64,000 bases of DNA, taken from positions 476,137 through 540,136 of the forward strand of contig NZ_CP046640.1 in NCBI RefSeq assembly GCF_017751145.1. Reading direction: 5' to 3'. Below are positions 1-64,000 of this stretch, piece by piece. The stretch's first letter is position 1. Each line of letters begins with the position of its first letter. Source of the DNA: Iocasia fonsfrigidae. GTDB lineage: Bacteria > Bacillota > Halanaerobiia > Halanaerobiales > DTU029. The notes below the pieces were generated by a model, which had not been told where the DNA came from, did not search any database, and worked only from the letters and a program-made list of their open reading frames with translations. A program made the translations under genes and the position numbers.

Positions 1-156
1 AATATATTTACTTCCCTTGCCGTGCACCACAGGTACTCCGTATTTAAATAGACCGTACAAAAACAGTTTGAGGTTGCGTTTCAGCGTCCTGCTTGTACTT
101 ACTGTCGAGAAACCTACGGATAATTTCTAGAGTCGTCCAGTAAATATATTTGTCTG
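1..156. repeat. Long form of the dispersed hairpin repeat (copy A, cut by window start)
   Basis: The right arm ends in GTAAATATATTTGTCTG (140-156) and the left arm in AATATATTTAC (1-11). The two are inverted copies, so the element can fold into a long hairpin. Inside are the blocks shared with the copies at 16975, 17244 and 24051 (CCCTTG.CGTGC, TACTGTCGAGAAA, GGATAATTTCTAGAGTCGT). The middle differs from the other copies and is longer. The rest of the gap up to 270 holds no recognised site except the ribosome binding site of the next gene. Confidence 0.75.
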
Positions 157-270
157 TATTATGATAACAAGATCTCTGATAATCTAATACTATACCTACA
201 TAAGCATTGGATCTAAAGAGTTGCCGGGAAATATTAATTTAGAACTGGGTATGAGAAAGGGGAGTATAAT

Positions 271-1188
271 ATGCCAGGAGTAAATTTTAGGACTTATTTT
301 ATTATTATTTTAACTTTTATAATTTTACTGTGTATGACTATCCCCTGGAGTAAAGCGGGGGCTGTTCCCCCGGTTCATCAGAAACCGGAGATGATTTATC
401 GGATACGGATTGCTAATGACCTGGATTTTATGGATAATAGACTCTCGGGGATTAAGGTAAAAAATATCAGGCTCCCTGAACACAGCCGGATTGAGATAGC
501 CAATAACCCCTGGAGTTATTTGGTGGTCTACCTTGGTATTGAAAACACCTGGTACTGGGAGGGTCAGGAGATGCTGCATGCTGTTGAGGCAGGGGTGAGT
601 ATCAGAGGGACAGAGGTACATGAGGGCAGCGGCTGGCACTCCTTTATTAACTATTACCCGAAAAAGAAATATGAACCTTATAATGATCCAGAAGCCTGGC
701 GGGGCTCTGAACTCCCCATAGGTCAGCCTATTAATCTGGAATTAAGGGTTGGAGAGGTAGAGGAGGTAGCAGGGTCTTACCGCTGGCAGGTTCATTACTA
801 TGTCAATGGTGAGGAAGTGGCTGTACGTCCGATATATGCTAATGATGGTCAGCCCAATCAATTCGATGTTAAACTCTGTGTAGGAGCCTATATGGCCTCC
901 GGCAGGGAGAATGAGATTAGTTTTGCCCCTGTCAAGATCGGTGATATAGCAGTTAGTGAGTCCTCGACAGAGTTCAAGGCCTGGCAGACTCTGGAGTTGG
1001 AGGATTTTGGTATACCACATCACAGGATCGGCTATGGGACAGAGGTTGATAATACTGTAAAGAGAGATTTTAAAACCGCTTTTGAAAAGACAGATTATTC
1101 CTATGCAGTTAGCTTGCCTAAAAGTGATAAGAGTGGATTAGCCCTTTTTACTATACTGGCTACTCTGATGTATTTGGCAGCTAATTAG
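271..1188 (+). CDS. Secreted or membrane-anchored protein of unknown function
   Basis: A 305-residue protein that I do not recognise. Residues 8-30 are strongly hydrophobic and followed by a small-residue stretch (SKAGA), so it is probably exported or anchored. Residues 45-245 are rich in Trp, Tyr and alternating polar/apolar positions, which suggests a beta-sandwich; a lectin-like fold is only a guess. The last 15 residues are hydrophobic again. The ATG follows a GAAAGGGG ribosome binding site. It reads in the same direction as the envelope genes that follow, but 158 bases separate it from the next gene. A surface or periplasmic role is inferred from export and context only. Confidence 0.6.
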   Translation: MPGVNFRTYFIIILTFIILLCMTIPWSKAGAVPPVHQKPEMIYRIRIANDLDFMDNRLSGIKVKNIRLPEHSRIEIANNPWSYLVVYLGIENTWYWEGQEMLHAVEAGVSIRGTEVHEGSGWHSFINYYPKKKYEPYNDPEAWRGSELPIGQPINLELRVGEVEEVAGSYRWQVHYYVNGEEVAVRPIYANDGQPNQFDVKLCVGAYMASGRENEISFAPVKIGDIAVSESSTEFKAWQTLELEDFGIPHHRIGYGTEVDNTVKRDFKTAFEKTDYSYAVSLPKSDKSGLALFTILATLMYLAAN

Positions 1189-1346
1189 ATAATTTTAAAA
1201 TAGTCAAATAGATTTATAGAAATATTTCTTATCTTTTGATATAATAGTATGGAAGAAATAGTATATAATTTTATAGAGGATTATTAATTTCTCTGGAGAA
1301 GATATATAATAGACTATATTTTTTGTTTTGAAAGGAGGGCGTGAGT

Positions 1347-2465
1347 ATGCAAAAAGCTGTACTGGTACTTACCTTTTTATTGATCATGCTGACCTTGGAA
1401 CCTGTGCTGGCTAGAGGGGCAGCTATTGTAATTGATGACTATGTTTTTAATAATATCTATATTAATAGTTATTATGATTTGATTGATAGCTACAGCCTGG
1501 GCAATCTTAACTTGCGCCTGCCAGATGAAGAAAATGATGATTTTAATGATGAGACTGAGCATGACTTAAAGGCTCTGGCCTCACTTTATGGTAATCGCCA
1601 ACCAGATAGGGTGGGTGATGAGATAGGTTTGATTGTAAGAGATGATGAATACATAGGAAATAATTTTTTGCAGAATAATATTAATTTAGATAGAAAAAGC
1701 CTGAAAATTAATCCTGTACCAGGGCTTTCCTTGAATGCAGATTTTATTGTATTGGATGATGATGATATAAAAGAAAGCAATTCAAATCTGAATTTATTTT
1801 ATGAGTTAAATAGCAAGACAACTTTAAGGGCTGGTTACGGCCTGGCCAATAAAGAATGGTGGGATTATGAGGATATAATACTAGAGGATAATGATGGTAA
1901 TAATGGAATTGATGAAAATATTGATGAAGACAATATGGCTGATGGTGATAGTATAGATGATGAGATGTCTGAAGAAGAGTCTACATCAACATTAGAGAAA
2001 GGAAATCTTTTTCTCGACTCAGATAGGAGTGAGGCAAGTTTAATAGGTATTTCCTATAAAACCAGTGATTATCTAACTCTGTCAGCAGATTATATTAATA
2101 ATATTGTCGGTGAAGAAGATGTGGATTATTCTACAGTGCTGGGTCTTGCCTATGCTGATAATGGCAATCAGTTAAAATATCATTATCAAATTGATTTTGG
2201 TGATGCCAAAACAACAGAAACTGGTATTGAGATTGGTTATAGAGATCTACTTACCTTTAATGCTTCCTATAAACTGCTTGACCCGGATCAACTTAAAAAT
2301 CAATTGGCTGAGTCTGTCTGGGATTTTGGAGTTGGCTTTAAATTAGATGAAAAATCCTCTATATCTTTTGGTTATCAGCTTATTAAAAATGAAGAAAGCG
2401 ATGATATTAGTCTGGAAACTGATAAAGAATCAAATCTTAAGGCACAGCTTGAGATTAAATTTTAA
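1347..2465 (+). CDS. Outer-membrane-barrel-like protein with acidic insert
   Basis: A 372-residue protein with a clear signal peptide (residues 1-25, ending near LARG). The start chosen is ATG 1347 because AGGAGGG lies 8 bases upstream; a GTG six bases earlier is also in frame. The body alternates polar and apolar residues in short stretches typical of transmembrane beta-strands, and the chain ends in ...LEIKF, with the C-terminal phenylalanine expected of outer-membrane proteins. Around residues 180-212 there is a very acidic Asp/Glu/Asn run, probably an exposed loop. No named family was recognised. The following gene starts 20 bases after the stop, so the two are probably co-transcribed. 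Confidence 0.6.
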   Translation: MQKAVLVLTFLLIMLTLEPVLARGAAIVIDDYVFNNIYINSYYDLIDSYSLGNLNLRLPDEENDDFNDETEHDLKALASLYGNRQPDRVGDEIGLIVRDDEYIGNNFLQNNINLDRKSLKINPVPGLSLNADFIVLDDDDIKESNSNLNLFYELNSKTTLRAGYGLANKEWWDYEDIILEDNDGNNGIDENIDEDNMADGDSIDDEMSEEESTSTLEKGNLFLDSDRSEASLIGISYKTSDYLTLSADYINNIVGEEDVDYSTVLGLAYADNGNQLKYHYQIDFGDAKTTETGIEIGYRDLLTFNASYKLLDPDQLKNQLAESVWDFGVGFKLDEKSSISFGYQLIKNEESDDISLETDKESNLKAQLEIKF

Positions 2466-2485
2466 AGAATAATGGGGTGGTTATT

Positions 2486-3397
2486 TTGATTTTAAAAAAG
2501 ATTTTAACACTTTTTATATTAGCGGCTTTACTTACTACAGTTACTTTACCAGCATATGGACAGCTTATTCCACTTAAGGAGATTGAAAATGTGGAAATGG
2601 TCTTATATGGGCAGCCGGGTACTGGTTCGGTATTAGCTAGGATTAAGAGGATTGAGCTTGATTTATTTGGCAGTGCTGGTAAAGGAACACTGCCGGAGCG
2701 GTCAAATCAAATTTTAAAATATGCCCTACCAACGGAAGATAGTCCTTCTTTACAGCTTTTGATTAATTGTCTGGAATGGTCATTATTAAATAGTATCAGT
2801 CGTGGTGCTGCTGTAGATCGAGTGGCCGAATTGGAAGAGATGATCTATGGGGCCAGCAAAAATGGTGCCTTACTAAATAGAATAAATGAATTACTTGAAA
2901 TGACAGTTCCAGGTGGTAAATTACCGGTCGCGGAGGTAGAGATGCCTGAAGGGCTTGTTATTGAAGCAAAACTCCTGGATGAAATTGATTCAGCTGTACT
3001 TACTGAGGGTCAGTTTTTTCGCTTTGAGGTAACAGAGGATATAGAGCTTGAAGAATGTATGGTGATTCCTACCGGGACACGGGGTTTGATCAATGTGGAT
3101 AAAGTCAAAGAAGCAGGTGGTTTTGGGAAGGATGCTGAACTTACTTTGAGTCTTTCTGATTTTAAAGCTATTGACGGCACAATGCTTTCTATAGAGTTTT
3201 TTTCAGGTGATGATGATTCACACTCCCGTGAGATAGCAGTTGGGGCAGGCTTTCTGGGTGCACTACTGGTCAGTAATCCTGTTGGACTGGTGGCTGGTTA
3301 TTTCTATAAGGGGAAAGATGTTGTCATTGAAGAGGGGACACCCTTAAGTATTGAGATTACTAATGGATTAACAGTTTATGGATTAAAGACAAATTAA
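2486..3397 (+). CDS. Exported protein with YG-x-G-x-L repeats and a C-terminal beta domain
   Basis: About 303 residues with a signal peptide ending near PAYG. TTG 2486 sits 5 bases after a GGGGTGG motif and gives a conventional signal sequence; GTG 2477 is an in-frame alternative. Three short repeats of the form (L/I)(Y/F)G-x4-6-G-x-L-x-x-R occur at roughly residues 35-75 and 115-135. The C-terminal half (VIEAKLLDEIDSAVL to the end) resembles the beta-domain of secreted proteins that carry PxGT motifs (here IPTGTRG) and is interrupted by a glycine/alanine-rich hydrophobic hairpin (residues about 253-275). Function is unknown; an envelope role is inferred from its neighbours. Confidence 0.55.
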   Translation: MILKKILTLFILAALLTTVTLPAYGQLIPLKEIENVEMVLYGQPGTGSVLARIKRIELDLFGSAGKGTLPERSNQILKYALPTEDSPSLQLLINCLEWSLLNSISRGAAVDRVAELEEMIYGASKNGALLNRINELLEMTVPGGKLPVAEVEMPEGLVIEAKLLDEIDSAVLTEGQFFRFEVTEDIELEECMVIPTGTRGLINVDKVKEAGGFGKDAELTLSLSDFKAIDGTMLSIEFFSGDDDSHSREIAVGAGFLGALLVSNPVGLVAGYFYKGKDVVIEEGTPLSIEITNGLTVYGLKTN

Positions 3398-3480
3398 GAA
3401 TCCTTTGTAAGTTTAAACGGGTTTTTCATTGACATATCAGGAAACTATGTATTTTTCAAGTAGTGAATAGTTTTAAAGTT

Positions 3481-3500
3481 CGACAAATATATTTGTCTGG
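3481..3500. repeat. Short (empty) form of the dispersed hairpin repeat
   Basis: CGACAAATATATTTGTCTGG is a near-perfect palindrome, identical to the arms of the long copies without the internal block. About 40 bases upstream AGGAAACTATG resembles the 5' end of the IS91-derived units, so this is probably a degraded unit. Confidence 0.7.
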
Positions 3501-3533
3501 ATTATGATATATAAAATTAATATGAATTATAAG

Positions 3534-3569
3534 AACCCATTCTGTTGAAGCAGGATGGGTTTTCTTTTT
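3534..3569 (+). terminator. Rho-independent terminator
   Basis: AACCCATTCTG and CAGGATGGGTT form an 11-base stem with a TTGAAG loop, followed by TTTCTTTTT. It probably ends the transcript of the three preceding envelope genes and lies 72 bases before the LptD-like gene. Confidence 0.85.
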
Positions 3570-3640
3570 ATTACCAGCAGGTTTTTCTTTATTTTTGTAG
3601 AATTATTATTAAGTAGAGTTGGGAAAGGTGGTTTGGTCTG

Positions 3641-5332
3641 GTGTTCAAGGGAATAATACGAAAGATATTACTCATAAATATATTAATGTTTATAGCTGTA
3701 TATCCTGTACTGGCTGATGAGCTCTCTACTGACAATCCTTATTCACTGACTGCTGAGGGAGAGATTGTCTATGACAATCATCAGGGATTAATCAGGTCAG
3801 AGGGTGGGGTTGTATTTGAGTCTGCTGATTTCAGGGTGGAGAGTGATAATATGATTATCGACCTTGAGAAAACAATTGTTACAGCTACTGGGGATATAGT
3901 TAAAATAATATCAGATGAGCAGGTTTTGATTGGCAATAAATTAATTTATAATTATAATACTAGAATGGGTTCTGTTTACCAGGCCAGTACTAAGGTTGAA
4001 GACCTTAACTTGGCTGGCGATGAAATTAAGTTTATGCCCCCCCCAAAAAATAATATTAAAGACGATATGATCATAGAACTTGAACAGGCCTATTTAACTA
4101 CCTGTGTATTTGATAATCCACATTATCATGTTAAGGCTAATAGTCTTGAATTATATCCAGATAATAGGATTATAATTAAAGGGGTTAAGTTTTATTTAGG
4201 TAAGGTAATGGTATATTATTTTCCATCATATGTTATTAAATATGATGAAAAAACGGGGACATATCAAAATGTTACCCCTTTTCCCAACATTGGCTATGAT
4301 TCAAAAAATGGTCTTTTACTTGAGATGCATTACCCCTATCAAATAGGCGAGAAAACGGAAGGTTTGATTACAGCCGGTTTTAATGATGAAGGTGAGAGAC
4401 ACAATAGTTTAAAACACAATTATCAGCTAGCTGATAATTATAAATGGGTTACTAATGTTGTTGATAAAAAGGAAGAAGATGATGATGACGAAGATGAATA
4501 TGAGAGGACGCAATTGATTGATAGTGGTCTGAATTACCGCAAGGGACGGGTTAATGTCTATACAGGGTTGAGGTATGATTTTATAGATGACGAGACAATA
4601 GCAAAGAGTAGAGTGAATTATAATTTAGGGAGATATAGTTTTTATACAGGACTGGGGTATAATCTTACTATTAAAGACTGGGAAGAGAAATATGGTGTAA
4701 TTTATCGGGGTAATAAGGCAGTTTATGAATTGAAATATGTTAGTGGTTATGATCGGGAATACCTGCCCTATCTTAGTATAAAAGGTAAGACAACTAATTT
4801 TGCCGGGTTTAATACCAATCTCAGTCTGGGTCTGGGGCGTGTCAGGGACGATGGGATTACCGCTAATAAGGCTGTTGTTGGTCTGGCCCTGGGGCGTAGC
4901 TTTTATCTGACAGATAATTTTAGAATTGGTCTTAATAGTGATTTGGCCTATCATCAATATTTTAGTTCTTTTAATGAGGCTTATCAGATTTATAATACAT
5001 CTTTGACCGGGGCTTATCAACTTGTTTTAAGTCCTACTGTCAGTCTAAAACCGTTTTTAACCTATAAGCTGACAGATACCTATGGAACCCCGGTATTATC
5101 TGATGATAAAGAAGATAAAGAAAGGGAATTGAAACCTGGAGTGGAATTAACATACCACCTCCCTGGTGATGAAGGTGCATGGAAAGTAGGGATAGAGGGT
5201 AATTATGATCTGGAACTAGAGGTCTGGGATGAAAAAACCATCAGGCTGACCCGTGATTATGATTGTATGAGTGCCTTCCTGGAATATGATACAGTTGCTA
5301 GTGGTTTTGGATTTGGTATTGAAATAAAATAA
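3641..5332 (+). CDS. lptD: LptD/OstA-like outer-membrane protein
   Basis: A 563-residue protein with signal peptide (about 1-25, ...VLADE), an OstA/LptA-type domain (about 33-130; repeated AEG/SEGG and ATGD strands) and a C-terminal barrel. The motif LTTCVFDNPHYHV near residue 160, followed by KVMVYYFPSYVIKY, is typical of LptD proteins that insert lipopolysaccharide into the outer membrane. At 563 residues it is shorter than proteobacterial LptD (about 780). A loop near residue 280 is a run of Asp and Glu. Start is GTG 3641 after GGAAAGGTGG. It stands as a single-gene unit between two terminators. This is the strongest sign of a diderm cell; the exact substrate is not shown by the sequence. 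Confidence 0.8.
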   Translation: MFKGIIRKILLINILMFIAVYPVLADELSTDNPYSLTAEGEIVYDNHQGLIRSEGGVVFESADFRVESDNMIIDLEKTIVTATGDIVKIISDEQVLIGNKLIYNYNTRMGSVYQASTKVEDLNLAGDEIKFMPPPKNNIKDDMIIELEQAYLTTCVFDNPHYHVKANSLELYPDNRIIIKGVKFYLGKVMVYYFPSYVIKYDEKTGTYQNVTPFPNIGYDSKNGLLLEMHYPYQIGEKTEGLITAGFNDEGERHNSLKHNYQLADNYKWVTNVVDKKEEDDDDEDEYERTQLIDSGLNYRKGRVNVYTGLRYDFIDDETIAKSRVNYNLGRYSFYTGLGYNLTIKDWEEKYGVIYRGNKAVYELKYVSGYDREYLPYLSIKGKTTNFAGFNTNLSLGLGRVRDDGITANKAVVGLALGRSFYLTDNFRIGLNSDLAYHQYFSSFNEAYQIYNTSLTGAYQLVLSPTVSLKPFLTYKLTDTYGTPVLSDDKEDKERELKPGVELTYHLPGDEGAWKVGIEGNYDLELEVWDEKTIRLTRDYDCMSAFLEYDTVASGFGFGIEIK

Positions 5333-5359
5333 CTGGATTAGTGAATAAATGTGATTGAT

Positions 5360-5396
5360 AAAGACCTTTCATGATTGCGAAGGGTCTTTTTTTTTT
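5360..5396 (+). terminator. Rho-independent terminator
   Basis: AAAGACCTTTC and GCGAAGGGTCTTT pair around ATGATT and are followed by a run of ten or more T. It ends the LptD-like transcript. Confidence 0.85.
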
Positions 5397-5478
5397 AATA
5401 CCTGTTTGCAGGAAATAGCAGATTAATAGTTAAATATATAATATGGAAAAAAATACAATTATAGGAGGGAGAGTACTC

Positions 5479-6162
5479 ATGAAGAGGATTTTAAATTTTC
5501 TGCTTATCTTAGTAATCAATATACTATTATTTTCAGGGATAATTATAGCTAAAGAATACAGGCCTGTTTTGAGTGGTAGTTTTAATGTAGGTGATAAGAG
5601 ATATGATGAAATTTTGCTGGAGGAAGATGACAGTCTGACAGAAGAGATAGTTGATAGGTACAATTATGAAAAGTTTTGGTTAAAATACAAACAAAAACTT
5701 AGTACTACGGATTATTACTACCTTAAAGGTCAATATTATAAGAAGAGGTATGAAGAGAGGGGAAACTACAATAATATAAATTTTGACCTTCAGGGTAATT
5801 ATACCTACCAGTTAAGTAATAAATTAAGGAATAGATGGTTGTTAACCTTGCGGGATAAAGAATATCAGGAAAATGAAAATTCTACATACCAGATGCTCAG
5901 GCTCAATTATCAGCTGGATTATAAGTATAATCAAAAGAATAAGTATTCATTAGTCTTACAGAGACAATTGGAGGATTACCTTAATGACAGTTCAAAGGAT
6001 AATATCTATGATAGGATATCAGTAAATTGGGACTATCAAATCAGAGAAGATTTTACCCTGAACTCAAAGATTCAATTTAATAGAGAAGTATATAAAAACC
6101 TGTCAGAGCGGACCAACAAATACGGTAGGCAGTTTGGAGTGGGATTTAGCTGGGAATTATAG
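5479..6162 (+). CDS. Small beta-barrel-like exported protein
   Basis: A 227-residue protein with an N-terminal hydrophobic export signal (about 1-24). The start is ATG 5479 because AGGAGGGAG lies just upstream; an ATG at 5443 would place that ribosome binding site inside the gene. The rest is unusually rich in Tyr, Asn, Lys and Arg in alternating patterns (YQLSNKLRNRW, YQLDYKYNQKNKY), suggesting a small barrel of about 10 strands. It ends ...GVGFSWEL, with an aromatic residue near the C-terminus. No family recognised. It follows the LptD-like gene after a terminator, so it probably has its own promoter. Confidence 0.55.
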   Translation: MKRILNFLLILVINILLFSGIIIAKEYRPVLSGSFNVGDKRYDEILLEEDDSLTEEIVDRYNYEKFWLKYKQKLSTTDYYYLKGQYYKKRYEERGNYNNINFDLQGNYTYQLSNKLRNRWLLTLRDKEYQENENSTYQMLRLNYQLDYKYNQKNKYSLVLQRQLEDYLNDSSKDNIYDRISVNWDYQIREDFTLNSKIQFNREVYKNLSERTNKYGRQFGVGFSWEL

Positions 6163-6170
6163 GACTGGCC

Positions 6171-6200
6171 AGTTCTCGATGGGAGCGGGGTTTTCTTTTT
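6171..6200 (+). terminator. Probable Rho-independent terminator
   Basis: CAGTTCTC and GGGAGCGG can pair, with G-U pairs, around a GAT loop, and TTTTCTTTTT follows. The stem is weaker than those of the other terminators in the window. Confidence 0.5.
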
Positions 6201-6211
6201 CCACTGAGGGC

Positions 6212-6240
6212 TTCATTAATGATTTTATTTGTGATATAAT
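6212..6240 (+). promoter_or_regulatory. Possible promoter of the phosphosugar mutase gene
   Basis: TTCATT and TATAAT are separated by 17 bases, with TG just before the -10 (extended -10 type). The -35 matches the consensus poorly. The gene starts about 195 bases downstream; the AT-rich leader between shows no recognised riboswitch. Confidence 0.4.
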
Positions 6241-6434
6241 AAATTTTAACGTTAAAGTCAGGTATTAATTCAGGGATAATTTTATAATTTTTACATATTT
6301 TATTTATAGTGTTTAGTTCCTAAAGAAAATATAATAATAAAAGATTATATGGTTATGGTGTGTAGAATTTATCTGTTTCATTCTAATTTTATATATTTTA
6401 TATGAGGAGTAAAACACAGGAGGGATGATGGTAA

Positions 6435-8183
6435 GTGCATTATATGTCTAAATACCGGGAATGGTTGTTAAGTGACTACTTTGATGAGGAAACTAAAGCA
6501 GAGTTGAAGGCCATTGAAGGTGATGAGAAGGAGATTGAAGAGAGATTCTATAAAGACCTGAATTTTGGTACAGGCGGCCTGAGGGGTATTGTTGGTGCTG
6601 GAACAAACAGGATGAACAAATATACCGTGCAAAAGGCCACCCAGGGAATGGCTAATTACATAATAAATTACTGTGATGACGGCCGGGAACGGGGGGTCGT
6701 AATAGCTTATGATTCCCGGCATATGTCAGCAGAGTTTGCTCTTGAGTCAGCCCTGGTTCTTAATGGTAATGGCATAAAGGTTTATTTGTTTGATGAACTA
6801 CGTCCTACCCCTGAACTATCTTTTGCGGTCAGGGAACTTAAAGCAGTTGGTGGGATAGTTGTGACAGCCAGTCATAATCCACCGGAGTATAATGGTTATA
6901 AGGTCTACTGGGAAGATGGTGGACAGGTGGTTCCTGAGCAGGCCAGAGAGATAATTGCAGAAATTGCTGAAATAGATGACTATGATTTTGTAAAGAAAAT
7001 GGCAAATAAAGAAACCGCTGTTGCTGAAGGTCTGCTGGAGATAATAGGGAATGAGATTGATGACCGCTATATTACAGAGATGATCAAGGTAATACCTGAG
7101 CAGAAACTGGCTGTAGAAAAAGGAGATAGTATCTCTATAGTCTTTACACCCCTACATGGCACTGCCAATAAACCAGTACGCCAAGTCTTAAAAGAACTTG
7201 GTTTTACAAAGGTGGCTGTAGTTGAAGAACAGGCTGAGCCAGATGGGGATTTTCCTACAGTAGAGAGTCCTAACCCAGAGAATTTTTCAGCTTTTAAATT
7301 GGCCCTGGAAAAGGCCAAAAGCTTTGAACCTGATCTTATTCTTGGTACTGACCCTGATGGGGATAGAATGGGTATTGTAGTCAGGGATGGTGAGGGTAAT
7401 TACCTGGGTCTGACTGGTAACCAGGTTGGTGTTCTGCTTACTGATTTTATTCTGAACAGAATGAAGGAAGAAGGGAAACTCCCTGATAATGGGGTGGTCA
7501 TTAAAACCATTGTGACTACAGAAATGCTTAACAGGGTTGCTGCTGACTATGGTGTAGAGGTAATGAATGTCCTGACTGGATTTAAATTTATTGGAGAAAA
7601 GATAAAGGAGTTTGAGGAAAAGGGTGATAGGACATTTATCTTTGGTTTTGAAGAGAGTTATGGTTACCTGGCTGGGACCTATGCCCGGGATAAAGATGCG
7701 GTTGTTGCTGTTGCCCTGGCTGCTGTAATGACCCTTTATTATCAAGAACAGGGGATGTCAGTTTATGACAAGTTGAATGAATTGATGGATAAATATGGTT
7801 ATTATCAGGAAGACCTGGCAGCTATCAGGCTGGAAGGCAAAGAGGGGGAAGAGAAGATAGCTGGTACTCTGGCTGAATTGAGGGAGGAAAAACCGGAACA
7901 GATCTGCGCCATCCCTGTAGTAAGCTGTAGTGATTATCTGGCTGGTAAGACTTATTACTACAATAACAATAGGGAAGAAGAGATTAAACTGCCGGAATCT
8001 AATGTTCTACAGTATAAATTGGCAGATGATACTCTCTTGACTATCCGGCCCTCAGGGACTGAACCCAAGCTCAAGCTTTACTTTGCTGTGCGGGCTGATA
8101 CGAAACAAGAGGCAGATGATAAGATCAAGGATTTTAAATCCAGATTCCTGGGAGAGATAAATGAAATACTGGAGAGTGTTTAG
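6435..8183 (+). CDS. pgcA: Phosphoglucomutase/phosphomannomutase
   Basis: A 582-residue cytoplasmic alpha-D-phosphohexomutase that interconverts hexose 1- and 6-phosphates. All four signature loops are visible: the phosphoserine loop TASHNPPEYNGYKVYW (about 143), the metal loop GTDPDGDRMG (about 305), the sugar-binding GFEESYGY (about 405) and the phosphate-binding RPSGTEPKLKLY (about 540). Length fits the long Firmicute PgcA type. GTG 6435 is placed 10 bases after AGGAGGG; ATG 6444 is an in-frame alternative with poorer spacing. With galU next door it would supply glucose 1-phosphate for UDP-glucose and the cell's surface glycans. Confidence 0.93.
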   Translation: MHYMSKYREWLLSDYFDEETKAELKAIEGDEKEIEERFYKDLNFGTGGLRGIVGAGTNRMNKYTVQKATQGMANYIINYCDDGRERGVVIAYDSRHMSAEFALESALVLNGNGIKVYLFDELRPTPELSFAVRELKAVGGIVVTASHNPPEYNGYKVYWEDGGQVVPEQAREIIAEIAEIDDYDFVKKMANKETAVAEGLLEIIGNEIDDRYITEMIKVIPEQKLAVEKGDSISIVFTPLHGTANKPVRQVLKELGFTKVAVVEEQAEPDGDFPTVESPNPENFSAFKLALEKAKSFEPDLILGTDPDGDRMGIVVRDGEGNYLGLTGNQVGVLLTDFILNRMKEEGKLPDNGVVIKTIVTTEMLNRVAADYGVEVMNVLTGFKFIGEKIKEFEEKGDRTFIFGFEESYGYLAGTYARDKDAVVAVALAAVMTLYYQEQGMSVYDKLNELMDKYGYYQEDLAAIRLEGKEGEEKIAGTLAELREEKPEQICAIPVVSCSDYLAGKTYYYNNNREEEIKLPESNVLQYKLADDTLLTIRPSGTEPKLKLYFAVRADTKQEADDKIKDFKSRFLGEINEILESV

Positions 8184-8190
8184 TAAAGAG

Positions 8191-8221
8191 GGGTTAATGG
8201 ATTTACCATTAACCCTTTTTT
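8191..8221 (+). terminator. Rho-independent terminator
   Basis: GGGTTAATGG and CCATTAACCC form a perfect 10-base stem around ATTTA, followed by seven T. It separates the mutase gene from galU. Confidence 0.92.
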
Positions 8222-8362
8222 CAGTACTTTATACCTATATTATTAAGAATATAAATTGAAATTAGGCTATTTTTAAAGGATTTTGTGAGGATATATAGAA
8301 ATATATTAAAGAAAGCGGAAGATAGCGAAAAATTTGACTAATTCAGGAGAGTGATAAATGAT

Positions 8363-9232
8363 ATGAAAGTAAGAAAAGCCATTATTCCGGCAGCAGGTCT
8401 TGGTACTAGGTTTCTGCCAGCTACCAAGGCACAGCCCAAGGAGATGCTGCCAATTGTTGATAAGCCTACTATTCAGTATATTATTGAAGAGGCTATAGAT
8501 GCCGGTATTGAGGATATTTTAATTATTACCGGTAAACATAAAAGGGCTATTGAGGATCATTTTGATAAATCACTGGAGTTAGAGTTTGCTCTTAAGGAAA
8601 AGGGTAAAGATGAGTTACTGAGTCTTGTTGAAGAGATTTCTAATTTAGTTGATATTCATTATGTCCGTCAGAAAGAACCAAAGGGACTGGGTCATGCCAT
8701 CTACTGTGCCCGCACCTTTATCGGGGATGAACCCTTTGCTGTTCTGCTCGGTGATGATGTTATGACAGCAGAGGAATCAGTAATCGGGCAGATGATGAAG
8801 GTTTTTGCTGAAAAGGGTAATCCGGTATTAGGCGTACAGCAAGTTGCTAAAAAAGATGTCGATAAATATGGGATTGTTAAGTATAGTAGTCAGACAGATC
8901 GGGTTTATCAGGTTGATGACCTTATTGAAAAACCCGCCCTTGATGAAGCCCCTTCTAATCTGGCTATTCTTGGTAGGTATATAATTACCCCTGATATATT
9001 TCCAATACTGGCTGAGACAAAACCAGGTAGGAATAATGAGATTCAGCTGACAGATGCGCTGCAGGAACTGGCCAGGAAACGTCAAGTCTATGCCTATGAT
9101 TTTCTGGGTAAGCGTTATGATGTAGGCAATAAAATGGGTTTCCTACAGGCTACTGTGGAGTTTGCCTTAAACAGAGATGACCTGGGTGGAAGATTCAGAA
9201 AATATCTAAAGGATGTTTTAAAACAGGAGTAG
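8363..9232 (+). CDS. galU: UTP-glucose-1-phosphate uridylyltransferase
   Basis: A 289-residue cytoplasmic enzyme making UDP-glucose from UTP and glucose 1-phosphate. The N-terminus shows the nucleotidyltransferase loop AAGLGTRFLPATKAQPKEM, followed by the GalU-type DKPTIQYIIEEA, GLGHAI and the KPGRNNEIQLTDAL segment. Length is normal for the family. ATG 8363 gives the usual N-terminus MKVRKAIIPAAG; a GTG at 8351 directly abuts the AGGAGA motif and is less likely, although spacing to 8363 (12 bases) is long. It lies after the phosphoglucomutase, which makes its substrate. A 40-base gap separates it from the HD-GYP gene. Confidence 0.95.
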   Translation: MKVRKAIIPAAGLGTRFLPATKAQPKEMLPIVDKPTIQYIIEEAIDAGIEDILIITGKHKRAIEDHFDKSLELEFALKEKGKDELLSLVEEISNLVDIHYVRQKEPKGLGHAIYCARTFIGDEPFAVLLGDDVMTAEESVIGQMMKVFAEKGNPVLGVQQVAKKDVDKYGIVKYSSQTDRVYQVDDLIEKPALDEAPSNLAILGRYIITPDIFPILAETKPGRNNEIQLTDALQELARKRQVYAYDFLGKRYDVGNKMGFLQATVEFALNRDDLGGRFRKYLKDVLKQE

Positions 9233-9272
9233 TCTTATAAGAAGATAAATGGTCGAGAGTGGGGTGTAGGCT

Positions 9273-11561
9273 TTGGAAAGGTCTTTAACTCATATAATAA
9301 ATACAAAGTTAGTATATTTATTTATTATTATGGCTGTTTTAATGATAGTCTTTGTTGTTACTTTTACCAATAATTTTGTTAATAACCTGGTATATCATAA
9401 TATCTTGAAAATGACCGTGGAGTCTGTTTATTCATCACTAACTCAGTTTGATGAATCACTTCATACCATGGAAAATTTTTACGATAATCTAATTGTTAAG
9501 ATGGCAGATGATTACCGTCAGAAGATGGAGGAAAAGGGACTGACAGTCCAGGATATGTCTGCAGAGCAGTTTGATAAAGTTTTAGTTGATATACTGGAAA
9601 AACATAGGTCTGAATTGAATGTGCTGGGAATTGACAGGGATATATATAGTAATATATATTACTATATAATTAATCCTGCTGGTAGAATAGTAACAACAAA
9701 TCATTCTATTTATGAGAACGCTGACTTAATAGAATATAAGGATTTAGAAGGCTTGCCGTCAGGAAGATTCTTTTTTCAGAGGTTAACCTATGACCCACTC
9801 ACTGAATTACCTAAAAAGGATGGGTATATTATATTTGCTAACGGCTATATACTCAAAGTCTCTCTTCCCTTTGATGTAGAGCTCTTTGACAGGTTATCAA
9901 AGAGAATAAAGTCAATAGAGAAGGATATCAGTTATGTAGAAGAAATTGGTTTTTATAAGGCTAATTATACCCCGGTAAATGAGCTCTTTAAAGAACTTAC
10001 TGATCAAGATCAGGAATATCTGCGTCGCCTAGGGGAAGAAGACTCAATTAGAAATGATATATCTGCTTATAAATCAGTTTATTATGGCAGGTGGGATACC
10101 AGAACAGAGGCTCCCTTTACTAATCAATCCTATTATCTTAAAATGAAACTAGATTTCTCTAAACACTTGGCAGCACTTGGTAAGACGATTTCTATGGTTA
10201 TTGCTATTATAATATTTTTTACTATTTTGATTATTTTTTTAATTACCCGCAAATTGTCGGCTGATATCACTGCCCCTTTTGCAGAACTGGCTGCGAGTAT
10301 GAGTCAGTTGACTAATAAGGATTTAGATAATATAGATCAAAACCTGCAGAAGACTGATATTAAAGAGATTAATATGCTGCTGGCCAGTTATCAAGGGATG
10401 ACCAGTGAACTATCAGCATCTTTTGAGGAATTGAAGGCCATGAATGAAGAGCTGGAGGCATCATATCGGGAAAGCTATAACCTGGCTGAGAATTTGAATA
10501 ATGTTATTGAGGTAGCAACCAAGCTGACTGGTATAGTTTTTGATGACAGGACAATTTTTTTGAGAGATCTTTTTTATGTAGCCAAGCAGTTAATAACTGA
10601 GGCTGATTATGGCAGTGTCTATTTGATTGATGAAGGTGAAAACAGGTATCTTGATTCAATAGGCCATGATATTAAAAAACTAAATAATATTCCAATTACA
10701 CCTGATTATCTTGCTAAACAGGGAACTGTCCAGTTTATTAAAGATATTGAGACCGAGGTTTATGATCCAGCATTTCAGGATATCAGGGCGGCTATTTTAG
10801 AGGCTAAAAAACCGATCAAATCTAGTCTGGTTGTACATTTAACAGTTGGAGAAAAAATAGTTGGTGGTCTGGGTTTTGATATTGCTAAAGGAAGTGAATT
10901 GTCATTTAGTAAACATTCCATTGAAACAGTAAGGGCTTTTGGTAATCTGGCCTCTGCCTTTTTAACCATGATACAATATAAGAATATTGAGGAGGGTTTC
11001 CAGAGGTCGATTATTTTATCAATTATTAATATACTGGAAATACATGATAAGTATACCAAGGGCCATTCTGAAAATGTTGCTGAGATATCTGCCCTTATTG
11101 CCCGGGAAATGAATTACCCTGAGAAGGAGATTAAGGTCATTGAATGGGCAGGATTGGTTCATGATATAGGTAAAATTTTGATTAGTAATTCTATTTTAAA
11201 TAAACCAGGCAGGCTTTCCCGGAAGGAGTTTGAACAGATTAAGCAACACCCTGTCTGGGGTTATGAGGTGCTGGTTGGTTCAGATGAGTTAAAGGAGATA
11301 GCTACTTATATCAGGCATCACCATGAAAGATGGGATGGAACGGGTTATCCAGATCAGCTGTCAGGGGAAGAGATTCCAAAAATAGCTAGAATAATTGCCC
11401 TGGCAGATTCATGGGATACTATGAGGAGTGACCGGGTCTACCGCCAAAAACTATCCCTTAATACCGCCAGACAGGAATTAATAGATAATAAGGGGACTCA
11501 GTTTGACCCTGAGATTGTAGATATTGCCCTTGAATTGATAGTTGATGGAAAAATCAAGTAG
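9273..11561 (+). CDS. Membrane sensor with HAMP, GAF and HD-GYP phosphodiesterase domains
   Basis: A 762-residue protein. Transmembrane helix 1 (about 12-34) and helix 2 (about 305-327) enclose an extracytoplasmic sensor domain of about 270 residues. A HAMP-like linker and coiled coil (about 328-410), a GAF-like domain (about 415-560) and an HD-GYP domain (about 575-755) follow. The catalytic motifs are intact: HSENV, VHDIGK and HHERWDGTGYP. HD-GYP proteins usually hydrolyse cyclic di-GMP, so this probably lowers c-di-GMP in response to an external signal; the ligand is not evident. Start is TTG 9273, preceded by GGGGTG at 6 bases. It sits between galU and rmlD, with a GGDEF cyclase elsewhere in the window. 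Confidence 0.88.
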   Translation: MERSLTHIINTKLVYLFIIMAVLMIVFVVTFTNNFVNNLVYHNILKMTVESVYSSLTQFDESLHTMENFYDNLIVKMADDYRQKMEEKGLTVQDMSAEQFDKVLVDILEKHRSELNVLGIDRDIYSNIYYYIINPAGRIVTTNHSIYENADLIEYKDLEGLPSGRFFFQRLTYDPLTELPKKDGYIIFANGYILKVSLPFDVELFDRLSKRIKSIEKDISYVEEIGFYKANYTPVNELFKELTDQDQEYLRRLGEEDSIRNDISAYKSVYYGRWDTRTEAPFTNQSYYLKMKLDFSKHLAALGKTISMVIAIIIFFTILIIFLITRKLSADITAPFAELAASMSQLTNKDLDNIDQNLQKTDIKEINMLLASYQGMTSELSASFEELKAMNEELEASYRESYNLAENLNNVIEVATKLTGIVFDDRTIFLRDLFYVAKQLITEADYGSVYLIDEGENRYLDSIGHDIKKLNNIPITPDYLAKQGTVQFIKDIETEVYDPAFQDIRAAILEAKKPIKSSLVVHLTVGEKIVGGLGFDIAKGSELSFSKHSIETVRAFGNLASAFLTMIQYKNIEEGFQRSIILSIINILEIHDKYTKGHSENVAEISALIAREMNYPEKEIKVIEWAGLVHDIGKILISNSILNKPGRLSRKEFEQIKQHPVWGYEVLVGSDELKEIATYIRHHHERWDGTGYPDQLSGEEIPKIARIIALADSWDTMRSDRVYRQKLSLNTARQELIDNKGTQFDPEIVDIALELIVDGKIK

Positions 11562-11618
11562 TTTTGCAGTCACCTTTTGTTTACTCCGCATATAATATAT
11601 GTGGAGGGATGGTGTCTA

Positions 11619-12464
11619 ATGAAGATTTTAATAAGTGGTGGCAACGGCCAGTTAGCACGGGCTCTCAGGGGGGCTCTACCTGCAGATTGTAGTGTTTTTA
11701 CACCTGATAGGAGGGAATTAGATGTAAGTTCTTTTTCAGTAGTTGAGGATTATTTTGCCAGAGTCAGACCGGAACTGGTAATCCATACTGCTGCCCTGAC
11801 AAATGTTGACCGTTGTGAAAAGGAGCCTGGGCTGGCTCTACTGGTTAATGCCAGAGGAAGCCGGAATATTGCCCTGGCCTGTCAGGGGTTTAATGCTGAG
11901 ATGATTCATATTAGTACTAATTTTATCTTTAATGGTAAGAGCAAGGATTTTTACAGGGAGGATTCTCTGCCTGATCCAATAAATATCTATGGCTATTCCA
12001 AATTACTGGCCGAGTTTTTTGTCAAGGAACTGCTGAAAAATTATTATATTGTCAGAACTTCCTGGCTTTATGGTGAGGGGGAGGACAATTTTGTAAAACG
12101 TATGATAGGGCTTGCCTGCCAGAGGAAACTACTCTGTGTTGTAGATGATCAGTGGGCAGCACCAAGCTATACTGTTGACCTGGCAGAAGGGATTTTAAGG
12201 CTTGCTGCCAGTAAAAAATATGGAATATATAATATGACAAATAAGGGGTACTGTAGCCGCCTTCAATGGGTTAAGGAAATTATCAGGATAAGTGGAATTG
12301 ATGTAGAACTTAAAGCAGTAAGTTCAGATTATTTTCCTACTCCGGCAGTAAGGCCTGCTTTTACTGTTTTAAGTAATGATTTACTGGAACAGAAGATAGG
12401 TTTCAGGCTGCGCAGTTGGGAGGAGGCCTTAAAGGAGTATTGTCAAAGAAGTGGTAATATTTGA
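11619..12464 (+). CDS. rmlD: dTDP-4-dehydrorhamnose reductase
   Basis: A 281-residue short-chain dehydrogenase of the RmlD family, which reduces dTDP-4-dehydrorhamnose to dTDP-L-rhamnose with NAD(P)H. Visible motifs are the N-terminal nucleotide fold GGNGQLARAL (a GxxGxxx variant), the catalytic YxxxK in YGYSKLLAE, and RTSWLYG, typical of RmlD. ATG 11619 follows GTGGAGGG by 8 bases; upstream in-frame TTG codons lack a ribosome binding site. Other rml genes (rmlA, B, C) are not in the window, so it may act with enzymes encoded elsewhere. The 42-base gap to the next gene, without a terminator, suggests co-transcription. Confidence 0.88.
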   Translation: MKILISGGNGQLARALRGALPADCSVFTPDRRELDVSSFSVVEDYFARVRPELVIHTAALTNVDRCEKEPGLALLVNARGSRNIALACQGFNAEMIHISTNFIFNGKSKDFYREDSLPDPINIYGYSKLLAEFFVKELLKNYYIVRTSWLYGEGEDNFVKRMIGLACQRKLLCVVDDQWAAPSYTVDLAEGILRLAASKKYGIYNMTNKGYCSRLQWVKEIIRISGIDVELKAVSSDYFPTPAVRPAFTVLSNDLLEQKIGFRLRSWEEALKEYCQRSGNI

Positions 12465-12506
12465 AGTATTTAAATACAGCAAATAAAAAAGAAAGGGTGA
12501 TGATTA

Positions 12507-13601
12507 GTGAAATTGAAGGTGGTTTTGGTAGTCTCTCTTGTTGTGATTTTAGTCTCAGCTGGAAGTGTTGGAGCGGAAAAACTGGGCTCGGCAAATTTAA
12601 CGGCAAGGTCTCTGGGAATGGGTGGTGCTTTTACTGGACTGGCTGATGATTTAAGTTCATTGTATTATAATCCTGCTGGTATGGTGAACAGCGGACTGCT
12701 TGGTATCCAGCTTGATCTGGGGACAATGGTCTCTATTTCAGATGAACTGGATGAATTACAGGATATACCAGATAAGATTAATGATGATAGTATTAGTGAT
12801 GCTCTTTCTGTTATCCCAGATGATGTAAATTTTATGGGACAGGGACAGCTGGCGGCTAATTTTAAGTCATTTGGTGTGGCCTATACTACTAAGGCTTTTG
12901 CTGAGTCATCCAACCAGGGTTCTTCGGCCTCTGCTAAGTTAATTAAGCTACAGGAAGGTGTCTTAAGTCTGGGTAATGAATTAATAGGACTTCCCTTTGG
13001 TGTAGGCAGACTGGTTTATGGGATGAATTATAGGTTAATTAAATTAGAAAAGGAATCATATGCGGTTTCATCTGCTACTGAAGTTACGAAGATAGAAAGC
13101 GATGATGATAGTTTTGCTATTGACTTGGGTTTATTAATGAATATGACAGATAATTTCAGGGTTGGACTTCAGATCCAGAACCTGATTAAACCGGATTTTG
13201 ATCTGTCAGGTGATAAAGAGAAGAGTCATTATGATGGTTCTACCTGGGTTATAGATAGTGATAGTTATTCTGAAGAGATGAAACTGGACAGGGTCGGCCG
13301 GATAGGGGCTTCATTAAGAGTCCCGATAATTGATCTAACCCTGGCAGCTGATATAGATAATCTAGGTTTCCTATCTGATACAAAGGATGATGAGGTATAT
13401 CACTTTGGTATAGAAAAAGATATAATCTTTAACGGTTTATCTCTGCGGGCCGGTACCTTCAGCCAGGAAGATGGTGATAACTATCTTACCTGTGGCCTGG
13501 GATTAAACCTTAAAGCCTTACACCTTGATATTGCAGCAGCCAGTGATGATAGATTTGATAAGAGTGTTGCTGCTGTGGTTTCTGGAAGGGTGAAGTTTTA
13601 G
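12507..13601 (+). CDS. PorV/FadL-like outer-membrane barrel protein (TraF-like family)
   Basis: A 364-residue protein with signal peptide (about 1-22, SAGSVGAEK). Straight after it comes the segment TARSLGMGGAFTGLADD...LYYNPAG, the hallmark of FadL/PorV/TraF-type barrels, where the N-terminus plugs the pore. The body alternates in strand-like fashion and the chain ends ...VVSGRVKF, a C-terminal phenylalanine as in outer-membrane proteins. GTG 12507 follows GAAAGGGTGAT. Function could be transport of hydrophobic molecules or surface-protein assembly; the sequence does not decide. It is the last gene before a strong terminator. Confidence 0.72.
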   Translation: MKLKVVLVVSLVVILVSAGSVGAEKLGSANLTARSLGMGGAFTGLADDLSSLYYNPAGMVNSGLLGIQLDLGTMVSISDELDELQDIPDKINDDSISDALSVIPDDVNFMGQGQLAANFKSFGVAYTTKAFAESSNQGSSASAKLIKLQEGVLSLGNELIGLPFGVGRLVYGMNYRLIKLEKESYAVSSATEVTKIESDDDSFAIDLGLLMNMTDNFRVGLQIQNLIKPDFDLSGDKEKSHYDGSTWVIDSDSYSEEMKLDRVGRIGASLRVPIIDLTLAADIDNLGFLSDTKDDEVYHFGIEKDIIFNGLSLRAGTFSQEDGDNYLTCGLGLNLKALHLDIAAASDDRFDKSVAAVVSGRVKF

Positions 13602-13626
13602 ATATTTCCTAAATAATAATAATGCT

Positions 13627-13661
13627 AACCTCCTCTGGAAAATGAGGGGGTTTTGTTTTTT
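13627..13661 (+). terminator. Rho-independent terminator
   Basis: AACCTCCTC and GAGGGGGTT pair around TGGAAAAT, followed by TTGTTTTTT. It ends the galU-to-barrel gene run. An IS91-derived repeat begins directly after it. Confidence 0.85.
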
Positions 13662-13800
13662 CGAGATTGTGGATAACTTTGAAAACCGACAGATATATTT
13701 GTCTGGTTAATAGTTTATTGATTAACTATGTGTAATAAATAGTTTAAGTTAAGAAGGCTGATGTATTTGATTAAGTCTGGCTAGCGAAACCATTTTATTC
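13662..13800. repeat. IS91-derived non-autonomous unit, short form
   Basis: It contains GATTGTGGATAAC near its left end, the short hairpin CCGACAGATATATTTGTCTGG (13686-13706), and the tail TTAATAGTTTATTGATTAAC shared with units at 17103 and 24182. The right-end hairpin (GGCTAGCGAAACCATTTT, then ATTC rather than GTTC) is degraded. It fills the gap between the barrel gene and the convergent small gene. Confidence 0.7.
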
Positions 13801-13812
13801 TTCAAGTAATTT

Positions 13813-14031
13813 TTAGTATTTGATTTCATCGGTAGTTATTATTTTTTCTTTAAAATATTTGAGTTCATTGATAGTATTGTTAAGTATGTCAATTGCTTCA
13901 TTGATATTATCAATGGTAGCTACCTCTTCATCCTGGTCTCGATCCCAGATTTTTAGAAGGTTTTCTAGTGTTTCTCGCATTCTATAGCGGCAGGCATCTT
14001 TATATTTGTTGCTGGTCATTAAATCAACCAT
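13813..14031 (-). CDS. Small hypothetical helical protein
   Basis: A 72-residue acidic protein of unknown function, predicted all-helical from its heptad-like Leu/Ile spacing (IDNINEAIDILNNTINELKYFKEKI). No signal peptide or membrane segment. On the minus strand, the ATG at 14031 is preceded by AAAGGGGG at good spacing, which supports it as a real gene despite its size. It lies downstream of the radical SAM gene on the same strand, with a 106-base gap containing a palindrome. No family recognised. Confidence 0.55.
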   Translation of the reverse strand: MVDLMTSNKYKDACRYRMRETLENLLKIWDRDQDEEVATIDNINEAIDILNNTINELKYFKEKIITTDEIKY

Positions 14032-14095
14032 ATTTATCCCCCTTTAAACTGACTATAGTGTATATAGTTTGTAAAGTGAGGTTAAAATATACGCG

Positions 14096-14130
14096 CACGC
14101 GTGACAAGGGGACGGTTTGTTTGTCACGTG
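14096..14130. repeat. REP-like palindrome around GGGGACGG
   Basis: GTGACAA (14101-14107) and TTGTCAC (14121-14127) flank a GGGGACGG core, with partly matching CACGC/GTG outside. Palindromes of this kind (GACAAGGGGACGG...) are common in Firmicute genomes near REP-associated IS200-like transposases. Here it may double as the terminator of the minus-strand radical SAM gene, though no clear T-run follows on that strand. Confidence 0.55.
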
Positions 14131-14137
14131 TTTTTGC

Positions 14138-15766
14138 TTAAAATATGAACCAGTCCTGCCAGTCATCAAGTGGGAATCCTGGATCTAGGAGTTGAGCGAG
14201 TTCACTAAGGCTGTTAGGCTGCTTGATAAAGATTTTATTGGCTCTTTTTTTGCCGATGCCTGGTATAGCAGACAGCTGTGCCGGGCTGGCTTTTTTAATT
14301 TCAAAGGGCCAGGGTAGAGCTGTAATAGAACGGTAGCCGTGGTCAATGACCCTGACGGTAATAAATTCATGCAGCTTGAGTTCTCCTGGTATACCGATTA
14401 GAATGGGATAACTACCAAGTTGTCTCCCATAGGTCAGTTTCCCTCTGTTGGTTTCAGTGAGGACATTGTTTAATACTATTCCCCTGGGGAAAACCCTTTT
14501 TAACATAGGCTGATTTATTTCCCTGTTTATCCTTTCCTTATACTCCTTAAATCTCTGTTGTTCTATTTTAACAGCAGGGTATCTACCCATAGTAACTACC
14601 TGTCTAATGTTTATTCTCCTTAACATCAACCCTGCCTCATATATTTTCTTAAGAAATCTATAATTTAGCTCCATGGTCTCCGGCCTTTCACCAGTTAAGC
14701 CGTGGAGGAGGTTGATCCCCGGTAATAATCTGGGAACCCCCTTCTTTCGTATCCCGCCAATTTCGTTTAGTATTTCAACGGCTTTAAAGGTTGTACTGGT
14801 ATCTGATTCAATCTTGTTTTTTTTCAGGACAAGGGGGTCAGCAGATTCCAGACCAAAGGCAGCAATATCACCAGGGGTATTGTATTTGATGATAGTCTTT
14901 AAGATTGCCCTGCTTTCCTTTTCATAATTACTTATATTGGCTGGGTTGATATTATCCAGGTGTAATACTTTTAGACTGGGATCAGCCTCCCTTATTCCTG
15001 CATAGAGTCTATTTAGTGCCTCTGGATTGGGGATTAGACTATTGCTGTCCCGTACTGCATTAAAGAGCAGGAGGTCGGTCTGGCAGCCCAAACGGTAATA
15101 ATGGTTGCCGCATTTGGCTAGAGCTTTTACTTCTTTGATTATCTCTTCCGCTTTTCTTTGATAGTTTGTTTTTTTTAAACCCTCACTACAGAAAGCACAG
15201 TGTGTAGGGCGCGGACATCCTCTGAAGGTCTCGATTTCGCAGACTAGATTGGGATAAAAGGGGTGTTTTCTGGTCAGGGCTGCCCCTTTGACTGCCCAGT
15301 TTGCTATATGCCTACTGATTTCAGCTTTGTCAATAGTTTTAGAACTAAGTAATTGATAGAGGTCCAGGCTGGCCAGTTCTCCACAGATATGGTCATAACC
15401 TGGTATTTCTTTTTTGACAAGTGTGACAGGACCTCCCAGGACTTTCTGGGGATAATACAGTTTTCGGGATAAGTCCTGAATTTCTTTCAAGGAGATGGGT
15501 TTTCCACCAAGGTAATGTCCGGGGACTGTAGTTCCGGCAATGACTATTACCAGGTCAGCCTCTTCAAGTATATTCAGGTACCCGGCCCAGTCGTTTCGCA
15601 GGGTATCTATGGTATAGTAGCTGAGGTTTTTTTCTTTAATACCGACTGCTAATAGGGCCCCATAGGTATAGCGGATATGTGGTGAAATATAAGGGGGTAC
15701 CCCTAAACAGGAAGGTTCATCCAGGTAGCCGTCTATTAGTATAGTTTTGATTTTACTATTTTCCAT
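14138..15766 (-). CDS. Radical SAM protein with C-terminal helix-hairpin-helix
   Basis: A 542-residue cytoplasmic protein. The N-terminal 150 residues resemble a B12-binding-type Rossmann domain. The radical SAM cluster motif is in FRGCPRPTHCAFC (about residue 195), with spacing C-x5-C-x2-C instead of the usual C-x3-C-x2-C; such longer loops are known in this subgroup. The C-terminus carries a helix-hairpin-helix, IPGIGKKRANKI (about 505), a module that usually contacts nucleic acid. The substrate is unknown. ATG 15766 follows AAGGAGAC on the minus strand, and a good promoter lies upstream. It is transcribed alone, away from its neighbours. Confidence 0.8.
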   Translation of the reverse strand: MENSKIKTILIDGYLDEPSCLGVPPYISPHIRYTYGALLAVGIKEKNLSYYTIDTLRNDWAGYLNILEEADLVIVIAGTTVPGHYLGGKPISLKEIQDLSRKLYYPQKVLGGPVTLVKKEIPGYDHICGELASLDLYQLLSSKTIDKAEISRHIANWAVKGAALTRKHPFYPNLVCEIETFRGCPRPTHCAFCSEGLKKTNYQRKAEEIIKEVKALAKCGNHYYRLGCQTDLLLFNAVRDSNSLIPNPEALNRLYAGIREADPSLKVLHLDNINPANISNYEKESRAILKTIIKYNTPGDIAAFGLESADPLVLKKNKIESDTSTTFKAVEILNEIGGIRKKGVPRLLPGINLLHGLTGERPETMELNYRFLKKIYEAGLMLRRINIRQVVTMGRYPAVKIEQQRFKEYKERINREINQPMLKRVFPRGIVLNNVLTETNRGKLTYGRQLGSYPILIGIPGELKLHEFITVRVIDHGYRSITALPWPFEIKKASPAQLSAIPGIGKKRANKIFIKQPNSLSELAQLLDPGFPLDDWQDWFIF

Positions 15767-15839
15767 GATTTGTCTCCTTTGTGATATATATTTTTAAGGT
15801 ATACCATGAAAAAGTTAAAATAAATTAAGTTCTCATTTA

Positions 15840-15868
15840 ATTATAGGGTAAAGAAAAGGGTTTGTCCA
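15840..15868 (-). promoter_or_regulatory. Sigma-A-type promoter of the radical SAM gene
   Basis: On the minus strand TGGACA (complement of 15863-15868) and TATAAT (complement of 15840-15845) are 17 bases apart, matching the consensus at 11 of 12 positions. The gene starts about 73 bases downstream. Confidence 0.75.
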
Positions 15869-15890
15869 GTATTTACCAGCAGGTTTTGTG

Positions 15891-15918
15891 TTGTTTTCAA
15901 AGAAATATACTATATAAT
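15891..15918 (+). promoter_or_regulatory. Probable sigma-A-type promoter
   Basis: TTGTTT and TATAAT are separated by 16 bases, about 38 bases before the ATG of the BsuPI-domain gene. It runs divergently from the radical SAM promoter at 15840-15868. Confidence 0.55.
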
Positions 15919-15956
15919 AAAAGATGTAATAATAGTTTATAGGGGTGATAAATATA

Positions 15957-16700
15957 ATGAAACAAGGGATTATTTACAGGGGTGTTATGATGGGACTAAT
16001 AACCTGTTTTCTTATTATTGCTATTCTGTTTGCTTTTAATGATAATCTTGGTGCAGCAGGGGATAATGATTATATCACTTTACAACCGCATATTATTGAT
16101 GGTCAGGAGATGTTTCAACTGAAAGAACTGGCTGCTCAATATCAATGGCTTTTAGGATATAATGCTGAAAGTAGGAGTATTTATATCAATACCAGGGGAG
16201 AACAGCTGAGTTTTTCTCTTGAAGAAGGGATTATTGACGGAAATCCATTGCCAGTAGCTCCAGTAATCTATCAGGGGAGGACTTATTTGAGTATAGAAGC
16301 AGTGAGGACTGTTTTGCAGACAGTTCTGACTGAAGATCTGCCCTCTATGATAGGTGGACTTTATACAGATGCTGATAATTATAGTGAAGGAGAGATTATT
16401 ACAACCCATCTTAGATTATATAATATCGCTCAGGAGAGTGTTTTTCTGAACTTCGGTTCTGGGCAGAGCTATGACCTTGCTTTACTACAAAATGATGAAG
16501 AAGTCTGGCGCTGGTCTGAGGGGAGATTCTTTACTATGGCCCTTATCCGCAGAGAACTGGAGTCTGGTAATAAACTGGTTTATGATGTTGAAATTGAAGA
16601 GGAGATTAAGCCTGGTGAGTATACCTTAGTGGGGGAGATAGCTACTGTTGAAAATAGGCTGGTTCTTAATCAGATTGGAATTGAGATTAGTGCTGAGTAA
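15957..16700 (+). CDS. Secreted protein with copper-amine-oxidase-N-like and BsuPI domains
   Basis: A 247-residue protein with an N-terminal membrane or signal segment (about 9-30). Residues 40-120 look like the stalk domain found at the N-terminus of copper amine oxidase-like secreted proteins (QLKELAAQYQWLLGYN, then YLSIEAVRTVL). Residues 130-247 fit the BsuPI proteinase-inhibitor-like beta-sandwich (LNFGSGQSYDLALLQNDEEVWRWS...F, then PGEYTLVGEI). ATG 15957 is chosen because AGGGGTGAT lies 7 bases upstream; GTG 15945 overlaps that site. It is probably an extracytoplasmic binding protein, and its target is unknown. It has its own promoter and terminator. Confidence 0.72.
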   Translation: MKQGIIYRGVMMGLITCFLIIAILFAFNDNLGAAGDNDYITLQPHIIDGQEMFQLKELAAQYQWLLGYNAESRSIYINTRGEQLSFSLEEGIIDGNPLPVAPVIYQGRTYLSIEAVRTVLQTVLTEDLPSMIGGLYTDADNYSEGEIITTHLRLYNIAQESVFLNFGSGQSYDLALLQNDEEVWRWSEGRFFTMALIRRELESGNKLVYDVEIEEEIKPGEYTLVGEIATVENRLVLNQIGIEISAE

Positions 16701-16762
16701 TAGATTTTGATAATAGTTTTGCATATGTATAAATATAAAGAGATATGATTAAGATTATAAGT

Positions 16763-16789
16763 GGAACCCTACTGGGTTCCTTTTATTTA
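16763..16789 (+). terminator. Rho-independent terminator
   Basis: GGAACCC and GGGTTCC pair around TACT, followed by TTTTATTTA. The repeat array starts at once after it. Confidence 0.82.
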
Positions 16790-16929
16790 CGGTTAGGATT
16801 ATAGATAACTTTGAAGGCCGACAAATACATTTGTCTGGCCTATGATAACTAGTAACTTTGTAAGAAGTATTTCTAAGTAAAGTTAATAATTAGTTTTTAA
16901 GTTTGGATGGCTGCGAAGCCATTTTGTTC
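16790..16929 (+). repeat. IS91-derived non-autonomous unit 0 (short form)
   Basis: About 140 bases. The left end TTAGGATTATAGATAACTTT resembles the IS 5' end. The short hairpin GGCCGACAAATACATTTGTCTGGCC is at 16816-16840. The right end is the hairpin GGATGGCTGCGAAGCCATTTT followed by GTTC (16926-16929). No gene. Confidence 0.72.
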
Positions 16930-17198
16930 AAGTTTAGGAAATTATGCAATTTTAAAATTGTGGATAACTTTAAAGGCCGACAAATATATTTGTTTCCCTT
17001 GTCGTGCGCTGCGGTGTCCTACCTCCGCTTACTGTCGAGAAATTCTCCTTCGGCGTCCTGCCTGCGGATAATTTCTAGAGTCGTCCAACAAATATATTTG
17101 TCTGGTTAATAGTTTACTGATTAACTATGGGTAATAAATAGTTTGAGTTAAGAAAGTTGATGTTTTGATTAAGTCTGGGTGGCGTAGCCATTTTGTTC
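16930..17198 (+). repeat. IS91-derived non-autonomous unit 1 (long form)
   Basis: About 269 bases, starting exactly after the GTTC of unit 0. The left end (AGGAAATTATG...GTGGATAACTT) matches the left end of the transposon at 17471. A nested hairpin element occupies 16975-17105, and the right end GGTGGCGTAGCCATTTT plus GTTC (17195-17198) matches the transposon right end. Open reading frames across it are accidental. Confidence 0.8.
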
Positions 17199-17470
17199 AA
17201 GTTTAGGAAACTATGCAATTTTGAAATTGTGGATAACTTTAAAGACCGACCAGTATATTTACTTACCTTGTCGTGCACTATGGCGTCCTGCCTTCGTTTA
17301 CTGTCGAGAAATTGTCTTCCGGCGTCCATGCCTCCAGACAATTTCTAGAGTCGTCCAGTAAATATATTGGTCTGGTTTATTATGATGAGTAGTTAACTTT
17401 GAGTGAAAAGTGGTTCTAAGAAAAAATTAATAATTAGTGATTAAGTCTGGGTGGCGGAGCCATTTTGTTC
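17199..17470 (+). repeat. IS91-derived non-autonomous unit 2 (long form)
   Basis: About 272 bases, starting after the GTTC of unit 1 with the same left end as unit 1. Its nested hairpin element (17244-17375) has different but still complementary arms (CGACCAGTATATTTAC / GTAAATATATTGGTCTGG). The inner stem AGAAATTGTCT / AGACAATTTCT (17307-17317 / 17336-17346) is perfectly paired. It ends with GGTGGCGGAGCCATTTT and GTTC at 17467-17470. Confidence 0.8.
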
Positions 17471-17486
17471 AGGTATAGGAAATTAT

Positions 17487-18857
17487 GTGTTAAGCAGGTT
17501 TGTGGATAACTTAATAGAATTAATAAGTATTATGAAAAGAAAAGAGATACAAAAACAACATACGATTAAAAAAATATTTACTCATAATAATAACTGGAAA
17601 ATCTTTAAGGATAACAGATTATCAGAAGTGGTTCCAGCTGATATGATAGATGATGTAATTGAACAGGTTGAAAGGGCATTGGGTTGTGGAAATCCTGAAA
17701 ATGGATATACTTTATATAAATGTCTTGAATGTGGTCATGAGCATATAATTGGATTTAGCTGTAAAAGTCGTTTTTGTGTACGATGTGGCAAGAAATATAT
17801 AGATAATTGGGTTGAGAAACAAGTAGAGAATATACTTGATACAAGTCATAGACATTTAGTATTTACATTACCAGAACAATTAAGAGGGTATGTATATTGG
17901 CATAGAGATTTATTGAAAGATATGTGCGATGCAGTAAATGAATTAATTCAAGATTACTATGATAAACAATCAAAGGAAAAAGAATATCAAGTTGGAGTAA
18001 TAACAGTAGTTCATACTTTTGGGAGGGATGTAGGGTTTAATCCTCATATCCATGCTCTATTAACAGAAGGAGCATTAGATAAATATAAGCAGTGGAAGCA
18101 TATTGGATATATTTCATATCCATATTTAAGAAAGTCATGGCAGAAAGTATTACTTAATATATTTCGAAAGTATTTCAAAGAGGGCTTAAAGGTTCAGAAT
18201 TTAGTAAGAGAACTGTATCAAAAATATCCTAATGGATTTTATGTAAATGCTGAATCTAGACTAATTAATGCTAGAGGTGCAACTAGATATATTGGTAGAT
18301 ATCTAGCACGTCCAGCTATGGCTGAATATAGAATACTAGAGTATGATGGTAAGAAGGTAAGGTTTTGGTATGAAGACCATAATACGAAAAAAAGAAAAGA
18401 ATTACTGCTTGATGTATTAGACTTTATAGGTAGATTGATAATGCATGTACCTAAAAAGTATTTTAAGATGGTAAGAAGATATGGGTTATATAGTAGAGGT
18501 TTTAATAAAAAAGTAAAAAAGATAGTATCACTATGGAAATACATGAAGAAAAGACAGTTAAAACTAATAGTGGTAGAAAAGAAAAAAAGAGTAATGAGAT
18601 GGCGAGAAAATATTATAAAAAGTTTTGATAGAGACCCATTAATATGTAGGAAATGTGGTTCGGAGATGGTATTATATGAGATATGGAGTCCTAAACATGA
18701 TTTTATTTATCATTTTGAACATACAGATGAAAATGGACGACATATAAAAAGATATCCATGGGAGGAGGATCCTAGAATTGAAAGACGAAAAAGAGCGAGA
18801 CAACTGGGAACTACCATTCCATTCCCCGGACCACCAAGAAGAATGGTATGTTTATAG
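17487..18857 (+). CDS. IS91-family transposase, copy 1
   Basis: A 456-residue HUH-type rolling-circle transposase. The N-terminal zinc-ribbon is visible as CLECGHEH...CKSRFCVRCGKKY (about 85-115). The HUH metal motif is NPHIHALLTEG (about 205) and the candidate catalytic tyrosines lie in TRYIGRYLARP (about 285). A second CxxC pair (CRKCGSE) is near residue 395. GTG 17487 follows AGGA by 6 bases; ATG 17532 is an alternative without a ribosome binding site. It nicks one DNA strand at the element's right end and drives rolling-circle transposition. It differs from copy 2 by Gly-to-Asp near residue 233 and a silent change at 17609. Confidence 0.92.
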   Translation: MLSRFVDNLIELISIMKRKEIQKQHTIKKIFTHNNNWKIFKDNRLSEVVPADMIDDVIEQVERALGCGNPENGYTLYKCLECGHEHIIGFSCKSRFCVRCGKKYIDNWVEKQVENILDTSHRHLVFTLPEQLRGYVYWHRDLLKDMCDAVNELIQDYYDKQSKEKEYQVGVITVVHTFGRDVGFNPHIHALLTEGALDKYKQWKHIGYISYPYLRKSWQKVLLNIFRKYFKEGLKVQNLVRELYQKYPNGFYVNAESRLINARGATRYIGRYLARPAMAEYRILEYDGKKVRFWYEDHNTKKRKELLLDVLDFIGRLIMHVPKKYFKMVRRYGLYSRGFNKKVKKIVSLWKYMKKRQLKLIVVEKKKRVMRWRENIIKSFDRDPLICRKCGSEMVLYEIWSPKHDFIYHFEHTDENGRHIKRYPWEEDPRIERRKRARQLGTTIPFPGPPRRMVCL

Positions 18858-19047
18858 ATGTCCAAAGTGTGGGATGGATGATCATGTACCTGATTTTGTA
18901 GTAGATGAGTTTGCAATGGTTCAAAAATTGAAAGAAGGGGAAATGCCTGGAGTGGCATGTCCTGAATGTCTTACAAAGATGGTTTTTGAATCATCTTATA
19001 TTAAATACCCCTACCGTAAAACAGAAGGGGATTCTGAGTTGCAGTAG
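18778..19047 (+). CDS. Zinc-ribbon-like small protein overlapping the transposase end (copy 1)
   Basis: An 89-residue frame overlapping the last 80 bases of the transposase in another frame. TTG 18778 lies 8 bases after a strong GGAGGAGG ribosome binding site located inside the transposase gene. The protein is acidic and has two CxxC pairs (CPKCGMDD and CPECLTK, about residues 28 and 61), a treble-clef or ribbon-like arrangement. I do not recognise the family. Translation would be coupled to the transposase, so a regulatory or accessory role in transposition is inferred. A spurious frame remains possible because both copies in this window are nearly identical and give no test of selection. 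Confidence 0.5.
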   Translation: MKDEKERDNWELPFHSPDHQEEWYVYRCPKCGMDDHVPDFVVDEFAMVQKLKEGEMPGVACPECLTKMVFESSYIKYPYRKTEGDSELQ

Positions 19048-19084
19048 GGTGGCGTAGCCATTTTGTTCAGGTATAGGAAATTAT

Positions 19085-20455
19085 GTGTTAAGCAGGTTTG
19101 TGGATAACTTAATAGAATTAATAAGTATTATGAAAAGAAAAGAGATACAAAAACAACATACGATTAAAAAAATATTTACTCATAATAATAACTGGAAAAT
19201 CTTTAAAGATAACAGATTATCAGAAGTGGTTCCAGCTGATATGATAGATGATGTAATTGAACAGGTTGAAAGGGCATTGGGTTGTGGAAATCCTGAAAAT
19301 GGATATACTTTATATAAATGTCTTGAATGTGGTCATGAGCATATAATTGGATTTAGCTGTAAAAGTCGTTTTTGTGTACGATGTGGCAAGAAATATATAG
19401 ATAATTGGGTTGAGAAACAAGTAGAGAATATACTTGATACAAGTCATAGACATTTAGTATTTACATTACCAGAACAATTAAGAGGGTATGTATATTGGCA
19501 TAGAGATTTATTGAAAGATATGTGCGATGCAGTAAATGAATTAATTCAAGATTACTATGATAAACAATCAAAGGAAAAAGAATATCAAGTTGGAGTAATA
19601 ACAGTAGTTCATACTTTTGGGAGGGATGTAGGGTTTAATCCTCATATCCATGCTCTATTAACAGAAGGAGCATTAGATAAATATAAGCAGTGGAAGCATA
19701 TTGGATATATTTCATATCCATATTTAAGAAAGTCATGGCAGAAAGTATTACTTAATATATTTCGAAAGTATTTCAAAGAGGACTTAAAGGTTCAGAATTT
19801 AGTAAGAGAACTGTATCAAAAATATCCTAATGGATTTTATGTAAATGCTGAATCTAGACTAATTAATGCTAGAGGTGCAACTAGATATATTGGTAGATAT
19901 CTAGCACGTCCAGCTATGGCTGAATATAGAATACTAGAGTATGATGGTAAGAAGGTAAGGTTTTGGTATGAAGACCATAATACGAAAAAAAGAAAAGAAT
20001 TACTGCTTGATGTATTAGACTTTATAGGTAGATTGATAATGCATGTACCTAAAAAGTATTTTAAGATGGTAAGAAGATATGGGTTATATAGTAGAGGTTT
20101 TAATAAAAAAGTAAAAAAGATAGTATCACTATGGAAATACATGAAGAAAAGACAGTTAAAACTAATAGTGGTAGAAAAGAAAAAAAGAGTAATGAGATGG
20201 CGAGAAAATATTATAAAAAGTTTTGATAGAGACCCATTAATATGTAGGAAATGTGGTTCGGAGATGGTATTATATGAGATATGGAGTCCTAAACATGATT
20301 TTATTTATCATTTTGAACATACAGATGAAAATGGACGACATATAAAAAGATATCCATGGGAGGAGGATCCTAGAATTGAAAGACGAAAAAGAGCGAGACA
20401 ACTGGGAACTACCATTCCATTCCCCGGACCACCAAGAAGAATGGTATGTTTATAG
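19085..20455 (+). CDS. IS91-family transposase, copy 2
   Basis: A 456-residue transposase with the same zinc-ribbon, HUH motif (NPHIHALL) and tyrosine region as copy 1. It is intact, with Asp instead of Gly near residue 233. Both copies could therefore be active. The GTG start is in the context AGGAAATTATGTG. The near identity over 1.6 kb points to a recent duplication, or to rolling-circle replication through the element end. Confidence 0.92.
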   Translation: MLSRFVDNLIELISIMKRKEIQKQHTIKKIFTHNNNWKIFKDNRLSEVVPADMIDDVIEQVERALGCGNPENGYTLYKCLECGHEHIIGFSCKSRFCVRCGKKYIDNWVEKQVENILDTSHRHLVFTLPEQLRGYVYWHRDLLKDMCDAVNELIQDYYDKQSKEKEYQVGVITVVHTFGRDVGFNPHIHALLTEGALDKYKQWKHIGYISYPYLRKSWQKVLLNIFRKYFKEDLKVQNLVRELYQKYPNGFYVNAESRLINARGATRYIGRYLARPAMAEYRILEYDGKKVRFWYEDHNTKKRKELLLDVLDFIGRLIMHVPKKYFKMVRRYGLYSRGFNKKVKKIVSLWKYMKKRQLKLIVVEKKKRVMRWRENIIKSFDRDPLICRKCGSEMVLYEIWSPKHDFIYHFEHTDENGRHIKRYPWEEDPRIERRKRARQLGTTIPFPGPPRRMVCL

Positions 20456-20645
20456 ATGTCCAAAGTGTGGGATGGATGATCATGTACCTGATTTTGTAGT
20501 AGATGAGTTTGCAATGGTTCAAAAATTGAAAGAAGGGGAAATGCCTGGAGTGGCATGTCCTGAATGTCTTACAAAGATGGTTTTTGAATCATCTTATATT
20601 AAATACCCCTACCGTAAAACAGAAGGGGATTCTGAGTTGCAGTAG
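20376..20645 (+). CDS. Zinc-ribbon-like small protein overlapping the transposase end (copy 2)
   Basis: Identical at protein level to the 89-residue frame of copy 1, with the same TTG start after GGAGGAGG and the same two CxxC pairs. It ends 18 bases before the right-end hairpin of the element. The interpretation and doubts are those given for copy 1. Confidence 0.5.
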   Translation: MKDEKERDNWELPFHSPDHQEEWYVYRCPKCGMDDHVPDFVVDEFAMVQKLKEGEMPGVACPECLTKMVFESSYIKYPYRKTEGDSELQ

Positions 20646-20756
20646 GGTGGCGGAGCCATTTTGTTCTTAAAATTAATTTTTATCAACTCAGGTGCAAATC
20701 ATGCAGGATTTTAAGGGGAATTGGATAATATTATATAGCAGAGGATGGTGAGTAAA

Positions 20757-22145
20757 ATGAGTGAAAATTTAATAAATGTTGATGATGCATTACAGTTAAA
20801 AAGGGATGAAGTGATAGAATATTACAAAAAACATGTAAATCCGTCACTGGCCAAGATGTTTGCTCTTCTCAATTTTGACAGGCATTATGTTCGTGCCAGT
20901 GGGACCAGTGTCTGGGATAGTGATGGCAATGAATACCTTGATTTCCTGGGAGGGTATGGGGCCTTGAATCTGGGCCATAATCCTCCAGCAGTTCTGGAGG
21001 CAATTAAGAAAGTAACAGAGCTGCCCAATATACTGCAGGCTGGTATGGGGACCATGGCCAGTGCTGCCGCCTATAACCTGAGTTTACTTGCACCGGGAGA
21101 ATTAAGTAACAGTTTTTTTTGTAATAGTGGTACTGAAGCAGTAGAAGGGGCAATTAAAACAGCAAAAATTGCTTCCGGGAAGTCCAGGGTTCTTTATTGT
21201 AGGAATTCTTTTCATGGTAAAACAATGGGTTCACTTTCTGTAACAGGACGTGAAAAATACCAGAAACCGTTTGGCCCACTTGTTCCGGGTAATGAACTAG
21301 TTGATTATGGTAACCTTAAAGCCCTGGAAGTGATGCTTGAAAATAATGAGTATGCTGCCTTTATTATTGAACCAATACAGGGTGAAGGTGGTATCAATCT
21401 TCCAACAGATGAATATTTTAAAGGTGTCCGTGAGTTATGCACAGAACATGATGTGTATTTTATCCTGGATGAGATACAGACTGGTTTCGGCAGGACAGGG
21501 AGTCTTTTTGCCTGTCAACAATATGATGTAGTACCTGATATTATGTGTCTGGCCAAATCGCTTGGTGGTGGAGTGATGCCGGTAGGGGCTTTTATAACTA
21601 CTAAAGAGATCTGGAATAAGGCTTATGGTGGAATGGATAAGGCCCTTTTACACACTTCTACTTTTGGCGGGAATACACTGGCTGCTGCGGCTGCTATTGC
21701 AGCTATGAAGGAATTAGTTGATCAGGATTTAAGTCAGCAGGCCCTTGAAAAGGGTAATTATCTCCTGGGGAAATTAAATGAACTTGCTAAAGAATATGAT
21801 ATAATAAAAGAGGTCAGGGGTAGGGGTCTAATGATTGGTCTTGAATTTAATCAACCAGATAGGGGTGTTCTTGATAAACTATCCGGGGGGATAGTTAGTA
21901 AACTCTCCCATGAATATATGGGTTCCCTGGTTGCCGGGGCTTTACATAATGAACACCATATTATCACAGCCTATACCCTGAACAATCCTAATGTAATCAG
22001 GTTTGAACCACCATTAATTGTTACTTATCAGGAACTTGATAAACTTGTCGAAGCCCTGGAAGATGTTTTTAGCCGGTATAAAGGCCTCTTCGGCATGGCA
22101 ATAAAAAGTGCTAAAACAGTTATCGGGGGATTGTTTAAAAAATAG
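20757..22145 (+). CDS. Class III aminotransferase, putrescine/ornithine type
   Basis: A 462-residue PLP enzyme of the acetylornithine/putrescine aminotransferase family. Visible motifs are the cofactor phosphate region FFCNSGTEAVEGAIK (about 121), SFHGKTMGSLS, IIEPIQGEGG, DEIQTGFGRTG and the PLP-lysine in MCLAKSLGGG (about 270). The long N-terminal helix and C-terminal extension fit putrescine aminotransferase (PatA/YgjG) better than ArgD; the exact amine substrate is uncertain. ATG 20757 follows GAGGATGG by about 6 bases; ATG 20745 overlaps that site. It lies just after the transposon array and before a glycosyltransferase, with no clear metabolic link. Confidence 0.85.
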   Translation: MSENLINVDDALQLKRDEVIEYYKKHVNPSLAKMFALLNFDRHYVRASGTSVWDSDGNEYLDFLGGYGALNLGHNPPAVLEAIKKVTELPNILQAGMGTMASAAAYNLSLLAPGELSNSFFCNSGTEAVEGAIKTAKIASGKSRVLYCRNSFHGKTMGSLSVTGREKYQKPFGPLVPGNELVDYGNLKALEVMLENNEYAAFIIEPIQGEGGINLPTDEYFKGVRELCTEHDVYFILDEIQTGFGRTGSLFACQQYDVVPDIMCLAKSLGGGVMPVGAFITTKEIWNKAYGGMDKALLHTSTFGGNTLAAAAAIAAMKELVDQDLSQQALEKGNYLLGKLNELAKEYDIIKEVRGRGLMIGLEFNQPDRGVLDKLSGGIVSKLSHEYMGSLVAGALHNEHHIITAYTLNNPNVIRFEPPLIVTYQELDKLVEALEDVFSRYKGLFGMAIKSAKTVIGGLFKK

Positions 22146-22230
22146 TTTAAAATTTCCAAATAAGGCAATAATGTTTCACAAGAAACAATATATGGTATTT
22201 TTTTCTTCAATGTAATAGAGGTGATATTTG

Positions 22231-23391
22231 ATGAGGATTGGTGTTTTTAGTGATAGTTATAAACCATATCTTAGTGGGGTAGTAAAATCAATAGAGTCTT
22301 TTTCCTATCAGCTCAGGAAAAAAGGCCATCAGGTCTATATCTTTGCACCTGATTATCCAGAGGCTGAAAAGAAGAAGGATGTTTTTCGCTTTCGTTCTCT
22401 GCCTGTGCCGACAAATGATGATTTTCGTCTGGCTATTCCTATTTCCAGTCATATAATACAGCAGGTAAAGAAACTGGAGTTGGATATAATTCATACCCAC
22501 TCACCATTTATGATGGGCTGGCTGGGGCGTCATGTGGCGCAGAAATTATCGCTCCCACTTGTTTTTACCTATCATACCCTGTATGGGGAATATGCCCACT
22601 ATGCCCCTTTTGCTAAGGGGCTGGCCCGCAAGTTGGTTGTTAAATATAGTAGGGATTACTGTCAGACCTGTGATATAGTAATAACCCCTACTGAATTTGT
22701 TAAGAAAAGGCTCTTGTCTTATGGAATTACTACCCCTGTTAGGACTATTCCCACAGGTATAAGTCTGGAGCCATATCAAGCCAGTAATGGTAAAGATATA
22801 AGAGAAAGATATAAGGATTCCGCTGATGAAAAATTATTGTTATTTGTAGGTCGTCTGGGGCAGGAAAAGAATGTTGAGTTATTAATAAAATCTTTCAAGG
22901 TGGTTAGAGAGAATCTAAGTAAATGCAAATTATTGATTATTGGTGATGGACCTGAGCGAAAGAAATTGGCGAGGATGAGTCGTGAACTCTTAGTGGATGA
23001 TTATGTTGTCTTCACAGGGCAACTAAGTCATGATAAGGTGATTGATTATTACTGTGGTTGTGACCTTTTTGTTTTTCCCTCAGTTACTGAGACCCAGGGT
23101 CTGGTAATTTTAGAGGCAATGGCAGGAGGGATGCCTGTAACAGCAATTAATGCTGCTGGTTCTTCCATTATGGTTGACAATAATATTAATGGGATATTGA
23201 CTAAAGATGATTATTACCTCTTTGCTAATGGTATTATTGATATCTTGACCGATGAAGAGAAATATAAGTATCTAAAGGAAAATGCCCTTAAAAAAGCAGC
23301 AGACCTTTCCATGGATAAAATGGTTGATAGATTAATTGCCAGTTATCAGGAGACTTTATCTCAGCAAAGGGCTAAAAAATCACTGGCTTGA
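22231..23391 (+). CDS. GT4-family glycosyltransferase (diacylglycerol glucosyltransferase-like)
   Basis: A 386-residue retaining glycosyltransferase with GT-B fold. The N-terminal acceptor domain starts MRIGVFSDSYKPYLSGVVKS and contains HTHSPF and HTLYGEYAHY, typical of 1,2-diacylglycerol 3-glucosyltransferases. The C-terminal donor domain has LLFVGRLGQEKNVELLI and the FPSVTETQGLVILEAM loop (E-x7-E). It is probably a membrane-associated enzyme making glycolipid or lipid-linked glycan. ATG 22231 follows AGAGGTGAT. The gap to the preceding aminotransferase is 85 bases, with a weak hairpin at 22172-22187. Confidence 0.82.
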   Translation: MRIGVFSDSYKPYLSGVVKSIESFSYQLRKKGHQVYIFAPDYPEAEKKKDVFRFRSLPVPTNDDFRLAIPISSHIIQQVKKLELDIIHTHSPFMMGWLGRHVAQKLSLPLVFTYHTLYGEYAHYAPFAKGLARKLVVKYSRDYCQTCDIVITPTEFVKKRLLSYGITTPVRTIPTGISLEPYQASNGKDIRERYKDSADEKLLLFVGRLGQEKNVELLIKSFKVVRENLSKCKLLIIGDGPERKKLARMSRELLVDDYVVFTGQLSHDKVIDYYCGCDLFVFPSVTETQGLVILEAMAGGMPVTAINAAGSSIMVDNNINGILTKDDYYLFANGIIDILTDEEKYKYLKENALKKAADLSMDKMVDRLIASYQETLSQQRAKKSLA

Positions 23392-23415
23392 TATAAATAG
23401 GGTCAAATAGTTTCA

Positions 23416-23444
23416 TTGACGGTAGTATAGAGAAATGATATAAT
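23416..23444 (+). promoter_or_regulatory. Sigma-A promoter of the late flagellar gene yvyF
   Basis: TTGACG and TATAAT are 17 bases apart, and TGA precedes the -10. This is the closest consensus match in the window and lies about 75 bases before the yvyF start. Confidence 0.85.
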
Positions 23445-23517
23445 TTGATTATAAATATACATAACTGGTATATATTAGGCTTATTTATTGATTAATGTAA
23501 ATAAAAGGGGGGATATC

Positions 23518-23949
23518 ATGGGTTTAAATCTTAAGAACTGTCCTCGTTGTGGTAAATTGTTTGCCAAAAAGGGTGATAGTGACTTATGTCCGATTTGTGC
23601 TGATGGAGAAGAAGAGGATTTCAAGAAGGTTAAAGAATTTTTATGGGACAACCCCAATGCTACTATAGAAGTGGTTCATGAAAAGACTGGTGTTAGCAGA
23701 GAGAGGATCATACATTTTATTCGCGAAGATCGGTTGATTGCTGAGGGATTGGATCTAGAATTATTGATAGAATGTGAACGATGTGGTGAACTTATTTCCC
23801 ATGGGCGTTTCTGTGAAAAGTGCCAGCAAGAGTTGGTATCAGGATTTAGGACTGGTAAAAAGACAAAGAGGAAGAAGGAGCCGGATCAAAATGATACTGA
23901 AAATACACGGATGTATTTATTTGACCGGATAAATAGAAAGAATAGATAA
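23518..23949 (+). CDS. yvyF: Flagellar operon protein YvyF (TIGR03826 family)
   Basis: A 143-residue protein with two zinc-ribbon CxxC pairs at each end: CPRCGKLF...CPIC (about 7-27) and CERCGEL...CEKC (about 90-108). Between them is a helix-turn-helix-like stretch (IEVVHEKTGVSRERIIHFI). This arrangement is that of YvyF, encoded upstream of flgM in Bacillus and other Firmicutes, with a poorly defined regulatory role. ATG 23518 follows AAGGGGGG. It has its own consensus promoter and a strong terminator, so here it is separated from flgM by a repeat insertion of about 270 bases. Confidence 0.85.
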   Translation: MGLNLKNCPRCGKLFAKKGDSDLCPICADGEEEDFKKVKEFLWDNPNATIEVVHEKTGVSRERIIHFIREDRLIAEGLDLELLIECERCGELISHGRFCEKCQQELVSGFRTGKKTKRKKEPDQNDTENTRMYLFDRINRKNR

Positions 23950-23972
23950 TGTATTTATTTTTAATGAAGGGC

Positions 23973-24003
23973 AGAACAGCTATTAATAGCTGTTCTTTTT
24001 TTA
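23973..24003 (+). terminator. Rho-independent terminator after yvyF
   Basis: AGAACAGCTAT and ATAGCTGTTCT form an 11-base perfect stem around TA, followed by a T-rich run. The IS91-derived repeat begins just behind it. Confidence 0.92.
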
Positions 24004-24276
24004 TTTAGGCAGGAAATTATGTGAGTTGCCGGATTGTGGATAACTTTGAAGGCCGACAGATATATGTGTTTCCCTTGTCGTAAGCTGCGGCGTCCTACCT
24101 CCGCTTACTGTCGAGAAATTCTCCTTCGGCGTCCTGCCTACGGATAATTTCTAGAGTCGTACAACAAATATATCTGTCTGGTTAATAGTTTATTGATTAA
24201 ATATGTGTAATAAATAGTATAAGTTAAGAAAGCTGGAATTTTTGATTAATCCGGATGGCCGCAAGCCATTTCGTCC
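24004..24276 (+). repeat. IS91-derived non-autonomous unit, long form
   Basis: The left end AGGAAATTATGTG...GTGGATAAC matches the transposon left end. A nested hairpin element lies at 24051-24181, with arms GGCCGACAGATATATGTGT and ACAAATATATCTGTCTGG. The tail TTAATAGTTTATTGATTAA is shared with the units at 13706 and 17105. The right-end hairpin (GGATGGCCGCAAGCCATTT) ends in CGTCC instead of GTTC. The remaining bases up to flgM hold only the promoter described at 24399. Confidence 0.8.
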
Positions 24277-24398
24277 TTAAGAAAGTATCAATTTTCATGA
24301 CAATAGGTCTGGAAATTCTTTTATGTGTATTATGGAGTATAATAGATAAAAAGAGAGTTATAGTGATTTAGTTAGTGATAGTTGCTTTTAATGCTATT

Positions 24399-24424
24399 TA
24401 AGATATTGCTTGATTTTACGATAA
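24399..24424 (+). promoter_or_regulatory. Sigma-28 (SigD)-like promoter of flgM
   Basis: TAAG and TACGATAA are 14 bases apart. The same pair at the same spacing occurs upstream of the first flagellin gene (31252-31277). It resembles the flagellar sigma consensus TAAA-N15-GCCGATAA. It lies 75 bases upstream of flgM. Confidence 0.65.
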
Positions 24425-24499
24425 AGTAAATAAGATGAGAAGAATAGAACAAATAAGGCAGATAAGATTAATAATGTGAAGAGAGATTGAGGTGATTTG

Positions 24500-24772
24500 A
24501 TGCGTGTCTATCAGGCAAATAATCAGAAGGTCAGGTATCTGGATAATAATAGGCAGAACAAGTTCAAGGCCCAGGGGGCAGGTAAGGGTTCTGATAAGGT
24601 GCTTATCTCTAAAAAGGCTTTAAATATAAAAGACCTCCAGCAGGACCTGGCTAAAATACCTGAAATCAGGGAAGAAAAGGTTCAGGCCCTGAAAGAACAG
24701 ATCCAGTCCGGGACATATCAGGTATCAGCCCGGTCTATTGCCCAGCGACTACTAAATAATGATCTGGAGTGA
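24500..24772 (+). CDS. flgM: Anti-sigma-28 factor FlgM
   Basis: A 90-residue cytoplasmic protein. Its disordered basic N-terminus and C-terminal helical region (LISKKALNIKDLQQDLAKIPEIREEKVQALKEQI...GTYQVSARSIAQRLL) match FlgM, which holds the flagellar sigma factor until the hook is complete and FlgM is exported. ATG 24500 follows GAGGTGAT. A sigma-28-like promoter upstream gives the expected feedback. The stop overlaps the start region of the flgN-like gene, indicating an operon flgM-flgN-fliS-flaG-flgK-flgL. Confidence 0.92.
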   Translation: MRVYQANNQKVRYLDNNRQNKFKAQGAGKGSDKVLISKKALNIKDLQQDLAKIPEIREEKVQALKEQIQSGTYQVSARSIAQRLLNNDLE

Positions 24773-24777
24773 GAATT

Positions 24778-25269
24778 TTGCCCTTAAGTGAATTCAAAGA
24801 GATATTTAAAAAAGAATATGAGCAGTATTGTATCTTACTTGATAAGGCTCAGAGCAAGCAGCAGGCAATTATGGAAAACGACATAGATGAACTAGCAGAG
24901 ATTGTTAGTTATGAACAGGAGATTATAGAACTGATTGAAGAACTAGAGTCGAAGAGACATTCCTTTTTAAATGATTTTGCTGCAGAGAAAAAAGCAGCTG
25001 ATACAGAGTTTTCTTTTGCTGAACTAATGGCTTTTATGCCAGAAGAGAGAGAGGGGATGCAGGAGTTAAAGGCTGATTTCCTGACTGTTCTTGATCAACT
25101 ACAGCAGATAAATGAAGAAAATAAACAGTTGATTGAGGATTCACTTAAAATTTCAGAGTATTCACTAGAGCTTATTAGACAGGCTGTGGGCAAAGAGAAT
25201 GTATACAGTAAAAAGGATAAATCAGATTCATTGAGGCAGACAAATCACATAATTAATAAAAAAATATAA
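24778..25269 (+). CDS. flgN: FlgN-like flagellar export chaperone (first of three)
   Basis: A 163-residue, almost entirely helical protein with FlgN family features: N-terminal long helix pair with KQQAIMENDIDELAEIVSYEQEIIELIEELE and C-terminal amphipathic helix NKQLIEDSLKISEYSLELIR. FlgN binds the C-termini of the hook-junction proteins FlgK and FlgL before export. TTG 24778 lies 7-8 bases after TGGAG and is preferred to GTG 24769, which overlaps the flgM stop. It sits directly after flgM, the classical position. Which of the three FlgN-like proteins serves FlgK/FlgL cannot be told from sequence. Confidence 0.85.
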   Translation: MPLSEFKEIFKKEYEQYCILLDKAQSKQQAIMENDIDELAEIVSYEQEIIELIEELESKRHSFLNDFAAEKKAADTEFSFAELMAFMPEEREGMQELKADFLTVLDQLQQINEENKQLIEDSLKISEYSLELIRQAVGKENVYSKKDKSDSLRQTNHIINKKI

Positions 25270-25330
25270 TTTAAATAGATAATTAGACAAGACGCTTAGA
25301 TAATAAACTTAAAGGGAGGTATTTAGTTTT

Positions 25331-25747
25331 ATGTCTGTTAATCCATATCAAAAGTACAAAAATGCCCAGTATGAAACAGCCAGTCCAGAACAGTTATTAC
25401 TCATGTTATATAATGGTGCCATCAAATTTGCCGGTCAGGCCCGGACAGCATTGGAAGAAAAGAATATTGAAGTGGCCAATAATAAATTAAAAAAGACCCA
25501 GGATGTTATTAATGAACTGATGGTCTCTTTAGACTTGGACCAGGGTGGGGAGATAGCCAGTAACCTATATAGCCTATATGAATATATGAACCGGCGTTTA
25601 ATTCAGGCTAATATCAGGAAAGACCCTAAAATTGTTGATGAGGTAGTGGGGCTTTTAAGTGAGATTAAGGAGTCCTGGGAAGAAGTAATTACTAAGATGA
25701 GACAGGGGACTATTCAATCAGCTGGGGGCTTAAACATTGAAGGATAA
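25331..25747 (+). CDS. fliS: Flagellin export chaperone FliS
   Basis: A 138-residue helical bundle protein. Its NPYQKYKNAQYETASPEQLLLMLYNGAIKF start is diagnostic for FliS, and the ...LDLDQGGEIASNLYSLYEYMNRRLIQANI segment follows. FliS binds the C-terminus of flagellin and prevents premature polymerisation. ATG 25331 follows AAAGGGAGG. In Bacillus fliS follows fliD; here it lies upstream of flgK between two FlgN-like genes. Its last 11 bases overlap the next gene, so translation is probably coupled. Confidence 0.93.
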   Translation: MSVNPYQKYKNAQYETASPEQLLLMLYNGAIKFAGQARTALEEKNIEVANNKLKKTQDVINELMVSLDLDQGGEIASNLYSLYEYMNRRLIQANIRKDPKIVDEVVGLLSEIKESWEEVITKMRQGTIQSAGGLNIEG

Positions 25748-26219
25748 AAGACGATATACTAAACTATCCCTATTGCTTGATAAAAAGTTGGGACTATTTG
25801 AGGAATTAATAAAACTATCCAGGAAACAAACAGGAGTTATTGAGGATGAAAACTGGGATGGGCTGCAGTCTCTACTTGATAAGAAAGAAGTACTAATGCA
25901 GAATGCAGATAAACTGGAAGAAAAGCTGAAACCTATTACTGAAAAAATTATTAACAATTACGATTTAAATAGAGACAACTGGGTAGAAGGTATTCAGGGG
26001 ATCACGGAAATACCAGAAAATATTAAAAGCGATATAAAAAAATTGGATGTGATGATCAGGGAGTTAAAAGAACTACATGAGCAAAGCGTAAAAGATATCG
26101 AAGGGAAGAGAGAGGAACTAAACGAGGTCATGATCAAACTCCAGAATGGACGAAGAGCTAATAATGGGTACAATAATACCCAGAGAATATACTCAACTTT
26201 TATTGATCAAAAGAGTTGA
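25737..26219 (+). CDS. FlgN/FliT-like flagellar chaperone (second of three)
   Basis: A 160-residue helical, coiled-coil-rich protein, with KLGLFEELIKLSRKQTGVI...DWDGLQSLLDKKEVLMQ-type helices as in FlgN/FliT chaperones. Given its position immediately after fliS, it may be the FliT-like partner of the cap protein FliD; this is inference from context. TTG 25737 overlaps the end of fliS by 11 bases, with GGGGGC upstream. Its C-terminal 25 residues are basic and probably disordered. No membrane segment. Confidence 0.65.
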   Translation: MKDKRRYTKLSLLLDKKLGLFEELIKLSRKQTGVIEDENWDGLQSLLDKKEVLMQNADKLEEKLKPITEKIINNYDLNRDNWVEGIQGITEIPENIKSDIKKLDVMIRELKELHEQSVKDIEGKREELNEVMIKLQNGRRANNGYNNTQRIYSTFIDQKS

Positions 26220-26274
26220 TTGTTATCAATATGATTTTTAAAATAAAAACTAAACTCTGAGAGGAGGGTATAAA

Positions 26275-26619
26275 GTGAAAGTTGAAGGTTTAGATATGCC
26301 CCAACAGCAGCTGGGGGTACAGCACAAGCAGACTGAAGAGACAAGCAGTATTATTCTTAAGGAGCATCAAAAGAAAGAAAATGAAGGTGATTTCTTTAAT
26401 GCTGAATTAGAAGAAGGTGTTGAGGAACTCAATAATACTGTAGAGGCCTTACATCAGGATTTGAAATTTGAGCTGCATGAAAGTTCAGGAAGAATGATGG
26501 TCGAGGTTATTAATCTGGATAATAAAGAGGTAATCAAGGAAATTCCACCCCGGGAAGTACTTGATATGCTCGGCCGTATCAGGGAGATGGTCGGCCTGCT
26601 ATTAGATGAGAAAATATAA
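26275..26619 (+). CDS. flaG: FlaG-family protein
   Basis: A 114-residue protein. The first half is polar and probably disordered; the second half (ELNNTVEALHQDLKFELHESSGRMMVEVINLDNKEVIKEIPPREVLDMLGRIREMVGLLLDEKI) is the complete FlaG domain, with the conserved IPPxExL motif. FlaG influences filament length in other bacteria. GTG 26275 follows GAGGAGGG. It lies within the chaperone cluster and is probably co-transcribed with flgK. Confidence 0.9.
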   Translation: MKVEGLDMPQQQLGVQHKQTEETSSIILKEHQKKENEGDFFNAELEEGVEELNNTVEALHQDLKFELHESSGRMMVEVINLDNKEVIKEIPPREVLDMLGRIREMVGLLLDEKI

Positions 26620-26652
26620 TTTGAAATTTTTTACCTAGAAGGGGAGTCATCT

Positions 26653-27108
26653 ATGACAGCTGATTCGAAGAAAATATGGGAGATATTAAAAAGAGAATAT
26701 CAGTTATACCAGTCTATCTATCAGCTGGTTCAACAGAAACAGGATATTATTATAGCAGAGGATTTAGAAGGGCTGGAAGGGCTTGTAAAAAAAGAAGAAA
26801 AACTCCTGGTTGAAGTCCAGGGACTGGAGGAAGCAAGATTAGAGCTGCTAGATGCTAATCTGGACAGTAGATTGCCCCAGTTGGGAGAAGCAGACAAACA
26901 AAAATTAGATGACTTAAAAAAGCAACTACTATCTTTAACACTTAAACTAAAAGAACAGAATCTATTAAATACCCAACTCATAGAAGATTCACTTACTTTA
27001 GTAAATATTAAATTAAATCTGGTTAAGAACAATGCTAATACAAAGACCTATAGTAAAAAGGGATTAGTCAAGAAATCCGGGAGTACTTTTGTTAATAGAA
27101 GGGCATAG
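26653..27108 (+). CDS. FlgN-like flagellar export chaperone (third of three)
   Basis: A 151-residue helical protein. The pattern QDIIIAEDLEGLEGLVKKEEKLLVEVQGLEEARLELL and the C-terminal helix NTQLIEDSLTLVNIKLNLVK match FlgN, and the closing segment NTQLIEDSL is close to that of the FlgN-like protein at 24778 (NKQLIEDSL). It directly precedes flgK, so it is the best positional candidate for the FlgK/FlgL chaperone. ATG 26653 follows GAAGGGGAG. The repeated presence of FlgN-type genes in one operon may reflect duplication. Confidence 0.82.
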   Translation: MTADSKKIWEILKREYQLYQSIYQLVQQKQDIIIAEDLEGLEGLVKKEEKLLVEVQGLEEARLELLDANLDSRLPQLGEADKQKLDDLKKQLLSLTLKLKEQNLLNTQLIEDSLTLVNIKLNLVKNNANTKTYSKKGLVKKSGSTFVNRRA

Positions 27109-27130
27109 TTTATAGAAGGAGGTTAGGCAA

Positions 27131-28909
27131 ATGTCGTCAACATTTGGTGGAGTAGAATTAGGTAAAAGGGCACTACAGACCCAGCAGAAATCAATGAGTG
27201 TAGCTGGGCATAATATTGCCAATGCCGCTAATGAAAATTATTCACGGCAGCGGGCGATTCAAAGCACAACTATTCCTTATACCTCCCCATCATTATATAG
27301 TAGTACAGGGGCAGGACAGGTAGGTACTGGTGTCTATGTTAAGGAAATATCGAGGATGAGGGATCAATTTATTGATAACCGTATTTGGTATGAAAACCAG
27401 GGTTTAGGTGCCTGGAATATCAGGAAAGAAAACCTGCAGCAGATAGAGGGTATTTATAATGAATTGGATGAGGGAAGTCTCAAAAGTAGTTTAGACGATT
27501 TCTTTCAGTATTTTAGTAATTTGGTTGGAGCTGATCCTGAAAGTAGTGATTCTACCAGGGGAGCGATAATTCAGCAGGCTGTTACTCTGACAACCCAGAT
27601 GAATCATATTAATGCTTCTTTGATGGAGTTCAGGGAGCATTTAGGTAGTGAAATAGAGAATAAAATTTCGAAGGTCAATAATTTGACTTCAAAGATTGCT
27701 GACTTGAATAAACAGATTAAGGCGATTGAGGCAGATACAACTAAAGCTGCCAATGACCTCTGTGATGAAAGAGATGCCTTAATTGATGACCTTTCCAAAA
27801 TGATTGATATTCAAGTGACGATTGACAGTGAAAACCAGGCCCAGGTCAGTTTAAATGGGATTGGCATTGTCCATGGTGATGATTCCAGGAAAATTATTGC
27901 CGAGGCTAATGATGTCAGTAGAACATCTGCTGACGGCAAGAGGACTTATAATGATGGTGAATTTGATAAATACACCTTTACCATTGATGGTAATGAGGCT
28001 CATATTGATAGTGGTGAAATATATGGTTTGATGACTGTCCGTGAAGAGATAGCTGACCAGAAGATGAACAAGCTGGACCTTCTGGCTGAAAGTTTAATTG
28101 AGGAAGTCAATGCCCTGCATAGGACAGGATATGGTAAAAGTGACCTGGGCATGACAGAGATGGTTTCAGCAGAACAGACAAATACAGCAGATCCCCTTGA
28201 CGGGAATACTAGTACTATTCAGGTTTTAGTAAATGATGGTACTACTACAACTACTACTGATATAACTATTAATAGTGGTGACAGTCTGGCAGATATAGCC
28301 AGCAATATTAATTCAGTTGCTAATGTTACTGCAACTGTTAATGGAGACAGGTTGGAGATTGAGAGTGCAGCTGGTTATACAATAGATATTGTTGACCGGA
28401 GTACTGATGATGAAGTTAATGCCATTGAAGAGTTGGGGTTAAGGGGTACTGGGGCAGGGCGTGATTTCTTTTCTGGTAGTGATGCCTCCAGTATAACAGT
28501 CAGTGACCAGATCTTAGATCATCCAGAAAATATTGCAGCATCCTCTCTGGCCGCCGATTCTGACGGTAAGAAAGGAAATGACTATGTAGGTAACCAGTCT
28601 ATTGCCTTAAAGATTGCCCAGTTAGCAACAGAGACCTCTGTTTCAGGCTTAGGTAATGCTACATTTAATGAATTTTGGCAGACCCAGGCCAGTCAGCTGG
28701 GTGTTAAGATCAGTGGGGCCAAGGCAATGGAGAATAATCAGAAGGTATTACTCGGTTCCCTGGAAGAGAAGAAACAGGAGGTATCCGGGGTTTCACTGGA
28801 TGAAGAATTTACGGAAATGATTAAGTTTCAGCACGGCTATAATGCTGCTTCCAAGGTTGTTTCAATTATGGATGAGATGTTGGATACTTTAATTAATGGA
28901 ATAATATAG
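27131..28909 (+). CDS. flgK: Hook-filament junction protein FlgK
   Basis: A 592-residue exported structural protein. The N-terminal rod-hook motif (GVELGKRALQTQQKSMSVAGHNIANAANENYSRQR, read as overlapping parts) and the C-terminal helix (FTEMIKFQHGYNAASKVVSIMDEMLDTLI) are intact and typical of FlgK. The central part (about 350-470) is a variable surface domain rich in Thr and Asp (TTTTDITINSGDSLADIASNIN), which reads like the insertion domain also present in FliD and FlgL of related bacteria. It joins the hook to the filament. ATG 27131 follows AGGAGG. flgL follows after 22 bases. Confidence 0.96.
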   Translation: MSSTFGGVELGKRALQTQQKSMSVAGHNIANAANENYSRQRAIQSTTIPYTSPSLYSSTGAGQVGTGVYVKEISRMRDQFIDNRIWYENQGLGAWNIRKENLQQIEGIYNELDEGSLKSSLDDFFQYFSNLVGADPESSDSTRGAIIQQAVTLTTQMNHINASLMEFREHLGSEIENKISKVNNLTSKIADLNKQIKAIEADTTKAANDLCDERDALIDDLSKMIDIQVTIDSENQAQVSLNGIGIVHGDDSRKIIAEANDVSRTSADGKRTYNDGEFDKYTFTIDGNEAHIDSGEIYGLMTVREEIADQKMNKLDLLAESLIEEVNALHRTGYGKSDLGMTEMVSAEQTNTADPLDGNTSTIQVLVNDGTTTTTTDITINSGDSLADIASNINSVANVTATVNGDRLEIESAAGYTIDIVDRSTDDEVNAIEELGLRGTGAGRDFFSGSDASSITVSDQILDHPENIAASSLAADSDGKKGNDYVGNQSIALKIAQLATETSVSGLGNATFNEFWQTQASQLGVKISGAKAMENNQKVLLGSLEEKKQEVSGVSLDEEFTEMIKFQHGYNAASKVVSIMDEMLDTLINGII

Positions 28910-28931
28910 TAGAGAAAGGGGGTAATGTATA

Positions 28932-29831
28932 ATGTCGCGTATAACCAATAATATGATTATCAGTGACTTTTTGTCTAATTATAATAAAAGCCAGAATAAA
29001 CTCAACAAATATATGAATCAATTGTCTACAGGTGATAAATTCAGCAGGATTTCAGAGGAACCTATTGATGCCGTTAAGTCAATGAGACTGGATACAATTC
29101 TTAGTTTTAACCAACAATATCAGGACAATGCTGCAGAGGGGATTAGCTGGTTGAAAGTAACTGATGAGGCCTTAAATGAAGTTGGTAAGACCTTGCGTAC
29201 TCTTCGTACTGATGCTCTTGCAGCTGCTACTGGTACAATGACTCCAGAGTCCCGCCAGAAACTACTGCCGAAGGTTGAGCAGTTAAGAAAAGACCTGGTT
29301 GAGATAGCTAATAGTAAATATGCTAATAGTTATATCTTTAATGGTTTCAAGACAAAGGTTAAACCATATCAGGACGCAGCTTCACTGATCCCTGGTGACT
29401 ATGAGGCTAATGGTGCTGTATCCACCGGGAAATTAGAGCGCGAGGTTGCCGCTGGGACAGTTGTTGGTGTTAATGTAACTGGTCCAGAAATAGGTTTTGC
29501 TCAGATGTTTGCTGATATAAATAATTTTAGTGTGGCCCTGGCCAGTGATGACCCAGTTGAAATACAGAACACTATAGATAATATAGATACCCATATTGAG
29601 AATGTATTAGTTGCTCGGTCCCAGGTTGGTTCCTGTCAAAACAGGTTAGAGCTGGGTGCTGACAGGTTATCTGCCCAGGAGGTAACCTATACCGATATAC
29701 TTTCTAAGACAGCTGATACTGATGTAGCAGAAACTATTATGAAATATATGAATGAAGAGAATGTCTTTAGACTCGCCCTGCAAACTGGCTCCAGAATATT
29801 CCAGCCTACTCTGATGGATTTTCTGAGATAA
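28932..29831 (+). CDS. flgL: Hook-filament junction protein FlgL
   Basis: A 299-residue flagellin-like junction protein. The N-terminus MSRITNNMIISDFLSNYNKS and the following LNKYMNQLSTGDKFSRISEEP correspond to the flagellin D0/D1 helices in FlgL form; the C-terminus (IMKYMNEENVFRLALQTGSRIFQPTLMDFLR) is typical. It forms the second junction layer between FlgK and filament. ATG 28932 follows AAAGGGGG. The close spacing to flgK and the yviE-like gene indicates one operon. Confidence 0.95.
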   Translation: MSRITNNMIISDFLSNYNKSQNKLNKYMNQLSTGDKFSRISEEPIDAVKSMRLDTILSFNQQYQDNAAEGISWLKVTDEALNEVGKTLRTLRTDALAAATGTMTPESRQKLLPKVEQLRKDLVEIANSKYANSYIFNGFKTKVKPYQDAASLIPGDYEANGAVSTGKLEREVAAGTVVGVNVTGPEIGFAQMFADINNFSVALASDDPVEIQNTIDNIDTHIENVLVARSQVGSCQNRLELGADRLSAQEVTYTDILSKTADTDVAETIMKYMNEENVFRLALQTGSRIFQPTLMDFLR

Positions 29832-29870
29832 AAAAGATTTCTGATAAGATAGATTGATAGGTGGTAAGCT

Positions 29871-30464
29871 ATGAATATACCCCAACTTAAGATAAATTTT
29901 ACTAGGGCCCAGATTGGTATGAAGTGGATAAGGGGTTCGATGGAGATCGAACAAAATATACCTCAGCTTGATATAGACTATGGTAACAGCCGTCCCTATC
30001 AGGTGGTAGGTGATATGGAGATCTCTAATCCTCCGGCAGAAATGGAGATTGATTATACCAAACCATTAGAAGACCTGGGGTATAGAAAACTCTATTCCCT
30101 GATAAATTTTATGAGCAATAAAGCTAAGGAAAAAGCCTTGGAGGGTATCAAGGAAGATTCCCGGGATGGGGATTACCTGGGGAAACTTGAACTCGGTGGA
30201 AACAGGATTGCCCAGTTAGCCAGGAGTAAGCTCTTAGAGGAAAAACAGGAAGTTAATGTAGAACTTTTGCCCAAACATCCGCCGGATATTAAGGTTAAGA
30301 CCTACCCGGTAAAAGTAACGGTAGATCCAGCAGATATTGATGTGGAAAGTAATTTTGCTTTCCCTAAAGCTAAAATCCGGCCTGACCGGGTGAAGATATA
30401 TCTGGCCCAAAAAGCGAAATTGGATATTGAGCTTGTTGAACATCAGGTAAATATAAAGGTTTAA
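29871..30464 (+). CDS. yviE: YviE-like protein (DUF6470 family)
   Basis: A 197-residue cytoplasmic protein lying between flgL and fliW, exactly where Bacillus has yviE. It begins MNIPQLKINFTRAQIGM and contains paired short beta stretches (IPQLDIDYG, PAEMEIDYT) typical of the DUF6470 family, and a C-terminal repeat of KV/EVNV strands. The function of this family is not established. ATG 29871 follows GGTGG. Its constant neighbourhood suggests a role in filament assembly or flagellin regulation. Confidence 0.8.
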   Translation: MNIPQLKINFTRAQIGMKWIRGSMEIEQNIPQLDIDYGNSRPYQVVGDMEISNPPAEMEIDYTKPLEDLGYRKLYSLINFMSNKAKEKALEGIKEDSRDGDYLGKLELGGNRIAQLARSKLLEEKQEVNVELLPKHPPDIKVKTYPVKVTVDPADIDVESNFAFPKAKIRPDRVKIYLAQKAKLDIELVEHQVNIKV

Positions 30465-30483
30465 TCTTCCGGGAGATGAGTAT

Positions 30484-30930
30484 ATGCTAGTGGAAACCAG
30501 TAATTTTGGTAAGATTGAGATTAAAAAGGAAAAGATGATAGATTTTATTGAACCCATTTTAGGTTTTGAGAAGTATAAAAGATTCACTATAATTGATAAT
30601 CTGGAAGACGATATATTTTACTGGCTGCAGTCTCTTGATAGACCAGACCTGTCCTTTATTATGATTAATCCCCTGGCCTTTGTTGATAAATACAATCTTA
30701 GTATCCCTCTTAAGTTTCAGCAGAGACTCAAGTTGGAGGAAGACTCTGAGGTGGTTTTCTATACTATTGTGGTTATTGACCAGACTACAGGGGATATACG
30801 GACAAACCTGAAGGCCCCGGTTATCATTAATACAGACAATAATAAAGCAGTTCAGCTTGTGCTGGATGAGGAATATCCGACGCGTTTTTATCTCTTTAAA
30901 GCAGATCCAGTAGTAGAAGGAACAGGGTAG
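30484..30930 (+). CDS. fliW: Flagellar assembly factor FliW
   Basis: A 148-residue beta-rich protein with the FliW signature FIEPILGFEKYKRFTIID and LDRPDLSFIMINPLAFV. FliW binds either flagellin or CsrA: when free flagellin is scarce, FliW sequesters CsrA and so relieves repression of flagellin translation. ATG 30484 follows GGGAGATG. csrA begins 16 bases downstream, reproducing the fliW-csrA pair of Bacillus. Confidence 0.95.
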   Translation: MLVETSNFGKIEIKKEKMIDFIEPILGFEKYKRFTIIDNLEDDIFYWLQSLDRPDLSFIMINPLAFVDKYNLSIPLKFQQRLKLEEDSEVVFYTIVVIDQTTGDIRTNLKAPVIINTDNNKAVQLVLDEEYPTRFYLFKADPVVEGTG

Positions 30931-30946
30931 CAGCCAGGGGGTAGTC

Positions 30947-31204
30947 ATGTTAATATTAAGCAGGAAAAAAGATGAAAGTATCATTATAGATGATAAGATC
31001 AAGATTAAGGTAATAGATATTGACGGTAACCGTATCCAACTGGGGATATCGGCCCCTGAATCGATTACTATCCACCGGGAAGAGGTCTATCTGGAAATAC
31101 AGGAAGAGAATAGAATGGCAGCCTTAGAGAAGGTCAACCTCTCAGAACTGGCAGCCAACTTAAAAAAAGGGGCATCTCAAAAGAAAAATAAAAAGGGTGA
31201 ATAG
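30947..31204 (+). CDS. csrA: Carbon storage regulator CsrA
   Basis: An 85-residue RNA-binding translational repressor. MLILSRKKDESIIIDDKIKI and the RIQLGISAPESITIHREEVY core are canonical; the C-terminus (about 60-85) is longer than in Proteobacteria and basic, as often seen where FliW controls CsrA. Target sites would be GGA-containing hairpins in the flagellin leaders (see 34149-34188). ATG 30947 follows AGGGGG. It is the last gene of the flgM-csrA operon and is followed by the flagellin promoter at 31252. Confidence 0.96.
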   Translation: MLILSRKKDESIIIDDKIKIKVIDIDGNRIQLGISAPESITIHREEVYLEIQEENRMAALEKVNLSELAANLKKGASQKKNKKGE

Positions 31205-31251
31205 TGGAACTGGCTGGTAGATTATCTTAATAAATAGGCCCTTTAGTCTAT

Positions 31252-31277
31252 TAAGATTTATCAGCTATTTACGATAA
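31252..31277 (+). promoter_or_regulatory. Sigma-28-like promoter of the first flagellin gene
   Basis: TAAG and TACGATAA, 14 bases apart, as before flgM. The leader that follows has GGGAGG (31288-31293), GGAGG (31297-31301) and GGAGGA (31324-31329), so it offers several possible CsrA contact sites. Confidence 0.65.
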
Positions 31278-31337
31278 GTATAATGCAGGGAGGCAAGGAG
31301 GCTTTCCTGACAAAATACATCAAGGAGGATGATTGGT

Positions 31338-32168
31338 ATGATTATCAATCACAATATTAGTTCCATGAACGCTTTGAGGAATCTTAGCGTAAACTCAAAC
31401 GAGATGTCCAAGACAATGGAGAAGTTATCATCAGGTTACCGCATTAACCGGGCTGCTGATGATGCTGCTGGGCTGGCTATCTCTGAGAAAATGCGGGCAC
31501 AGATTAGTGGTCTAAAGCAGGCACAGCGTAATGCCCAGGATGGTATCTCCCTAATGCAGACTGCTGAAGGATCTATGGCTGAGGTGCACACTATGTTAAG
31601 GAGGATGCGTGACCTGGCTATCCAGGCTGCTAACGGTACCAATAGTGATTCTGAAAAAGCCAAACTCCAGTCTGAGGTAGATCAGTTAGTATCTGAAATT
31701 AGTGGTATTGCTGACAGAACAGAATTTAACGCTATGAAATTATTGAATGGTAGTATTGCTAATGTTTCCTTCCAGATCGGTGCTAATGCTAACCAGACTA
31801 TTGAGGTAGGTTTGACAGACATGAGGATTACTGGTGGAGCAGATGCGACTATTACTGCTCTTGACTCATTAAGTATTTCAAATGCTGCTGATGCTCAGAC
31901 TGCTATTGGTACTTTAGATGCGGCCATCAGTACTATTTCAGCCACACGTTCTGACTTTGGTGCTGTGCAAAACAGGTTGGAACACACTATTAAGAATCTG
32001 GCTACTACTGAAGAAAATCTGCAGGCCTCTGAATCACGTATTCGTGATGCAGATATGGCTGCCCAGATGTCTGCTTTAACTAAAAATCAGATTCTGCAGC
32101 AGGCCGGTACTGCTATGTTGTCCCAGGCTAACATGAAATCTCAGACTGTTTTATCACTTCTGGGATAG
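31338..32168 (+). CDS. hag: Flagellin (first copy)
   Basis: A 276-residue filament subunit with short central domain. The conserved D0/D1 ends are complete: N-terminal [16 protein letters not shown], the [15 protein letters not shown] helix, and C-terminal [25 protein letters not shown]. Residues 160-200 form the variable, surface-exposed part. Start is ATG 31338, 8 bases after GGAGGA; ATG 31329 abuts that site. It is secreted through the flagellar export system with FliS as chaperone. Very similar to the second flagellin at 34199 except in the middle. Expression is probably sigma-28 dependent and CsrA-repressed. Confidence 0.95.
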
Positions 32169-32193
32169 TTAAAAACTTTATTTAAGGTAGAAG

Positions 32194-32226
32194 ATACCAA
32201 CCGGTATGAACTGCCGGTTGGTATTT
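32194..32226 (+). terminator. Probable terminator after the first flagellin gene
   Basis: ATACCAACCGG and CCGGTTGGTAT form an 11-base perfect stem; only three T follow, so termination may be partial and allow read-through into fliD. Confidence 0.65.
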
Positions 32227-32286
32227 CCAAATATTAACAATACATAAATTTAAGCTAAGATTATTTAATTCAAGGGGGTTTTAAAT

Positions 32287-33933
32287 ATGGGACTAAGTAT
32301 AGGTGGGTTTAATGGTATTGATACCGACGAACTCCTGACAAAATTGATGTATATTGAAAAGGCGCCTTTAAGGCGTTTAGAAGAAGACAAAAAAGAAGTT
32401 CAGGCCCAGATAAGCGCCTGGCAGCAGCTTAATAGTGCTCTAGATACTTTCAAGAGTAAGGCTGGAGATTTAAGTGATATCTTTGATAAGATGGCTCCGA
32501 CAGTTGATGATGAAGAGGTTCTTACCGCCACTGCTAATAGTTTTGCTAGTTCAGGAAATTATGAGATTGAGGTAAAACAGCTATTTCAGGCCCACACTGT
32601 AGCTTCAAGTGCAGAGGTGGAAGCAGACACAATCAGTGGCAGTTTTGATATAGAGATTAATGATTATTCGATAACAATAGATGTGTCAGAGGCTTCTTTG
32701 CAAGATATTGCCGATAAGATCAATAATACTATCATTGACCATGATGGTGATTCTAACACAGATAAGATTCAGCTGGCCCAGGCCTCTGTTGTTGATAATA
32801 AATTAGTTGTACAGGCTGCGGGAGATGTCATTAATGAAGGTACAAATATAACTAATGAGGTATCATTCACTAATGAAACTAATAATATCTTATCTACTTT
32901 GCACCTGGACACAATGGATACAGTTCAAAACCATCAGATGGCTCAGTTTAAAGTTAACGGACTTTTAGTAGAGCGGGGCAGTAATGAAGATATTGATGAT
33001 GTCATAAAAGGTGTGACACTTAATTTAGAAGGTAAATTAAGTGAAGCAGGTGAAACGACAACTCTGCGGGTAGGAACTGATAAAGAGGCCATGAAGGAAA
33101 AAATTAAAGCCTTTGTAGATCAGTATAATAGCCTATTGAAAACCATTAATAAATACGGCCACCCTGACGAGGCAGAGATTGAGAAGGGTGAGGGGGATGC
33201 GGTTTTAAGTGGTGAATCAGCTTTAAGTACTGTGGAATCAATGATGTATTCCAGTGTAATGAATCCTAATGGCTCGCTCAGTTCTGCTGACTGGTTGAGT
33301 AATACACCATTATCCTGGGATGCTGGTACTACAAATAATCTTGTGATAGATGGTACTACCGTTTCTCTCGATGGTGCTTCTACCCTGGAAGAGATTGCTG
33401 AACAGATCAATACAGAACTCGGTAAAGATATGGCCAGTATTAAAGATAATAGACTGGTTTTAACAAGCGAGGGGAGTCTTGCTGTAGACCTGACCGGGAG
33501 TGATGGTGTTGTTTTAACTGACCTGCAGATTCCCGAGACCTTTAAAACTAATGTAGTATCACTAATGGGTATTACTGTAGATAGATATGGTGAAATGTCT
33601 ATCGATGAAGATAAACTGGATCAGGCCCTGTCAAAAAACATGTCTGATGTTAAACAGATGTTTACCGGTGTTAATGGTATTGTTGACCGGGTAGAAACTA
33701 ATGTAGACAATGCCATTAAATCATACAGTTATTCCAGTGGTGGTGGTTATGTTTCCGGTAGAATAAGTACTTTACAGAAGGAAATTAAATATATAGATGA
33801 AGATATTGAAAACATGGAGAGGCGCCTTGATATGAAAGAAATAACTTTAAAGGCTAAGTTTACCCGGATGGACCAGTTAATGACTCAACTGAAGAATCAG
33901 GGTTCCTGGTTTACTTCGAATAGTTCTTCCTGA
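32287..33933 (+). CDS. fliD: Filament cap protein FliD
   Basis: A 548-residue exported protein. The N-terminus (GGFNGIDTDELLTKLMYIEKAPLRRLEEDKKEVQAQI in parts) and the C-terminal coiled coil (YIDEDIENMERRLDMKEITLKAKFTRMDQLMTQLKNQGSWF) are those of FliD. The central portion has two Ig-like/flagellin-like segments with TVSLDGASTLEEIAEQINTE-type repeats. It forms the cap under which flagellin polymerises. ATG 32287 follows AAGGGGG. It lies between the two flagellin genes and has no adjoining fliS, which is found upstream at 25331. Confidence 0.93.
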   Translation: MGLSIGGFNGIDTDELLTKLMYIEKAPLRRLEEDKKEVQAQISAWQQLNSALDTFKSKAGDLSDIFDKMAPTVDDEEVLTATANSFASSGNYEIEVKQLFQAHTVASSAEVEADTISGSFDIEINDYSITIDVSEASLQDIADKINNTIIDHDGDSNTDKIQLAQASVVDNKLVVQAAGDVINEGTNITNEVSFTNETNNILSTLHLDTMDTVQNHQMAQFKVNGLLVERGSNEDIDDVIKGVTLNLEGKLSEAGETTTLRVGTDKEAMKEKIKAFVDQYNSLLKTINKYGHPDEAEIEKGEGDAVLSGESALSTVESMMYSSVMNPNGSLSSADWLSNTPLSWDAGTTNNLVIDGTTVSLDGASTLEEIAEQINTELGKDMASIKDNRLVLTSEGSLAVDLTGSDGVVLTDLQIPETFKTNVVSLMGITVDRYGEMSIDEDKLDQALSKNMSDVKQMFTGVNGIVDRVETNVDNAIKSYSYSSGGGYVSGRISTLQKEIKYIDEDIENMERRLDMKEITLKAKFTRMDQLMTQLKNQGSWFTSNSSS

Positions 33934-34031
33934 GCTAGGAAACAGGTATAATGGTGGGTAAATTGATTGTCGGCAAATTATATGTCGTAAAAGGATTAAA
34001 AAGATAAAAAAAGGAGCATTTAGATAAAAAT

Positions 34032-34097
34032 AGCCCTAATTGCCCAGTTATCATTAGATAATTAGACCTATTTGCTTCATATAGTCTTATTAGGGCT
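34032..34097 (+). other. Inverted repeat between fliD and the second flagellin gene
   Basis: AGCCCTAAT (34032-34040) and ATTAGGGCT (34089-34097) are perfectly complementary over 9 bases with a 48-base AT-rich loop. It lies just before the flagellin promoter and could end the fliD transcript, although the T-run is short. Nothing else was recognised in the 33934-34108 gap. Confidence 0.4.
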
Positions 34098-34108
34098 TTG
34101 GTATCAAT

Positions 34109-34135
34109 TAATAATTTAGGTCTATCGTCCGATAT
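34109..34135 (+). promoter_or_regulatory. Sigma-28-like promoter of the second flagellin gene
   Basis: TAAT and TCCGATAT, 15 bases apart, match the Bacillus SigD consensus TAAA-N15-GCCGATAT at 10 of 12 positions. It places the transcript start near 34142, about 57 bases before the flagellin ATG. Confidence 0.75.
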
Positions 34136-34148
34136 ATATTTATGAAAG

Positions 34149-34188
34149 AAGCAGGGACTGTTTCTTTACAAAATTATATCAGGGAGGA
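34149..34188 (+). promoter_or_regulatory. Candidate CsrA binding sites in the flagellin leader
   Basis: AAGCAG-GGA-CTGTTT (34149-34163) folds into a six-pair hairpin with GGA as the loop, the preferred CsrA target. A second GGA lies in GGGAGGA (34182-34188), which is also the ribosome binding site. This two-site layout mirrors the hag leader of Bacillus subtilis. Confidence 0.6.
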
Positions 34189-34198
34189 TGATGTGACT

Positions 34199-35020
34199 AT
34201 GATTATTAATCATAACATCAGTTCAATGAATGCTTTGAGGAATCTTAACGTAAACTCAAACGACATGTCCAAGACAATGGAGAAGTTATCATCAGGTTAT
34301 CGGATTAACCGTGCTGCTGATGATGCTGCCGGACTGGCTATCTCCGAAAAAATGCGTGCCCAGATTAGTGGTCTGAAGCAGGCCCAAAGAAATGCCCAGG
34401 ATGGTGTTTCTATGATTCAGACTGCTGAAGGTGCTTTAGGTGAAGTGCACAACATGTTAAGGAGAATGAGGGATCTAGCTTTACAGTCAGCAAACGGTAC
34501 CATTAAGGCTGAAGACCGCCAGAAGGTTCAGGCTGAGGTTACCCAGTTAATTGGTGAAATCAGTGGTATTGCTGATAGGACAGAATTTAATGGTATGAAA
34601 CTAATTAATGCTTCTGCCGTTGCCGCTGGTAACGTTTCTTTCCAGATTGGTGCTAATGCAGATCAGGTTATTGAAATTGGTTTGAAAGATATGGGTGCTA
34701 GTAATTTAGGTGTTGACGGGGTTAGTGTATCAACTGCCGCTGATGCCCAGACTGCTCTTGGTTCATTAGATGCAGCTATCAGTGCTGTTTCAGCATTCCG
34801 TTCTGACCTTGGTGCCGTCCAGAATAGGTTGGAACATACCATGAAAAACCTGGCTACTACTGCAGAAAACCTACAGGCCTCTGAGTCCCGTATCCGTGAT
34901 GCAGACATGGCTGCCGAGATGTCTAATTTGACCAAAAATCAGATCTTACAGCAGGCTGGTACTTCTATGTTAGCACAGGCTAACATGAAATCTCAATCGG
35001 TCATGAGTCTTTTTGGTTAA
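34199..35020 (+). CDS. hag2: Flagellin (second copy)
   Basis: A 273-residue flagellin with intact terminal helices ([41 protein letters not shown]) and a short variable middle. Compared with the copy at 31338 the first 100 residues are nearly identical; differences concentrate at 100-200. ATG 34199 is chosen because GGGAGGA precedes it by 10 bases and because the transcript predicted from the sigma-28-like promoter begins at about 34142, where an in-frame ATG would lack a leader. Translation is probably under FliW-CsrA control. It directly precedes the Maf-type glycosyltransferase, which probably modifies it. Confidence 0.95.
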
Positions 35021-35043
35021 TTAATAATTAATATTTATATCAC

Positions 35044-35080
35044 TAAGCTGACTGACATTATGTCAGTTGGCTTTTTTATT
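35044..35080 (+). terminator. Rho-independent terminator after the second flagellin gene
   Basis: AAGCTGACTGAC and GTCAGTTGGCTT pair, with a G-U, around ATTAT, followed by TTTTTATTTT. It protects the high flagellin expression from running into the glycosylation genes. Confidence 0.88.
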
Positions 35081-35105
35081 TTCTATAGAGAAGTGGAGTG
35101 ACCTT

Positions 35106-36950
35106 ATGCTGTATAAAAAAAACCTGGCTATTCTAAAGAAAAGATATCCTGCTTATCAGGAAATCTTAGAGAATGGAACTTTGGACGATGGGAATATTAC
35201 AATAGTTGAAACAAAAAATGGCAGCAAGACTGCCCTCTATCAAGCTGAAGGTGATGAATATCTGCTGCACAGCAAATATAACCCTGAGAAGGAAGCAGAG
35301 AGACTGGTAGCACAGCTTATAACAGATGGTGTAACTGCAGTAGTAGTGCTTGGCTTTGCTATGGGATATCACCTTAAAGAGCTCTATAATAAAGTGAAAG
35401 ATAAAGGGGTAAAGATATTTGTTGTTGAAAATAATCCTGCTTTATTTCGAGAGGCAATCAGGTATAATGATTTTACAGATTTATTTGACTATCAGGATTT
35501 TTATTTATATTTAAGAGATGACTATGATAGTTCAGGACTAATTAATTTTATAGAAGGTCATATTGATATTGTTTTTGAGGAATTAACTTTATTTAAACTC
35601 TCTACAGCAAAAAGGTATTTTGGTCAAACACTAGCTTTAATTGAAAAAGATTTAGAATTTATTATCATGAAAGTGAAAGCCAATAAGTCTACGAGTAAGA
35701 AACGAGGTAGGGTTTGGGAAGAGAACCTATTAAATAATCTATATTTGATGTTAAAGAAACCAGGTGTTAGAGAATTACACGGCTTATATAGTGGTAAGCC
35801 GGCAATTGTGGTGGCAGCTGGTCCTTCTCTGGATAAAAATATGCATTTATTAAAAGATGTCAAGGACAGGGCAATAATTATTGCGGTTGATGCAGTCGTA
35901 AAGGTACTCCTTAAAAATGATATTGTTCCAGATATAGTAACTGTTATTGATGGGTTTAAATCTACCTTAAAGTATTTTGACGGTTTAGATTATGGCAGGC
36001 TTGATCAAACTATCTTGTTAACAATTCCTCAGTTTTATAATCATATATTAAAGAGTTGGCCGGGGCCTCTTGTTTTTAGCCCAGGTTATGGGGTTAGTGA
36101 AGGTATAATTCATTGGATAGAAAAACAGCGGGGTTTTCTGGGTCGGCTGGCTACAGGGGGCTCAGTAGCACATCTGGCCTTTGTTCTTGCTTATCTACTG
36201 AAGGCAGACCCAATTGTTTTTGTAGGGCAGGATCTGGCCTTTACTGGGGATATTACCCATGTTAAGGGCAGTGATTATTCTTTGAATTTAGAGGATGAGA
36301 GAAAAAATAGTAATAAAGAGTATTTAAAGATTAAAGATATATATGGTGATGAGGTTTGGACCAGGAGTGATTTTCATTTTTATTTGCAGTGGTTTAATAG
36401 ACTTATTCTGGGAATAAAAAATAGAGGTTGTCAGACTGAGTTTGTCGATGCTACTGAAGGTGGTGCGCGTATTGAAGGTACTAAGGTAATGACCTTAAAA
36501 GAGGTTCTTAATAATTACTGTCAGGAAAAAAATGATAAAAAGGAAGAAATATTGATTCGATTAGCAAGATATAAGGCAGAATGGAATCCTAAAATAAAGG
36601 AACAGTTTAAATTAATTATTAAAAATTTAAAAGTAATTATGGAATGGGCAGAACAAGGTTTATTATTTGTAGATAAATTGCTGGACTGTGCAAATGAAAA
36701 AGATTATCAGAAAATAGTAGAGAAACTAAAACATATTAATTATAATATAGATATTTTAAAGAATCATGTGATGTTTTTTGAATCAGAGATGTACGAGATT
36801 TATACTGAAATTAATGTTGACTTCAGGACTGATTTGGAGAAATATACTAAATTAGTTGAATTTTATAATTTACTAATCAAGGGTTCTAGTAAAGCACTAA
36901 AAATTTTAGGGCAACATTATCAAAAAATTACATTAAAGGAGGGAGTTTAA
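35106..36950 (+). CDS. maf: Motility accessory factor (Maf) flagellin glycosyltransferase
   Basis: A 614-residue cytoplasmic protein of the Maf/MptE-like (DUF115) family. The N-terminal part has VVVLGFAMGYHLKELYNKV; the central MptE-like Rossmann domain has AIVVAAGPSLDKNMHLLKD, DIVPDIVTVIDG and FVGQDLAFTGD (about 235-400); the C-terminal 200 residues are helical. Maf proteins transfer nonulosonic acids such as pseudaminic acid to Ser/Thr of flagellin. ATG 35106 follows GTGGAGTGA; ATG 35067 overlaps the upstream terminator. It lies directly after a flagellin gene and before the sugar pathway. A decayed second maf lies at 38746. Confidence 0.9.
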   Translation: MLYKKNLAILKKRYPAYQEILENGTLDDGNITIVETKNGSKTALYQAEGDEYLLHSKYNPEKEAERLVAQLITDGVTAVVVLGFAMGYHLKELYNKVKDKGVKIFVVENNPALFREAIRYNDFTDLFDYQDFYLYLRDDYDSSGLINFIEGHIDIVFEELTLFKLSTAKRYFGQTLALIEKDLEFIIMKVKANKSTSKKRGRVWEENLLNNLYLMLKKPGVRELHGLYSGKPAIVVAAGPSLDKNMHLLKDVKDRAIIIAVDAVVKVLLKNDIVPDIVTVIDGFKSTLKYFDGLDYGRLDQTILLTIPQFYNHILKSWPGPLVFSPGYGVSEGIIHWIEKQRGFLGRLATGGSVAHLAFVLAYLLKADPIVFVGQDLAFTGDITHVKGSDYSLNLEDERKNSNKEYLKIKDIYGDEVWTRSDFHFYLQWFNRLILGIKNRGCQTEFVDATEGGARIEGTKVMTLKEVLNNYCQEKNDKKEEILIRLARYKAEWNPKIKEQFKLIIKNLKVIMEWAEQGLLFVDKLLDCANEKDYQKIVEKLKHINYNIDILKNHVMFFESEMYEIYTEINVDFRTDLEKYTKLVEFYNLLIKGSSKALKILGQHYQKITLKEGV

Positions 36951-37535
36951 GTGGAGGTTATAGTACATGGTATAGATATAGAACTACCGGGTGAGAAGGT
37001 ATCTATAGGTGTAGGTGAGATATTTGATAAGATACAGGCTCAGGGTTCAGTAGTCTATCAAGTTATTGCTGATGGTCAGGACATTACTAATTATACTGAA
37101 GAGGAGTTTGAGGATTTAGGTGTGATAGAACATCTTGAGATTGTAGCCAGAGGTGTTAAAGAATTAACCCTGGAGACTATTAAAGAGGCAGAAAATTTTG
37201 TTCCTGAGTTTATAGAAAGGATAGAGAAATTTATTGTTAGAATTAATGATGGTACAGAAACTGCTAGATTTATTATGATAGAGCAGTTATTAGAGACCCT
37301 GGACTGGTTAAATACCCTGCTGGAAAACATTAGAAGTATTGTCGATGAAAAAGAGACAGTTGATTTAGAGCAAAATGAATTTTTTACTAAGTGGAAGGGT
37401 ACTATGGTCAGTTTATCAGAAGGGATAGAAAAAAAAGACCTTGTTTTAATTAGTGATGTCCTGGAATATGAATTAATTCCGGTATTAGAAGAATATCAGC
37501 AATATGTCAGGGTGACCAACGAAAAAATCATCTAA
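36951..37535 (+). CDS. Maf-coupled helical protein of unknown function
   Basis: A 194-residue acidic protein that I cannot name. The first 70 residues look like a small beta domain (VIVHGIDIELPGEKVSIGVGEIFDKIQ), and the remainder is a helical bundle (FVPEFIERIEKFIVRINDG...LLETLDWLNTLLENIRSIV). GTG 36951 starts one base after the maf stop, following AAAGGAGGGAG, so translation is tightly linked to maf. A remnant of a second copy (38662-38739) lies before the decayed second maf, which shows that the pair was once duplicated. It may be a Maf partner or flagellin-related chaperone (inference). Confidence 0.7.
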   Translation: MEVIVHGIDIELPGEKVSIGVGEIFDKIQAQGSVVYQVIADGQDITNYTEEEFEDLGVIEHLEIVARGVKELTLETIKEAENFVPEFIERIEKFIVRINDGTETARFIMIEQLLETLDWLNTLLENIRSIVDEKETVDLEQNEFFTKWKGTMVSLSEGIEKKDLVLISDVLEYELIPVLEEYQQYVRVTNEKII

Positions 37536-37636
37536 TTCTTAAGTCCTTTCTGGGCAGGATTTATTACATTTTTGGAGAATAATTATAAGGAAAGACGATT
37601 TAACGACAAGAACATAGATTACAGACTGGGGAGTAA

Positions 37637-38620
<984 letters not shown>

Positions 38621-38661
38621 TCCTTTATAGCTTAAAATGTCTGATGAAGATGTAAAATATA

Positions 38662-38739
38662 TCATTTATACTTGAATATGAAATTAAACCTGTACTTAAT
38701 GAATATCATGATTTAGTAGAAATGTTACTTAATAGGTGA
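38662..38739 (+). pseudogene. Tail fragment of a second Maf-coupled protein gene
   Basis: In frame, residues FILEYEIKPVLNEYHDLVE correspond to DVLEYELIPVLEEYQQYVR at the end of the intact gene at 36951-37535. Only about 25 codons remain, closed by TGA. The upstream part is missing. Confidence 0.7.
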
Positions 38740-38745
38740 TAATAA

Positions 38746-39235
38746 ATGGTTGATTTATATCAAGAGAATGTAAAATATTTAGATTTTGAACAGTTTAGAT
38801 GCCTACAGTGTTAATATTACTAGAAAGATTAATTTAATAAAAACTAAAACAGGATTAGAGACAGTTAAGGTTACAATTGAAGAGGATAAAGAAGTTTTTC
38901 TTCATAGTGCCTATAATCCTGAAAGCGAGGCAATCAGCAGGCCCTTCCCTTAATAAAAATGTGGACTACTTAACAAGGCTTGATAACAGGGGAGTAATAA
39001 TTGTAGTTGACACTTCTCTGCCTTTATTGCTGGACAGGGATATCAAACCTGATTTTATTGTAACAACCGAACCAATAAATACTATTTATGAAAAAGTATT
39101 TAAAAATTACCCTGAGCTGGATTTGCCTTTATTATACATCCCGGCCACTTCCAACAAATTATACCGGCAGTCAATATACCAAATTTGCTGTTTGTCCATT
39201 ATGGTAATGTTATGGGAAATAGAGGTTAAATATTA
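38746..39235 (+). pseudogene. Decayed second maf gene with internal deletion and frameshifts
   Basis: ATG 38746 opens MVDLYQENVKYLDFEQ and then stops. A second frame continues TVKVTIEEDKEVFLHSAYNPESEA, matching residues about 55-78 of the intact Maf (EYLLHSKYNPEKEA). It jumps directly to AGPSLNKNVDYLTRLDNRGV, which matches the MptE-like loop AAGPSLDKNMHLLKD about 160 residues later. So a large internal deletion and at least two frameshifts are present, and the C-terminal half is missing. This is not a functional glycosyltransferase; it records a former second Maf. Confidence 0.8.
39166..39226 (+). pseudogene. Short pseB-like fragment fused to the decayed maf
   Basis: The bases coding [14 protein letters not shown] in intact pseB (about 38115-38170) recur here with few changes (TTATGGTAATGTTATGGG is identical). 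The fragment begins at a GGCAGTCA block inside the maf remnant and is followed by a stop, suggesting a deletion joined two genes at short similar sequences. Confidence 0.7.
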
Positions 39236-39289
39236 ATGAAATAGGAAAATTAATTAAAAAATAAAATTATAGGGATGGGGAATTTATTC

Positions 39290-40297
39290 ATGAAAAAAAT
39301 AACAATTGGAAATAGAAATATAGGAGATGGGGAACCTGCTTTTATAATAGCTGAAGCTGGGAGTAATCATAACGGAGATATTAATCTGGCAAAAGAATTA
39401 ATTGATATTGCAGTAAATGCTAAGGTAGATGCAATAAAATTTCAGACATTTACAGGGGAGACCCTATTTAAAGAAAATTTAGAAGCACAAAAGATAGTAG
39501 AAAAATATAAATTACCATTAGAGTGGCATAAAGAATTAAAGGATTATGCAGAAAATAATGATATTATTTTTATGACAACTCCATTTTATCCCGAAGCTGT
39601 GGGAATGGCAGAAAAACTTAATATAGATGCTTATAAAATAGCTTCAGGGGATTTAACGTATTATTCTTTATTAGAACTAATTGCAGAGAAGAGGAAACCT
39701 ATAATTTTATCAACTGGTATTTCCAATTTGTTTGAAGTTGAGAAAGCAGTAGAGAAAATATACAGTCGAGGAAATGAAGAAATTATCTTATTACATTGTG
39801 TTTCTAATTACCCAACAGATCCCAAAAATGTAAATCTAAAAGTTATAAGTACTTTAAAAAATAAATTTAATATACCGGTTGGTTTTTCTGACCATACTAT
39901 GGGTATTGAAGTGTCAATTGCAGCAATTGCAATGGGGGCCAATGTAATTGAAAAGCATTTTACAATTTCTAGAGATATGGAAGGTATGGACCATTTTTAT
40001 GCTCTGGAACCAGATGAGTTAAAGAATATGGTTGATGGTATTCGTAAAATAGAATTAGCAATGGGCCATGGACAGAAAGAGCCGGCTGAAGAAGAAATTC
40101 CAGAGGTTTATTTTGCTAGAAGAGGAATCTATGCAGCTAAAAATATTAAAAAAGATGATAGGATTTCTTTTAAAGACTTAAAATTTGTCCGGCCAGTAGA
40201 TGGTATTAATGCTCAATATTATAAGATAGTTATTGGAAAAATAGCTTCCAAGGATATTAAAATGAATCAAGCAATTAACTGGAACCTTCTAAAGTAA
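39290..40297 (+). CDS. pseI: NeuB/PseI-family nonulosonic acid synthase
   Basis: A 335-residue cytoplasmic enzyme condensing a 6-carbon amino sugar with phosphoenolpyruvate to a 9-carbon nonulosonic acid. The TIM-barrel N-terminal domain has IAEAGSNHNGDI, DAIKFQTF, GFSDHTMG and GANVIEKHFT; the C-terminal SAF (antifreeze-like) domain starts about residue 280 (ARRGIYAAKNIKKDDRIS). Family members act on pseudaminic, legionaminic or sialic precursors; the PseB and PseC neighbours favour pseudaminic-type. ATG 39290 follows AGGGATGGGG by 9 bases. The bases are visibly more AT-rich from here to 51250. Confidence 0.9.
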   Translation: MKKITIGNRNIGDGEPAFIIAEAGSNHNGDINLAKELIDIAVNAKVDAIKFQTFTGETLFKENLEAQKIVEKYKLPLEWHKELKDYAENNDIIFMTTPFYPEAVGMAEKLNIDAYKIASGDLTYYSLLELIAEKRKPIILSTGISNLFEVEKAVEKIYSRGNEEIILLHCVSNYPTDPKNVNLKVISTLKNKFNIPVGFSDHTMGIEVSIAAIAMGANVIEKHFTISRDMEGMDHFYALEPDELKNMVDGIRKIELAMGHGQKEPAEEEIPEVYFARRGIYAAKNIKKDDRISFKDLKFVRPVDGINAQYYKIVIGKIASKDIKMNQAINWNLLK

Positions 40298-40316
40298 AAG
40301 ATAGAGGATGAGAAAT

Positions 40317-42062
40317 ATGCTAAAGGGGAAAAAGGCTATTGCTTTAATTCAAGCCAGGGCCTCTTCTACTAGATTACCTATGAAGCAATTTAGATATATT
40401 GGTCATAAAAGAGTAATAGATTGGATTGTTGATAGACTACTGAGTATAGAGGAATTTGATAAGATTATTATTTCAACTAGTTATAAAAAAACTGATAGTA
40501 TATTTGTTAATTATGCAGATGAAAAAGGAATTGATGTTTTTCGTTATAAAGGAGATATTAATGATGTGGTAGGTCGACATTATTATGCTGCTAAAAAATA
40601 TGATGCAGATTATATTACTGTGATTTCTGGAGATTGTCCGTTAATTGATAAACAATTTATAAAAAAACAATTATATAAAATATCACAAGGCTATGAATAC
40701 ATAAGGCCTGCTGGAAAAGAATGGTTCCATGAAGGTGTTGATACCTATAGTTGGGGTTGTTTTGAGTTTTTGAATAATGAGATTAAAAGTAAATATACCA
40801 GAGAGAATTTTGGAATAAATTTAAGAAAAAATCCTGATTTGGCTAAAATAGGTTTAGTGGATATTAAAGATGTTTTTTCAAAAAAATTATGCAGAATTTC
40901 AGTAGATAATATGGCTGACCTGAGGTTTATGAATGCGCTATATCGAGAGTTAGATGAAAAAGATAAAAAATTTAATCTCTTGAATGTAGTGGAACTACTT
41001 AAGGATAAACCTGGTTTATTAAATATTAATAATCATGTAGAGCAGAAGCAGAAGGATGATAAAACTTATCGTTTCGTTATTAAAACTGAAGCTAGTCAAA
41101 AAATAGGTCTAGGTCATATTAAGCGTATGATGGTTTTAGGTAAGTATTTAAATGAAAATAAGAATAATGGAGTATTTTATTTAATTAATAATGATTTGTT
41201 AGCTAAAGATATTTTAGAAAAGGAAGGGTATATTTATGATTATAAAATTGCTTCTAGTCAAGAAGAACTTATAAAAGAAGTTAATTTTTATAATGCTGAT
41301 ATTTTAATAATAGACGTTCAAAATTTAGAAAACATGAAATATCATTTCGAAAAGATTAAAAAAAATACATCTTTAAAGAAAATTATATTAGTTGATAAAT
41401 ATATAGAGAGTGATAATGTTGGTTTATTTATAATGCAAGGTATACAAAGTGATAAAATTTTAAATAATGTAAAAAATAATGAAAAAGTAATATCAGGTTT
41501 GAAAACTGTATTTGTTTCTCAAAAATTAAAAAAAATTGAAGAGAGTAAGGAAAAATTAAAAAATAAAATTGTTATTTCTTTTGGAGGAACAGATATATAT
41601 AATGTGACGACAACTGTACTTAAAGTATTAAAAGAGATTAAAATAGATAAAGACTATAAATTTTCAATAATTTTAGGTCCATATTTTAATCACCATAAAA
41701 AATTAAACAAAGAGTTAGAATTATTCCCTTATGATTATGAGATAATTAATAGTCCTCAGAGTATTATTTCTATAATCAAAGAGGCTAAGTTAGGTATAGT
41801 TTACTATGGGGTTACTTTTTATGAATTTAAATATTTAGGAATACCAACAATTGATGTAATCCCAGGAAAAGAATATTGTGATGAATTTAATAAGTTAGAA
41901 ATGTTGGGATTAGGTCATTCTGTTGGTGTGCATAATAATATAAATAAAAATTCTTTTAATAAGTATATAAACAATATTGATAATTTAAAGAGTCCAAATT
42001 ATTCAATTGGTGATTTGGAATATGTCTATTCTAAAATGATTTCAGAAATTGAAGGGGATTAA
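40317..42062 (+). CDS. Fused SpsF-like cytidylyltransferase and PseG-like UDP-sugar hydrolase
   Basis: A 581-residue two-domain protein. Residues 1-240 are an SpsF/NeuA-like nucleotidyltransferase (ALIQARASSTRLPMKQF loop; VISGDCPLID) expected to activate the nonulosonic acid with CTP. Residues 250-581 are a PseG-like GT-B domain with GLGHIKRMMVLG (the GxGHxxR motif with its catalytic His), IVISFGGTDIYNVT and the PLGIPTI-like YLGIPTIDVIPGKE loop. PseG removes UDP from the 6-deoxy sugar before condensation. So one polypeptide covers steps before and after the PseI-like enzyme. ATG 40317 follows GAGGATG. The fusion is compatible with substrate channelling (inference). Confidence 0.85.
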   Translation: MLKGKKAIALIQARASSTRLPMKQFRYIGHKRVIDWIVDRLLSIEEFDKIIISTSYKKTDSIFVNYADEKGIDVFRYKGDINDVVGRHYYAAKKYDADYITVISGDCPLIDKQFIKKQLYKISQGYEYIRPAGKEWFHEGVDTYSWGCFEFLNNEIKSKYTRENFGINLRKNPDLAKIGLVDIKDVFSKKLCRISVDNMADLRFMNALYRELDEKDKKFNLLNVVELLKDKPGLLNINNHVEQKQKDDKTYRFVIKTEASQKIGLGHIKRMMVLGKYLNENKNNGVFYLINNDLLAKDILEKEGYIYDYKIASSQEELIKEVNFYNADILIIDVQNLENMKYHFEKIKKNTSLKKIILVDKYIESDNVGLFIMQGIQSDKILNNVKNNEKVISGLKTVFVSQKLKKIEESKEKLKNKIVISFGGTDIYNVTTTVLKVLKEIKIDKDYKFSIILGPYFNHHKKLNKELELFPYDYEIINSPQSIISIIKEAKLGIVYYGVTFYEFKYLGIPTIDVIPGKEYCDEFNKLEMLGLGHSVGVHNNINKNSFNKYINNIDNLKSPNYSIGDLEYVYSKMISEIEGD

Positions 42063-42063
42063 A

Positions 42064-42933
42064 ATGAAAAAAGTAAATTGTGATTTATGTGGCAAAAATA
42101 GTTATAAGATTTTAGGCAAAGCAAGTGAAAATATTTTAGTTAAGTGTAAATTATGTGGTCATATTTATATGCCTTATCGGCCGACTAAAGAAGAGATGAT
42201 AGAAATATATAATGAAGATTATTTTGGAGAAATGTATATAAATGGCAACGAGAAGGCGGATTATAACTACTTGGAAGATAAGCCTAATATATTGAAGTTT
42301 GTAAAAAAAAGATTTGCTACAATACATAAATACAAAAAACCAGGTAAAATTTTAGATATTGGCTGTGCTATGGGTTTTTATCTTGAGTATGCTCAAAAAG
42401 TAGGTTGGGATGTTTATGGCATAGAAATTTCTGAATATGCGGCAAACTATGCTAAAGAATTATTAGGTAATAGAAAAGTTTATAATAAAGCAATTGAAGA
42501 TATTAAATTTAAAAAAAATTATTTTGATGTCATTACTATGTGGTTAGTATTTGAGCATATGGTTGACCCAATTAGTACTTTGAAAAAAATATTTAAGTGG
42601 TTAAAGCCAGATGGGATTTTAGGAATCAAAGTACCTAATGGAGATGGCATAACTTTTAGAAGTAATTTAAATAAATGGATTATTCAACATCCAGCAGATC
42701 ATTATTGTGATTATACCCCTGATACTTTAGAAAGAATTATGTCTCAGATAGGATTTGAATTGCTTGAATACGAAACTGAGGGAATTTACCTTGAACGGTT
42801 AACTGATAAGGAAGCTTGGTTAAAAAGTAATGAAATTATAGATTTTTATAATAATACTGCTAAAAAAGTTAATATTGGGGATTCACTTGTAATGTTTTTT
42901 AAAAAGATTGGAGAGGAAAAGAATTATGGATGA
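42064..42933 (+). CDS. SAM-dependent methyltransferase with N-terminal zinc ribbon
   Basis: A 289-residue class I methyltransferase. The N-terminus has two CxxC pairs (CDLCGKNSY and CKLCGHIY), common in sugar-modifying methyltransferases of surface glycan clusters. The SAM-binding motif is KILDIGCAMGFYLEYAQ (about 93). ITMWLVFEHMVDPISTLKKI is motif-II-like, and KPDGILGIKVPN follows. The likely substrate is a sugar of the flagellar glycan. ATG 42064 is two bases after the preceding stop and follows AGGGGAT. The end overlaps the start of a decayed sulfotransferase gene by 8 bases. Confidence 0.82.
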   Translation: MKKVNCDLCGKNSYKILGKASENILVKCKLCGHIYMPYRPTKEEMIEIYNEDYFGEMYINGNEKADYNYLEDKPNILKFVKKRFATIHKYKKPGKILDIGCAMGFYLEYAQKVGWDVYGIEISEYAANYAKELLGNRKVYNKAIEDIKFKKNYFDVITMWLVFEHMVDPISTLKKIFKWLKPDGILGIKVPNGDGITFRSNLNKWIIQHPADHYCDYTPDTLERIMSQIGFELLEYETEGIYLERLTDKEAWLKSNEIIDFYNNTAKKVNIGDSLVMFFKKIGEEKNYG

Positions 42934-43766
42934 AAAATAAATTTTTTTGCATATTCTTAAAACTGGAGGAACTACATTACACAGTATTATCACAAGGAAT
43001 TATGAGAATGATAGGATTTGTAATGTAGATGCTTGTTATAGGAAAGAGTCAATTAGTCATTTTAAAAATTGCTCGATTGAAATGATAGATAACTATGATT
43101 GCCTAAAAGGCCACATGGGTTTTGGGTTACACAAATACTTTAAAAGTAAGGCAAGATATATAACTATTTTAAGAGACCATTGAAAGGGTTATTTCTTATT
43201 TTTATCACTTGAAAAGATAAGGTAGACCACAGTCTTTCTAAAATAATTAAAAAAACATGTCTCTCGAAGATTTTGTTAATAGTGAATTAACCCATGAGAT
43301 ATATAATGGACAGACCAGAAGCATAGCATCTAGTGATGGTTTTATTATTGATTTAAAAAGTAAAAGAAGACTAACAGAAAGTGATTTAGAAAGAGTAAAA
43401 TTAAATTTAGATGAACATTTTTCTTTTGTTGGGATATTAAGTGAGTTTGATATGTCACTATTAATATTAAAGAAAATATTTTCTTGGGATAATATTAATT
43501 ATTTTAAAAGAAACGTTTCTAAAAATAAACCAGATAATTTTAATGTTAGTTTTAATACTAAAGAGATAATAAGAAATAAAAATTTATTAGATATAGAATT
43601 ATATAATTATGCTAAAAAATTATTTTATGAATCAGTAATTAAATATAAAGATCATATTGAAGATAATATAAGTGAATTTAAAGAATTACAATTAAAATAT
43701 CAAAATTTATATAATCGGTATAGAAAAGAAAAAATGGCAAGTATAATTGAAACATTTCTAAAATAA
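42926..43766 (+). pseudogene. Decayed sulfotransferase-like gene
   Basis: ATG 42926 gives MDEK and a stop, and then the frame continues IFLHILKTGGTTLHSII, the cofactor (PAPS) loop of family-2 sulfotransferases. After YITILRD the frame breaks; IERVISYFYHLKR, the natural continuation, is read in another frame. From 43257 a third frame runs for 169 codons to 43766, ending in a helical tail. At least two frameshifts and one early stop are present, so the gene is inactive unless the sequence contains errors. It was probably a glycan sulfotransferase. Confidence 0.75.
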
Positions 43767-44071
43767 ACGAAAACTTAAAAATAGTTATTTATGGTGCTGG
43801 AGAACATACTTTGAAGCTACTAGAACTAACTGACTTACCTAAGAAAAATATACAATTCATTATTGATTCATACAAAACTAATTTTAAAGTAAATAAATAT
43901 GAGGTAAAAAAACCAGAGAAATTAAAAAAGCTAGATGTAGATATAGTTATTGTTTCTTCATTTAGGTTTCAAAATGAAATAGTTAAATATTTGAAAGATA
44001 AGTTAAACTTTAATGGTAAATTTATTACTTTATATAATGAAAATGGTTTTGAACCTTTTTATCAGGTGTAA
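43760..44071 (+). pseudogene. Rossmann-type fragment without a start codon
   Basis: The frame reads NENLKIVIYGAGEHTLKLLEL, a GxGxxT nucleotide-binding or sugar-epimerase-like loop, and continues to FEPFYQV. It overlaps the end of the decayed sulfotransferase frame by a few bases. It has no ATG or GTG with a ribosome binding site at its beginning; TTG 43811 would cut into the loop. It is probably the remainder of a fused or second gene that lost its start. About 100 residues remain. Confidence 0.5.
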
Positions 44072-44083
44072 GATAGAAAAGGA

Positions 44084-45304
44084 GTGATTATAATTAAAAA
44101 AATAACGTTTGCTGGTGCTTATGGAATTAACAGTATTGGTGATGAGGCAGGGGCTTTTTTTATTGCTAATAGCTTGAGAGAGATTTATAATGAGAAGATT
44201 TTTTTTTCTATTTTAGATAGGCATGCTAATTTAAAACAATATGAACAATATGCCTTTAAATCTGTTCAAAATTTAGAGTATAATAGTAAAGAGGAGAGTA
44301 TAGGAAAATGGTTTAGGGGATTTAATTATGGAGATGATAAAGGGGTTTTAATAAATATTGTTAAAGAAATAAAGAACAGTGATTTATTAATAATTGGATT
44401 AGGAAATTTATTGTTAGATATTACTATAGATTTATTTCGAGGTCCAATTCCATATTATGAGGTTTTAAGTCGGATTGCTACTTTACATGAAGTGCCAATT
44501 ATGTTATATGGTTTATCTATTGGACCTTTGAGTACGGAATATGGTAAATTATTAACTAAATCAATATTAAAACAAGCAACTATAAAAACAGTTAGGGACA
44601 AAAAATCTTTAGCTTTAATTAAAAAGTTAGGGATTAATAATAGCGATGTACATCTGCTTCCTGATCCAGTAGTAGGTATCAAAGCTAATAAAATTGATAA
44701 ATCAATAAAAAGAAAATATATTGGTGTTTCAGTTAGGAGTCTAGCATATAAAGGGGATGAGGAACTTAATAAAAGATATGAAAAAAGCATCTTAAAGATA
44801 GTTCAATATTTCCTTGGTTATCTTGATTTTGAAGTAGTTTTTATTCCTCATTGTACTTATGAATTTGGGGGAGATGAACAAAATGATATTATTATTTCCA
44901 AAAGAATTTTAGAACAATTAACTAATAAAGATAGGGCTTCTGTATTATCTAAAGAAAAAGCGAGATCAATACCAGATGTGTTAAATGTTTATTCAAAGTG
45001 TGCATTTTCTATTTCTACCAGATTACATTCTAATATTTTTGCAGCTATAACATCAACACCGATGATCTCTATTAATTATAACCCTAAAGTTAAAGGATTT
45101 ATTGAGTGGTTAGGTCTACAGGACTATTGTTTAGAATTAAATGACGTAGATTATAGTAATCTAAAAGAAAAAGTTGAAAATTTAATTGGTAAAATTGATA
45201 TAGAAAGAGAAATAATTAAAAATAAGATTTTAGAAGGAAAAGAAGAGACAGATGAATATATAAATTTAGTAGTTGATATTTTGGAAGGAGCTACTAATAT
45301 ATGA
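44084..45304 (+). CDS. Polysaccharide pyruvyl transferase-family protein
   Basis: A 406-residue protein of the CsaB/WcaK-like family (GT-B fold). It has FAGAYGINSIGDEAGAFFI at the start, DLLIIGLGNLLLDI, YGLSIGPLSTEYGK, RDKKSLALIKKLGI, and STRLHSNIFAAITSTPMISINYNPKVKGF near the end, which is the signature SxRxH...P region. Members add pyruvate ketals to sugars, but some have other transfer roles. GTG 44084 overlaps the ribosome binding site AAAAGGAG; an ATT at 44093 would be better spaced, so the true start is uncertain. The last four bases overlap the ATG of the ATP-grasp gene, indicating coupling. Confidence 0.8.
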   Translation: MIIIKKITFAGAYGINSIGDEAGAFFIANSLREIYNEKIFFSILDRHANLKQYEQYAFKSVQNLEYNSKEESIGKWFRGFNYGDDKGVLINIVKEIKNSDLLIIGLGNLLLDITIDLFRGPIPYYEVLSRIATLHEVPIMLYGLSIGPLSTEYGKLLTKSILKQATIKTVRDKKSLALIKKLGINNSDVHLLPDPVVGIKANKIDKSIKRKYIGVSVRSLAYKGDEELNKRYEKSILKIVQYFLGYLDFEVVFIPHCTYEFGGDEQNDIIISKRILEQLTNKDRASVLSKEKARSIPDVLNVYSKCAFSISTRLHSNIFAAITSTPMISINYNPKVKGFIEWLGLQDYCLELNDVDYSNLKEKVENLIGKIDIEREIIKNKILEGKEETDEYINLVVDILEGATNI

Positions 45305-46539
45305 AAGAAAATAAGAGCATTTTGATTATTGGAGCGGGAGAAGGTCAATTGCCTGCAATAAAGCAAGCTAAAGATATGGGCTTATATGTAGTTTCTGTAG
45401 ATTATAATCCTAATTCTATTGGGTTTAAGTATTCTGATGAATATAAGGTAATAAGTACTAAAGATATAGATAGAGTTGTTGATTTTGCTGTTAAATTTAA
45501 TAAAAGAAAAATCCTAAATGGTGTAATGACCTGTGGGGCTGAGGTGGCAGAAACTGTATCAGCAGTAGCCGATAGTTTGAAGTTACCGGGAGTTCCTGTG
45601 GAAGTAGCTAAAAATGCTACAGATAAACTTAGAAGAATTCAGATTTTTAAAGAACAAGAAGTACCTTCTCCTGATTTTTTCTATATTAATTCAATTAATG
45701 ATATTGAAAAATTTAACAATAAAATTAATTATCCTGTGGTAGTCAAACCTATAGATAAAGCAGGAGCTAAAGGTGTAAAACGATGTAATAATTATTTAGA
45801 TTTAAAAGAAAATATTAAAGAAGCTCAATCCTCATCAGGTAATCCTACTATTTTAATAGAAGAATATTTTGCAGGTCCTGAGATTAGTACAGAAGCTATA
45901 GTTTATAATGGTAAAATATATACAACAGGATTTGCTGACCGTAATTATGATAAAAAGAAATTATTTGCACCATATTTTATTGAAGATGGCCATACTATTC
46001 CTTCAGTATTATCTGAAGAAATGCAGGAAAAAGTAATTTCAGTTACTGAAAAAGCAATTAAAGCTTTAGGGATTAAATGGGGGGTGGCAAAAGGTGATAT
46101 TATTATTCATGATGGTGAACCAAGGGTTTTAGAGATGGCTGCTAGGCTAAGTGGAGGAAGATTTGCTACTGATATGGTTCCTTTAGCTACAGGTATTGAT
46201 ATAGTTAAAGTGTTAATAAAGATTAGTATTGGTGAAGAGATCAATCCTGAAGAGGAATTAACTCCTAAATTCAATAAAGGTGCTGCTCAAAGATTTTTTT
46301 TGCATACAGATTCTGGAGTTGTTAAATGTTTGGAAGGAATTACAGAAGCTAGAAATAGTAGAGGTATATATGATTTAGCAATTGAAAAAAATATTAAGAA
46401 AGGTGATAAAATAGAAATAATTAGAAGTCATCATGATAGATTATTGCATGTGATTGCAACGGGAAAGGATAGGAAAGAAGCTGTTAATAATGCTGAAAAT
46501 GCTATTTCAAAAATAAAGATTAAATTTACCAAAGAATAA
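45301..46539 (+). CDS. ATP-grasp ligase
   Basis: A 412-residue protein of the ATP-grasp carboxylate-amine ligase superfamily. The N-terminal Rossmann domain has LIIGAGEGQLPAIKQAKDMG. The ATP-binding domain has YPVVVKPIDKAGAKGV (about 142), ILIEEYFAGPEISTEA, and the metal-binding VLEMAARLSGG (about 276). These enzymes join an acid to an amine using ATP. In this island it could add an amino acid or acyl group to an amino sugar; the substrate is unknown. ATG overlaps the previous stop (ATGA). It is 12 bases from the oxidoreductase gene, forming a tight three-gene unit. Confidence 0.85.
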   Translation: MKENKSILIIGAGEGQLPAIKQAKDMGLYVVSVDYNPNSIGFKYSDEYKVISTKDIDRVVDFAVKFNKRKILNGVMTCGAEVAETVSAVADSLKLPGVPVEVAKNATDKLRRIQIFKEQEVPSPDFFYINSINDIEKFNNKINYPVVVKPIDKAGAKGVKRCNNYLDLKENIKEAQSSSGNPTILIEEYFAGPEISTEAIVYNGKIYTTGFADRNYDKKKLFAPYFIEDGHTIPSVLSEEMQEKVISVTEKAIKALGIKWGVAKGDIIIHDGEPRVLEMAARLSGGRFATDMVPLATGIDIVKVLIKISIGEEINPEEELTPKFNKGAAQRFFLHTDSGVVKCLEGITEARNSRGIYDLAIEKNIKKGDKIEIIRSHHDRLLHVIATGKDRKEAVNNAENAISKIKIKFTKE

Positions 46540-46551
46540 TGGAGGTATATA

Positions 46552-47730
46552 ATGGTTGATGTACTTATCATAGGAGCAGGAATGTATGTTTGTGGAAGAG
46601 GAACAGATACTTATGGAACGATATTGCCTGCAGTAATGGAAGCAAAAAAACAAGGATATGTAGGAAAAATATCAGTAGTTTCTACCTGTAAGAAGTCGGT
46701 TGGTTTTCTTAGCCAAAAATTAAAAGAAATAAATAGACTAATGGGTACAAATATTAATATAGATACTTATCCAAAGGAAGGAAAAGATAGATTTTCTTAT
46801 CGAAATGCTTTAGATAATTTAAGTGACGGTAGTTGTGTAATTTTATCAGTTCCTGACCATTTGCACTATCAAATTGCTAAAGAGCTAATTGAAGCTAAGA
46901 AAAATAATTTAGTGGTAAAACCATTAACATCAAAAGTAGATGAAAATATAGAATTAATAAAATTAGCAAATAAAAATAATGTATATGGAGCTGTAGAATT
47001 TCATAAGAGATATGACTTGGCAAATTTAAAAGTTAAAAAAATTATTAATGATGGAAATATAGGCGATTTATTATATACGATAGTAGAATATAGCCAAAGA
47101 AAGATTATGCCAGAAGAAATGTTTAAAAATTGGATAAAAGAAACAAATATATTTCAATATTTAGCTGTTCATTATGTTGATATAATTTATTTTATCACAA
47201 GGGCTAAACCGCTTAGAGTATCAGCGGTTGGACAGATGAATTCGTTAGCTAATAAAGGAATTAATACATATGATTCTATTCAAGCAATATTAGAGTGGGA
47301 AAATACTGAAGGTAAACTTTTTACATCAACATTTTTGGTCAATTGGATTGACCCTTCTCAAACTTCTGCTATGTCTTATCAGTCGATTAAATTCATTGGT
47401 ACTGAAGGGAGATATGAAAGCGACCAAAAAAATCGAGGAAATCAAGTAATTACTGAAGATGGTATTGAAGATATTAACCCTTACTTTACCCAAATTTATC
47501 CAACTGCAGAGGGTTTTGAAGAATTTAGAGGTTATGGAATTGATAGTATTTTGACATTCATTAAAGACTGTAATGATTTAAATAACAAGGAAGTAAGTGT
47601 AAATGAACTACAAAGTAAAAGACCTTCATTTAGTGAAGCTCTTATATCTACTGCTGTTGTTGAAGCAACAAACAGAAGTCTAATGGACAATGGAAGATGG
47701 AAAAAAATAGAATTGCCTGTTGTAAAATAA
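46552..47730 (+). CDS. Gfo/Idh/MocA-family oxidoreductase
   Basis: A 392-residue NAD(P)-dependent sugar oxidoreductase-like protein. It has VLIIGAGMYVCGRGT at the nucleotide-binding start, ILSVPDHLHYQIAKELIEAKKNNLVVKPLT (family motif, with VKP in place of the common EKP), and an IQYLAVHYVD-type segment before the substrate domain (here FQYLAVHYVDIIYF). The N-terminal loop is longer than usual, with an insertion after the first glycine motif. It probably oxidises or reduces a ring carbon of a glycan precursor. It starts ATG 46552 after GGAGG. The neighbours are ATP-grasp and GH57-like genes. Confidence 0.82.
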   Translation: MVDVLIIGAGMYVCGRGTDTYGTILPAVMEAKKQGYVGKISVVSTCKKSVGFLSQKLKEINRLMGTNINIDTYPKEGKDRFSYRNALDNLSDGSCVILSVPDHLHYQIAKELIEAKKNNLVVKPLTSKVDENIELIKLANKNNVYGAVEFHKRYDLANLKVKKIINDGNIGDLLYTIVEYSQRKIMPEEMFKNWIKETNIFQYLAVHYVDIIYFITRAKPLRVSAVGQMNSLANKGINTYDSIQAILEWENTEGKLFTSTFLVNWIDPSQTSAMSYQSIKFIGTEGRYESDQKNRGNQVITEDGIEDINPYFTQIYPTAEGFEEFRGYGIDSILTFIKDCNDLNNKEVSVNELQSKRPSFSEALISTAVVEATNRSLMDNGRWKKIELPVVK

Positions 47731-47755
47731 TTATACTTAATTAAGGGGATTTTCT

Positions 47756-50041
47756 ATGAAAAAATTATACCTATATACTGCATTTCATTTTAATTTAGCT
47801 TTTTCCTCTATTCCCGAAGAACAATATCCATTAGTAATAGATTATTGTTACTGGCCCATATTAGAACTTTTAGAAGAATTCCCAGAGCTTAAGTTGGGCC
47901 TGGAATTTTCCGGTGAGACTTTAGAGGCTATTGCTAAAATTGATCATACTTATATTGAACAGTTAAAAGAACATATAGGAAATGGACAGGCTGAATTAAT
48001 AGGGGCAGGCTATAGTCAAATAATTGCACCATTGTGGCCAGAAAAAATCAACTTTAAAAATTTAGCCATAGGGAATAAAGTATATAAAGATCTTTTGGGT
48101 TTAACACCCAAAAGTGCCTATATTAATGAACAGATTTTTTCAAATGGAAATGTAGATTTATATCTAGAAAATGGATATGAGAATATAATCATGGAGTTTA
48201 ATAATAGTGCAATTTATAATAACTTTGCTAAAGAAGTCCCTTATCAGTCTCACAAACTAAAAGGAGAGATTGGGGAAATAAATTTAGTATGGAATAATTC
48301 TATAGCTTTTCAAAAGTTTCAGCAGTATATATTTGCTTGGATAGAGAAAGAGGAATATTTAGATTATATATTATCACATTATAATTCTGAAGGAGATAGG
48401 AGTTTTCTATTATATGGTTCTGATGTAGAGATATTTGATTATAAGCCAGGAGACTATGATTATCGTTTCTTTAGTCAGAGTAATAAAGAGATTAAAAAAA
48501 TATATGATTTAATAGATACCTTACTTAAAAATGAAAAAGTAGAATTAGTAATACCTAATTATGTAGCAGAGAATTTTAATTCAGATCAAATTATTGAACT
48601 TGGGACAAGCGAGTACCCTTTAATATGTAAAAAGCAACCTAAGTATAATGCAGTACGATGGGCTGTTTCAGGAATTGAAGATACAAAGATTAATACTAAA
48701 TGCTATCAAATATATAATAAAATAAATCAGAATGAATTTATTAATCCAGATAATATCGGTAGTAATGAATGGAAGGAAATGGTCTATTTATGTGGTAGTG
48801 ATTTTAGAACTAAAACTACCGAAGATAAGATATCAATGTTTCATGAAAAAGCAGGAGCTATTTCTCAAAAGTTAGATAAAAATATTAACTATTATAAAAG
48901 TCGAAATTCTAAAGAAGAAGAAATTTTTATTATTAATTTTAACAAAGAGCTTTGGTCAGAAGGTTTGCCTTATGAAGTAAAGTTAAAATTTGATAAAGGG
49001 AAATTTTATTATAATGATTTAAATGTTTTAGCAGACGGTAAAGAAATATTATTTCAATTAGAGCAAGTAGAATTTTATAGAGATAATAGTATTAGAACTT
49101 GTGTTTTGGCACTTGCTTTACCCCAAATATTACCAGGAGAGAAAATAAAGATACATATTATAGAAGGGGAAGCAAATTTTCGGCTGCCGGAAGTAAAATT
49201 GGATGGAAATAGAATTATTACAGATCAAGTAAATATATCCTTTCTAGACCGTAAACCAGGTATAATTGAAGGATTGTCATTTCCTCAAATTGATAATCAA
49301 TTGGTTCTTGGAACTATTCCTCATGGTTATTATGACCATATTAAATATTCGCCAGATTTTTTTTCTGGACATACCATAATAAGAGATACAAATCTAAAGA
49401 AAATTACAGATTTAGATAATAGTGAAATTATATACCCAGATGATTTAAATAGATATCCTGTTAGAATTCCTGTAAAATCAAAAATCAAGGGAGACTTTGG
49501 TGTTTTGTGGAAGGTTTATTATATCTACACTACTCTAGCTAAAGTAGATATAAGTTATTATTTTAGATTTAATGATTTAAACCCTATTTATTTTCGCACT
49601 GGTATTTTTACTGTGAATCCAGAATTTTTTAATTTCCAGAATTTAAAATATACAACTATAAATGGAGGAAAAGAAGAAAAATATAAATTTGGAAAAATGT
49701 CATTTGATCATACTGAGATGGTGAGTTTAGATATTTCGGCTAATACATCTTTAGGGGCAACAGAAGGATGGGTTAGTATTGAGGATAATTTAAAAGGGGT
49801 TGTTTTTTGGCATGATAATTCAGAGTTATACAGTGTTCCTATGTTAAGCTATAAAAATTTAAGTGATAATTATTTTTTAAGAATAACCCATTCTATTTCT
49901 GAAAGTGATGATACTGGTCGTATATTTTGGAGAGGGCATAGTAAGTGTAGATTTAGTATTAGCGGATTTGATATTAGAAATAGACAAAGACATTTAGAAA
50001 AGATTAGTCTTTATAATAAAGGTTTGTTAGTTATACAATAG
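47756..50041 (+). CDS. GH57-like glycoside hydrolase family protein
   Basis: A 761-residue cytoplasmic protein without signal peptide. The N-terminal 300 residues resemble the GH57/GH38 (beta/alpha)7 domain: YLYTAFHFNLAFSSIP, LGLEFSGETLEAI, AELIGAGYSQIIAPLWP, SAYINEQIFSNG and FLLYGSDVEIF. The C-terminal 450 residues look beta-rich, as in the domain following GH57/38 catalytic barrels. In an anabolic gene cluster it may trim or transglycosylate an intracellular oligosaccharide (inference). ATG 47756 follows AAGGGG. It is placed 25 bases after the oxidoreductase gene and just before pseC. Family membership is seen from motifs only. Confidence 0.6.
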   Translation: MKKLYLYTAFHFNLAFSSIPEEQYPLVIDYCYWPILELLEEFPELKLGLEFSGETLEAIAKIDHTYIEQLKEHIGNGQAELIGAGYSQIIAPLWPEKINFKNLAIGNKVYKDLLGLTPKSAYINEQIFSNGNVDLYLENGYENIIMEFNNSAIYNNFAKEVPYQSHKLKGEIGEINLVWNNSIAFQKFQQYIFAWIEKEEYLDYILSHYNSEGDRSFLLYGSDVEIFDYKPGDYDYRFFSQSNKEIKKIYDLIDTLLKNEKVELVIPNYVAENFNSDQIIELGTSEYPLICKKQPKYNAVRWAVSGIEDTKINTKCYQIYNKINQNEFINPDNIGSNEWKEMVYLCGSDFRTKTTEDKISMFHEKAGAISQKLDKNINYYKSRNSKEEEIFIINFNKELWSEGLPYEVKLKFDKGKFYYNDLNVLADGKEILFQLEQVEFYRDNSIRTCVLALALPQILPGEKIKIHIIEGEANFRLPEVKLDGNRIITDQVNISFLDRKPGIIEGLSFPQIDNQLVLGTIPHGYYDHIKYSPDFFSGHTIIRDTNLKKITDLDNSEIIYPDDLNRYPVRIPVKSKIKGDFGVLWKVYYIYTTLAKVDISYYFRFNDLNPIYFRTGIFTVNPEFFNFQNLKYTTINGGKEEKYKFGKMSFDHTEMVSLDISANTSLGATEGWVSIEDNLKGVVFWHDNSELYSVPMLSYKNLSDNYFLRITHSISESDDTGRIFWRGHSKCRFSISGFDIRNRQRHLEKISLYNKGLLVIQ

Positions 50042-50075
50042 GTTTTACTTGATTAGGAGGGCTGAGGATATAAAA

Positions 50076-51251
50076 ATGTGTAATGAGAGTATAAGGAATG
50101 AGTTTTTACCATATGGTCGACAATGTTTGGATAAAAATGATATTAAGTCGGTTGTAGATGTATTAAAAGGGGATTGGTTAACTACTGGACCGAAGATCAA
50201 AGAATTTGAAGAGAAAGTAGCAGATTATTGTAACACTGAATATGCTGTGGCTGTTTCAAATGGAACGGCTGCTTTACACGCTGCTTGTTTTGCAGCTGGG
50301 ATCAGTAATGGAGATGAAGTGATTACTACACCGCTGACTTTTGCAGCTAGTGCTAATTGTATTCTTTATCAAAGAGCTAAACCGATATTTGTTGATATTG
50401 ATCCTAAAACATATAATATTAATCCCCAAAAAATTAGGGAGAAAATAACTTCTAAAACTAAGGCTATCATTCCTGTGGATTATACAGGTCGACCAGTATT
50501 TATAGATGAGATTATGAAAATAGCTAGAGAATATAATCTTCTTGTTATTGAAGATGCAGCTCATTCTATTGGAGCAAAATATAAAAAGAAAAAGGTTGGT
50601 AGTTTAGCTGATATGACAACCTTTAGTTTTCATCCTGTTAAACATATTACTACTGGAGAGGGGGGAATGATTCTTACAAATGATAAAGAATCTTATAATA
50701 GACTGAAAAAATTTAGAACTCATGGCATAGTTAAGGGTAAAGATGTTAAAAATCAAGAAGAAGGTCCCTGGTTTTATGAACAGCTAGAATTAGGATATAA
50801 TTATCGCATGACAGATATACAGGCAGCATTAGGAATTTCACAATTGGAGAAGATTGATCAGTTTATAGATAGGCGTAAAGCGATAGTAAAGAGGTATAAT
50901 GATGCTTTCCATGATTTTGATTTATTGGAGATACCTTTTCAAACTAAAGATATAAAGTCCAGTTGGCATTTATATGTGGTTAAGTTAAATTTAGAGAAAT
51001 TGACTGTAAGCCGGAAGGAGATTTTTGAAGTATTGAGAAAAGAGAAATTGGGTGTTAATGTTCATTATATACCTGTTTACTATCATCCGTATTATCAAAA
51101 TTTAGGCTATAAAAAAGGGATTTGCCCTGTAGCAGAAGATTTGTATGAAAGGATTATTACTTTACCTTTGTTTCCTCAAATGAAGAGTCAAGATGTAGAA
51201 GATGTAATTAAGATTGTATATAAAGTCTTAAACAATTATCGAAAATATTGA
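50076..51251 (+). CDS. pseC: PseC-like UDP-sugar aminotransferase (DegT family)
   Basis: A 391-residue PLP enzyme. FLPYGRQCLDKNDIKSVVDV and LKGDWLTTGPKIKEFE are typical of PseC, which aminates the keto product of PseB at C4. Also visible are VAVSNGTAALHAAC, IEDAAHSIGA and the PLP-lysine region FSFHPVKHITTGEGGM (about 190). ATG 50076 follows GAGGAT by 6 bases; a TTG at 50049 is in frame but lies before the AGGAGG. It is the last gene of the island, about 12 kb from pseB, with the unusual ATP-grasp/oxidoreductase/GH57 genes between. Confidence 0.9.
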   Translation: MCNESIRNEFLPYGRQCLDKNDIKSVVDVLKGDWLTTGPKIKEFEEKVADYCNTEYAVAVSNGTAALHAACFAAGISNGDEVITTPLTFAASANCILYQRAKPIFVDIDPKTYNINPQKIREKITSKTKAIIPVDYTGRPVFIDEIMKIAREYNLLVIEDAAHSIGAKYKKKKVGSLADMTTFSFHPVKHITTGEGGMILTNDKESYNRLKKFRTHGIVKGKDVKNQEEGPWFYEQLELGYNYRMTDIQAALGISQLEKIDQFIDRRKAIVKRYNDAFHDFDLLEIPFQTKDIKSSWHLYVVKLNLEKLTVSRKEIFEVLRKEKLGVNVHYIPVYYHPYYQNLGYKKGICPVAEDLYERIITLPLFPQMKSQDVEDVIKIVYKVLNNYRKY

Positions 51252-51388
51252 TTAATATGGAGGGTGTATTATAAAATGAGTATTTAGCAAATAATCTAAA
51301 TTAAAGTTAAGTTTACTGAGTAAGTTTTTTGTGATTTAGAAACTAAATAGTTTATTTAAGTAGACTTTAAAAGAGAGGAGAATTTTTA

Positions 51389-51583
51389 ATGGAAATAATT
51401 GATTCATATCAACAGGATATAGCCAGTATCAAACAGGCCCTGGGGGTAAGTTCTTTAAGGCAGGCTATGCATCAGGATGCTGCTACTGTGGACAAGCTTC
51501 TGGAAGGTATGGAAGAAGGTAGTGAAGCAGTAAGGAGTGCAGTAGGGTCACATCTTGGTAATTATGTAGATGTATTAGTGTGA
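51389..51583 (+). CDS. yjfB: YjfB-family putative motility protein
   Basis: A 64-residue cytoplasmic protein. SYQQDIASIKQALGVSSLRQAMHQDAATVDKLLEGM fits the short YjfB family found under sigma-D control in Bacillus; its function is not established. ATG 51389 follows GAGAGGAG. It has its own terminator and lies between the glycan island and the cyclase gene. The 51252-51388 gap upstream shows only AT-rich sequence, no clear promoter. Confidence 0.75.
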   Translation: MEIIDSYQQDIASIKQALGVSSLRQAMHQDAATVDKLLEGMEEGSEAVRSAVGSHLGNYVDVLV

Positions 51584-51601
51584 AACAAAAAGATTTGCTA
51601 G

Positions 51602-51635
51602 AACCACTACTTGTTAAGGAAGTAGTGGTTTTTTC
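51602..51635 (+). terminator. Rho-independent terminator after yjfB
   Basis: AACCACTACTT and AAGTAGTGGTT form an 11-base perfect stem around GTTAAGG, with TTTTT following. Confidence 0.92.
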
Positions 51636-51723
51636 ATAAAAGCAAAAGAAAGGCAAACTGATTACTCATTAGACTTAGATCAACTGATTCAAGAAAAATA
51701 GAAGAAAGTAATGATTTCAAAAA

Positions 51724-51756
51724 AAGCCAACAGGGTTAACCTTGTTGGCTTTTTTG
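51724..51756 (+). terminator. Second Rho-independent terminator
   Basis: AAGCCAACAGGG and CCTTGTTGGCTT pair around TTAA, followed by TTTT. No intact gene lies between this and the terminator at 51602; a stretch reading QTDYSLDLDQLIQEK then stop (about 51653-51702) has no start codon and may be a remnant. Confidence 0.88.
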
Positions 51757-51860
51757 CTAAGTTGCCTGTGTTATTGTATAATTATAAGTAAACAGCTTAA
51801 AAATAATGTGTTTTTGCATAATATTAGGGCTTTTTGAGGATACAATTTAGTTGAAATATC

Positions 51861-51869
51861 TGGTATAAT
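51861..51869 (+). promoter_or_regulatory. Extended -10 promoter element before the cyclase gene
   Basis: TGGTATAAT is a perfect extended -10; no good -35 is visible. The GTG start lies 28 bases further on. Confidence 0.5.
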
Positions 51870-51896
51870 TAGACAGTACAGCAGGGAGGATGGCTT

Positions 51897-53141
51897 GTGA
51901 AGTTTTTCGACAGGAACTTAGTTAAAATGTTTCTTTTTTCTCTTTTAACTTGTACCTTGCTTTATGTTACATATGGTTTAGGATTTGAAGTTTTTTTAAA
52001 GTATAAAAGCTTTATACAGTATAGTCTATATTTTGTTTTTCTAATTGGTTTTATTTTGAGTGTCTTTTTCAATAAGAGTAGGGTCTTTTTCATCCTATTA
52101 CTGTTTTTTTTGCTTAACATATTTCTCGGCCCTGTGGGTTATGAACTATTGAAAGGGGCAGGGGCTTTTTTTCTCCCATTTTCTATTGTTTTCTTTATTA
52201 TAAGTATAAATATTATTATTGTCTCTTTTTATCGGGAAAGGGGGATATTTACTACCTGGGGATTAAGGCGTATTTTTATTATTTTTGGACAGTTATATAT
52301 TCTTTATCTGCTAGTTACAAATAAATCCCTATATCAAGGTTTGCTGAGCTGTCTTAATAGTGACTTTTTATATCTGGGATTTCTGCAGAATCATTTTCAG
52401 GCTGCTGAGTTTTTAGTAGTATTATGGCTGTTGGCTTTTCTTGTCTTATTAGTTAAAGGTTTGGAACAGGCTGAAGATTATGCTTTTTTGTTTTTGCTTA
52501 TACAGCTTTTTGTAACTATGTTTTTCCTGAAGGAATATCCCGGGATTTTACTATTGAAGTTTGCCTTTTTGTCTGTCCTGGCGCTTAATATAGCTATGAT
52601 CAAGGATTTTTACTCAATGGCTTATCATGATGAGTTAACAGGCCTTCCTGCTAGAAGGGCTCTGCGTGAGGAGTTGTTGAAACTGGGTAATAGTTATTCC
52701 ATAGCCATGTTAGATATTGACTTTTTTAAGAAGTTTAATGACAAATATGGTCATGATATTGGTGACCAGGTCTTAAAAATGGTGGCTGCTATGATGAAAA
52801 GGACAAAGGGGGGAGCCAGGGTATTTAGATATGGGGGCGAGGAATTTACCATCGTCTTTGCTGGTAAGGGTGTTAAAGAGGCCTATGATTATTTAGAGGA
52901 ACTGCGCAGGGATATTGCTGATCATCCCTTTATTATCAGGAGTAAAAAGAGACCCCCCCAAAAACCTGATCAGGGTAAAAAGACGTCTTATCCGGCAGGC
53001 ACGGAAAAGACTAAGATTACAGTGAGTATAGGTGTTGCTGAGAAAAAGGCTAGTCATGATAATGCTGCTGAAGTTATTAAGGAGGCTGATCAGGCCTTAT
53101 ATAGGGCAAAGAAAAAGGGAAGAAATAGAGTTGAGTATTAA
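51897..53141 (+). CDS. Membrane-bound diguanylate cyclase (GGDEF)
   Basis: A 414-residue protein. Residues 1-235 contain about seven or eight hydrophobic helices, an integral membrane sensor of unknown ligand. The GGDEF domain follows: DELTGLPARRALREEL (about 248), AMLDIDFFKKFNDKYGHDIGD and the active-site RYGGEEF (about 313), then KITVSIGVAEKK and YRAKKKGRN. No RxxD inhibition site stands before GGEEF. It makes cyclic di-GMP, which usually suppresses motility. GTG 51897 follows AGGGAGGATGG. It lies between yjfB and cheY; the HD-GYP sensor at 9273 could oppose it. Confidence 0.9.
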   Translation: MKFFDRNLVKMFLFSLLTCTLLYVTYGLGFEVFLKYKSFIQYSLYFVFLIGFILSVFFNKSRVFFILLLFFLLNIFLGPVGYELLKGAGAFFLPFSIVFFIISINIIIVSFYRERGIFTTWGLRRIFIIFGQLYILYLLVTNKSLYQGLLSCLNSDFLYLGFLQNHFQAAEFLVVLWLLAFLVLLVKGLEQAEDYAFLFLLIQLFVTMFFLKEYPGILLLKFAFLSVLALNIAMIKDFYSMAYHDELTGLPARRALREELLKLGNSYSIAMLDIDFFKKFNDKYGHDIGDQVLKMVAAMMKRTKGGARVFRYGGEEFTIVFAGKGVKEAYDYLEELRRDIADHPFIIRSKKRPPQKPDQGKKTSYPAGTEKTKITVSIGVAEKKASHDNAAEVIKEADQALYRAKKKGRNRVEY

Positions 53142-53199
53142 TCTTGTTTAATTAACTGTCCGCTAATAAGACAAACAACAAATATATTCGCCTAATTAG

Positions 53200-53294
53200 T
53201 GTTATAATTTTAAAGCTAAATAGATAATGACACTTATTGTAGTTAAGAGGAGGGAGTTAATTAGTTATTATCTCTTATTTTCCTGAAATAAGAG
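53200..53294 (+). promoter_or_regulatory. Leader of the cheY-flagellar operon: extended -10 and hairpin
   Basis: TGTTATAAT (53200-53208) is a perfect extended -10 element. Further down, CTCTTATTT and AAATAAGAG (53272-53294) form a 9-base stem around TCCTG. No known riboswitch motif was recognised in the 53142-53404 gap. Confidence 0.4.
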
Positions 53295-53404
53295 GATTAA
53301 TTAATATTTTTTGCAGGATTTCCAGGTAAAAAAGAGAATTATAAATATTAAAAGGGATAAGAATAAGGAAATTAAGTGTTTGAAGGATTAAGGGGGGATT
53401 GTGC

Positions 53405-53761
53405 TTGAAGAGTGTATTGATTGTAGATGATGCCGCTTTTATGAGGTTAAATCTAAAGAATATCTTAAAGGATGAATATGAAATTGCTGGTGAGGCGCAA
53501 GATGGGCAGGAGGCGGTTGAGATGTATCAGGAGCTTCAGCCTGATTTTGTGACGATGGATATTACTATGCCGGTGATGGATGGCCTGGAAGCAATTAAGG
53601 CCATTAAAGATATTAATCCTGATGCCTGTATTGTTGTCTGTAGTGCTATGGGTCAGCAGAAAATGATCATTAAGGCTATTGAGGCTGGAGCAAAAGACTT
53701 TATAGTCAAACCATTTAAGGAAGAACGGGTGGTTGAGGCTGTAAAAAAACTTGGTTTGTAG
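53405..53761 (+). CDS. cheY: CheY-like response regulator
   Basis: A 118-residue single receiver domain. The acidic pair is in LIVDDAAFMR, the phosphoacceptor Asp in FVTMDITMPVMDG (about 54), the Thr/Ser in VCSAMGQQ and the conserved Lys in IVKPFKEERV. It is very similar to chemotaxis CheY of the Bacillus/Thermotoga type that binds the flagellar switch. TTG 53405 is placed about 7 bases after AAGGGGGG; TTG 53399 is too close. It stands just ahead of flgB, so it may be co-transcribed with the basal-body genes, although a 175-base AT-rich gap intervenes. Confidence 0.92.
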   Translation: MKSVLIVDDAAFMRLNLKNILKDEYEIAGEAQDGQEAVEMYQELQPDFVTMDITMPVMDGLEAIKAIKDINPDACIVVCSAMGQQKMIIKAIEAGAKDFIVKPFKEERVVEAVKKLGL

Positions 53762-53936
53762 ACTGGAATAGTAAAATTGACCTCTTTTGTGTCATTGGGA
53801 AGGAATTAGATGTTTTGTGTAGAAATATTATACAAATAGTTAAATAATACCAATTATTTTTGTACATATTTTTATTTTTACATATTTGTTTGTCAAATTC
53901 ACTAAAAAAGATTTAATGGGCTCAGGAGGTGTTGTG

Positions 53937-54335
53937 ATGGTTTCAGTAATTAATTTAATGAGTCGGGGTCTTGATGGGGCTCTTGACAGACAGCAAGCCC
54001 TGGCTGATAATCTAGCTAATATTGATACACCAAACTATAAGCGGAAAGATGTTGATTTTATTAGTGTTTTACGGGAAGAGAGTGAAAAGAGTTCCTCTCT
54101 ATCGTTAAAGACCACTAATGAAAGGCATATTGCTGGTAGCAAGACAGAGGCAAACTCTTTTAAAAGCTTAGCACTAAGGGAGAGTAATTATCGTAATGAT
54201 AAAAATAATGTTGATGTAGATGTTGAGATGGCTGAGGTTGCCAAAAATGGTGTTTATTATAATACACTGGCTAAACAGATTAACGACCAGTTCCGCATCT
54301 TAAAAGATGTTATTAGTAAAGGGGGTAGTCAATAG
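53937..54335 (+). CDS. flgB: Flagellar rod protein FlgB
   Basis: A 132-residue proximal rod protein. LMSRGLDGALDRQQALADNLANIDTPNYKR is the conserved rod N-terminus, and DVDVEMAEVAKNGVYYNTLAKQI the C-terminal helix. ATG 53937 follows AGGAGGTG by 5 bases; the longer upstream frame is not needed. It is the first gene of a long flagellar operon whose genes overlap or nearly touch. The stop overlaps the GTG of flgC. Confidence 0.94.
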   Translation: MVSVINLMSRGLDGALDRQQALADNLANIDTPNYKRKDVDFISVLREESEKSSSLSLKTTNERHIAGSKTEANSFKSLALRESNYRNDKNNVDVDVEMAEVAKNGVYYNTLAKQINDQFRILKDVISKGGSQ

Positions 54336-54772
54336 TGTTTGATTCTTTTGATGTTAGTTCATCTGGAATGACAGCTCAGAGGCTCAGGATGGATATTATT
54401 GCCGATAATATTGCTAATGTTAATACCACCCGGAATGCTGAAGGGGAGACATACCGTCGTAAGGTGCCGGTTTTTCAGGAAAAGGATACAAGTTCCTTCA
54501 AGAAATTACTGAAGGCCAGGCTTGGTCAGGATTCTTCTGCTGAAGGGGTAGAGGTGGTCAGTATTGCTGAAGACCAGTCACCTTTTAAAATAATTTATAA
54601 TCCGTCTCATCCTGATGCTGATGAAGAGGGTTATGTAGAGATGCCGAATATTGATATAAGTTCAGAAATGGTCGATATGATCAGTGCTTCCCGGTCTTAT
54701 GAGGCCAATATCACGGCTTTGAATACTGCCAAGAATATGGCTTTAAAGGCCCTGGAGATAGGGCGGGGTTAG
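54335..54772 (+). CDS. flgC: Flagellar rod protein FlgC
   Basis: A 145-residue rod protein with N-terminal FDVSSSGMTAQRLRMDIIADNIANVNTTR and C-terminal YVEMPNIDISSEMVDMISASRSYEANITALNTAK, both canonical FlgC. The GTG at 54335 overlaps the flgB stop and follows AAAGGGGGTAG. It assembles with FlgB, FlgF/G and FliE to form the rod. Confidence 0.95.
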   Translation: MFDSFDVSSSGMTAQRLRMDIIADNIANVNTTRNAEGETYRRKVPVFQEKDTSSFKKLLKARLGQDSSAEGVEVVSIAEDQSPFKIIYNPSHPDADEEGYVEMPNIDISSEMVDMISASRSYEANITALNTAKNMALKALEIGRG

Positions 54773-54808
54773 CTTGATTTATTATTTTATACTAAAGGGT
54801 GATCTTTT

Positions 54809-55111
54809 ATGATTAAAGGTTTGGAATTATCGAATGACCTGCAGTTATTAACTGGTATTGACAGGGAATCTGGGGTTGGTGAAAAGCAGGAATTATCTTT
54901 TGTAGATATGCTAAAAGAACAGATAAACGGGGTTAATAGTCTAAAAATTGAGGCAGATAAACTTAATGCTGACTTTACCCTTGGCAAGACAGATAATATT
55001 CATCAGGTGATGATAGCTACTGAGAAAGCGAAAGTTGCCCTGGATCTTACTGCTGCTATTCAAAATAAGGCGGCAGGCGCATATAAAGAGATAATGCAGA
55101 TGCAGATGTAA
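54809..55111 (+). CDS. fliE: Hook-basal body protein FliE
   Basis: A 100-residue small protein linking MS ring to rod. The C-terminal part (ADFTLGKTDNIHQVMIATEKAKVALDLTAAIQNKAAGAYKEIMQMQM in sections) is diagnostic of FliE. The N-terminus is shorter and variable. ATG 54809 follows AAAGGGTGAT. It sits between flgC and fliF as in other Firmicutes. Confidence 0.93.
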   Translation: MIKGLELSNDLQLLTGIDRESGVGEKQELSFVDMLKEQINGVNSLKIEADKLNADFTLGKTDNIHQVMIATEKAKVALDLTAAIQNKAAGAYKEIMQMQM

Positions 55112-55147
55112 GTTGTCTTGCTAATACGTGATGAAAGAGGTTGTAAA

Positions 55148-56722
55148 ATGGCTGACTGGTTAAAGGAGTACATAGGACAGCTAAAAGAGTTATGGGCAAA
55201 ATTAAATAAAAGGACTAAAACTATAATCGGTATTGGTACAGGTATTGTTTTTATTGTTTTTATAATCTTAATCTTGTACGGTAGTGGTCCCCAATACCAG
55301 ACACTTTTTAGCCAATTAGACCCTAAAGATGCTGATTCTATAATGGAAAAGTTGGATGAACAGGGGATAAGTTACCAGCTGGCAGATGGTGGAAATACAA
55401 TTATGGTGCCTGCTTCAGTGGTTTATAAAACCAGGTTAAAGATGGCTGGTGAAGGCCTGCCTACACAAGGTGTAGTTGGTTTTGAGGTCTTTGATCAGAG
55501 CAATTTTGGTACTACTGATTTTGAAAGAAGGGTTAATTATTATCGTGCCCTTGGTGGTGAGTTGAGTCGTTCTATTCAGGCCATGGATGCTGTGGAATAT
55601 GCCAAGGTGCAGATCACAGCCCCGCGGGAAAGTCTTTTTGTTGAAGAAGAACAGGGGGCTGAGGCTTCAGTGCTGGTAAAGTTTACACCAGATTATCAGA
55701 TCAGCCAGCCCCAGGTAAAGGCCATGATGAATCTTGTTGCCAGTGCTGTAAAAGGCCTGAAGGCAGAGGACGTAACTATTGTTGATACTGCCGGAAACCT
55801 ATTGAGTACTAATTTAAATGAAGATGAAGATAATGGTTTTGATCAGGAACTGACTATTAATCAATTTGAATTGCAGCGTCAGCTGTCTGATGAAATACGT
55901 AGGGACCTGAGGGCTATGCTGACTAGGGTTCTGGGGCCAGATAATTTTACTGTTCAGGTCAAGGCCAGGATGAATTTTGATCAGCGGCAGGTAGAGAGTA
56001 AGACCTATTCACCAGTGGTAGATGATGAGGGTATTATCCGCAGCCGTCAGGAGCGCCTGGAGAATTATCAGGGTAATATTGATGGTGTCGGAGGTGTCCC
56101 TGGAACCACCTCAAATGTTCCTCAATACCAGGAAATAGAGGGAGAAGAGGGGACAGGTTCGTATAGTAGTTCTGATATAGTTACTAATTATGAGATAAAT
56201 GAGAGGCTTGAACGCCGTGTTTACTCACCAGGGAGTATTGACTACCTCTCAGCGGCTGTTATTGTTAATAATAATCTGGCTGAAGAGGACTTAGAAAAAA
56301 TAAGAGGGGCAGTACAGGCTGCTATTGGTTATAACCCGGAACGTGGTGATACTGTTACTGTTACCAGTCTTAATTTTGATAACTCAATGGAAGAAGAGTT
56401 TGCTGCAGCTCGAGAGGCTGAGGCGGCAGCCCGGAGGACAAAAATGCTAATCTATGCCGGACTTATTGGATTTATTCTTTTACTATTAGTAATTTCTCTC
56501 TTTATCTTTAGGCACTCTGCCAGGAGTGGAGAGGAAAGAACAGGCCAACATGCTCTGGATTATATGGTAGATGATGAACTGGAAGATGAAGTAGCTGCTG
56601 CTGCTGAACTTACCGATGAACAGAAAAAACGAATGAAAATCAGGGAACAGCTTACAGAGCTTATTAATGATAAACCTGAAGAGGTTACTGAAATGATTAA
56701 GAGCTGGTTAGTTGATGAGTAA
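55148..56722 (+). CDS. fliF: Flagellar MS-ring protein FliF
   Basis: A 524-residue membrane protein. Transmembrane helices lie at about 25-45 and 440-462. Between them are the ring-building domains, with YQTLFSQLDPKDADSIMEKL, GTTDFERRVNYYRALGGELSRSI, and the extended beta-collar loop EYQEIEG-type segment (here QYQEIEGEEGTGSYSSSDIVTNYEINE). The C-terminal EEVTEMIKSWLVDE binds FliG. ATG 55148 follows AAGAGG; the ATG-proximal upstream frame adds 10 residues without a ribosome binding site. Confidence 0.95.
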   Translation: MADWLKEYIGQLKELWAKLNKRTKTIIGIGTGIVFIVFIILILYGSGPQYQTLFSQLDPKDADSIMEKLDEQGISYQLADGGNTIMVPASVVYKTRLKMAGEGLPTQGVVGFEVFDQSNFGTTDFERRVNYYRALGGELSRSIQAMDAVEYAKVQITAPRESLFVEEEQGAEASVLVKFTPDYQISQPQVKAMMNLVASAVKGLKAEDVTIVDTAGNLLSTNLNEDEDNGFDQELTINQFELQRQLSDEIRRDLRAMLTRVLGPDNFTVQVKARMNFDQRQVESKTYSPVVDDEGIIRSRQERLENYQGNIDGVGGVPGTTSNVPQYQEIEGEEGTGSYSSSDIVTNYEINERLERRVYSPGSIDYLSAAVIVNNNLAEEDLEKIRGAVQAAIGYNPERGDTVTVTSLNFDNSMEEEFAAAREAEAAARRTKMLIYAGLIGFILLLLVISLFIFRHSARSGEERTGQHALDYMVDDELEDEVAAAAELTDEQKKRMKIREQLTELINDKPEEVTEMIKSWLVDE

Positions 56723-56737
56723 TAAGGGGTTGTTATT

Positions 56738-57745
56738 ATGAACTATAAAGATTTAACTGGAAAACAAAAAGCGGCGATTTTACTGGTTGCTATGGGACCA
56801 GATGTATCTGCCAGTATATTTCAACATTTAAGTGATGAAGATATTGAAGAATTAACCCTGGAGATTGCCAATCTACGTCCAGTTGAGAGTGAGCTTAAGG
56901 ATCAGGTGCTGGAGGAGTTCTTTCAGATCTGCCAGGCCCATGATTATATTAACAGGGGTGGTATAGAATATGCCCGGGAAGTACTGGAAAAAGCTGTAGG
57001 TGAGGATAGGGCAAATAGCATCCTGGAGCGTTTAACTGCAACTCTTCAGGTCAGGCCCTTTGATGCTATCCGTAAAACAGACCCTTCCCAGTTAATGAAC
57101 TTCATTCAGGGTGAACACCCCCAGACTATTGCTATGATTATGGCCTATCTTCAGCCTGAACAATCATCCAGTATACTTGCTTATCTACCTCAGGAAATTC
57201 AGGCCGAGGTTTCCCGCAGGATTGCTTTAATGGATAGGACCTCACCTGATATAGTCAAAGAGGTTGAGACAGTCCTTGAACATAAATTATCTTCAATTGT
57301 CACCAATGAATATGCTTCAGCTGGAGGTGTAGAGTCGATTGTTAATATCCTGAATTTTGCCGACAGGGGAACAGAAAAGAATATCCTTGACCATCTTGAG
57401 GAGAAAGACCCTGAACTGGCAGAAGAAATCAGGAAGCGGATGTTTGTCTTTGAAGATATTATCTTACTGGCTGACCGGGCTGTACAGATGGTACTGCGTC
57501 AGGTTGAGACCCATGATGTTGCCCTGTCCCTTAAGACTGCTAGTGATGATGTTGGGAACAAGATTTATAAAAATATGTCCAAGCGGGCTTCTGAAATGTT
57601 GAAAGAGGATATTGAATACATGGGGCCGGTCAGGTTGCGTGAAGTAGAGGATGCCCAGCAGAGAATTGTTAATGTTATCCGCCAGTTAGAGGATAGTGGA
57701 GAAATTGTTATTGCCCGTGGTGGAGAGGGTGAAGTAATTGTCTAA
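56738..57745 (+). CDS. fliG: Flagellar motor switch protein FliG
   Basis: A 335-residue switch protein. Conserved elements are GKQKAAILLVAMGPDVSASIF at the start, EHPQTIAMIMAYL...LPQEIQAEVSRRIA in the middle (ARM-like domain), and the torque-generating C-domain with FEDIILLADRAVQMVLRQVE and MSKRASEMLKEDIEYMGPVRL. It couples stator motion to the MS ring and binds FliM. ATG 56738 follows AAGGGG. Eight bases at the end overlap the TTG start of fliH. Confidence 0.96.
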   Translation: MNYKDLTGKQKAAILLVAMGPDVSASIFQHLSDEDIEELTLEIANLRPVESELKDQVLEEFFQICQAHDYINRGGIEYAREVLEKAVGEDRANSILERLTATLQVRPFDAIRKTDPSQLMNFIQGEHPQTIAMIMAYLQPEQSSSILAYLPQEIQAEVSRRIALMDRTSPDIVKEVETVLEHKLSSIVTNEYASAGGVESIVNILNFADRGTEKNILDHLEEKDPELAEEIRKRMFVFEDIILLADRAVQMVLRQVETHDVALSLKTASDDVGNKIYKNMSKRASEMLKEDIEYMGPVRLREVEDAQQRIVNVIRQLEDSGEIVIARGGEGEVIV

Positions 57746-58517
57746 TATCATTAAGTCTTCTAACATTATAGGTGTCTATCAGCTGAAAGACAAAAAAATT
57801 GTAAGCAAAAAGGAAGAGATAGCAGAAGAGGAGACAGTAATAGCTGAGAAAGAGGACCTGGTAAAAAAAGAAAAGAAAGAGGCTGCCAGGATGCTGGCTG
57901 AAGCTGAGAAAGAGGCCGAAGAAATACTTGCCAAGGCTCGTTCTGAAGCAGAAAAGATAATTGCTGAAGCCGGAGAAAAGGCTGAAGGGATAGTAAAAGA
58001 GGCTGAAGAAACCGGTTATCAGGAGGGTTACCAGGAAGGTATCAAGACAGGTAATGATGAGGGTTATCAGGAAGGACTGGCTCTAACTGCTGAGGCTCGG
58101 GAGACTATAGAAAGGGTAGTTAAAGAGATCCGTGATGAGCTGACAGCTGAGGCTGAGGAGCTTTCAGGTGAGATTATTACCCTGGCTATTAAGATAGCTG
58201 GCCGGATTGTAAATACTCAGTTAGAGCTGCACCCGTCACTTATTAATAACATTATTCAAGAGATGGTAGAGGATATGCGTAATATTGAGAGTGTTGAAAT
58301 TTTTATTCATCCGAATTTATTGGAATATCTTAATCAAGATAAATTGAATGATAAACTGGTTAAACAGCTGGTTAAAATCAAAGGTGATAATAATTTAAAA
58401 CCCGGTGACTGTATTGTGGAGTCAGAACTCGGCGGTAGAGATGGTTCGCTTGATACTAAATTGGATTTAATTGAACGAGAACTCCTTAAAGGGGCCGGTT
58501 TTCATGAAGAAACTTGA
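57738..58517 (+). CDS. fliH: Flagellar assembly protein FliH
   Basis: A 259-residue regulator of the export ATPase. Residues 25-100 form a very charged Ala/Glu/Lys coiled coil, followed by a glycine-repeat stretch YQEGYQEGIKTGNDEGYQEG typical of FliH (GxxxG repeats). The C-terminal domain (ITLAIKIAGRIVNTQLELHPSLI to the end) binds FliI. TTG 57738 overlaps the fliG stop. The end overlaps the fliI start by 14 bases. Confidence 0.92.
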   Translation: MSNIIKSSNIIGVYQLKDKKIVSKKEEIAEEETVIAEKEDLVKKEKKEAARMLAEAEKEAEEILAKARSEAEKIIAEAGEKAEGIVKEAEETGYQEGYQEGIKTGNDEGYQEGLALTAEARETIERVVKEIRDELTAEAEELSGEIITLAIKIAGRIVNTQLELHPSLINNIIQEMVEDMRNIESVEIFIHPNLLEYLNQDKLNDKLVKQLVKIKGDNNLKPGDCIVESELGGRDGSLDTKLDLIERELLKGAGFHEET

Positions 58518-59814
58518 TTTTAATAATCTTACTACCAGGGTTGAACAGCTGCCGACCAATAGCAATTTTGGACATATCACCCGGGTTGTAGGGTTAATTA
58601 TAGAGTCTCAGGGCCCTGAAGTCAGTATTGGTGAATTATGTTTGATAAAACACCAGGATCGGACTGTCAGAGCAGAGGTAGTTGGTTTTGATGACAGCAA
58701 GGTTTTATTAATGCCGATAGGTGATATGGATGGCATTACACCAGGTGCCAGGGTAGTGGCTACCGGTGAGCGTTTGTCAGTTAAGGTTGGTGCGGAATTA
58801 CTGGGACAGGTTGTTGATGGTCTTGGTAAACCTATCTATCATCATAATGGACCAATGCCTGGTCTAATTGATATGCCTTTAAAGGCCCAGCCCCCTGATC
58901 CACTTTCCAGGGAAAGGATTACTGAACCTATGGCCCTGGGCATCAGGAGTATTGATGGTTTGATAAGCTGTGGTCGAGGTCAGCGGGTTGGTATTTTTGC
59001 TGGTAGTGGTGTTGGTAAGAGTACTTTAATGGGCATGGCCGCCCGTAATACTGATGCTGATATTAATGTTATTGGACTTGTCGGTGAAAGGGGCAGAGAG
59101 GTGCTGGACTTTCTGGAAAGGGACCTGGGCCAGGAGGCTTTAGAACATTCTGTCGTGGTAGTAGCAACCTCTGATAAACCTGCTTTAGTCAGGGTGAAGG
59201 CAGCCCATGTAACAACAGCTATTGCTGAGTACTTTCGTGACCAGGGGCATGATGTGCTCTTGATGATGGATTCTATTACCAGGGTAGCCATGGCCTTACG
59301 TGAAATAGGATTGGCTGTAGGTGAACCACCGACTACCAGGGGTTATCCACCTTCTGTCTATGCTGAACTTCCTAAACTATTGGAGAGAACAGGGACAAAT
59401 GACCGGGGTTCGATTACTGCCCTTTATACAGTGCTGGTTGAGGGTGATGATTTTAATGAACCAATTTCAGATACTGTCCGTGGAATACTTGATGGACATA
59501 TCCTTTTATCAAGGGAATTAGCATCACGTAATCACTACCCGGCTGTGGATGTTCTGGAGAGTGTCAGCAGGGTTATGCCTGAGGTTAGTAGTCCAGAACA
59601 TTTGGAGGCAGCTGGTGAATTGAAAAAACTGCTGGCTGACTACCGTGAAGCAGAAGACCTGATTAATATTGGTGCCTATCAGGCAGGGAGTAATCCGGCA
59701 GTAGATAGGGCTATTAATAAGATTGAGTTAATAGATAATTTTTTAAGACAGGATATGAAGGAAAAGACCGAGTTTGCAGAAACCATCAGGCGTTTAACTG
59801 AAATAGTTAGGTAG
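58504..59814 (+). CDS. fliI: Flagellum-specific export ATPase FliI
   Basis: A 436-residue ATPase homologous to F1-beta. The Walker A loop is GIFAGSGVGKSTLMG (about 165) and the Walker B region VLLMMDSITRVAMALREIG. GEPPTTRGYPPSVYAELPKLLERTG is specific for FliI/type III ATPases. It energises export of rod, hook and filament proteins with FliH and FliJ. ATG 58504 gives the usual N-terminus; an in-frame ATG at 58471 lies inside fliH without a ribosome binding site. Confidence 0.96.
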   Translation: MKKLDFNNLTTRVEQLPTNSNFGHITRVVGLIIESQGPEVSIGELCLIKHQDRTVRAEVVGFDDSKVLLMPIGDMDGITPGARVVATGERLSVKVGAELLGQVVDGLGKPIYHHNGPMPGLIDMPLKAQPPDPLSRERITEPMALGIRSIDGLISCGRGQRVGIFAGSGVGKSTLMGMAARNTDADINVIGLVGERGREVLDFLERDLGQEALEHSVVVVATSDKPALVRVKAAHVTTAIAEYFRDQGHDVLLMMDSITRVAMALREIGLAVGEPPTTRGYPPSVYAELPKLLERTGTNDRGSITALYTVLVEGDDFNEPISDTVRGILDGHILLSRELASRNHYPAVDVLESVSRVMPEVSSPEHLEAAGELKKLLADYREAEDLINIGAYQAGSNPAVDRAINKIELIDNFLRQDMKEKTEFAETIRRLTEIVR

Positions 59815-59825
59815 GGTGGATGATC

Positions 59826-60272
59826 ATGAAGGGTTTTCAATTCAATCTCAATAGGGTTCTTGATGTCAGGAAACTGGAGGAGCAGCTCTCCCGCAACAGG
59901 CTGTTGGGGGAGAAACACAAGGCTGCTCAAATTGAGGGTGAGCTGGAGGAGTTAAATCATAAACAGCATAAAATATATAATTACCTGCGTGAAAAGGATA
60001 ATGAAATTACAGTAGAGGAGATGCTTCAGACCCGTAACTTTATTCACCGACAGCGTCGTCAGATAAAACAGGTCAGTGGAAAGCTGTCCAAACAGATGAC
60101 TGAGGTAGAGAAATGTAATACAGAATTTATTGAAAAGAAGAAGAAAAAAGAGATTCTGGAGAAATTAAAAGAAAAGGAATATCAACAATACCGACAGGAA
60201 TTATTCCGTAAAGAGCAGCAGCTGATTGATGAAATAAACCAGCAGTTAAAAAAGGGAAGGTGGTTTGAATGA
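59826..60272 (+). CDS. fliJ: Flagellar export protein FliJ
   Basis: A 148-residue coiled-coil protein. The N-terminus KGFQFNLNRVLDVRKLEEQ is typical of FliJ, and the rest is a long charged two-helix coil. FliJ is the central stalk of the export ATPase. ATG 59826 lies six bases after GGGTGG; the ATG at 59820 abuts it. The stop overlaps the next ATG by four bases. Confidence 0.9.
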   Translation: MKGFQFNLNRVLDVRKLEEQLSRNRLLGEKHKAAQIEGELEELNHKQHKIYNYLREKDNEITVEEMLQTRNFIHRQRRQIKQVSGKLSKQMTEVEKCNTEFIEKKKKKEILEKLKEKEYQQYRQELFRKEQQLIDEINQQLKKGRWFE

Positions 60273-60799
60273 AAAAAGCACTGATAATATTTCTAATACT
60301 TATAATCCTGGGTTCTGCTGTTTATCTACTGGAAACCTTTAATCTTATATCACTCAGGGCCTGGGGAGAAAGGGTAATTGTCAATACACCTTTCCTTAAG
60401 GAATATGTGCAGACTAATGAAGCCTTTTTAAGTATCGCCGATAAAACAAAAAGGCTGGAAGGGGAAAACAAGCTACTCTTACAGCAAAACCAGGAAATGG
60501 AAGGAAAGTTAGAGGAACTAACGAAGTTTGTTGACCAACAGCAGGCAGAGATTGAATCCCTGACAGAGGAACTGGCCAAGGCAAGGGACAGGAGTATCAG
60601 TGAAGAGGAAAGGCTGAATAAACTGGTTAAGATATATTCAGAGATGGAGGCAGAAGAGGCGGCCAGGATAATAGCAACACTGGAAAAAGAGCTGGCTATT
60701 AAAATCCTGCGCAACTTAAAGGAAAAAGATGCCTCTGCTATCCTGACTCAATTGAGTCCAGCAGATGCAGCAGATTTTTCGCTGGCACTTGACCAATAA
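60269..60799 (+). CDS. motE: MotE-like flagellar protein (MgtE-N-like domain)
   Basis: A 176-residue membrane-anchored protein. Helix 1 (about 5-25) is a transmembrane anchor, and residues 60-115 form a coiled coil. The C-terminus (KIYSEMEAEEAARIIATLEKELAIKILRNLKEKDASAILTQLSPADAADF in parts) is the MgtE intracellular-type repeat found in MotE/YlxF proteins encoded next to fliJ. In Sinorhizobium MotE chaperones MotC; here the partner is unknown. ATG 60269 follows GGGAAGGTGG. Confidence 0.82.
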   Translation: MKKALIIFLILIILGSAVYLLETFNLISLRAWGERVIVNTPFLKEYVQTNEAFLSIADKTKRLEGENKLLLQQNQEMEGKLEELTKFVDQQQAEIESLTEELAKARDRSISEEERLNKLVKIYSEMEAEEAARIIATLEKELAIKILRNLKEKDASAILTQLSPADAADFSLALDQ

Positions 60800-60874
60800 T
60801 TGGCTGGAACGGAAGAGTGTTATATTTAAGTGCTATTTATATAGATTAATTCATCTAGAAAGGGGGTGAGAAAA

Positions 60875-62404
60875 ATGAATATAGGGTTTAATTCGATGGG
60901 ATTCTTTTCTTCAACAGCCAGTACTGGAGCAGTTAATAGTAAAGGCCCAGCTGTTTCCTTAAAAGGTAACGGTGTTAAGGAGGGTGATTTTAAAAATATT
61001 CTCCTAGCTCAAAATCAGGGTGAGTATGGCAGTCAGGATGAGACAGTAGAAAATGTTCTACCTGATGAAGCTTTAGAAAAACTGAATAAATTACTGGAGA
61101 TGGAGCCTGAAGAGTTAGCAGAAGTACTTCAGGGACTTGAACCTGAGTTTTTAATGGCTCTAAAGGCTTTACTGGATATTCCTGCTGACAGCCTGGCTCA
61201 GTATTTAGTTTCCTTGGATCCAGAACTTGACAGTAGCAGTCTGCAGGCTTTGGAGGAATCCCTGCAAAGGCTGAAGGATGCTCTGGTTCAGGAGTTAACT
61301 GGAACTAATCCAGAGCAGTTGCTTGCTGAAGAGGGAGAGACTGTTCTTGAAAAGGGACAGGGTGACTCAGAGGCAGGTAATTCCAATGCTGTTGGGGTAA
61401 ATTCCTCTAATCAAGGTGATGGGGGCTCTGTTAGCAGTGAACTTTCAGCTGATAGTAGTACTACCGTGAAGACTGCCAATAATGGTATAGCCTCTGTTTT
61501 TTCTGAAGATAGGAAAGGGTTCCAGCAGTCAGAAGAAAAATCAGTAAGTCTGGAGGAATTGGCAGCTGACCGGGGAAAGCAGGGTAGTAGAGATGACCTG
61601 TCTGTTCTTGAGGATGGAAAGGGTCAGAAAAATGCCCAAAGTGATCAGGGACAGTCAGCTGAGAAATTAAATAGTCTTGCCCGGGAAAATGCTGGTTTTA
61701 CTCTGGGTAAAACAGGTGATGTAGCAGGTCAGGGTAAAGAAAATGATTTCTGGAAAACAAATCAACTTGATTCAGCAGCCCAGAACAGCACATCTATTAG
61801 TAGTAAAGAACAGTTGGCCCAGAATGGACAATTTAGTGACCTGATGGGGCAGACTTCACAACAGGGTAGCGGCCTAAATGGGGCTAATGCTGCCGGGACA
61901 GCTGAAACAGCCAGGGTTAATCTGCAAAATGTGATTGAACAGATTACTGATCGTATCCAGTTCAGTCAGCAGGGAAATAAACAGCTTAATATTCAGCTGG
62001 AGCCAGAGTCATTGGGGAAGGTAAGGGTTCAGCTTAAGGTAGAGGCTGGTGAAGTAATGGCCAGACTTCTGGTAGAGAGCCAGGAGGTTAAGTCCTATCT
62101 TGAACATAATATAAATGGTCTCAGGTCTAATCTAGTCAGACAGGGATTGACAGTTGACCAGCTCTATGTTGAGTCAAATGATAAGTATTTTAATGAAGAA
62201 TTTGACTCCCAACAGGGTTCCTATCAGGAACAACAGCATAGTAATCAGGAACAGAACTCTCAGGATTTTGGACAGATTAGCTATGAAGAGATGGAAACAC
62301 TGCTGAGTGAAGAGGGATTTAGTGAACTCCCGCAGAGTATAATTGCAGACCACCGCTGGTCAAATCTTAATTATATCAGACACAGGATGAATCTACTGGC
62401 CTAG
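60875..62404 (+). CDS. fliK: Hook-length control protein FliK
   Basis: A 509-residue exported ruler and specificity switch. The first 350 residues are low-complexity, Gln/Ser/Glu rich and variable, as in other FliK. Residues 360-450 contain the conserved hook-length domain: IEQITDRIQFSQQGNKQLNIQLEPESLGKVRVQL, then EVMARLLVESQEVKSYLEHNINGLRSNLVRQGLTVDQL. ATG 60875 follows AAAGGGGGTGAG; a GTG at 60866 overlaps that site. It precedes flgD as in Bacillus. Confidence 0.92.
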   Translation: MNIGFNSMGFFSSTASTGAVNSKGPAVSLKGNGVKEGDFKNILLAQNQGEYGSQDETVENVLPDEALEKLNKLLEMEPEELAEVLQGLEPEFLMALKALLDIPADSLAQYLVSLDPELDSSSLQALEESLQRLKDALVQELTGTNPEQLLAEEGETVLEKGQGDSEAGNSNAVGVNSSNQGDGGSVSSELSADSSTTVKTANNGIASVFSEDRKGFQQSEEKSVSLEELAADRGKQGSRDDLSVLEDGKGQKNAQSDQGQSAEKLNSLARENAGFTLGKTGDVAGQGKENDFWKTNQLDSAAQNSTSISSKEQLAQNGQFSDLMGQTSQQGSGLNGANAAGTAETARVNLQNVIEQITDRIQFSQQGNKQLNIQLEPESLGKVRVQLKVEAGEVMARLLVESQEVKSYLEHNINGLRSNLVRQGLTVDQLYVESNDKYFNEEFDSQQGSYQEQQHSNQEQNSQDFGQISYEEMETLLSEEGFSELPQSIIADHRWSNLNYIRHRMNLLA

Positions 62405-62424
62405 ATAAGAAAGGGGGTGAAAAG

Positions 62425-62892
62425 ATGTCGGCACCAAGTGTTAATGTAGACCCAACTAATAATAATTATAGTTCTTCCAATCAGGTTAAACGGGAAGATA
62501 GTAATGACCTGGATAGAGATGCTTTTTTTAAACTCTTAGCAACTCAGATGTCATATCAGGACCCATTAAATCCAATGGATAATACCCAGTTTATTTCCCA
62601 GATGGCCCAGTTTAGTTCCTTAGAACAGATGGAGAATATGAATGCCAATATGATTCAATTTTTAAGGATTCAGGGGCTATCTGAAGGTGCTTCCTTAATC
62701 GGCAAGACCGTTGAAACCATTGACCCTGAAACAGGAGAGACTATTAAGGGTGAAGTTGTTAAGGTAACCTTTGAAGATGGTAATATGTATGCCTATTTTG
62801 ATGAAAAAACCAAAGTAGATGTTAATGGAATAACGGCTATACATAATGGAGATGATGATGGGGATGGAGATGGGGATGGAGATGATGATTAA
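62425..62892 (+). CDS. flgD: Hook-capping protein FlgD
   Basis: A 155-residue protein. DRDAFFKLLATQMSYQDPLNPMDNTQFISQMAQFSSLEQM is the FlgD N-domain in full. The C-terminal half is short, as in Bacillus FlgD, with no Ig-like domain. It finishes in an acidic Asp/Gly run coded by GATGGG/GATGGA-like repeats (62851-62889), which may vary in length between strains. ATG 62425 follows AAAGGGGGTG. It caps the growing hook. Confidence 0.9.
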   Translation: MSAPSVNVDPTNNNYSSSNQVKREDSNDLDRDAFFKLLATQMSYQDPLNPMDNTQFISQMAQFSSLEQMENMNANMIQFLRIQGLSEGASLIGKTVETIDPETGETIKGEVVKVTFEDGNMYAYFDEKTKVDVNGITAIHNGDDDGDGDGDGDDD

Positions 62893-62907
62893 AGAGGGGT
62901 GATTTTT

Positions 62908-63300
62908 GTGGATAATAGAATTTTAAGCAGACAGCCCTTACAGAGAACACCAAGAATCCAGCAGCATTCCAATCAAGTAAAAAGGAAAGATGCTAAAAAA
63001 CGGGTTTCTTTTAGTGAGGTTTTAACAGCCCGTTTAAATGAAAAATCTAAGGTAGATTTTTCCAAACATGCCCAGAACCGCCTCCTGGCCAGGGGGATAG
63101 AAGTCAGTGAGAAAGACCTATCCCAACTAGAAGATGGCCTTGCTAAAGCTGCTGAGAAGGGTTCAAGGGAGTCACTGATTATGGTTAATCAGGTGGCCTA
63201 TGTAGTTAGTGTGGAGAATAAAACGGTCATTACAGCTATTGATGACCACCATCTGAAAGAGAATGTTTTTACGAATATTGATAGTGCAGTTTTTATGTAG
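62908..63300 (+). CDS. Flagellar operon protein, TIGR02530 family
   Basis: A 130-residue protein lying between flgD and flgE, the standard place for this family. VDFSKHAQNRLLARGIEVSEKDLSQLEDGLAKAAEKGSRESLIMVNQVAYVVSVENKTVITAID is the conserved domain. Function is not established; it may assist hook export. GTG 62908 is 5 bases after GAGGGGTGAT; GTG 62899 overlaps that site. Confidence 0.85.
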   Translation: MDNRILSRQPLQRTPRIQQHSNQVKRKDAKKRVSFSEVLTARLNEKSKVDFSKHAQNRLLARGIEVSEKDLSQLEDGLAKAAEKGSRESLIMVNQVAYVVSVENKTVITAIDDHHLKENVFTNIDSAVFM

Positions 63301-63408
63301 TTTAAATAAAAATACTGGAAAAAGGCTGGACCTATTCAGGGGGCCTTGGGGTATTATCGAATATAATATCTGCCAGTTTAAAATTTTGAAGGAGGTCGTA
63401 ATTAAAAA

Positions 63409-64000
63409 ATGATGCGTTCAATGTATGCCGGTGTTTCCGGTCTTAAGGCACATCAAACTAGAATGGATATTGTTGGTAATAATATTGCAAATGTTAATAC
63501 TACAGGATATAAAGCCAGTAGGGCTACTTTTAAGGAGATGATCAGTCAGACACTACAGGGTGCTAAAGCGGCTCAGGATAACCGCGGTGGGATGAACCCA
63601 CAGCAGGTTGGTCTTGGTGTTATGTTAGGGAGTATTGATACTGATCTTACCCAGGGCAATCTGCAGTCAACAGGTCGGGGTGATGACCTGGCCATTGCTG
63701 GTAATGGTTATTTTGTAGTTAATGACGGCAGTCAGAATTACTATACCAGGGCAGGTGCCCTTACCACTGATAATCAGGGTAATCTGGTTAATTCATCTAA
63801 TGGCTATATTATGCAGGGGTGGATGGCTGATGACTACGGAAATATTAATACCAGTGGTGAGCCTGAAGGGCTTCTAATTCCAGTGGGGGCAACAATGAGC
63901 CCACAGGCCACTGCCAATGCTTATTTTCAGGGTAACTTTGATAGTAATACCGCTGGTGGTACAAACTGGACAAGTACGATCAATATATTTGATTCCCTGG
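63409..64000 (+). CDS. flgE: Flagellar hook protein FlgE (5' part, cut by window end)
   Basis: The first about 197 residues read MMRSMYAGVSGLKAHQTRM, then DIVGNNIANVNTTGYKASRA, the rod-hook N-terminal motif. QGNLQSTGRGDDLAIAGNGYFVV is typical of FlgE. The gene continues past 64000. AAGGAGGT lies about 13 bases before the ATG, a rather long spacing; a second ATG follows at 63412. FlgE polymerises into the hook under FlgD control, with length set by FliK. Confidence 0.92.
   Translation, partial: MMRSMYAGVSGLKAHQTRMDIVGNNIANVNTTGYKASRATFKEMISQTLQGAKAAQDNRGGMNPQQVGLGVMLGSIDTDLTQGNLQSTGRGDDLAIAGNGYFVVNDGSQNYYTRAGALTTDNQGNLVNSSNGYIMQGWMADDYGNINTSGEPEGLLIPVGATMSPQATANAYFQGNFDSNTAGGTNWTSTINIFDSL

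Follow-up and report, generated by a model that had tools for sequence, protein, structure and literature searches.

The window analysed here comprises 64,000 nucleotides (bases 476137-540136) of the single-contig 3.93-Mb genome of Iocasia fonsfrigidae, which belongs to the order Halanaerobiales and has Halanaerobium among its same-order relatives. Downstream of a gene at 15945-16700, five units of 141, 269, 272, 1598 and 1598 bp follow one another head to tail from ~16789 to 20666, each closed by a 22-nt repeat made up of a hairpin (TGGC-loop-GCCA), TTTT and GTTC. The first unit starts ~8 nt past the foot of another hairpin (16763-16780), which lies 3' of that gene. The features are as follows:

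16763..16784, + strand: intrinsic terminator of the upstream gene and putative founding target; hairpin GGAACCC-TACT-GGGTTCC (16763-16780), then TTTT; fold -13.1 kcal/mol
~16789..16929, + strand: unit 1, gene-less, 141 nt; left end worn, right end (hairpin-TTTT-GTTC) intact
16930..17198, + strand: unit 2, gene-less, 269 nt; left and right ends both present
17199..17470, + strand: unit 3, gene-less, 272 nt; left and right ends both present
17471..19068, + strand: full element F1, 1598 nt; haplotype B (139G, 714G, 1585T)
17532..18857, + strand: transposase gene of F1, 441 aa; PF04986 (E 6.5e-36), PF14319 (E 2.6e-23) and NF033538 matches
18778..19047, + strand: ORF2 of F1, 89 aa; overlaps the 3' end of the transposase gene, two CxxC pairs, TTG start behind GGAGGAGG
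19069..20666, + strand: full element F2, 1598 nt; haplotype A (139A, 714A, 1585G)
19130..20455, + strand: transposase gene of F2, intact ORF
20376..20645, + strand: ORF2 of F2
16908-16929, 17177-17198, 17449-17470, 19047-19068 and 20645-20666, + strand: copies of the right-end repeat
20645..20666, + strand: right end of the array, a landing site free at present, GGGTGGCGGAGCCATTTTGTTC

The repeat copies are spaced by 269, 272, 1598 and 1598 nt, which bears out the earlier note's description of five head-to-tail units with a common right-end hairpin plus GTTC, including its GTTC positions and unit lengths (unit 1 spanning ~16789-16929, 141 nt). Across the 3.93-Mb genome we counted 30 occurrences of the hairpin pattern and 0 of its reversed control, which is far above chance. 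Units 1-3 carry no transposase and each 1598-bp unit contains an intact one together with a small second ORF. The further claim that all three small units possess both transposon ends applies to units 2 and 3; the left end of unit 1 is degenerate, and this unit is also devoid of an internal palindromic core. When the ends were aligned, as had been proposed, units 2 and 3 were found to share ~47 nt on the left (34/42 aligned positions match for unit 3 and 36/43 for unit 2) and 26 nt on the right (21/26 for unit 3) with the full element. Array and shared ends can thus be read from the sequence itself. F1 and F2 differ at 3/1598 positions, while the mutual identity of units 1, 2 and 3 is only ~82-85%, which means that the three did not arise as recent duplicates of a single replicated unit. 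The left and right ends of the small units are dissimilar and, as judged by eye, not mutual inverted repeats; we therefore rejected a classification of these gene-less units as MITEs.

The assignment of the element to the IS91 type, made in the earlier note from the sequence alone, is supported by its protein. The F1 transposase matches PF04986, PF14319 and NF033538 (IS91 family transposase) well above cut-offs, with 286.8 bits against a cut-off of 125 for the latter, and is thus an IS91-type HUH transposase with a zinc-binding domain. It carries the catalytic HUH motif (HIH, residues 172-174) as well as the two tyrosines of a YxxxY motif (YIGRY, residues 253-257; numbered from the ATG), and the Y-I-G-R-Y block is invariant across seven homologs. 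Membership in IS200/IS605, whose TnpA has a single tyrosine, was rejected because the protein matches IS91-type families and carries YxxxY. ORF2 is zinc-ribbon-like; a comparable ORF is present in the Halanaerobium relatives, and comparable CxxC coding in more distant ones.

A genome-wide search for single units and other arrays, likewise proposed in the earlier note, recovered ~70 small-unit left ends, further arrays and eight full elements at six loci. All eight transposases are intact and the copies show only four variable positions in total, which points to a recent burst. Each of the eight full elements lies directly 3' of another unit, with hairpin-TTTT-GTTC at the joint, and altogether, by our own reading, 24/79 left ends are joined directly to the right end of another unit, with intact or decayed GTTC in between. 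The same junction type is formed by units with differing left neighbours and differing right flanks. Right ends are constant and left ends variable among the units, which would fit rolling-circle transposition running from a fixed oriIS on the right to terIS on the left, and most copies are intergenic, 3' of co-directional genes. At 54/55 loci the copies are co-oriented with replication, which is weak evidence of a lagging-strand signal because the 90% leading-strand bias of the genes accounts for most of it (P 0.02-0.03).

Left ends outside arrays often lie just 3' of a hairpin and T-run, which in most cases form the intrinsic terminator of the preceding gene. A strong terminator T-run is found within 14 nt of the left end at 18/46 non-array loci, where 5.6 are expected from uniform insertion points within the same intergenic regions (P 3e-9; strict detector with thresholds set by us). 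Fold profiles, which are threshold-free and independent of the detector settings, reveal a single trough of mean fold energy, reached when the folded segment stops 8 nt short of the left end (-3.5 versus -1.8 in controls, sd 0.24). This 8-nt spacing recurs in the right end of the element itself, where GCCA is followed by the eight bases TTTTGTTC; as RNA, the right-end hairpin is weak (-5.8 to -9.7 kcal/mol). At roughly half of this genome's lone units, many of them old and worn, the detector recorded no strong left-end hairpin.

The pattern extends to related transposases. Homologs of ~34-66% identity, mostly from Bacillota, were located by an alignment-based search of genome contigs, and their left ends lie behind a hairpin and T-run at 43/50 loci, some of them from one genome or closely related ones, compared to 5/182 control positions 15-120 nt downstream of co-directional genes (P 1e-33; 40/50 versus 10/384 before the T-run criterion was loosened once after false negatives). 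The fold trough is -8.9 kcal/mol here and -1.95 kcal/mol in controls; a few clade members (L212, L214, L215, L253) show no strong left-end hairpin. In Rossellomorea marisflavi, five copies have five different terminators upstream and the right end is itself terminator-shaped (CCGGGC GGTTTTT GCCCGG TTTTTCTTAT), with CTTAT rather than GTTC as the terminal bases. Terminator-like hairpins precede the left ends at all readable sites in Halanaerobium, and in one strain of this genus a full copy sits directly 3' of another right end, via GTTC. Pontibacillus yanchengensis shows the same order as the window, i.e. terminator, gene-less unit ending in GTTC and full element, and arrays of a similar kind were found in Halanaerobium, Pontibacillus and Clostridium sp. 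Lone units and homologs of other genera therefore follow a common target rule, as far as sequence comparison reaches: their left side is joined with the same geometry to an unrelated hairpin plus T-run.

The origin of GTTC can be traced at one insertion in Halanaerobium (G033), where the element splits an HD-GYP gene across two contigs of a draft genome. The left flank ends with GCATATTCAATTGAATATGC-TTTTTTA and the right flank starts with TAAGATC after the element's GTTC. Joining the two flanks restores an open HD-GYP frame (DVMTNERSYKKAYSIEYAV), adding GTTC breaks it, and uninterrupted HD-GYP orthologs of other species read through the insertion point. The reconstructed target, TTTTTTA/TAAGATC, contains no GTTC, indicating that GTTC belongs to the element, and nothing is duplicated at this one resolved site, as is usual for the IS91 family. 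Given that IS1294 has been described to prefer GTTC or CTTG in its target (PMC6052338) and that the target here has no GTTC, we assign the element to a clade of IS91 type that follows a target rule of its own, and not to the canonical IS91/IS1294 elements. The target is a perfect hairpin plus T6 on the antisense strand, inside the gene, which favours recognition of a DNA structure over the idea that copies merely survive behind terminators. An insertion at a csp terminator (G030) was dropped as a second empty site because the right flanks of the orthologs have diverged.

We consider it highly probable that the array arose through separate insertions, stacked one behind another, of an IS91-type transposon (HUH, two-tyrosine) and of non-autonomous elements derived from it, which target a hairpin plus T-run. 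The transposase would attach the element's left end ~7-9 nt 3' of such a structure, and at the right end, where a hairpin-T-run structure is combined with GTTC, it would cut on the other side. Since the right end, hairpin-TTTT-GTTC, appears to imitate the target and GTTC would travel with the element, each insertion would recreate a landing site at its own downstream edge, which the next copy, small or full, could join. Head-to-tail arrays would thereby grow copy by copy through serial insertion, with hairpin-TTTT-GTTC at each joint and, in the window, with the terminator at 16763-16784 as the likely founding site. Serial insertion would explain the GTTC at all joints, the mix of unlike units, the identical geometry at terminators, and the occurrence of lone copies as well as arrays. 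We infer that what the transposase recognises is the DNA hairpin as such, probably in a single-stranded state, and that the cleaved strand is the one carrying the hairpin followed by T. The protein family together with the shared ends suggests rolling-circle chemistry, which strand is cut, and mobilisation of the small units in trans by the transposase of the full element.

The earlier note had proposed a different origin, namely that rolling-circle replication past the left-hand stop produces tandem multimers, which integrate as an array. Such read-through is known for Helitrons, where it captures flanking DNA (PMC4778049), and has been proposed for IS1294 (PMC6052338). It is also suggested by recurrent pairs, given that a 382-bp unit is followed by a full element at three loci (L039, L066, L077) and that F1 precedes F2 both in the window and at L070. 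As the main mechanism, however, multimer formation does not stand up to the comparison of copies and we judge it unlikely: adjacent units are dissimilar (units 1-3), the F1 and F2 haplotypes also occur apart, at other loci, an identical joint is found at unrelated terminators, and the left ends of lone copies behind hairpins would be left unexplained. Read-through may still contribute to serial insertion, in that some units, such as the 382-bp unit with its full element and the F1-F2 pair, may also move together. Less probable again is targeting as described for canonical IS91 and IS1294, in which a recipient GTTC ends up beside the right end and arrays reflect its repeated use. GTTC does adjoin the right end of intact copies and the reported preference of IS1294 fits this idea, but repeated insertion immediately 5' of a single GTTC would leave this motif at the distal array end alone and is rejected because it predicts none at the inner joints, where GTTC is observed throughout; the reconstructed target without GTTC and the CTTAT ends in Rossellomorea also speak against it.

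Two further explanations dispense with serial targeting altogether, and we hold both to be very improbable. Copies might insert at random and survive mostly behind terminators, where they are harmless. The intergenic position of most copies behind co-directional genes is in line with this possibility, and so is the finding that their orientation relative to replication largely mirrors the leading-strand bias of the genes. However, random insertion accounts neither for the clustering of left ends at one hairpin spacing nor for the excess over matched positions behind genes in the clade, and the G033 insertion disrupted a gene, at a hairpin plus T6 on its antisense strand. The array might otherwise have arisen by unequal recombination or assembly error between dispersed copies, whose near-identical ends could recombine; against this, the genome is a single contig, the arrays at the six full-element loci vary in composition and have unique flanks, and similar arrays occur in other genera. 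Serial insertion at a hairpin plus T-run is hence our preferred reading of the window, and beyond it we somewhat favour the view that a widespread, mostly Bacillota clade of IS91-type elements recognises the folded DNA hairpin and T-run of intrinsic terminators both for right-end cutting and for target choice. One structure would then serve as end, target and left-hand boundary, the ends would need little sequence, gene-less derivatives would arise easily, and arrays would grow by self-targeting.

The element shares many features with the IS91 family (IS91, IS801, IS1294) and ISCR elements, including dissimilar ends, a two-tyrosine HUH transposase whose zinc-binding domain is of the IS91 type, a right-end hairpin with GTTC, the lack of target duplication (here at the resolved site), and constant right but variable left ends, as in one-ended transposition. 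It differs from them in that the target is a hairpin plus T-run on the left side, not a recipient GTTC, and GTTC is borne by the element; in addition, a second ORF, which is zinc-ribbon-like, lies downstream, gene-less derivatives are abundant, and the arrays are self-targeted. Helitrons likewise belong to the HUH transposons and have a hairpin close to their 3' end. They are eukaryotic, encode a larger protein with a helicase domain and use another target than the element described here. The transposases of IS200/IS605 elements (IS608, ISDra2) read hairpins near the ends and prefer the lagging-strand template (PMC6006769). These elements resemble ours as HUH transposons whose left cleavage site is supplied by the target, but have a single-tyrosine transposase, hairpins inside the element at both ends and a short sequence as target. 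Group IIC introns recognise a DNA hairpin, inserting at a constant position 3' of terminator hairpins (PMC3898094), and are alike in target choice only: they are retroelements with a ribozyme and a reverse transcriptase, whereas the element here encodes an HUH DNA transposase, and in the window we obtained no Rfam family match and saw no intron features.

In the literature searched, the scope of which excluded subscription journals and ISfinder pages, we found no description of terminator-directed IS91-type elements, and novelty is therefore provisional. IS91-type and ISCR elements spread neighbouring genes and their recognition is poorly understood. A clade with a clear structural target found 3' of many genes, at places where insertions are nearly harmless, would constitute a DNA-transposon counterpart of group IIC introns, and the head-to-tail stacking of full and gene-less units would follow from a single rule. 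Short hairpin oligonucleotides make it possible to test the cleavage chemistry, and the same rule offers a possible origin for families of intergenic repeats in Bacillota. With respect to the extent of the clade, the hairpin plus T-run pattern was absent, as judged by eye, from more distant homologs of 28-31% identity (L085, L087, L088, L090, L091, L096). At least two of these distant homologs (L085, L087) seemingly have an integrase-like gene upstream.

The 1598-nt full elements and the gene-less small units of this family are oriented almost uniformly in the genome of Iocasia fonsfrigidae, where 54 of the 55 independent unit loci match the direction of replication and a single locus, at 2097092, runs against it. 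Outside the array, the window holds three more of this family's small units, each located behind a terminator:

~1-170, small unit
13640-13815, small unit
24006-24270, small unit

Small units can carry a GC-rich palindromic core, located at 16975-17110 and 17244-17375 in the window, and this core is bordered by two copies of ACAAATATATTTGT or variants thereof, one on each side. The core is exactly absent, and the ACAAATATATTTGT-type repeat single, in the first unit of the array, in the unit at 13640-13815, and at four loci elsewhere in the genome (L049, L060, L067, and L073). Core-less units with one flanking repeat display the pattern as it would appear after an insertion with duplication or, alternatively, after precise loss by slippage. 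In the longer, 382-bp type of small unit, two extra inserts are nested inside the palindromic core. A composite arrangement was observed at L063 (genome positions ~2281679-2282046), where the terminal 182 nt from the right of a full element match the other copies without a difference and are joined to a small unit of which the left part is present but the right end is missing.

Alongside the transposase, both full elements of the array encode a short protein that contains two CxxC pairs and whose gene overlaps the 3' end of the transposase gene:

18778-19047, ORF2 of the first full element
20376-20645, ORF2 of the second full element

ORF2 is also present in Halanaerobium relatives, and similar CxxC coding is found in more distant ones; the protein may serve as an accessory factor for hairpin recognition. 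In three Propionigenium maris elements (L230, L231, and L235), the transposase gene seems to be reversed relative to the element ends, which nevertheless lie behind terminators.

In Pontibacillus (L208) and Siminovitchia (L202), a motif resembling CAGCTCCAGCGCCCAG, probably that of common Bacillaceae intergenic repeats, lies in gene-less sequence ahead of the full element. These repeats might be derivatives of the same transposon clade. Separately, the element at L133, in another genome (G030), is followed on its right, before the next gene, by ~3 tandem repeats of ~56 bp each (beginning TGACCTCCGAGAATGACGGGGTCGTTAATAGGTAG).

Follow-up and report, generated by a model that had tools for sequence, protein, structure and literature searches.

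Introduction

The closest described counterpart of the sequence studied here is the TwoAYGGAY RNA motif, catalogued as Rfam RF01731 and presented by Weinberg et al. 2010 (PMC2864571). Within Rfam, this motif shares clan CL00106 with the CsrB/RsmB sRNAs (RF00018). CsrB is specified by a single-copy gene for a trans-acting sRNA with many repeats. The module that we describe has in common with these sRNAs several GGA-bearing hairpin loops; unlike them, it is ~130 nt long and mobile, has no recognised promoter and occurs in four genomes without detectable CsrA.

High-copy bacterial repeats are usually taken as narrow, lineage-specific debris, and bcr1, BOX, Correia and REP are indeed restricted to narrow taxa. 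Like these repeats, the module is short, intergenic, high-copy, hairpin-forming mobile DNA, but it spans a phylum and beyond, shows compensatory change and rides in unrelated carriers. It also differs in size and in its three-way fold from the REP/RAYT system, in which palindromes of 20-40 nt tagged GTAG/CGTC are linked to a Y1 transposase. One structured module with compensatory change, unrelated carriers, a range of at least one phylum and scores below Rfam thresholds contrasts with the usual picture. It provides a testable case that selection on a transposon's passenger nucleic acid, rather than on its ends or enzyme, helps decide which short elements flourish, and an approach to TwoAYGGAY, itself an unexplained motif. 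The element is not described in the accessible parts of the literature on TwoAYGGAY, Halanaerobiales repeats, bcr1 and structured MITEs, nor in those on the repeats of A. arabaticum, including PMC7290912.

Copies of the core in the window and their fold

The window, that is, the whole 64,000-nt stretch of DNA that was analysed, corresponds to G000:C1:476137-540136 in the genome of Iocasia fonsfrigidae (G000, hereafter the own genome), which consists of one 3.93-Mb contig. The module, or core, folds as a three-way junction whose outer stem P1 encloses the arms P2 and P3. The window copies and their parts are as follows:

16977..17105, minus strand (orientation + in model R1): core copy 1, 129 nt, 157.1 bits
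17246..17375, minus strand: core copy 2, 130 nt, 149.4 bits, arms CCGACCAGTATATTTACT / AGTAAATATATTGGTCTGG
24053..24181, minus strand: core copy 3, 129 nt, 147.9 bits
1..157, minus strand: right part of a long-variant core, 80.2 bits, G000:C1:476131-476293
16977..16994, no strand assigned: P1 left arm of copy 1, pairing with 17087-17105
17087..17105, no strand assigned: P1 right arm of copy 1, pairing with 16977-16994
17004..17032, minus strand: P2 hairpin of copy 1, folding-strand loop UAGGACA
17035..17079, minus strand: P3 hairpin of copy 1, folding-strand loop CAGGACG, with a G-N-A internal loop
17304..17349, minus strand: P3 hairpin of copy 2, loop CAUGGACG, the inner stem of the first-pass annotation

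That annotation had placed long copies at 1-156, 16975-17105, 17244-17375 and 24051-24181, coordinates that proved correct within a few bases, and the pairing of arms and inner stems that it proposed for them was confirmed by base-pair counts. With 16 pairs counted per copy and the two outermost omitted, the inner arms of copies 1, 2 and 3 formed 16/16, 15/16 plus one G-T, and 15/16 Watson-Crick pairs, respectively. RNA folding yielded z-scores of -4.5 to -6.2 on the plus strand and -5.0 to -5.5 on the minus strand, and none of 200 shuffles folded as well on either strand. The long-variant core begins 6 bp to the left of the window (G000:C1:476131) and has an extra arm of ~50 nt.

Covariance model R1 was built from an alignment (A1) of 41 own-genome copies, taken from 43 with omission of a 240-bp copy at 52458 and the copy at the window edge. 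It delineated a core family of 93 matches in the own genome at E<=0.01, in which remnant copies are also present. In several own copies (52462, 2317024, 2566337, 2631386, 3916300 and others), an insert of ~64 nt falls precisely within the P3 loop and in most cases leaves AUGGA in place; other copies have an extra arm of ~50 nt ahead of P2. Convergent inverted core pairs, formed by two subfamilies and ~10-80 bp apart, are frequent, both in the own genome (1710335/1710477, 3239663/3239521, 3440630/3440487 and 3909280/3909135) and in G047 (L160, L153 and L169).

Compensatory change in the wider family

Across the own copies, arms change as linked pairs (ACAGATATATTTGT with ACAAATATATCTGT, ACAAATATATTTAC with GTAAATATATTTGT, ACCAATATATTTAC with GTAAATATATTGGT), with exceptions such as those at 847721 and 878210. 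In A1, 14 of the 43 pairs changed on both sides. Paired cells amounted to 95.8% versus 91.3% in shuffles and to at most 46% when partners were slid by 1-3 columns, and both the pairing rate and the covariation score beat all 500 shuffles. Under a tree-aware null, none of the 43 pairs exceeded the null maximum in the own-genome copies alone (best E ~0.1); thus, covariation could not have been established from the window and its genome. We joined 92 further matches to the own copies (alignment A2), with the caveat that the added rows were fitted to the structure, and discarded from the resulting 133 rows all duplicates and any row in which gapped letters exceeded 20. In the 127 distinct sequences of this wider family, 16 of the 43 structural pairs lay above all 73,100 values of the tree-aware null and 30 above its 99.9th percentile, while none of the 3612 non-structural column pairs rose above the null maximum. 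Between genera, the sequences of P1 and P3 are even entirely replaced by others, with their pairing retained. The covarying arms and inner stem claimed by the first-pass annotation are therefore real at the level of the wider family but not demonstrable in the own copies alone, and its proposal that folding is under selection, as RNA or as single-stranded DNA, is supported by this wider covariation.

It is very unlikely that the module has no function, the paired changes stemming from shared ancestry or from hairpin-templated correction while copies decay. Templated correction should close the G-N-A internal loops as well, and these remain open; such an origin is also at odds with the wider-family counts and with the reappearance of the fold in another phylum, even though the failure of the own copies in the tree-aware test, the remnants, and short forms resembling deletions between self-palindromic arms would all suit it.

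The strand that folds

As read on the plus strand, 85 inferred changes led into A-C and 42 into G-U (binomial p = 1.7e-4), a count that omitted column pairs 18-165 and 83-107, the latter being unpaired outside the own genome. Since an A-C on one strand is a G-U on the other, the A-C excess on the plus strand indicates that the reverse strand folds. The folding strand is the minus strand, the reverse of that read by the first-pass annotation, as evidenced by this wobble asymmetry, by the G-N-A internal loops and by the A(N)GGA hairpin loops. Apical loops on it read A(N)GGA(Y): among 130 distinct copies, GGA occurs in the loop of P3 in 122, of P2 in 119 and of both in 113. The mean GGA count is 5.1 on the folding strand versus 0.5 on the opposite one (115 copies shorter than 150 nt). 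The P3 internal loop is G-N-A on both sides in 105/130 copies, and that of P2 is G-N-A/G-N-A in 58/130 and GA/GA in a further 44. The junctions GCGACTCT and GGCAAGCGG are conserved as well.

Stems as close to perfect Watson-Crick pairing as these (134 wobble cells against 5013 canonical ones on the folding strand) would also suit a palindrome or cruciform that acts solely as double-stranded DNA, e.g. as a site for a protein or for gyrase. We give this explanation a low probability, as mismatches are distributed asymmetrically between the strands (the above 85 versus 42) and the purine-only internal and apical loops are confined to one of them.

Kinship with TwoAYGGAY

At the gathering threshold, Rfam produced no match in the whole window. 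At a loose threshold, RF01731 matched a G039 core in L124 over its full length and on the predicted strand with 26.9 bits, the best score of any core and below the gathering score of 43 bits; in the own genome, TwoAYGGAY had no match at E<=1. Reciprocally, the top two ranks of a second model of the module, R2, went to TwoAYGGAY loci of G039 (E 0.004 and 0.022); of these loci, one does not itself reach the Rfam cut-off. In both families, an outer stem encloses a pair of hairpins whose loops read A(N)GGAY, in the same strand sense, and this hallmark of TwoAYGGAY, two AYGGAY-type loop hairpins, is evident in the 113 of 130 copies with GGA in both loops. The module differs by its G-N-A internal loops, its junctions and up to 93 dispersed matches per genome. 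Because the reciprocal matches are weak and no core attains the gathering score, we call it kin to TwoAYGGAY and not a member. The two dispersed TwoAYGGAY copies in G039 (L133, L134) share a long outer inverted repeat, which suggests that this motif, too, may be carried by MITEs.

Distribution across genomes

R1 found matches in 8 of 41 relatives, the own genome counted, and in 10 of the 59 genomes of the class, a figure that rose to 12 when R2 was included. At the level of the phylum, R2 matched at least 15 of 398 genomes (E<=0.001) in a search that scored eight candidates per genome, which makes its copy numbers and genome counts lower bounds. At least five further genomes of Bacillota carry the family, and full searches recovered 89 matches in G047, 30 in G039, 29 in G324 and 10 in G097. 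A pattern scan of named genomes, in which 7 of 11 loci had model matches, further uncovered a core in two Omnitrophota MAGs, confirmed by the model with 54 bits each.

Unrelated transposons carry the core

The window units that surround or adjoin the cores are the following:

16930..17198, plus strand: non-autonomous IS91-like unit around core copy 1, with TGTGGATAA near its left end and right end GATTAAGTCTGGGTGGCGTAGCCATTTTGTTC
17199..17470, plus strand: non-autonomous IS91-like unit around core copy 2, right end GGGTGGCGGAGCCATTTTGTTC
17471..19068, plus strand: full IS91-like element, copy 1, 1598 bp, immediately preceded by GTTC and with GTTC at its end
19069..20666, plus strand: full IS91-like element, copy 2, in tandem
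16798..16929, plus strand: short unit without core, single palindrome CCGACAAATACATTTGTCTGG
13665..13820, plus strand: short unit without core, CCGACAGATATATTTGTCTGG

The first unit starts after the GTTC at 16926-16929. An IS91-like unit encloses the core, as the first-pass annotation had anticipated in describing a nested element: the outer repeats have the same left (GGAAANTATG...GTGGATAACTT) and right ends as the IS91-like elements, with the core replacing the transposase. The transposase CDS of 17471..19068 runs to 18857 and encodes an HUH Y2 transposase with a zinc domain (Y2_Tnp and Zn_Tnp_IS91 domains, PF04986 at 124.5 bits and PF14319 at 82.2 bits, HIH and YIGRY motifs). All eight full IS91-like copies lie, by eye, directly after GTTC or after the GTTC end of the preceding unit. 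They have no inverted-repeat ends and end in TGGC-GNA-GCCATTTTGTTC, their hairpin right end finishing in TTTTGTTC; the insertion site was base-checked for the two window copies. The carrier thus shares with the IS91 family Y2_Tnp, Zn_Tnp_IS91, HIH, YxxxY, GTTC insertion and the hairpin right end, whereas the folded core is absent from the autonomous IS copies and other genomes have it in other carriers. Of the 93 own-genome matches, three of which had little or no flanking sequence to examine, 54 have an IS91-like left end no more than 60 bp away and 28 a right end no more than 330 bp away.

In G324, five identical copies reside in a MITE with 20-bp inverted ends and near-duplicate edges AAAATAAAAT, itself nested in a DDE-transposase element (PF01609) with 10-bp target duplications. 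The G047 carrier is, by eye, a different MITE-like mosaic with inverted ends ATTGATATATTGTTGCAGTTT. Occurring in IS91-like units, the G324 MITE and the G047 mosaic, the core is shared cargo of several unrelated small transposons. The same distribution would be expected if the core were an independent mobile element, inserted into other transposons by some further enzyme, and own copies with little or no carrier (461019, 468581 and 470731) as well as the short units without core are in line with such nested insertion. We consider it distinctly unlikely: P1 ends show by eye no constant target site or duplication, no constantly linked gene was noticed among the loci read, and the short units fit deletion equally well as empty sites.

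Type C units, with the arrangement cacttttccgttc[core]cacaaagcattagtgtg, represent a third carrier type of ~10 copies, at G000 767147, 1804792, 1862394 and seven more positions, all locked to replication. In G324, a T-box leader (RF00230, 128.9 bits; L216 1694-1920) adjoins a core. The TGTGGATAA stretch at the left ends of IS91-like units and IS copies is an exact match to the DnaA-box consensus; it occurs at 16961-16975, at 17230-17245 and near 17515 in the window and in own-genome carriers, while TTATCCACA also adjoins cores in L132 and L143. DnaA boxes dispersed in this manner might titrate DnaA.

Gain and loss at a host locus

We compared a response-regulator/sugar-binding-protein locus of Halanaerobium (genus inferred) in nine genomes, leaving aside G037, which matched but ends at a contig end. 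Downstream of the response-regulator gene, G026 and G030 have a complete core and G034 has a partial one, a remnant; none is present in G020, G032, G033, G035, G036 and the related G017. G032 and G033 keep, by eye, sequence like the outer flanks of the core. This pattern of presence, remnant and absence indicates that the core is not kept there by host need. In the own genome, both neighbour genes oppose the folding strand at 68 of the 93 copies, so that read-through RNA of the folding strand would be rare. At 54 non-own loci, 53 with both neighbours called, orientation relative to the neighbour genes was mixed. Regulation of host genes is disfavoured by this mixed orientation and by the presence/absence pattern in Halanaerobium. 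Given the multiple carriers and the gain and loss at a fixed locus, selection seems to act on the spreading element and not on a host gene.

Orientation relative to replication

In the own genome, GC skew turns from positive to negative at ~2.0 Mb, indicating replication outward from near position 0. All 71 own-genome matches of at least 80 bits are oriented consistently with replication. Below a 2.1-Mb border, picked after inspection of the data, 51 matches are plus and 2 minus, and above it 35 are minus and 5 plus. An IS91-like copy at 2.081 Mb is minus and a core at 2.097 Mb plus, so that no single border can fit both. Seven own copies are reversed; they belong to a divergent subfamily and are inverted inside normally oriented units, five adjoining a clear GAACAAA end and two a degraded one. 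Both core orientations occur in G047, G039 and G324. The lock is therefore not a property of the core, as the inverted own copies in normal units also show, but belongs to the IS91-like carrier. From established HUH transposition, it may reflect strand-specific insertion at the fork, which would make the strict replication-locked orientation of the carrier a clean natural record of such insertion.

The module might alternatively work as folded single-stranded DNA, a priming or recognition site (primosome-assembly site, single-strand origin or a hairpin recognised by a strand-specific transposition enzyme) that aids the replication or movement of its carriers. This is a possible but unlikely explanation. 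It would need no promoter, and it would accommodate the orientation lock of the 71 own copies, the HUH type of the IS91-like carriers and the degradation of the core at the fixed host locus. The lock, however, is the carrier's, with mixed orientation in three other genomes, and the G324 carriers are of the cut-and-paste type, with ~10-bp target duplications. In IS608, it is the GTTC-reading strand that is transferred; if that strand were transferred here as well, it would not be the folding strand. The G324 core had no blastn match in plasmids, and viral contigs yielded none for two core patterns, one of them that of the G324 core. In favour of the explanation, AAGCGG, the E. coli primosome-site hexamer, lies in the folding strand of 60/130 copies; we found no primosome-site paper with AAGCGG. 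The phiX174 primosome assembly site region has CGCCGAAGCG and AAGCG-type words in common with some cores, a resemblance noticed post hoc and without a model match (6.6 bits). In a comparison that was likewise post hoc, the phiX174 F-G intergenic region scored 29 against the cores, a value reached by 2 of 100 shuffles.

A candidate RNA decoy for CsrA-type proteins

The module is a conserved, strand-specific fold of ~130 nt carried as transposon cargo, and its likeliest role, which we put forward tentatively from its loops and its kinship, would be that of an RNA decoy or shield for a protein of the CsrA/RsmA type. The folded strand would act as RNA, with its pair of A(N)GGA loops available to a GGA-binding protein of this kind. 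By analogy with the CsrB clan, the RNA would serve as a decoy or shield the element's transcripts, and copies keeping the fold would spread or persist better, which would be the basis of selection. Of 17 element genomes, 15 have a CsrA gene that scores above the cut-off, compared with 9 of 15 controls (p = 0.11). No CsrA exceeded the cut-off in G097, G138, G442 and G443, and the 21-bit CsrA match in G097 falls, by eye, in an S1-domain-like protein; these four element genomes weaken the case for CsrA as an obligate partner. A broader version of the decoy reading, according to which transposons of Bacillota and Omnitrophota independently acquired one RNA module as a mobile decoy for a CsrA-type GGA-binding regulator, or for some equivalent in genomes without CsrA, appears to us doubtful; if true, mobile DNA scattered over as many as ~90 sites per genome would be exploiting a regulatory protein of the host.

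We also considered an sRNA with its own promoter. Between 16780 and 17520, around the window copies, four promoters were found versus 2.4 expected, no clear excess, and no terminators, which leaves the discrete ~130-base transcript suggested by the first-pass annotation unsupported and argues against such an sRNA.

Cores lie ~4-11 kb from csrA in G000, G001, G026, G030 and G047, a proximity for which a rough, post hoc and exploratory estimate by hand gave a chance of ~0.01. In the window, a FliW-like gene (by eye) adjoins csrA at 30484-31105 (sites G000:C1:507083 and 2635410). The flagellar cluster there includes two flagellin-like genes (by eye), at 31329-32168 and 34142-35020, with stretches that are 80-85% identical.
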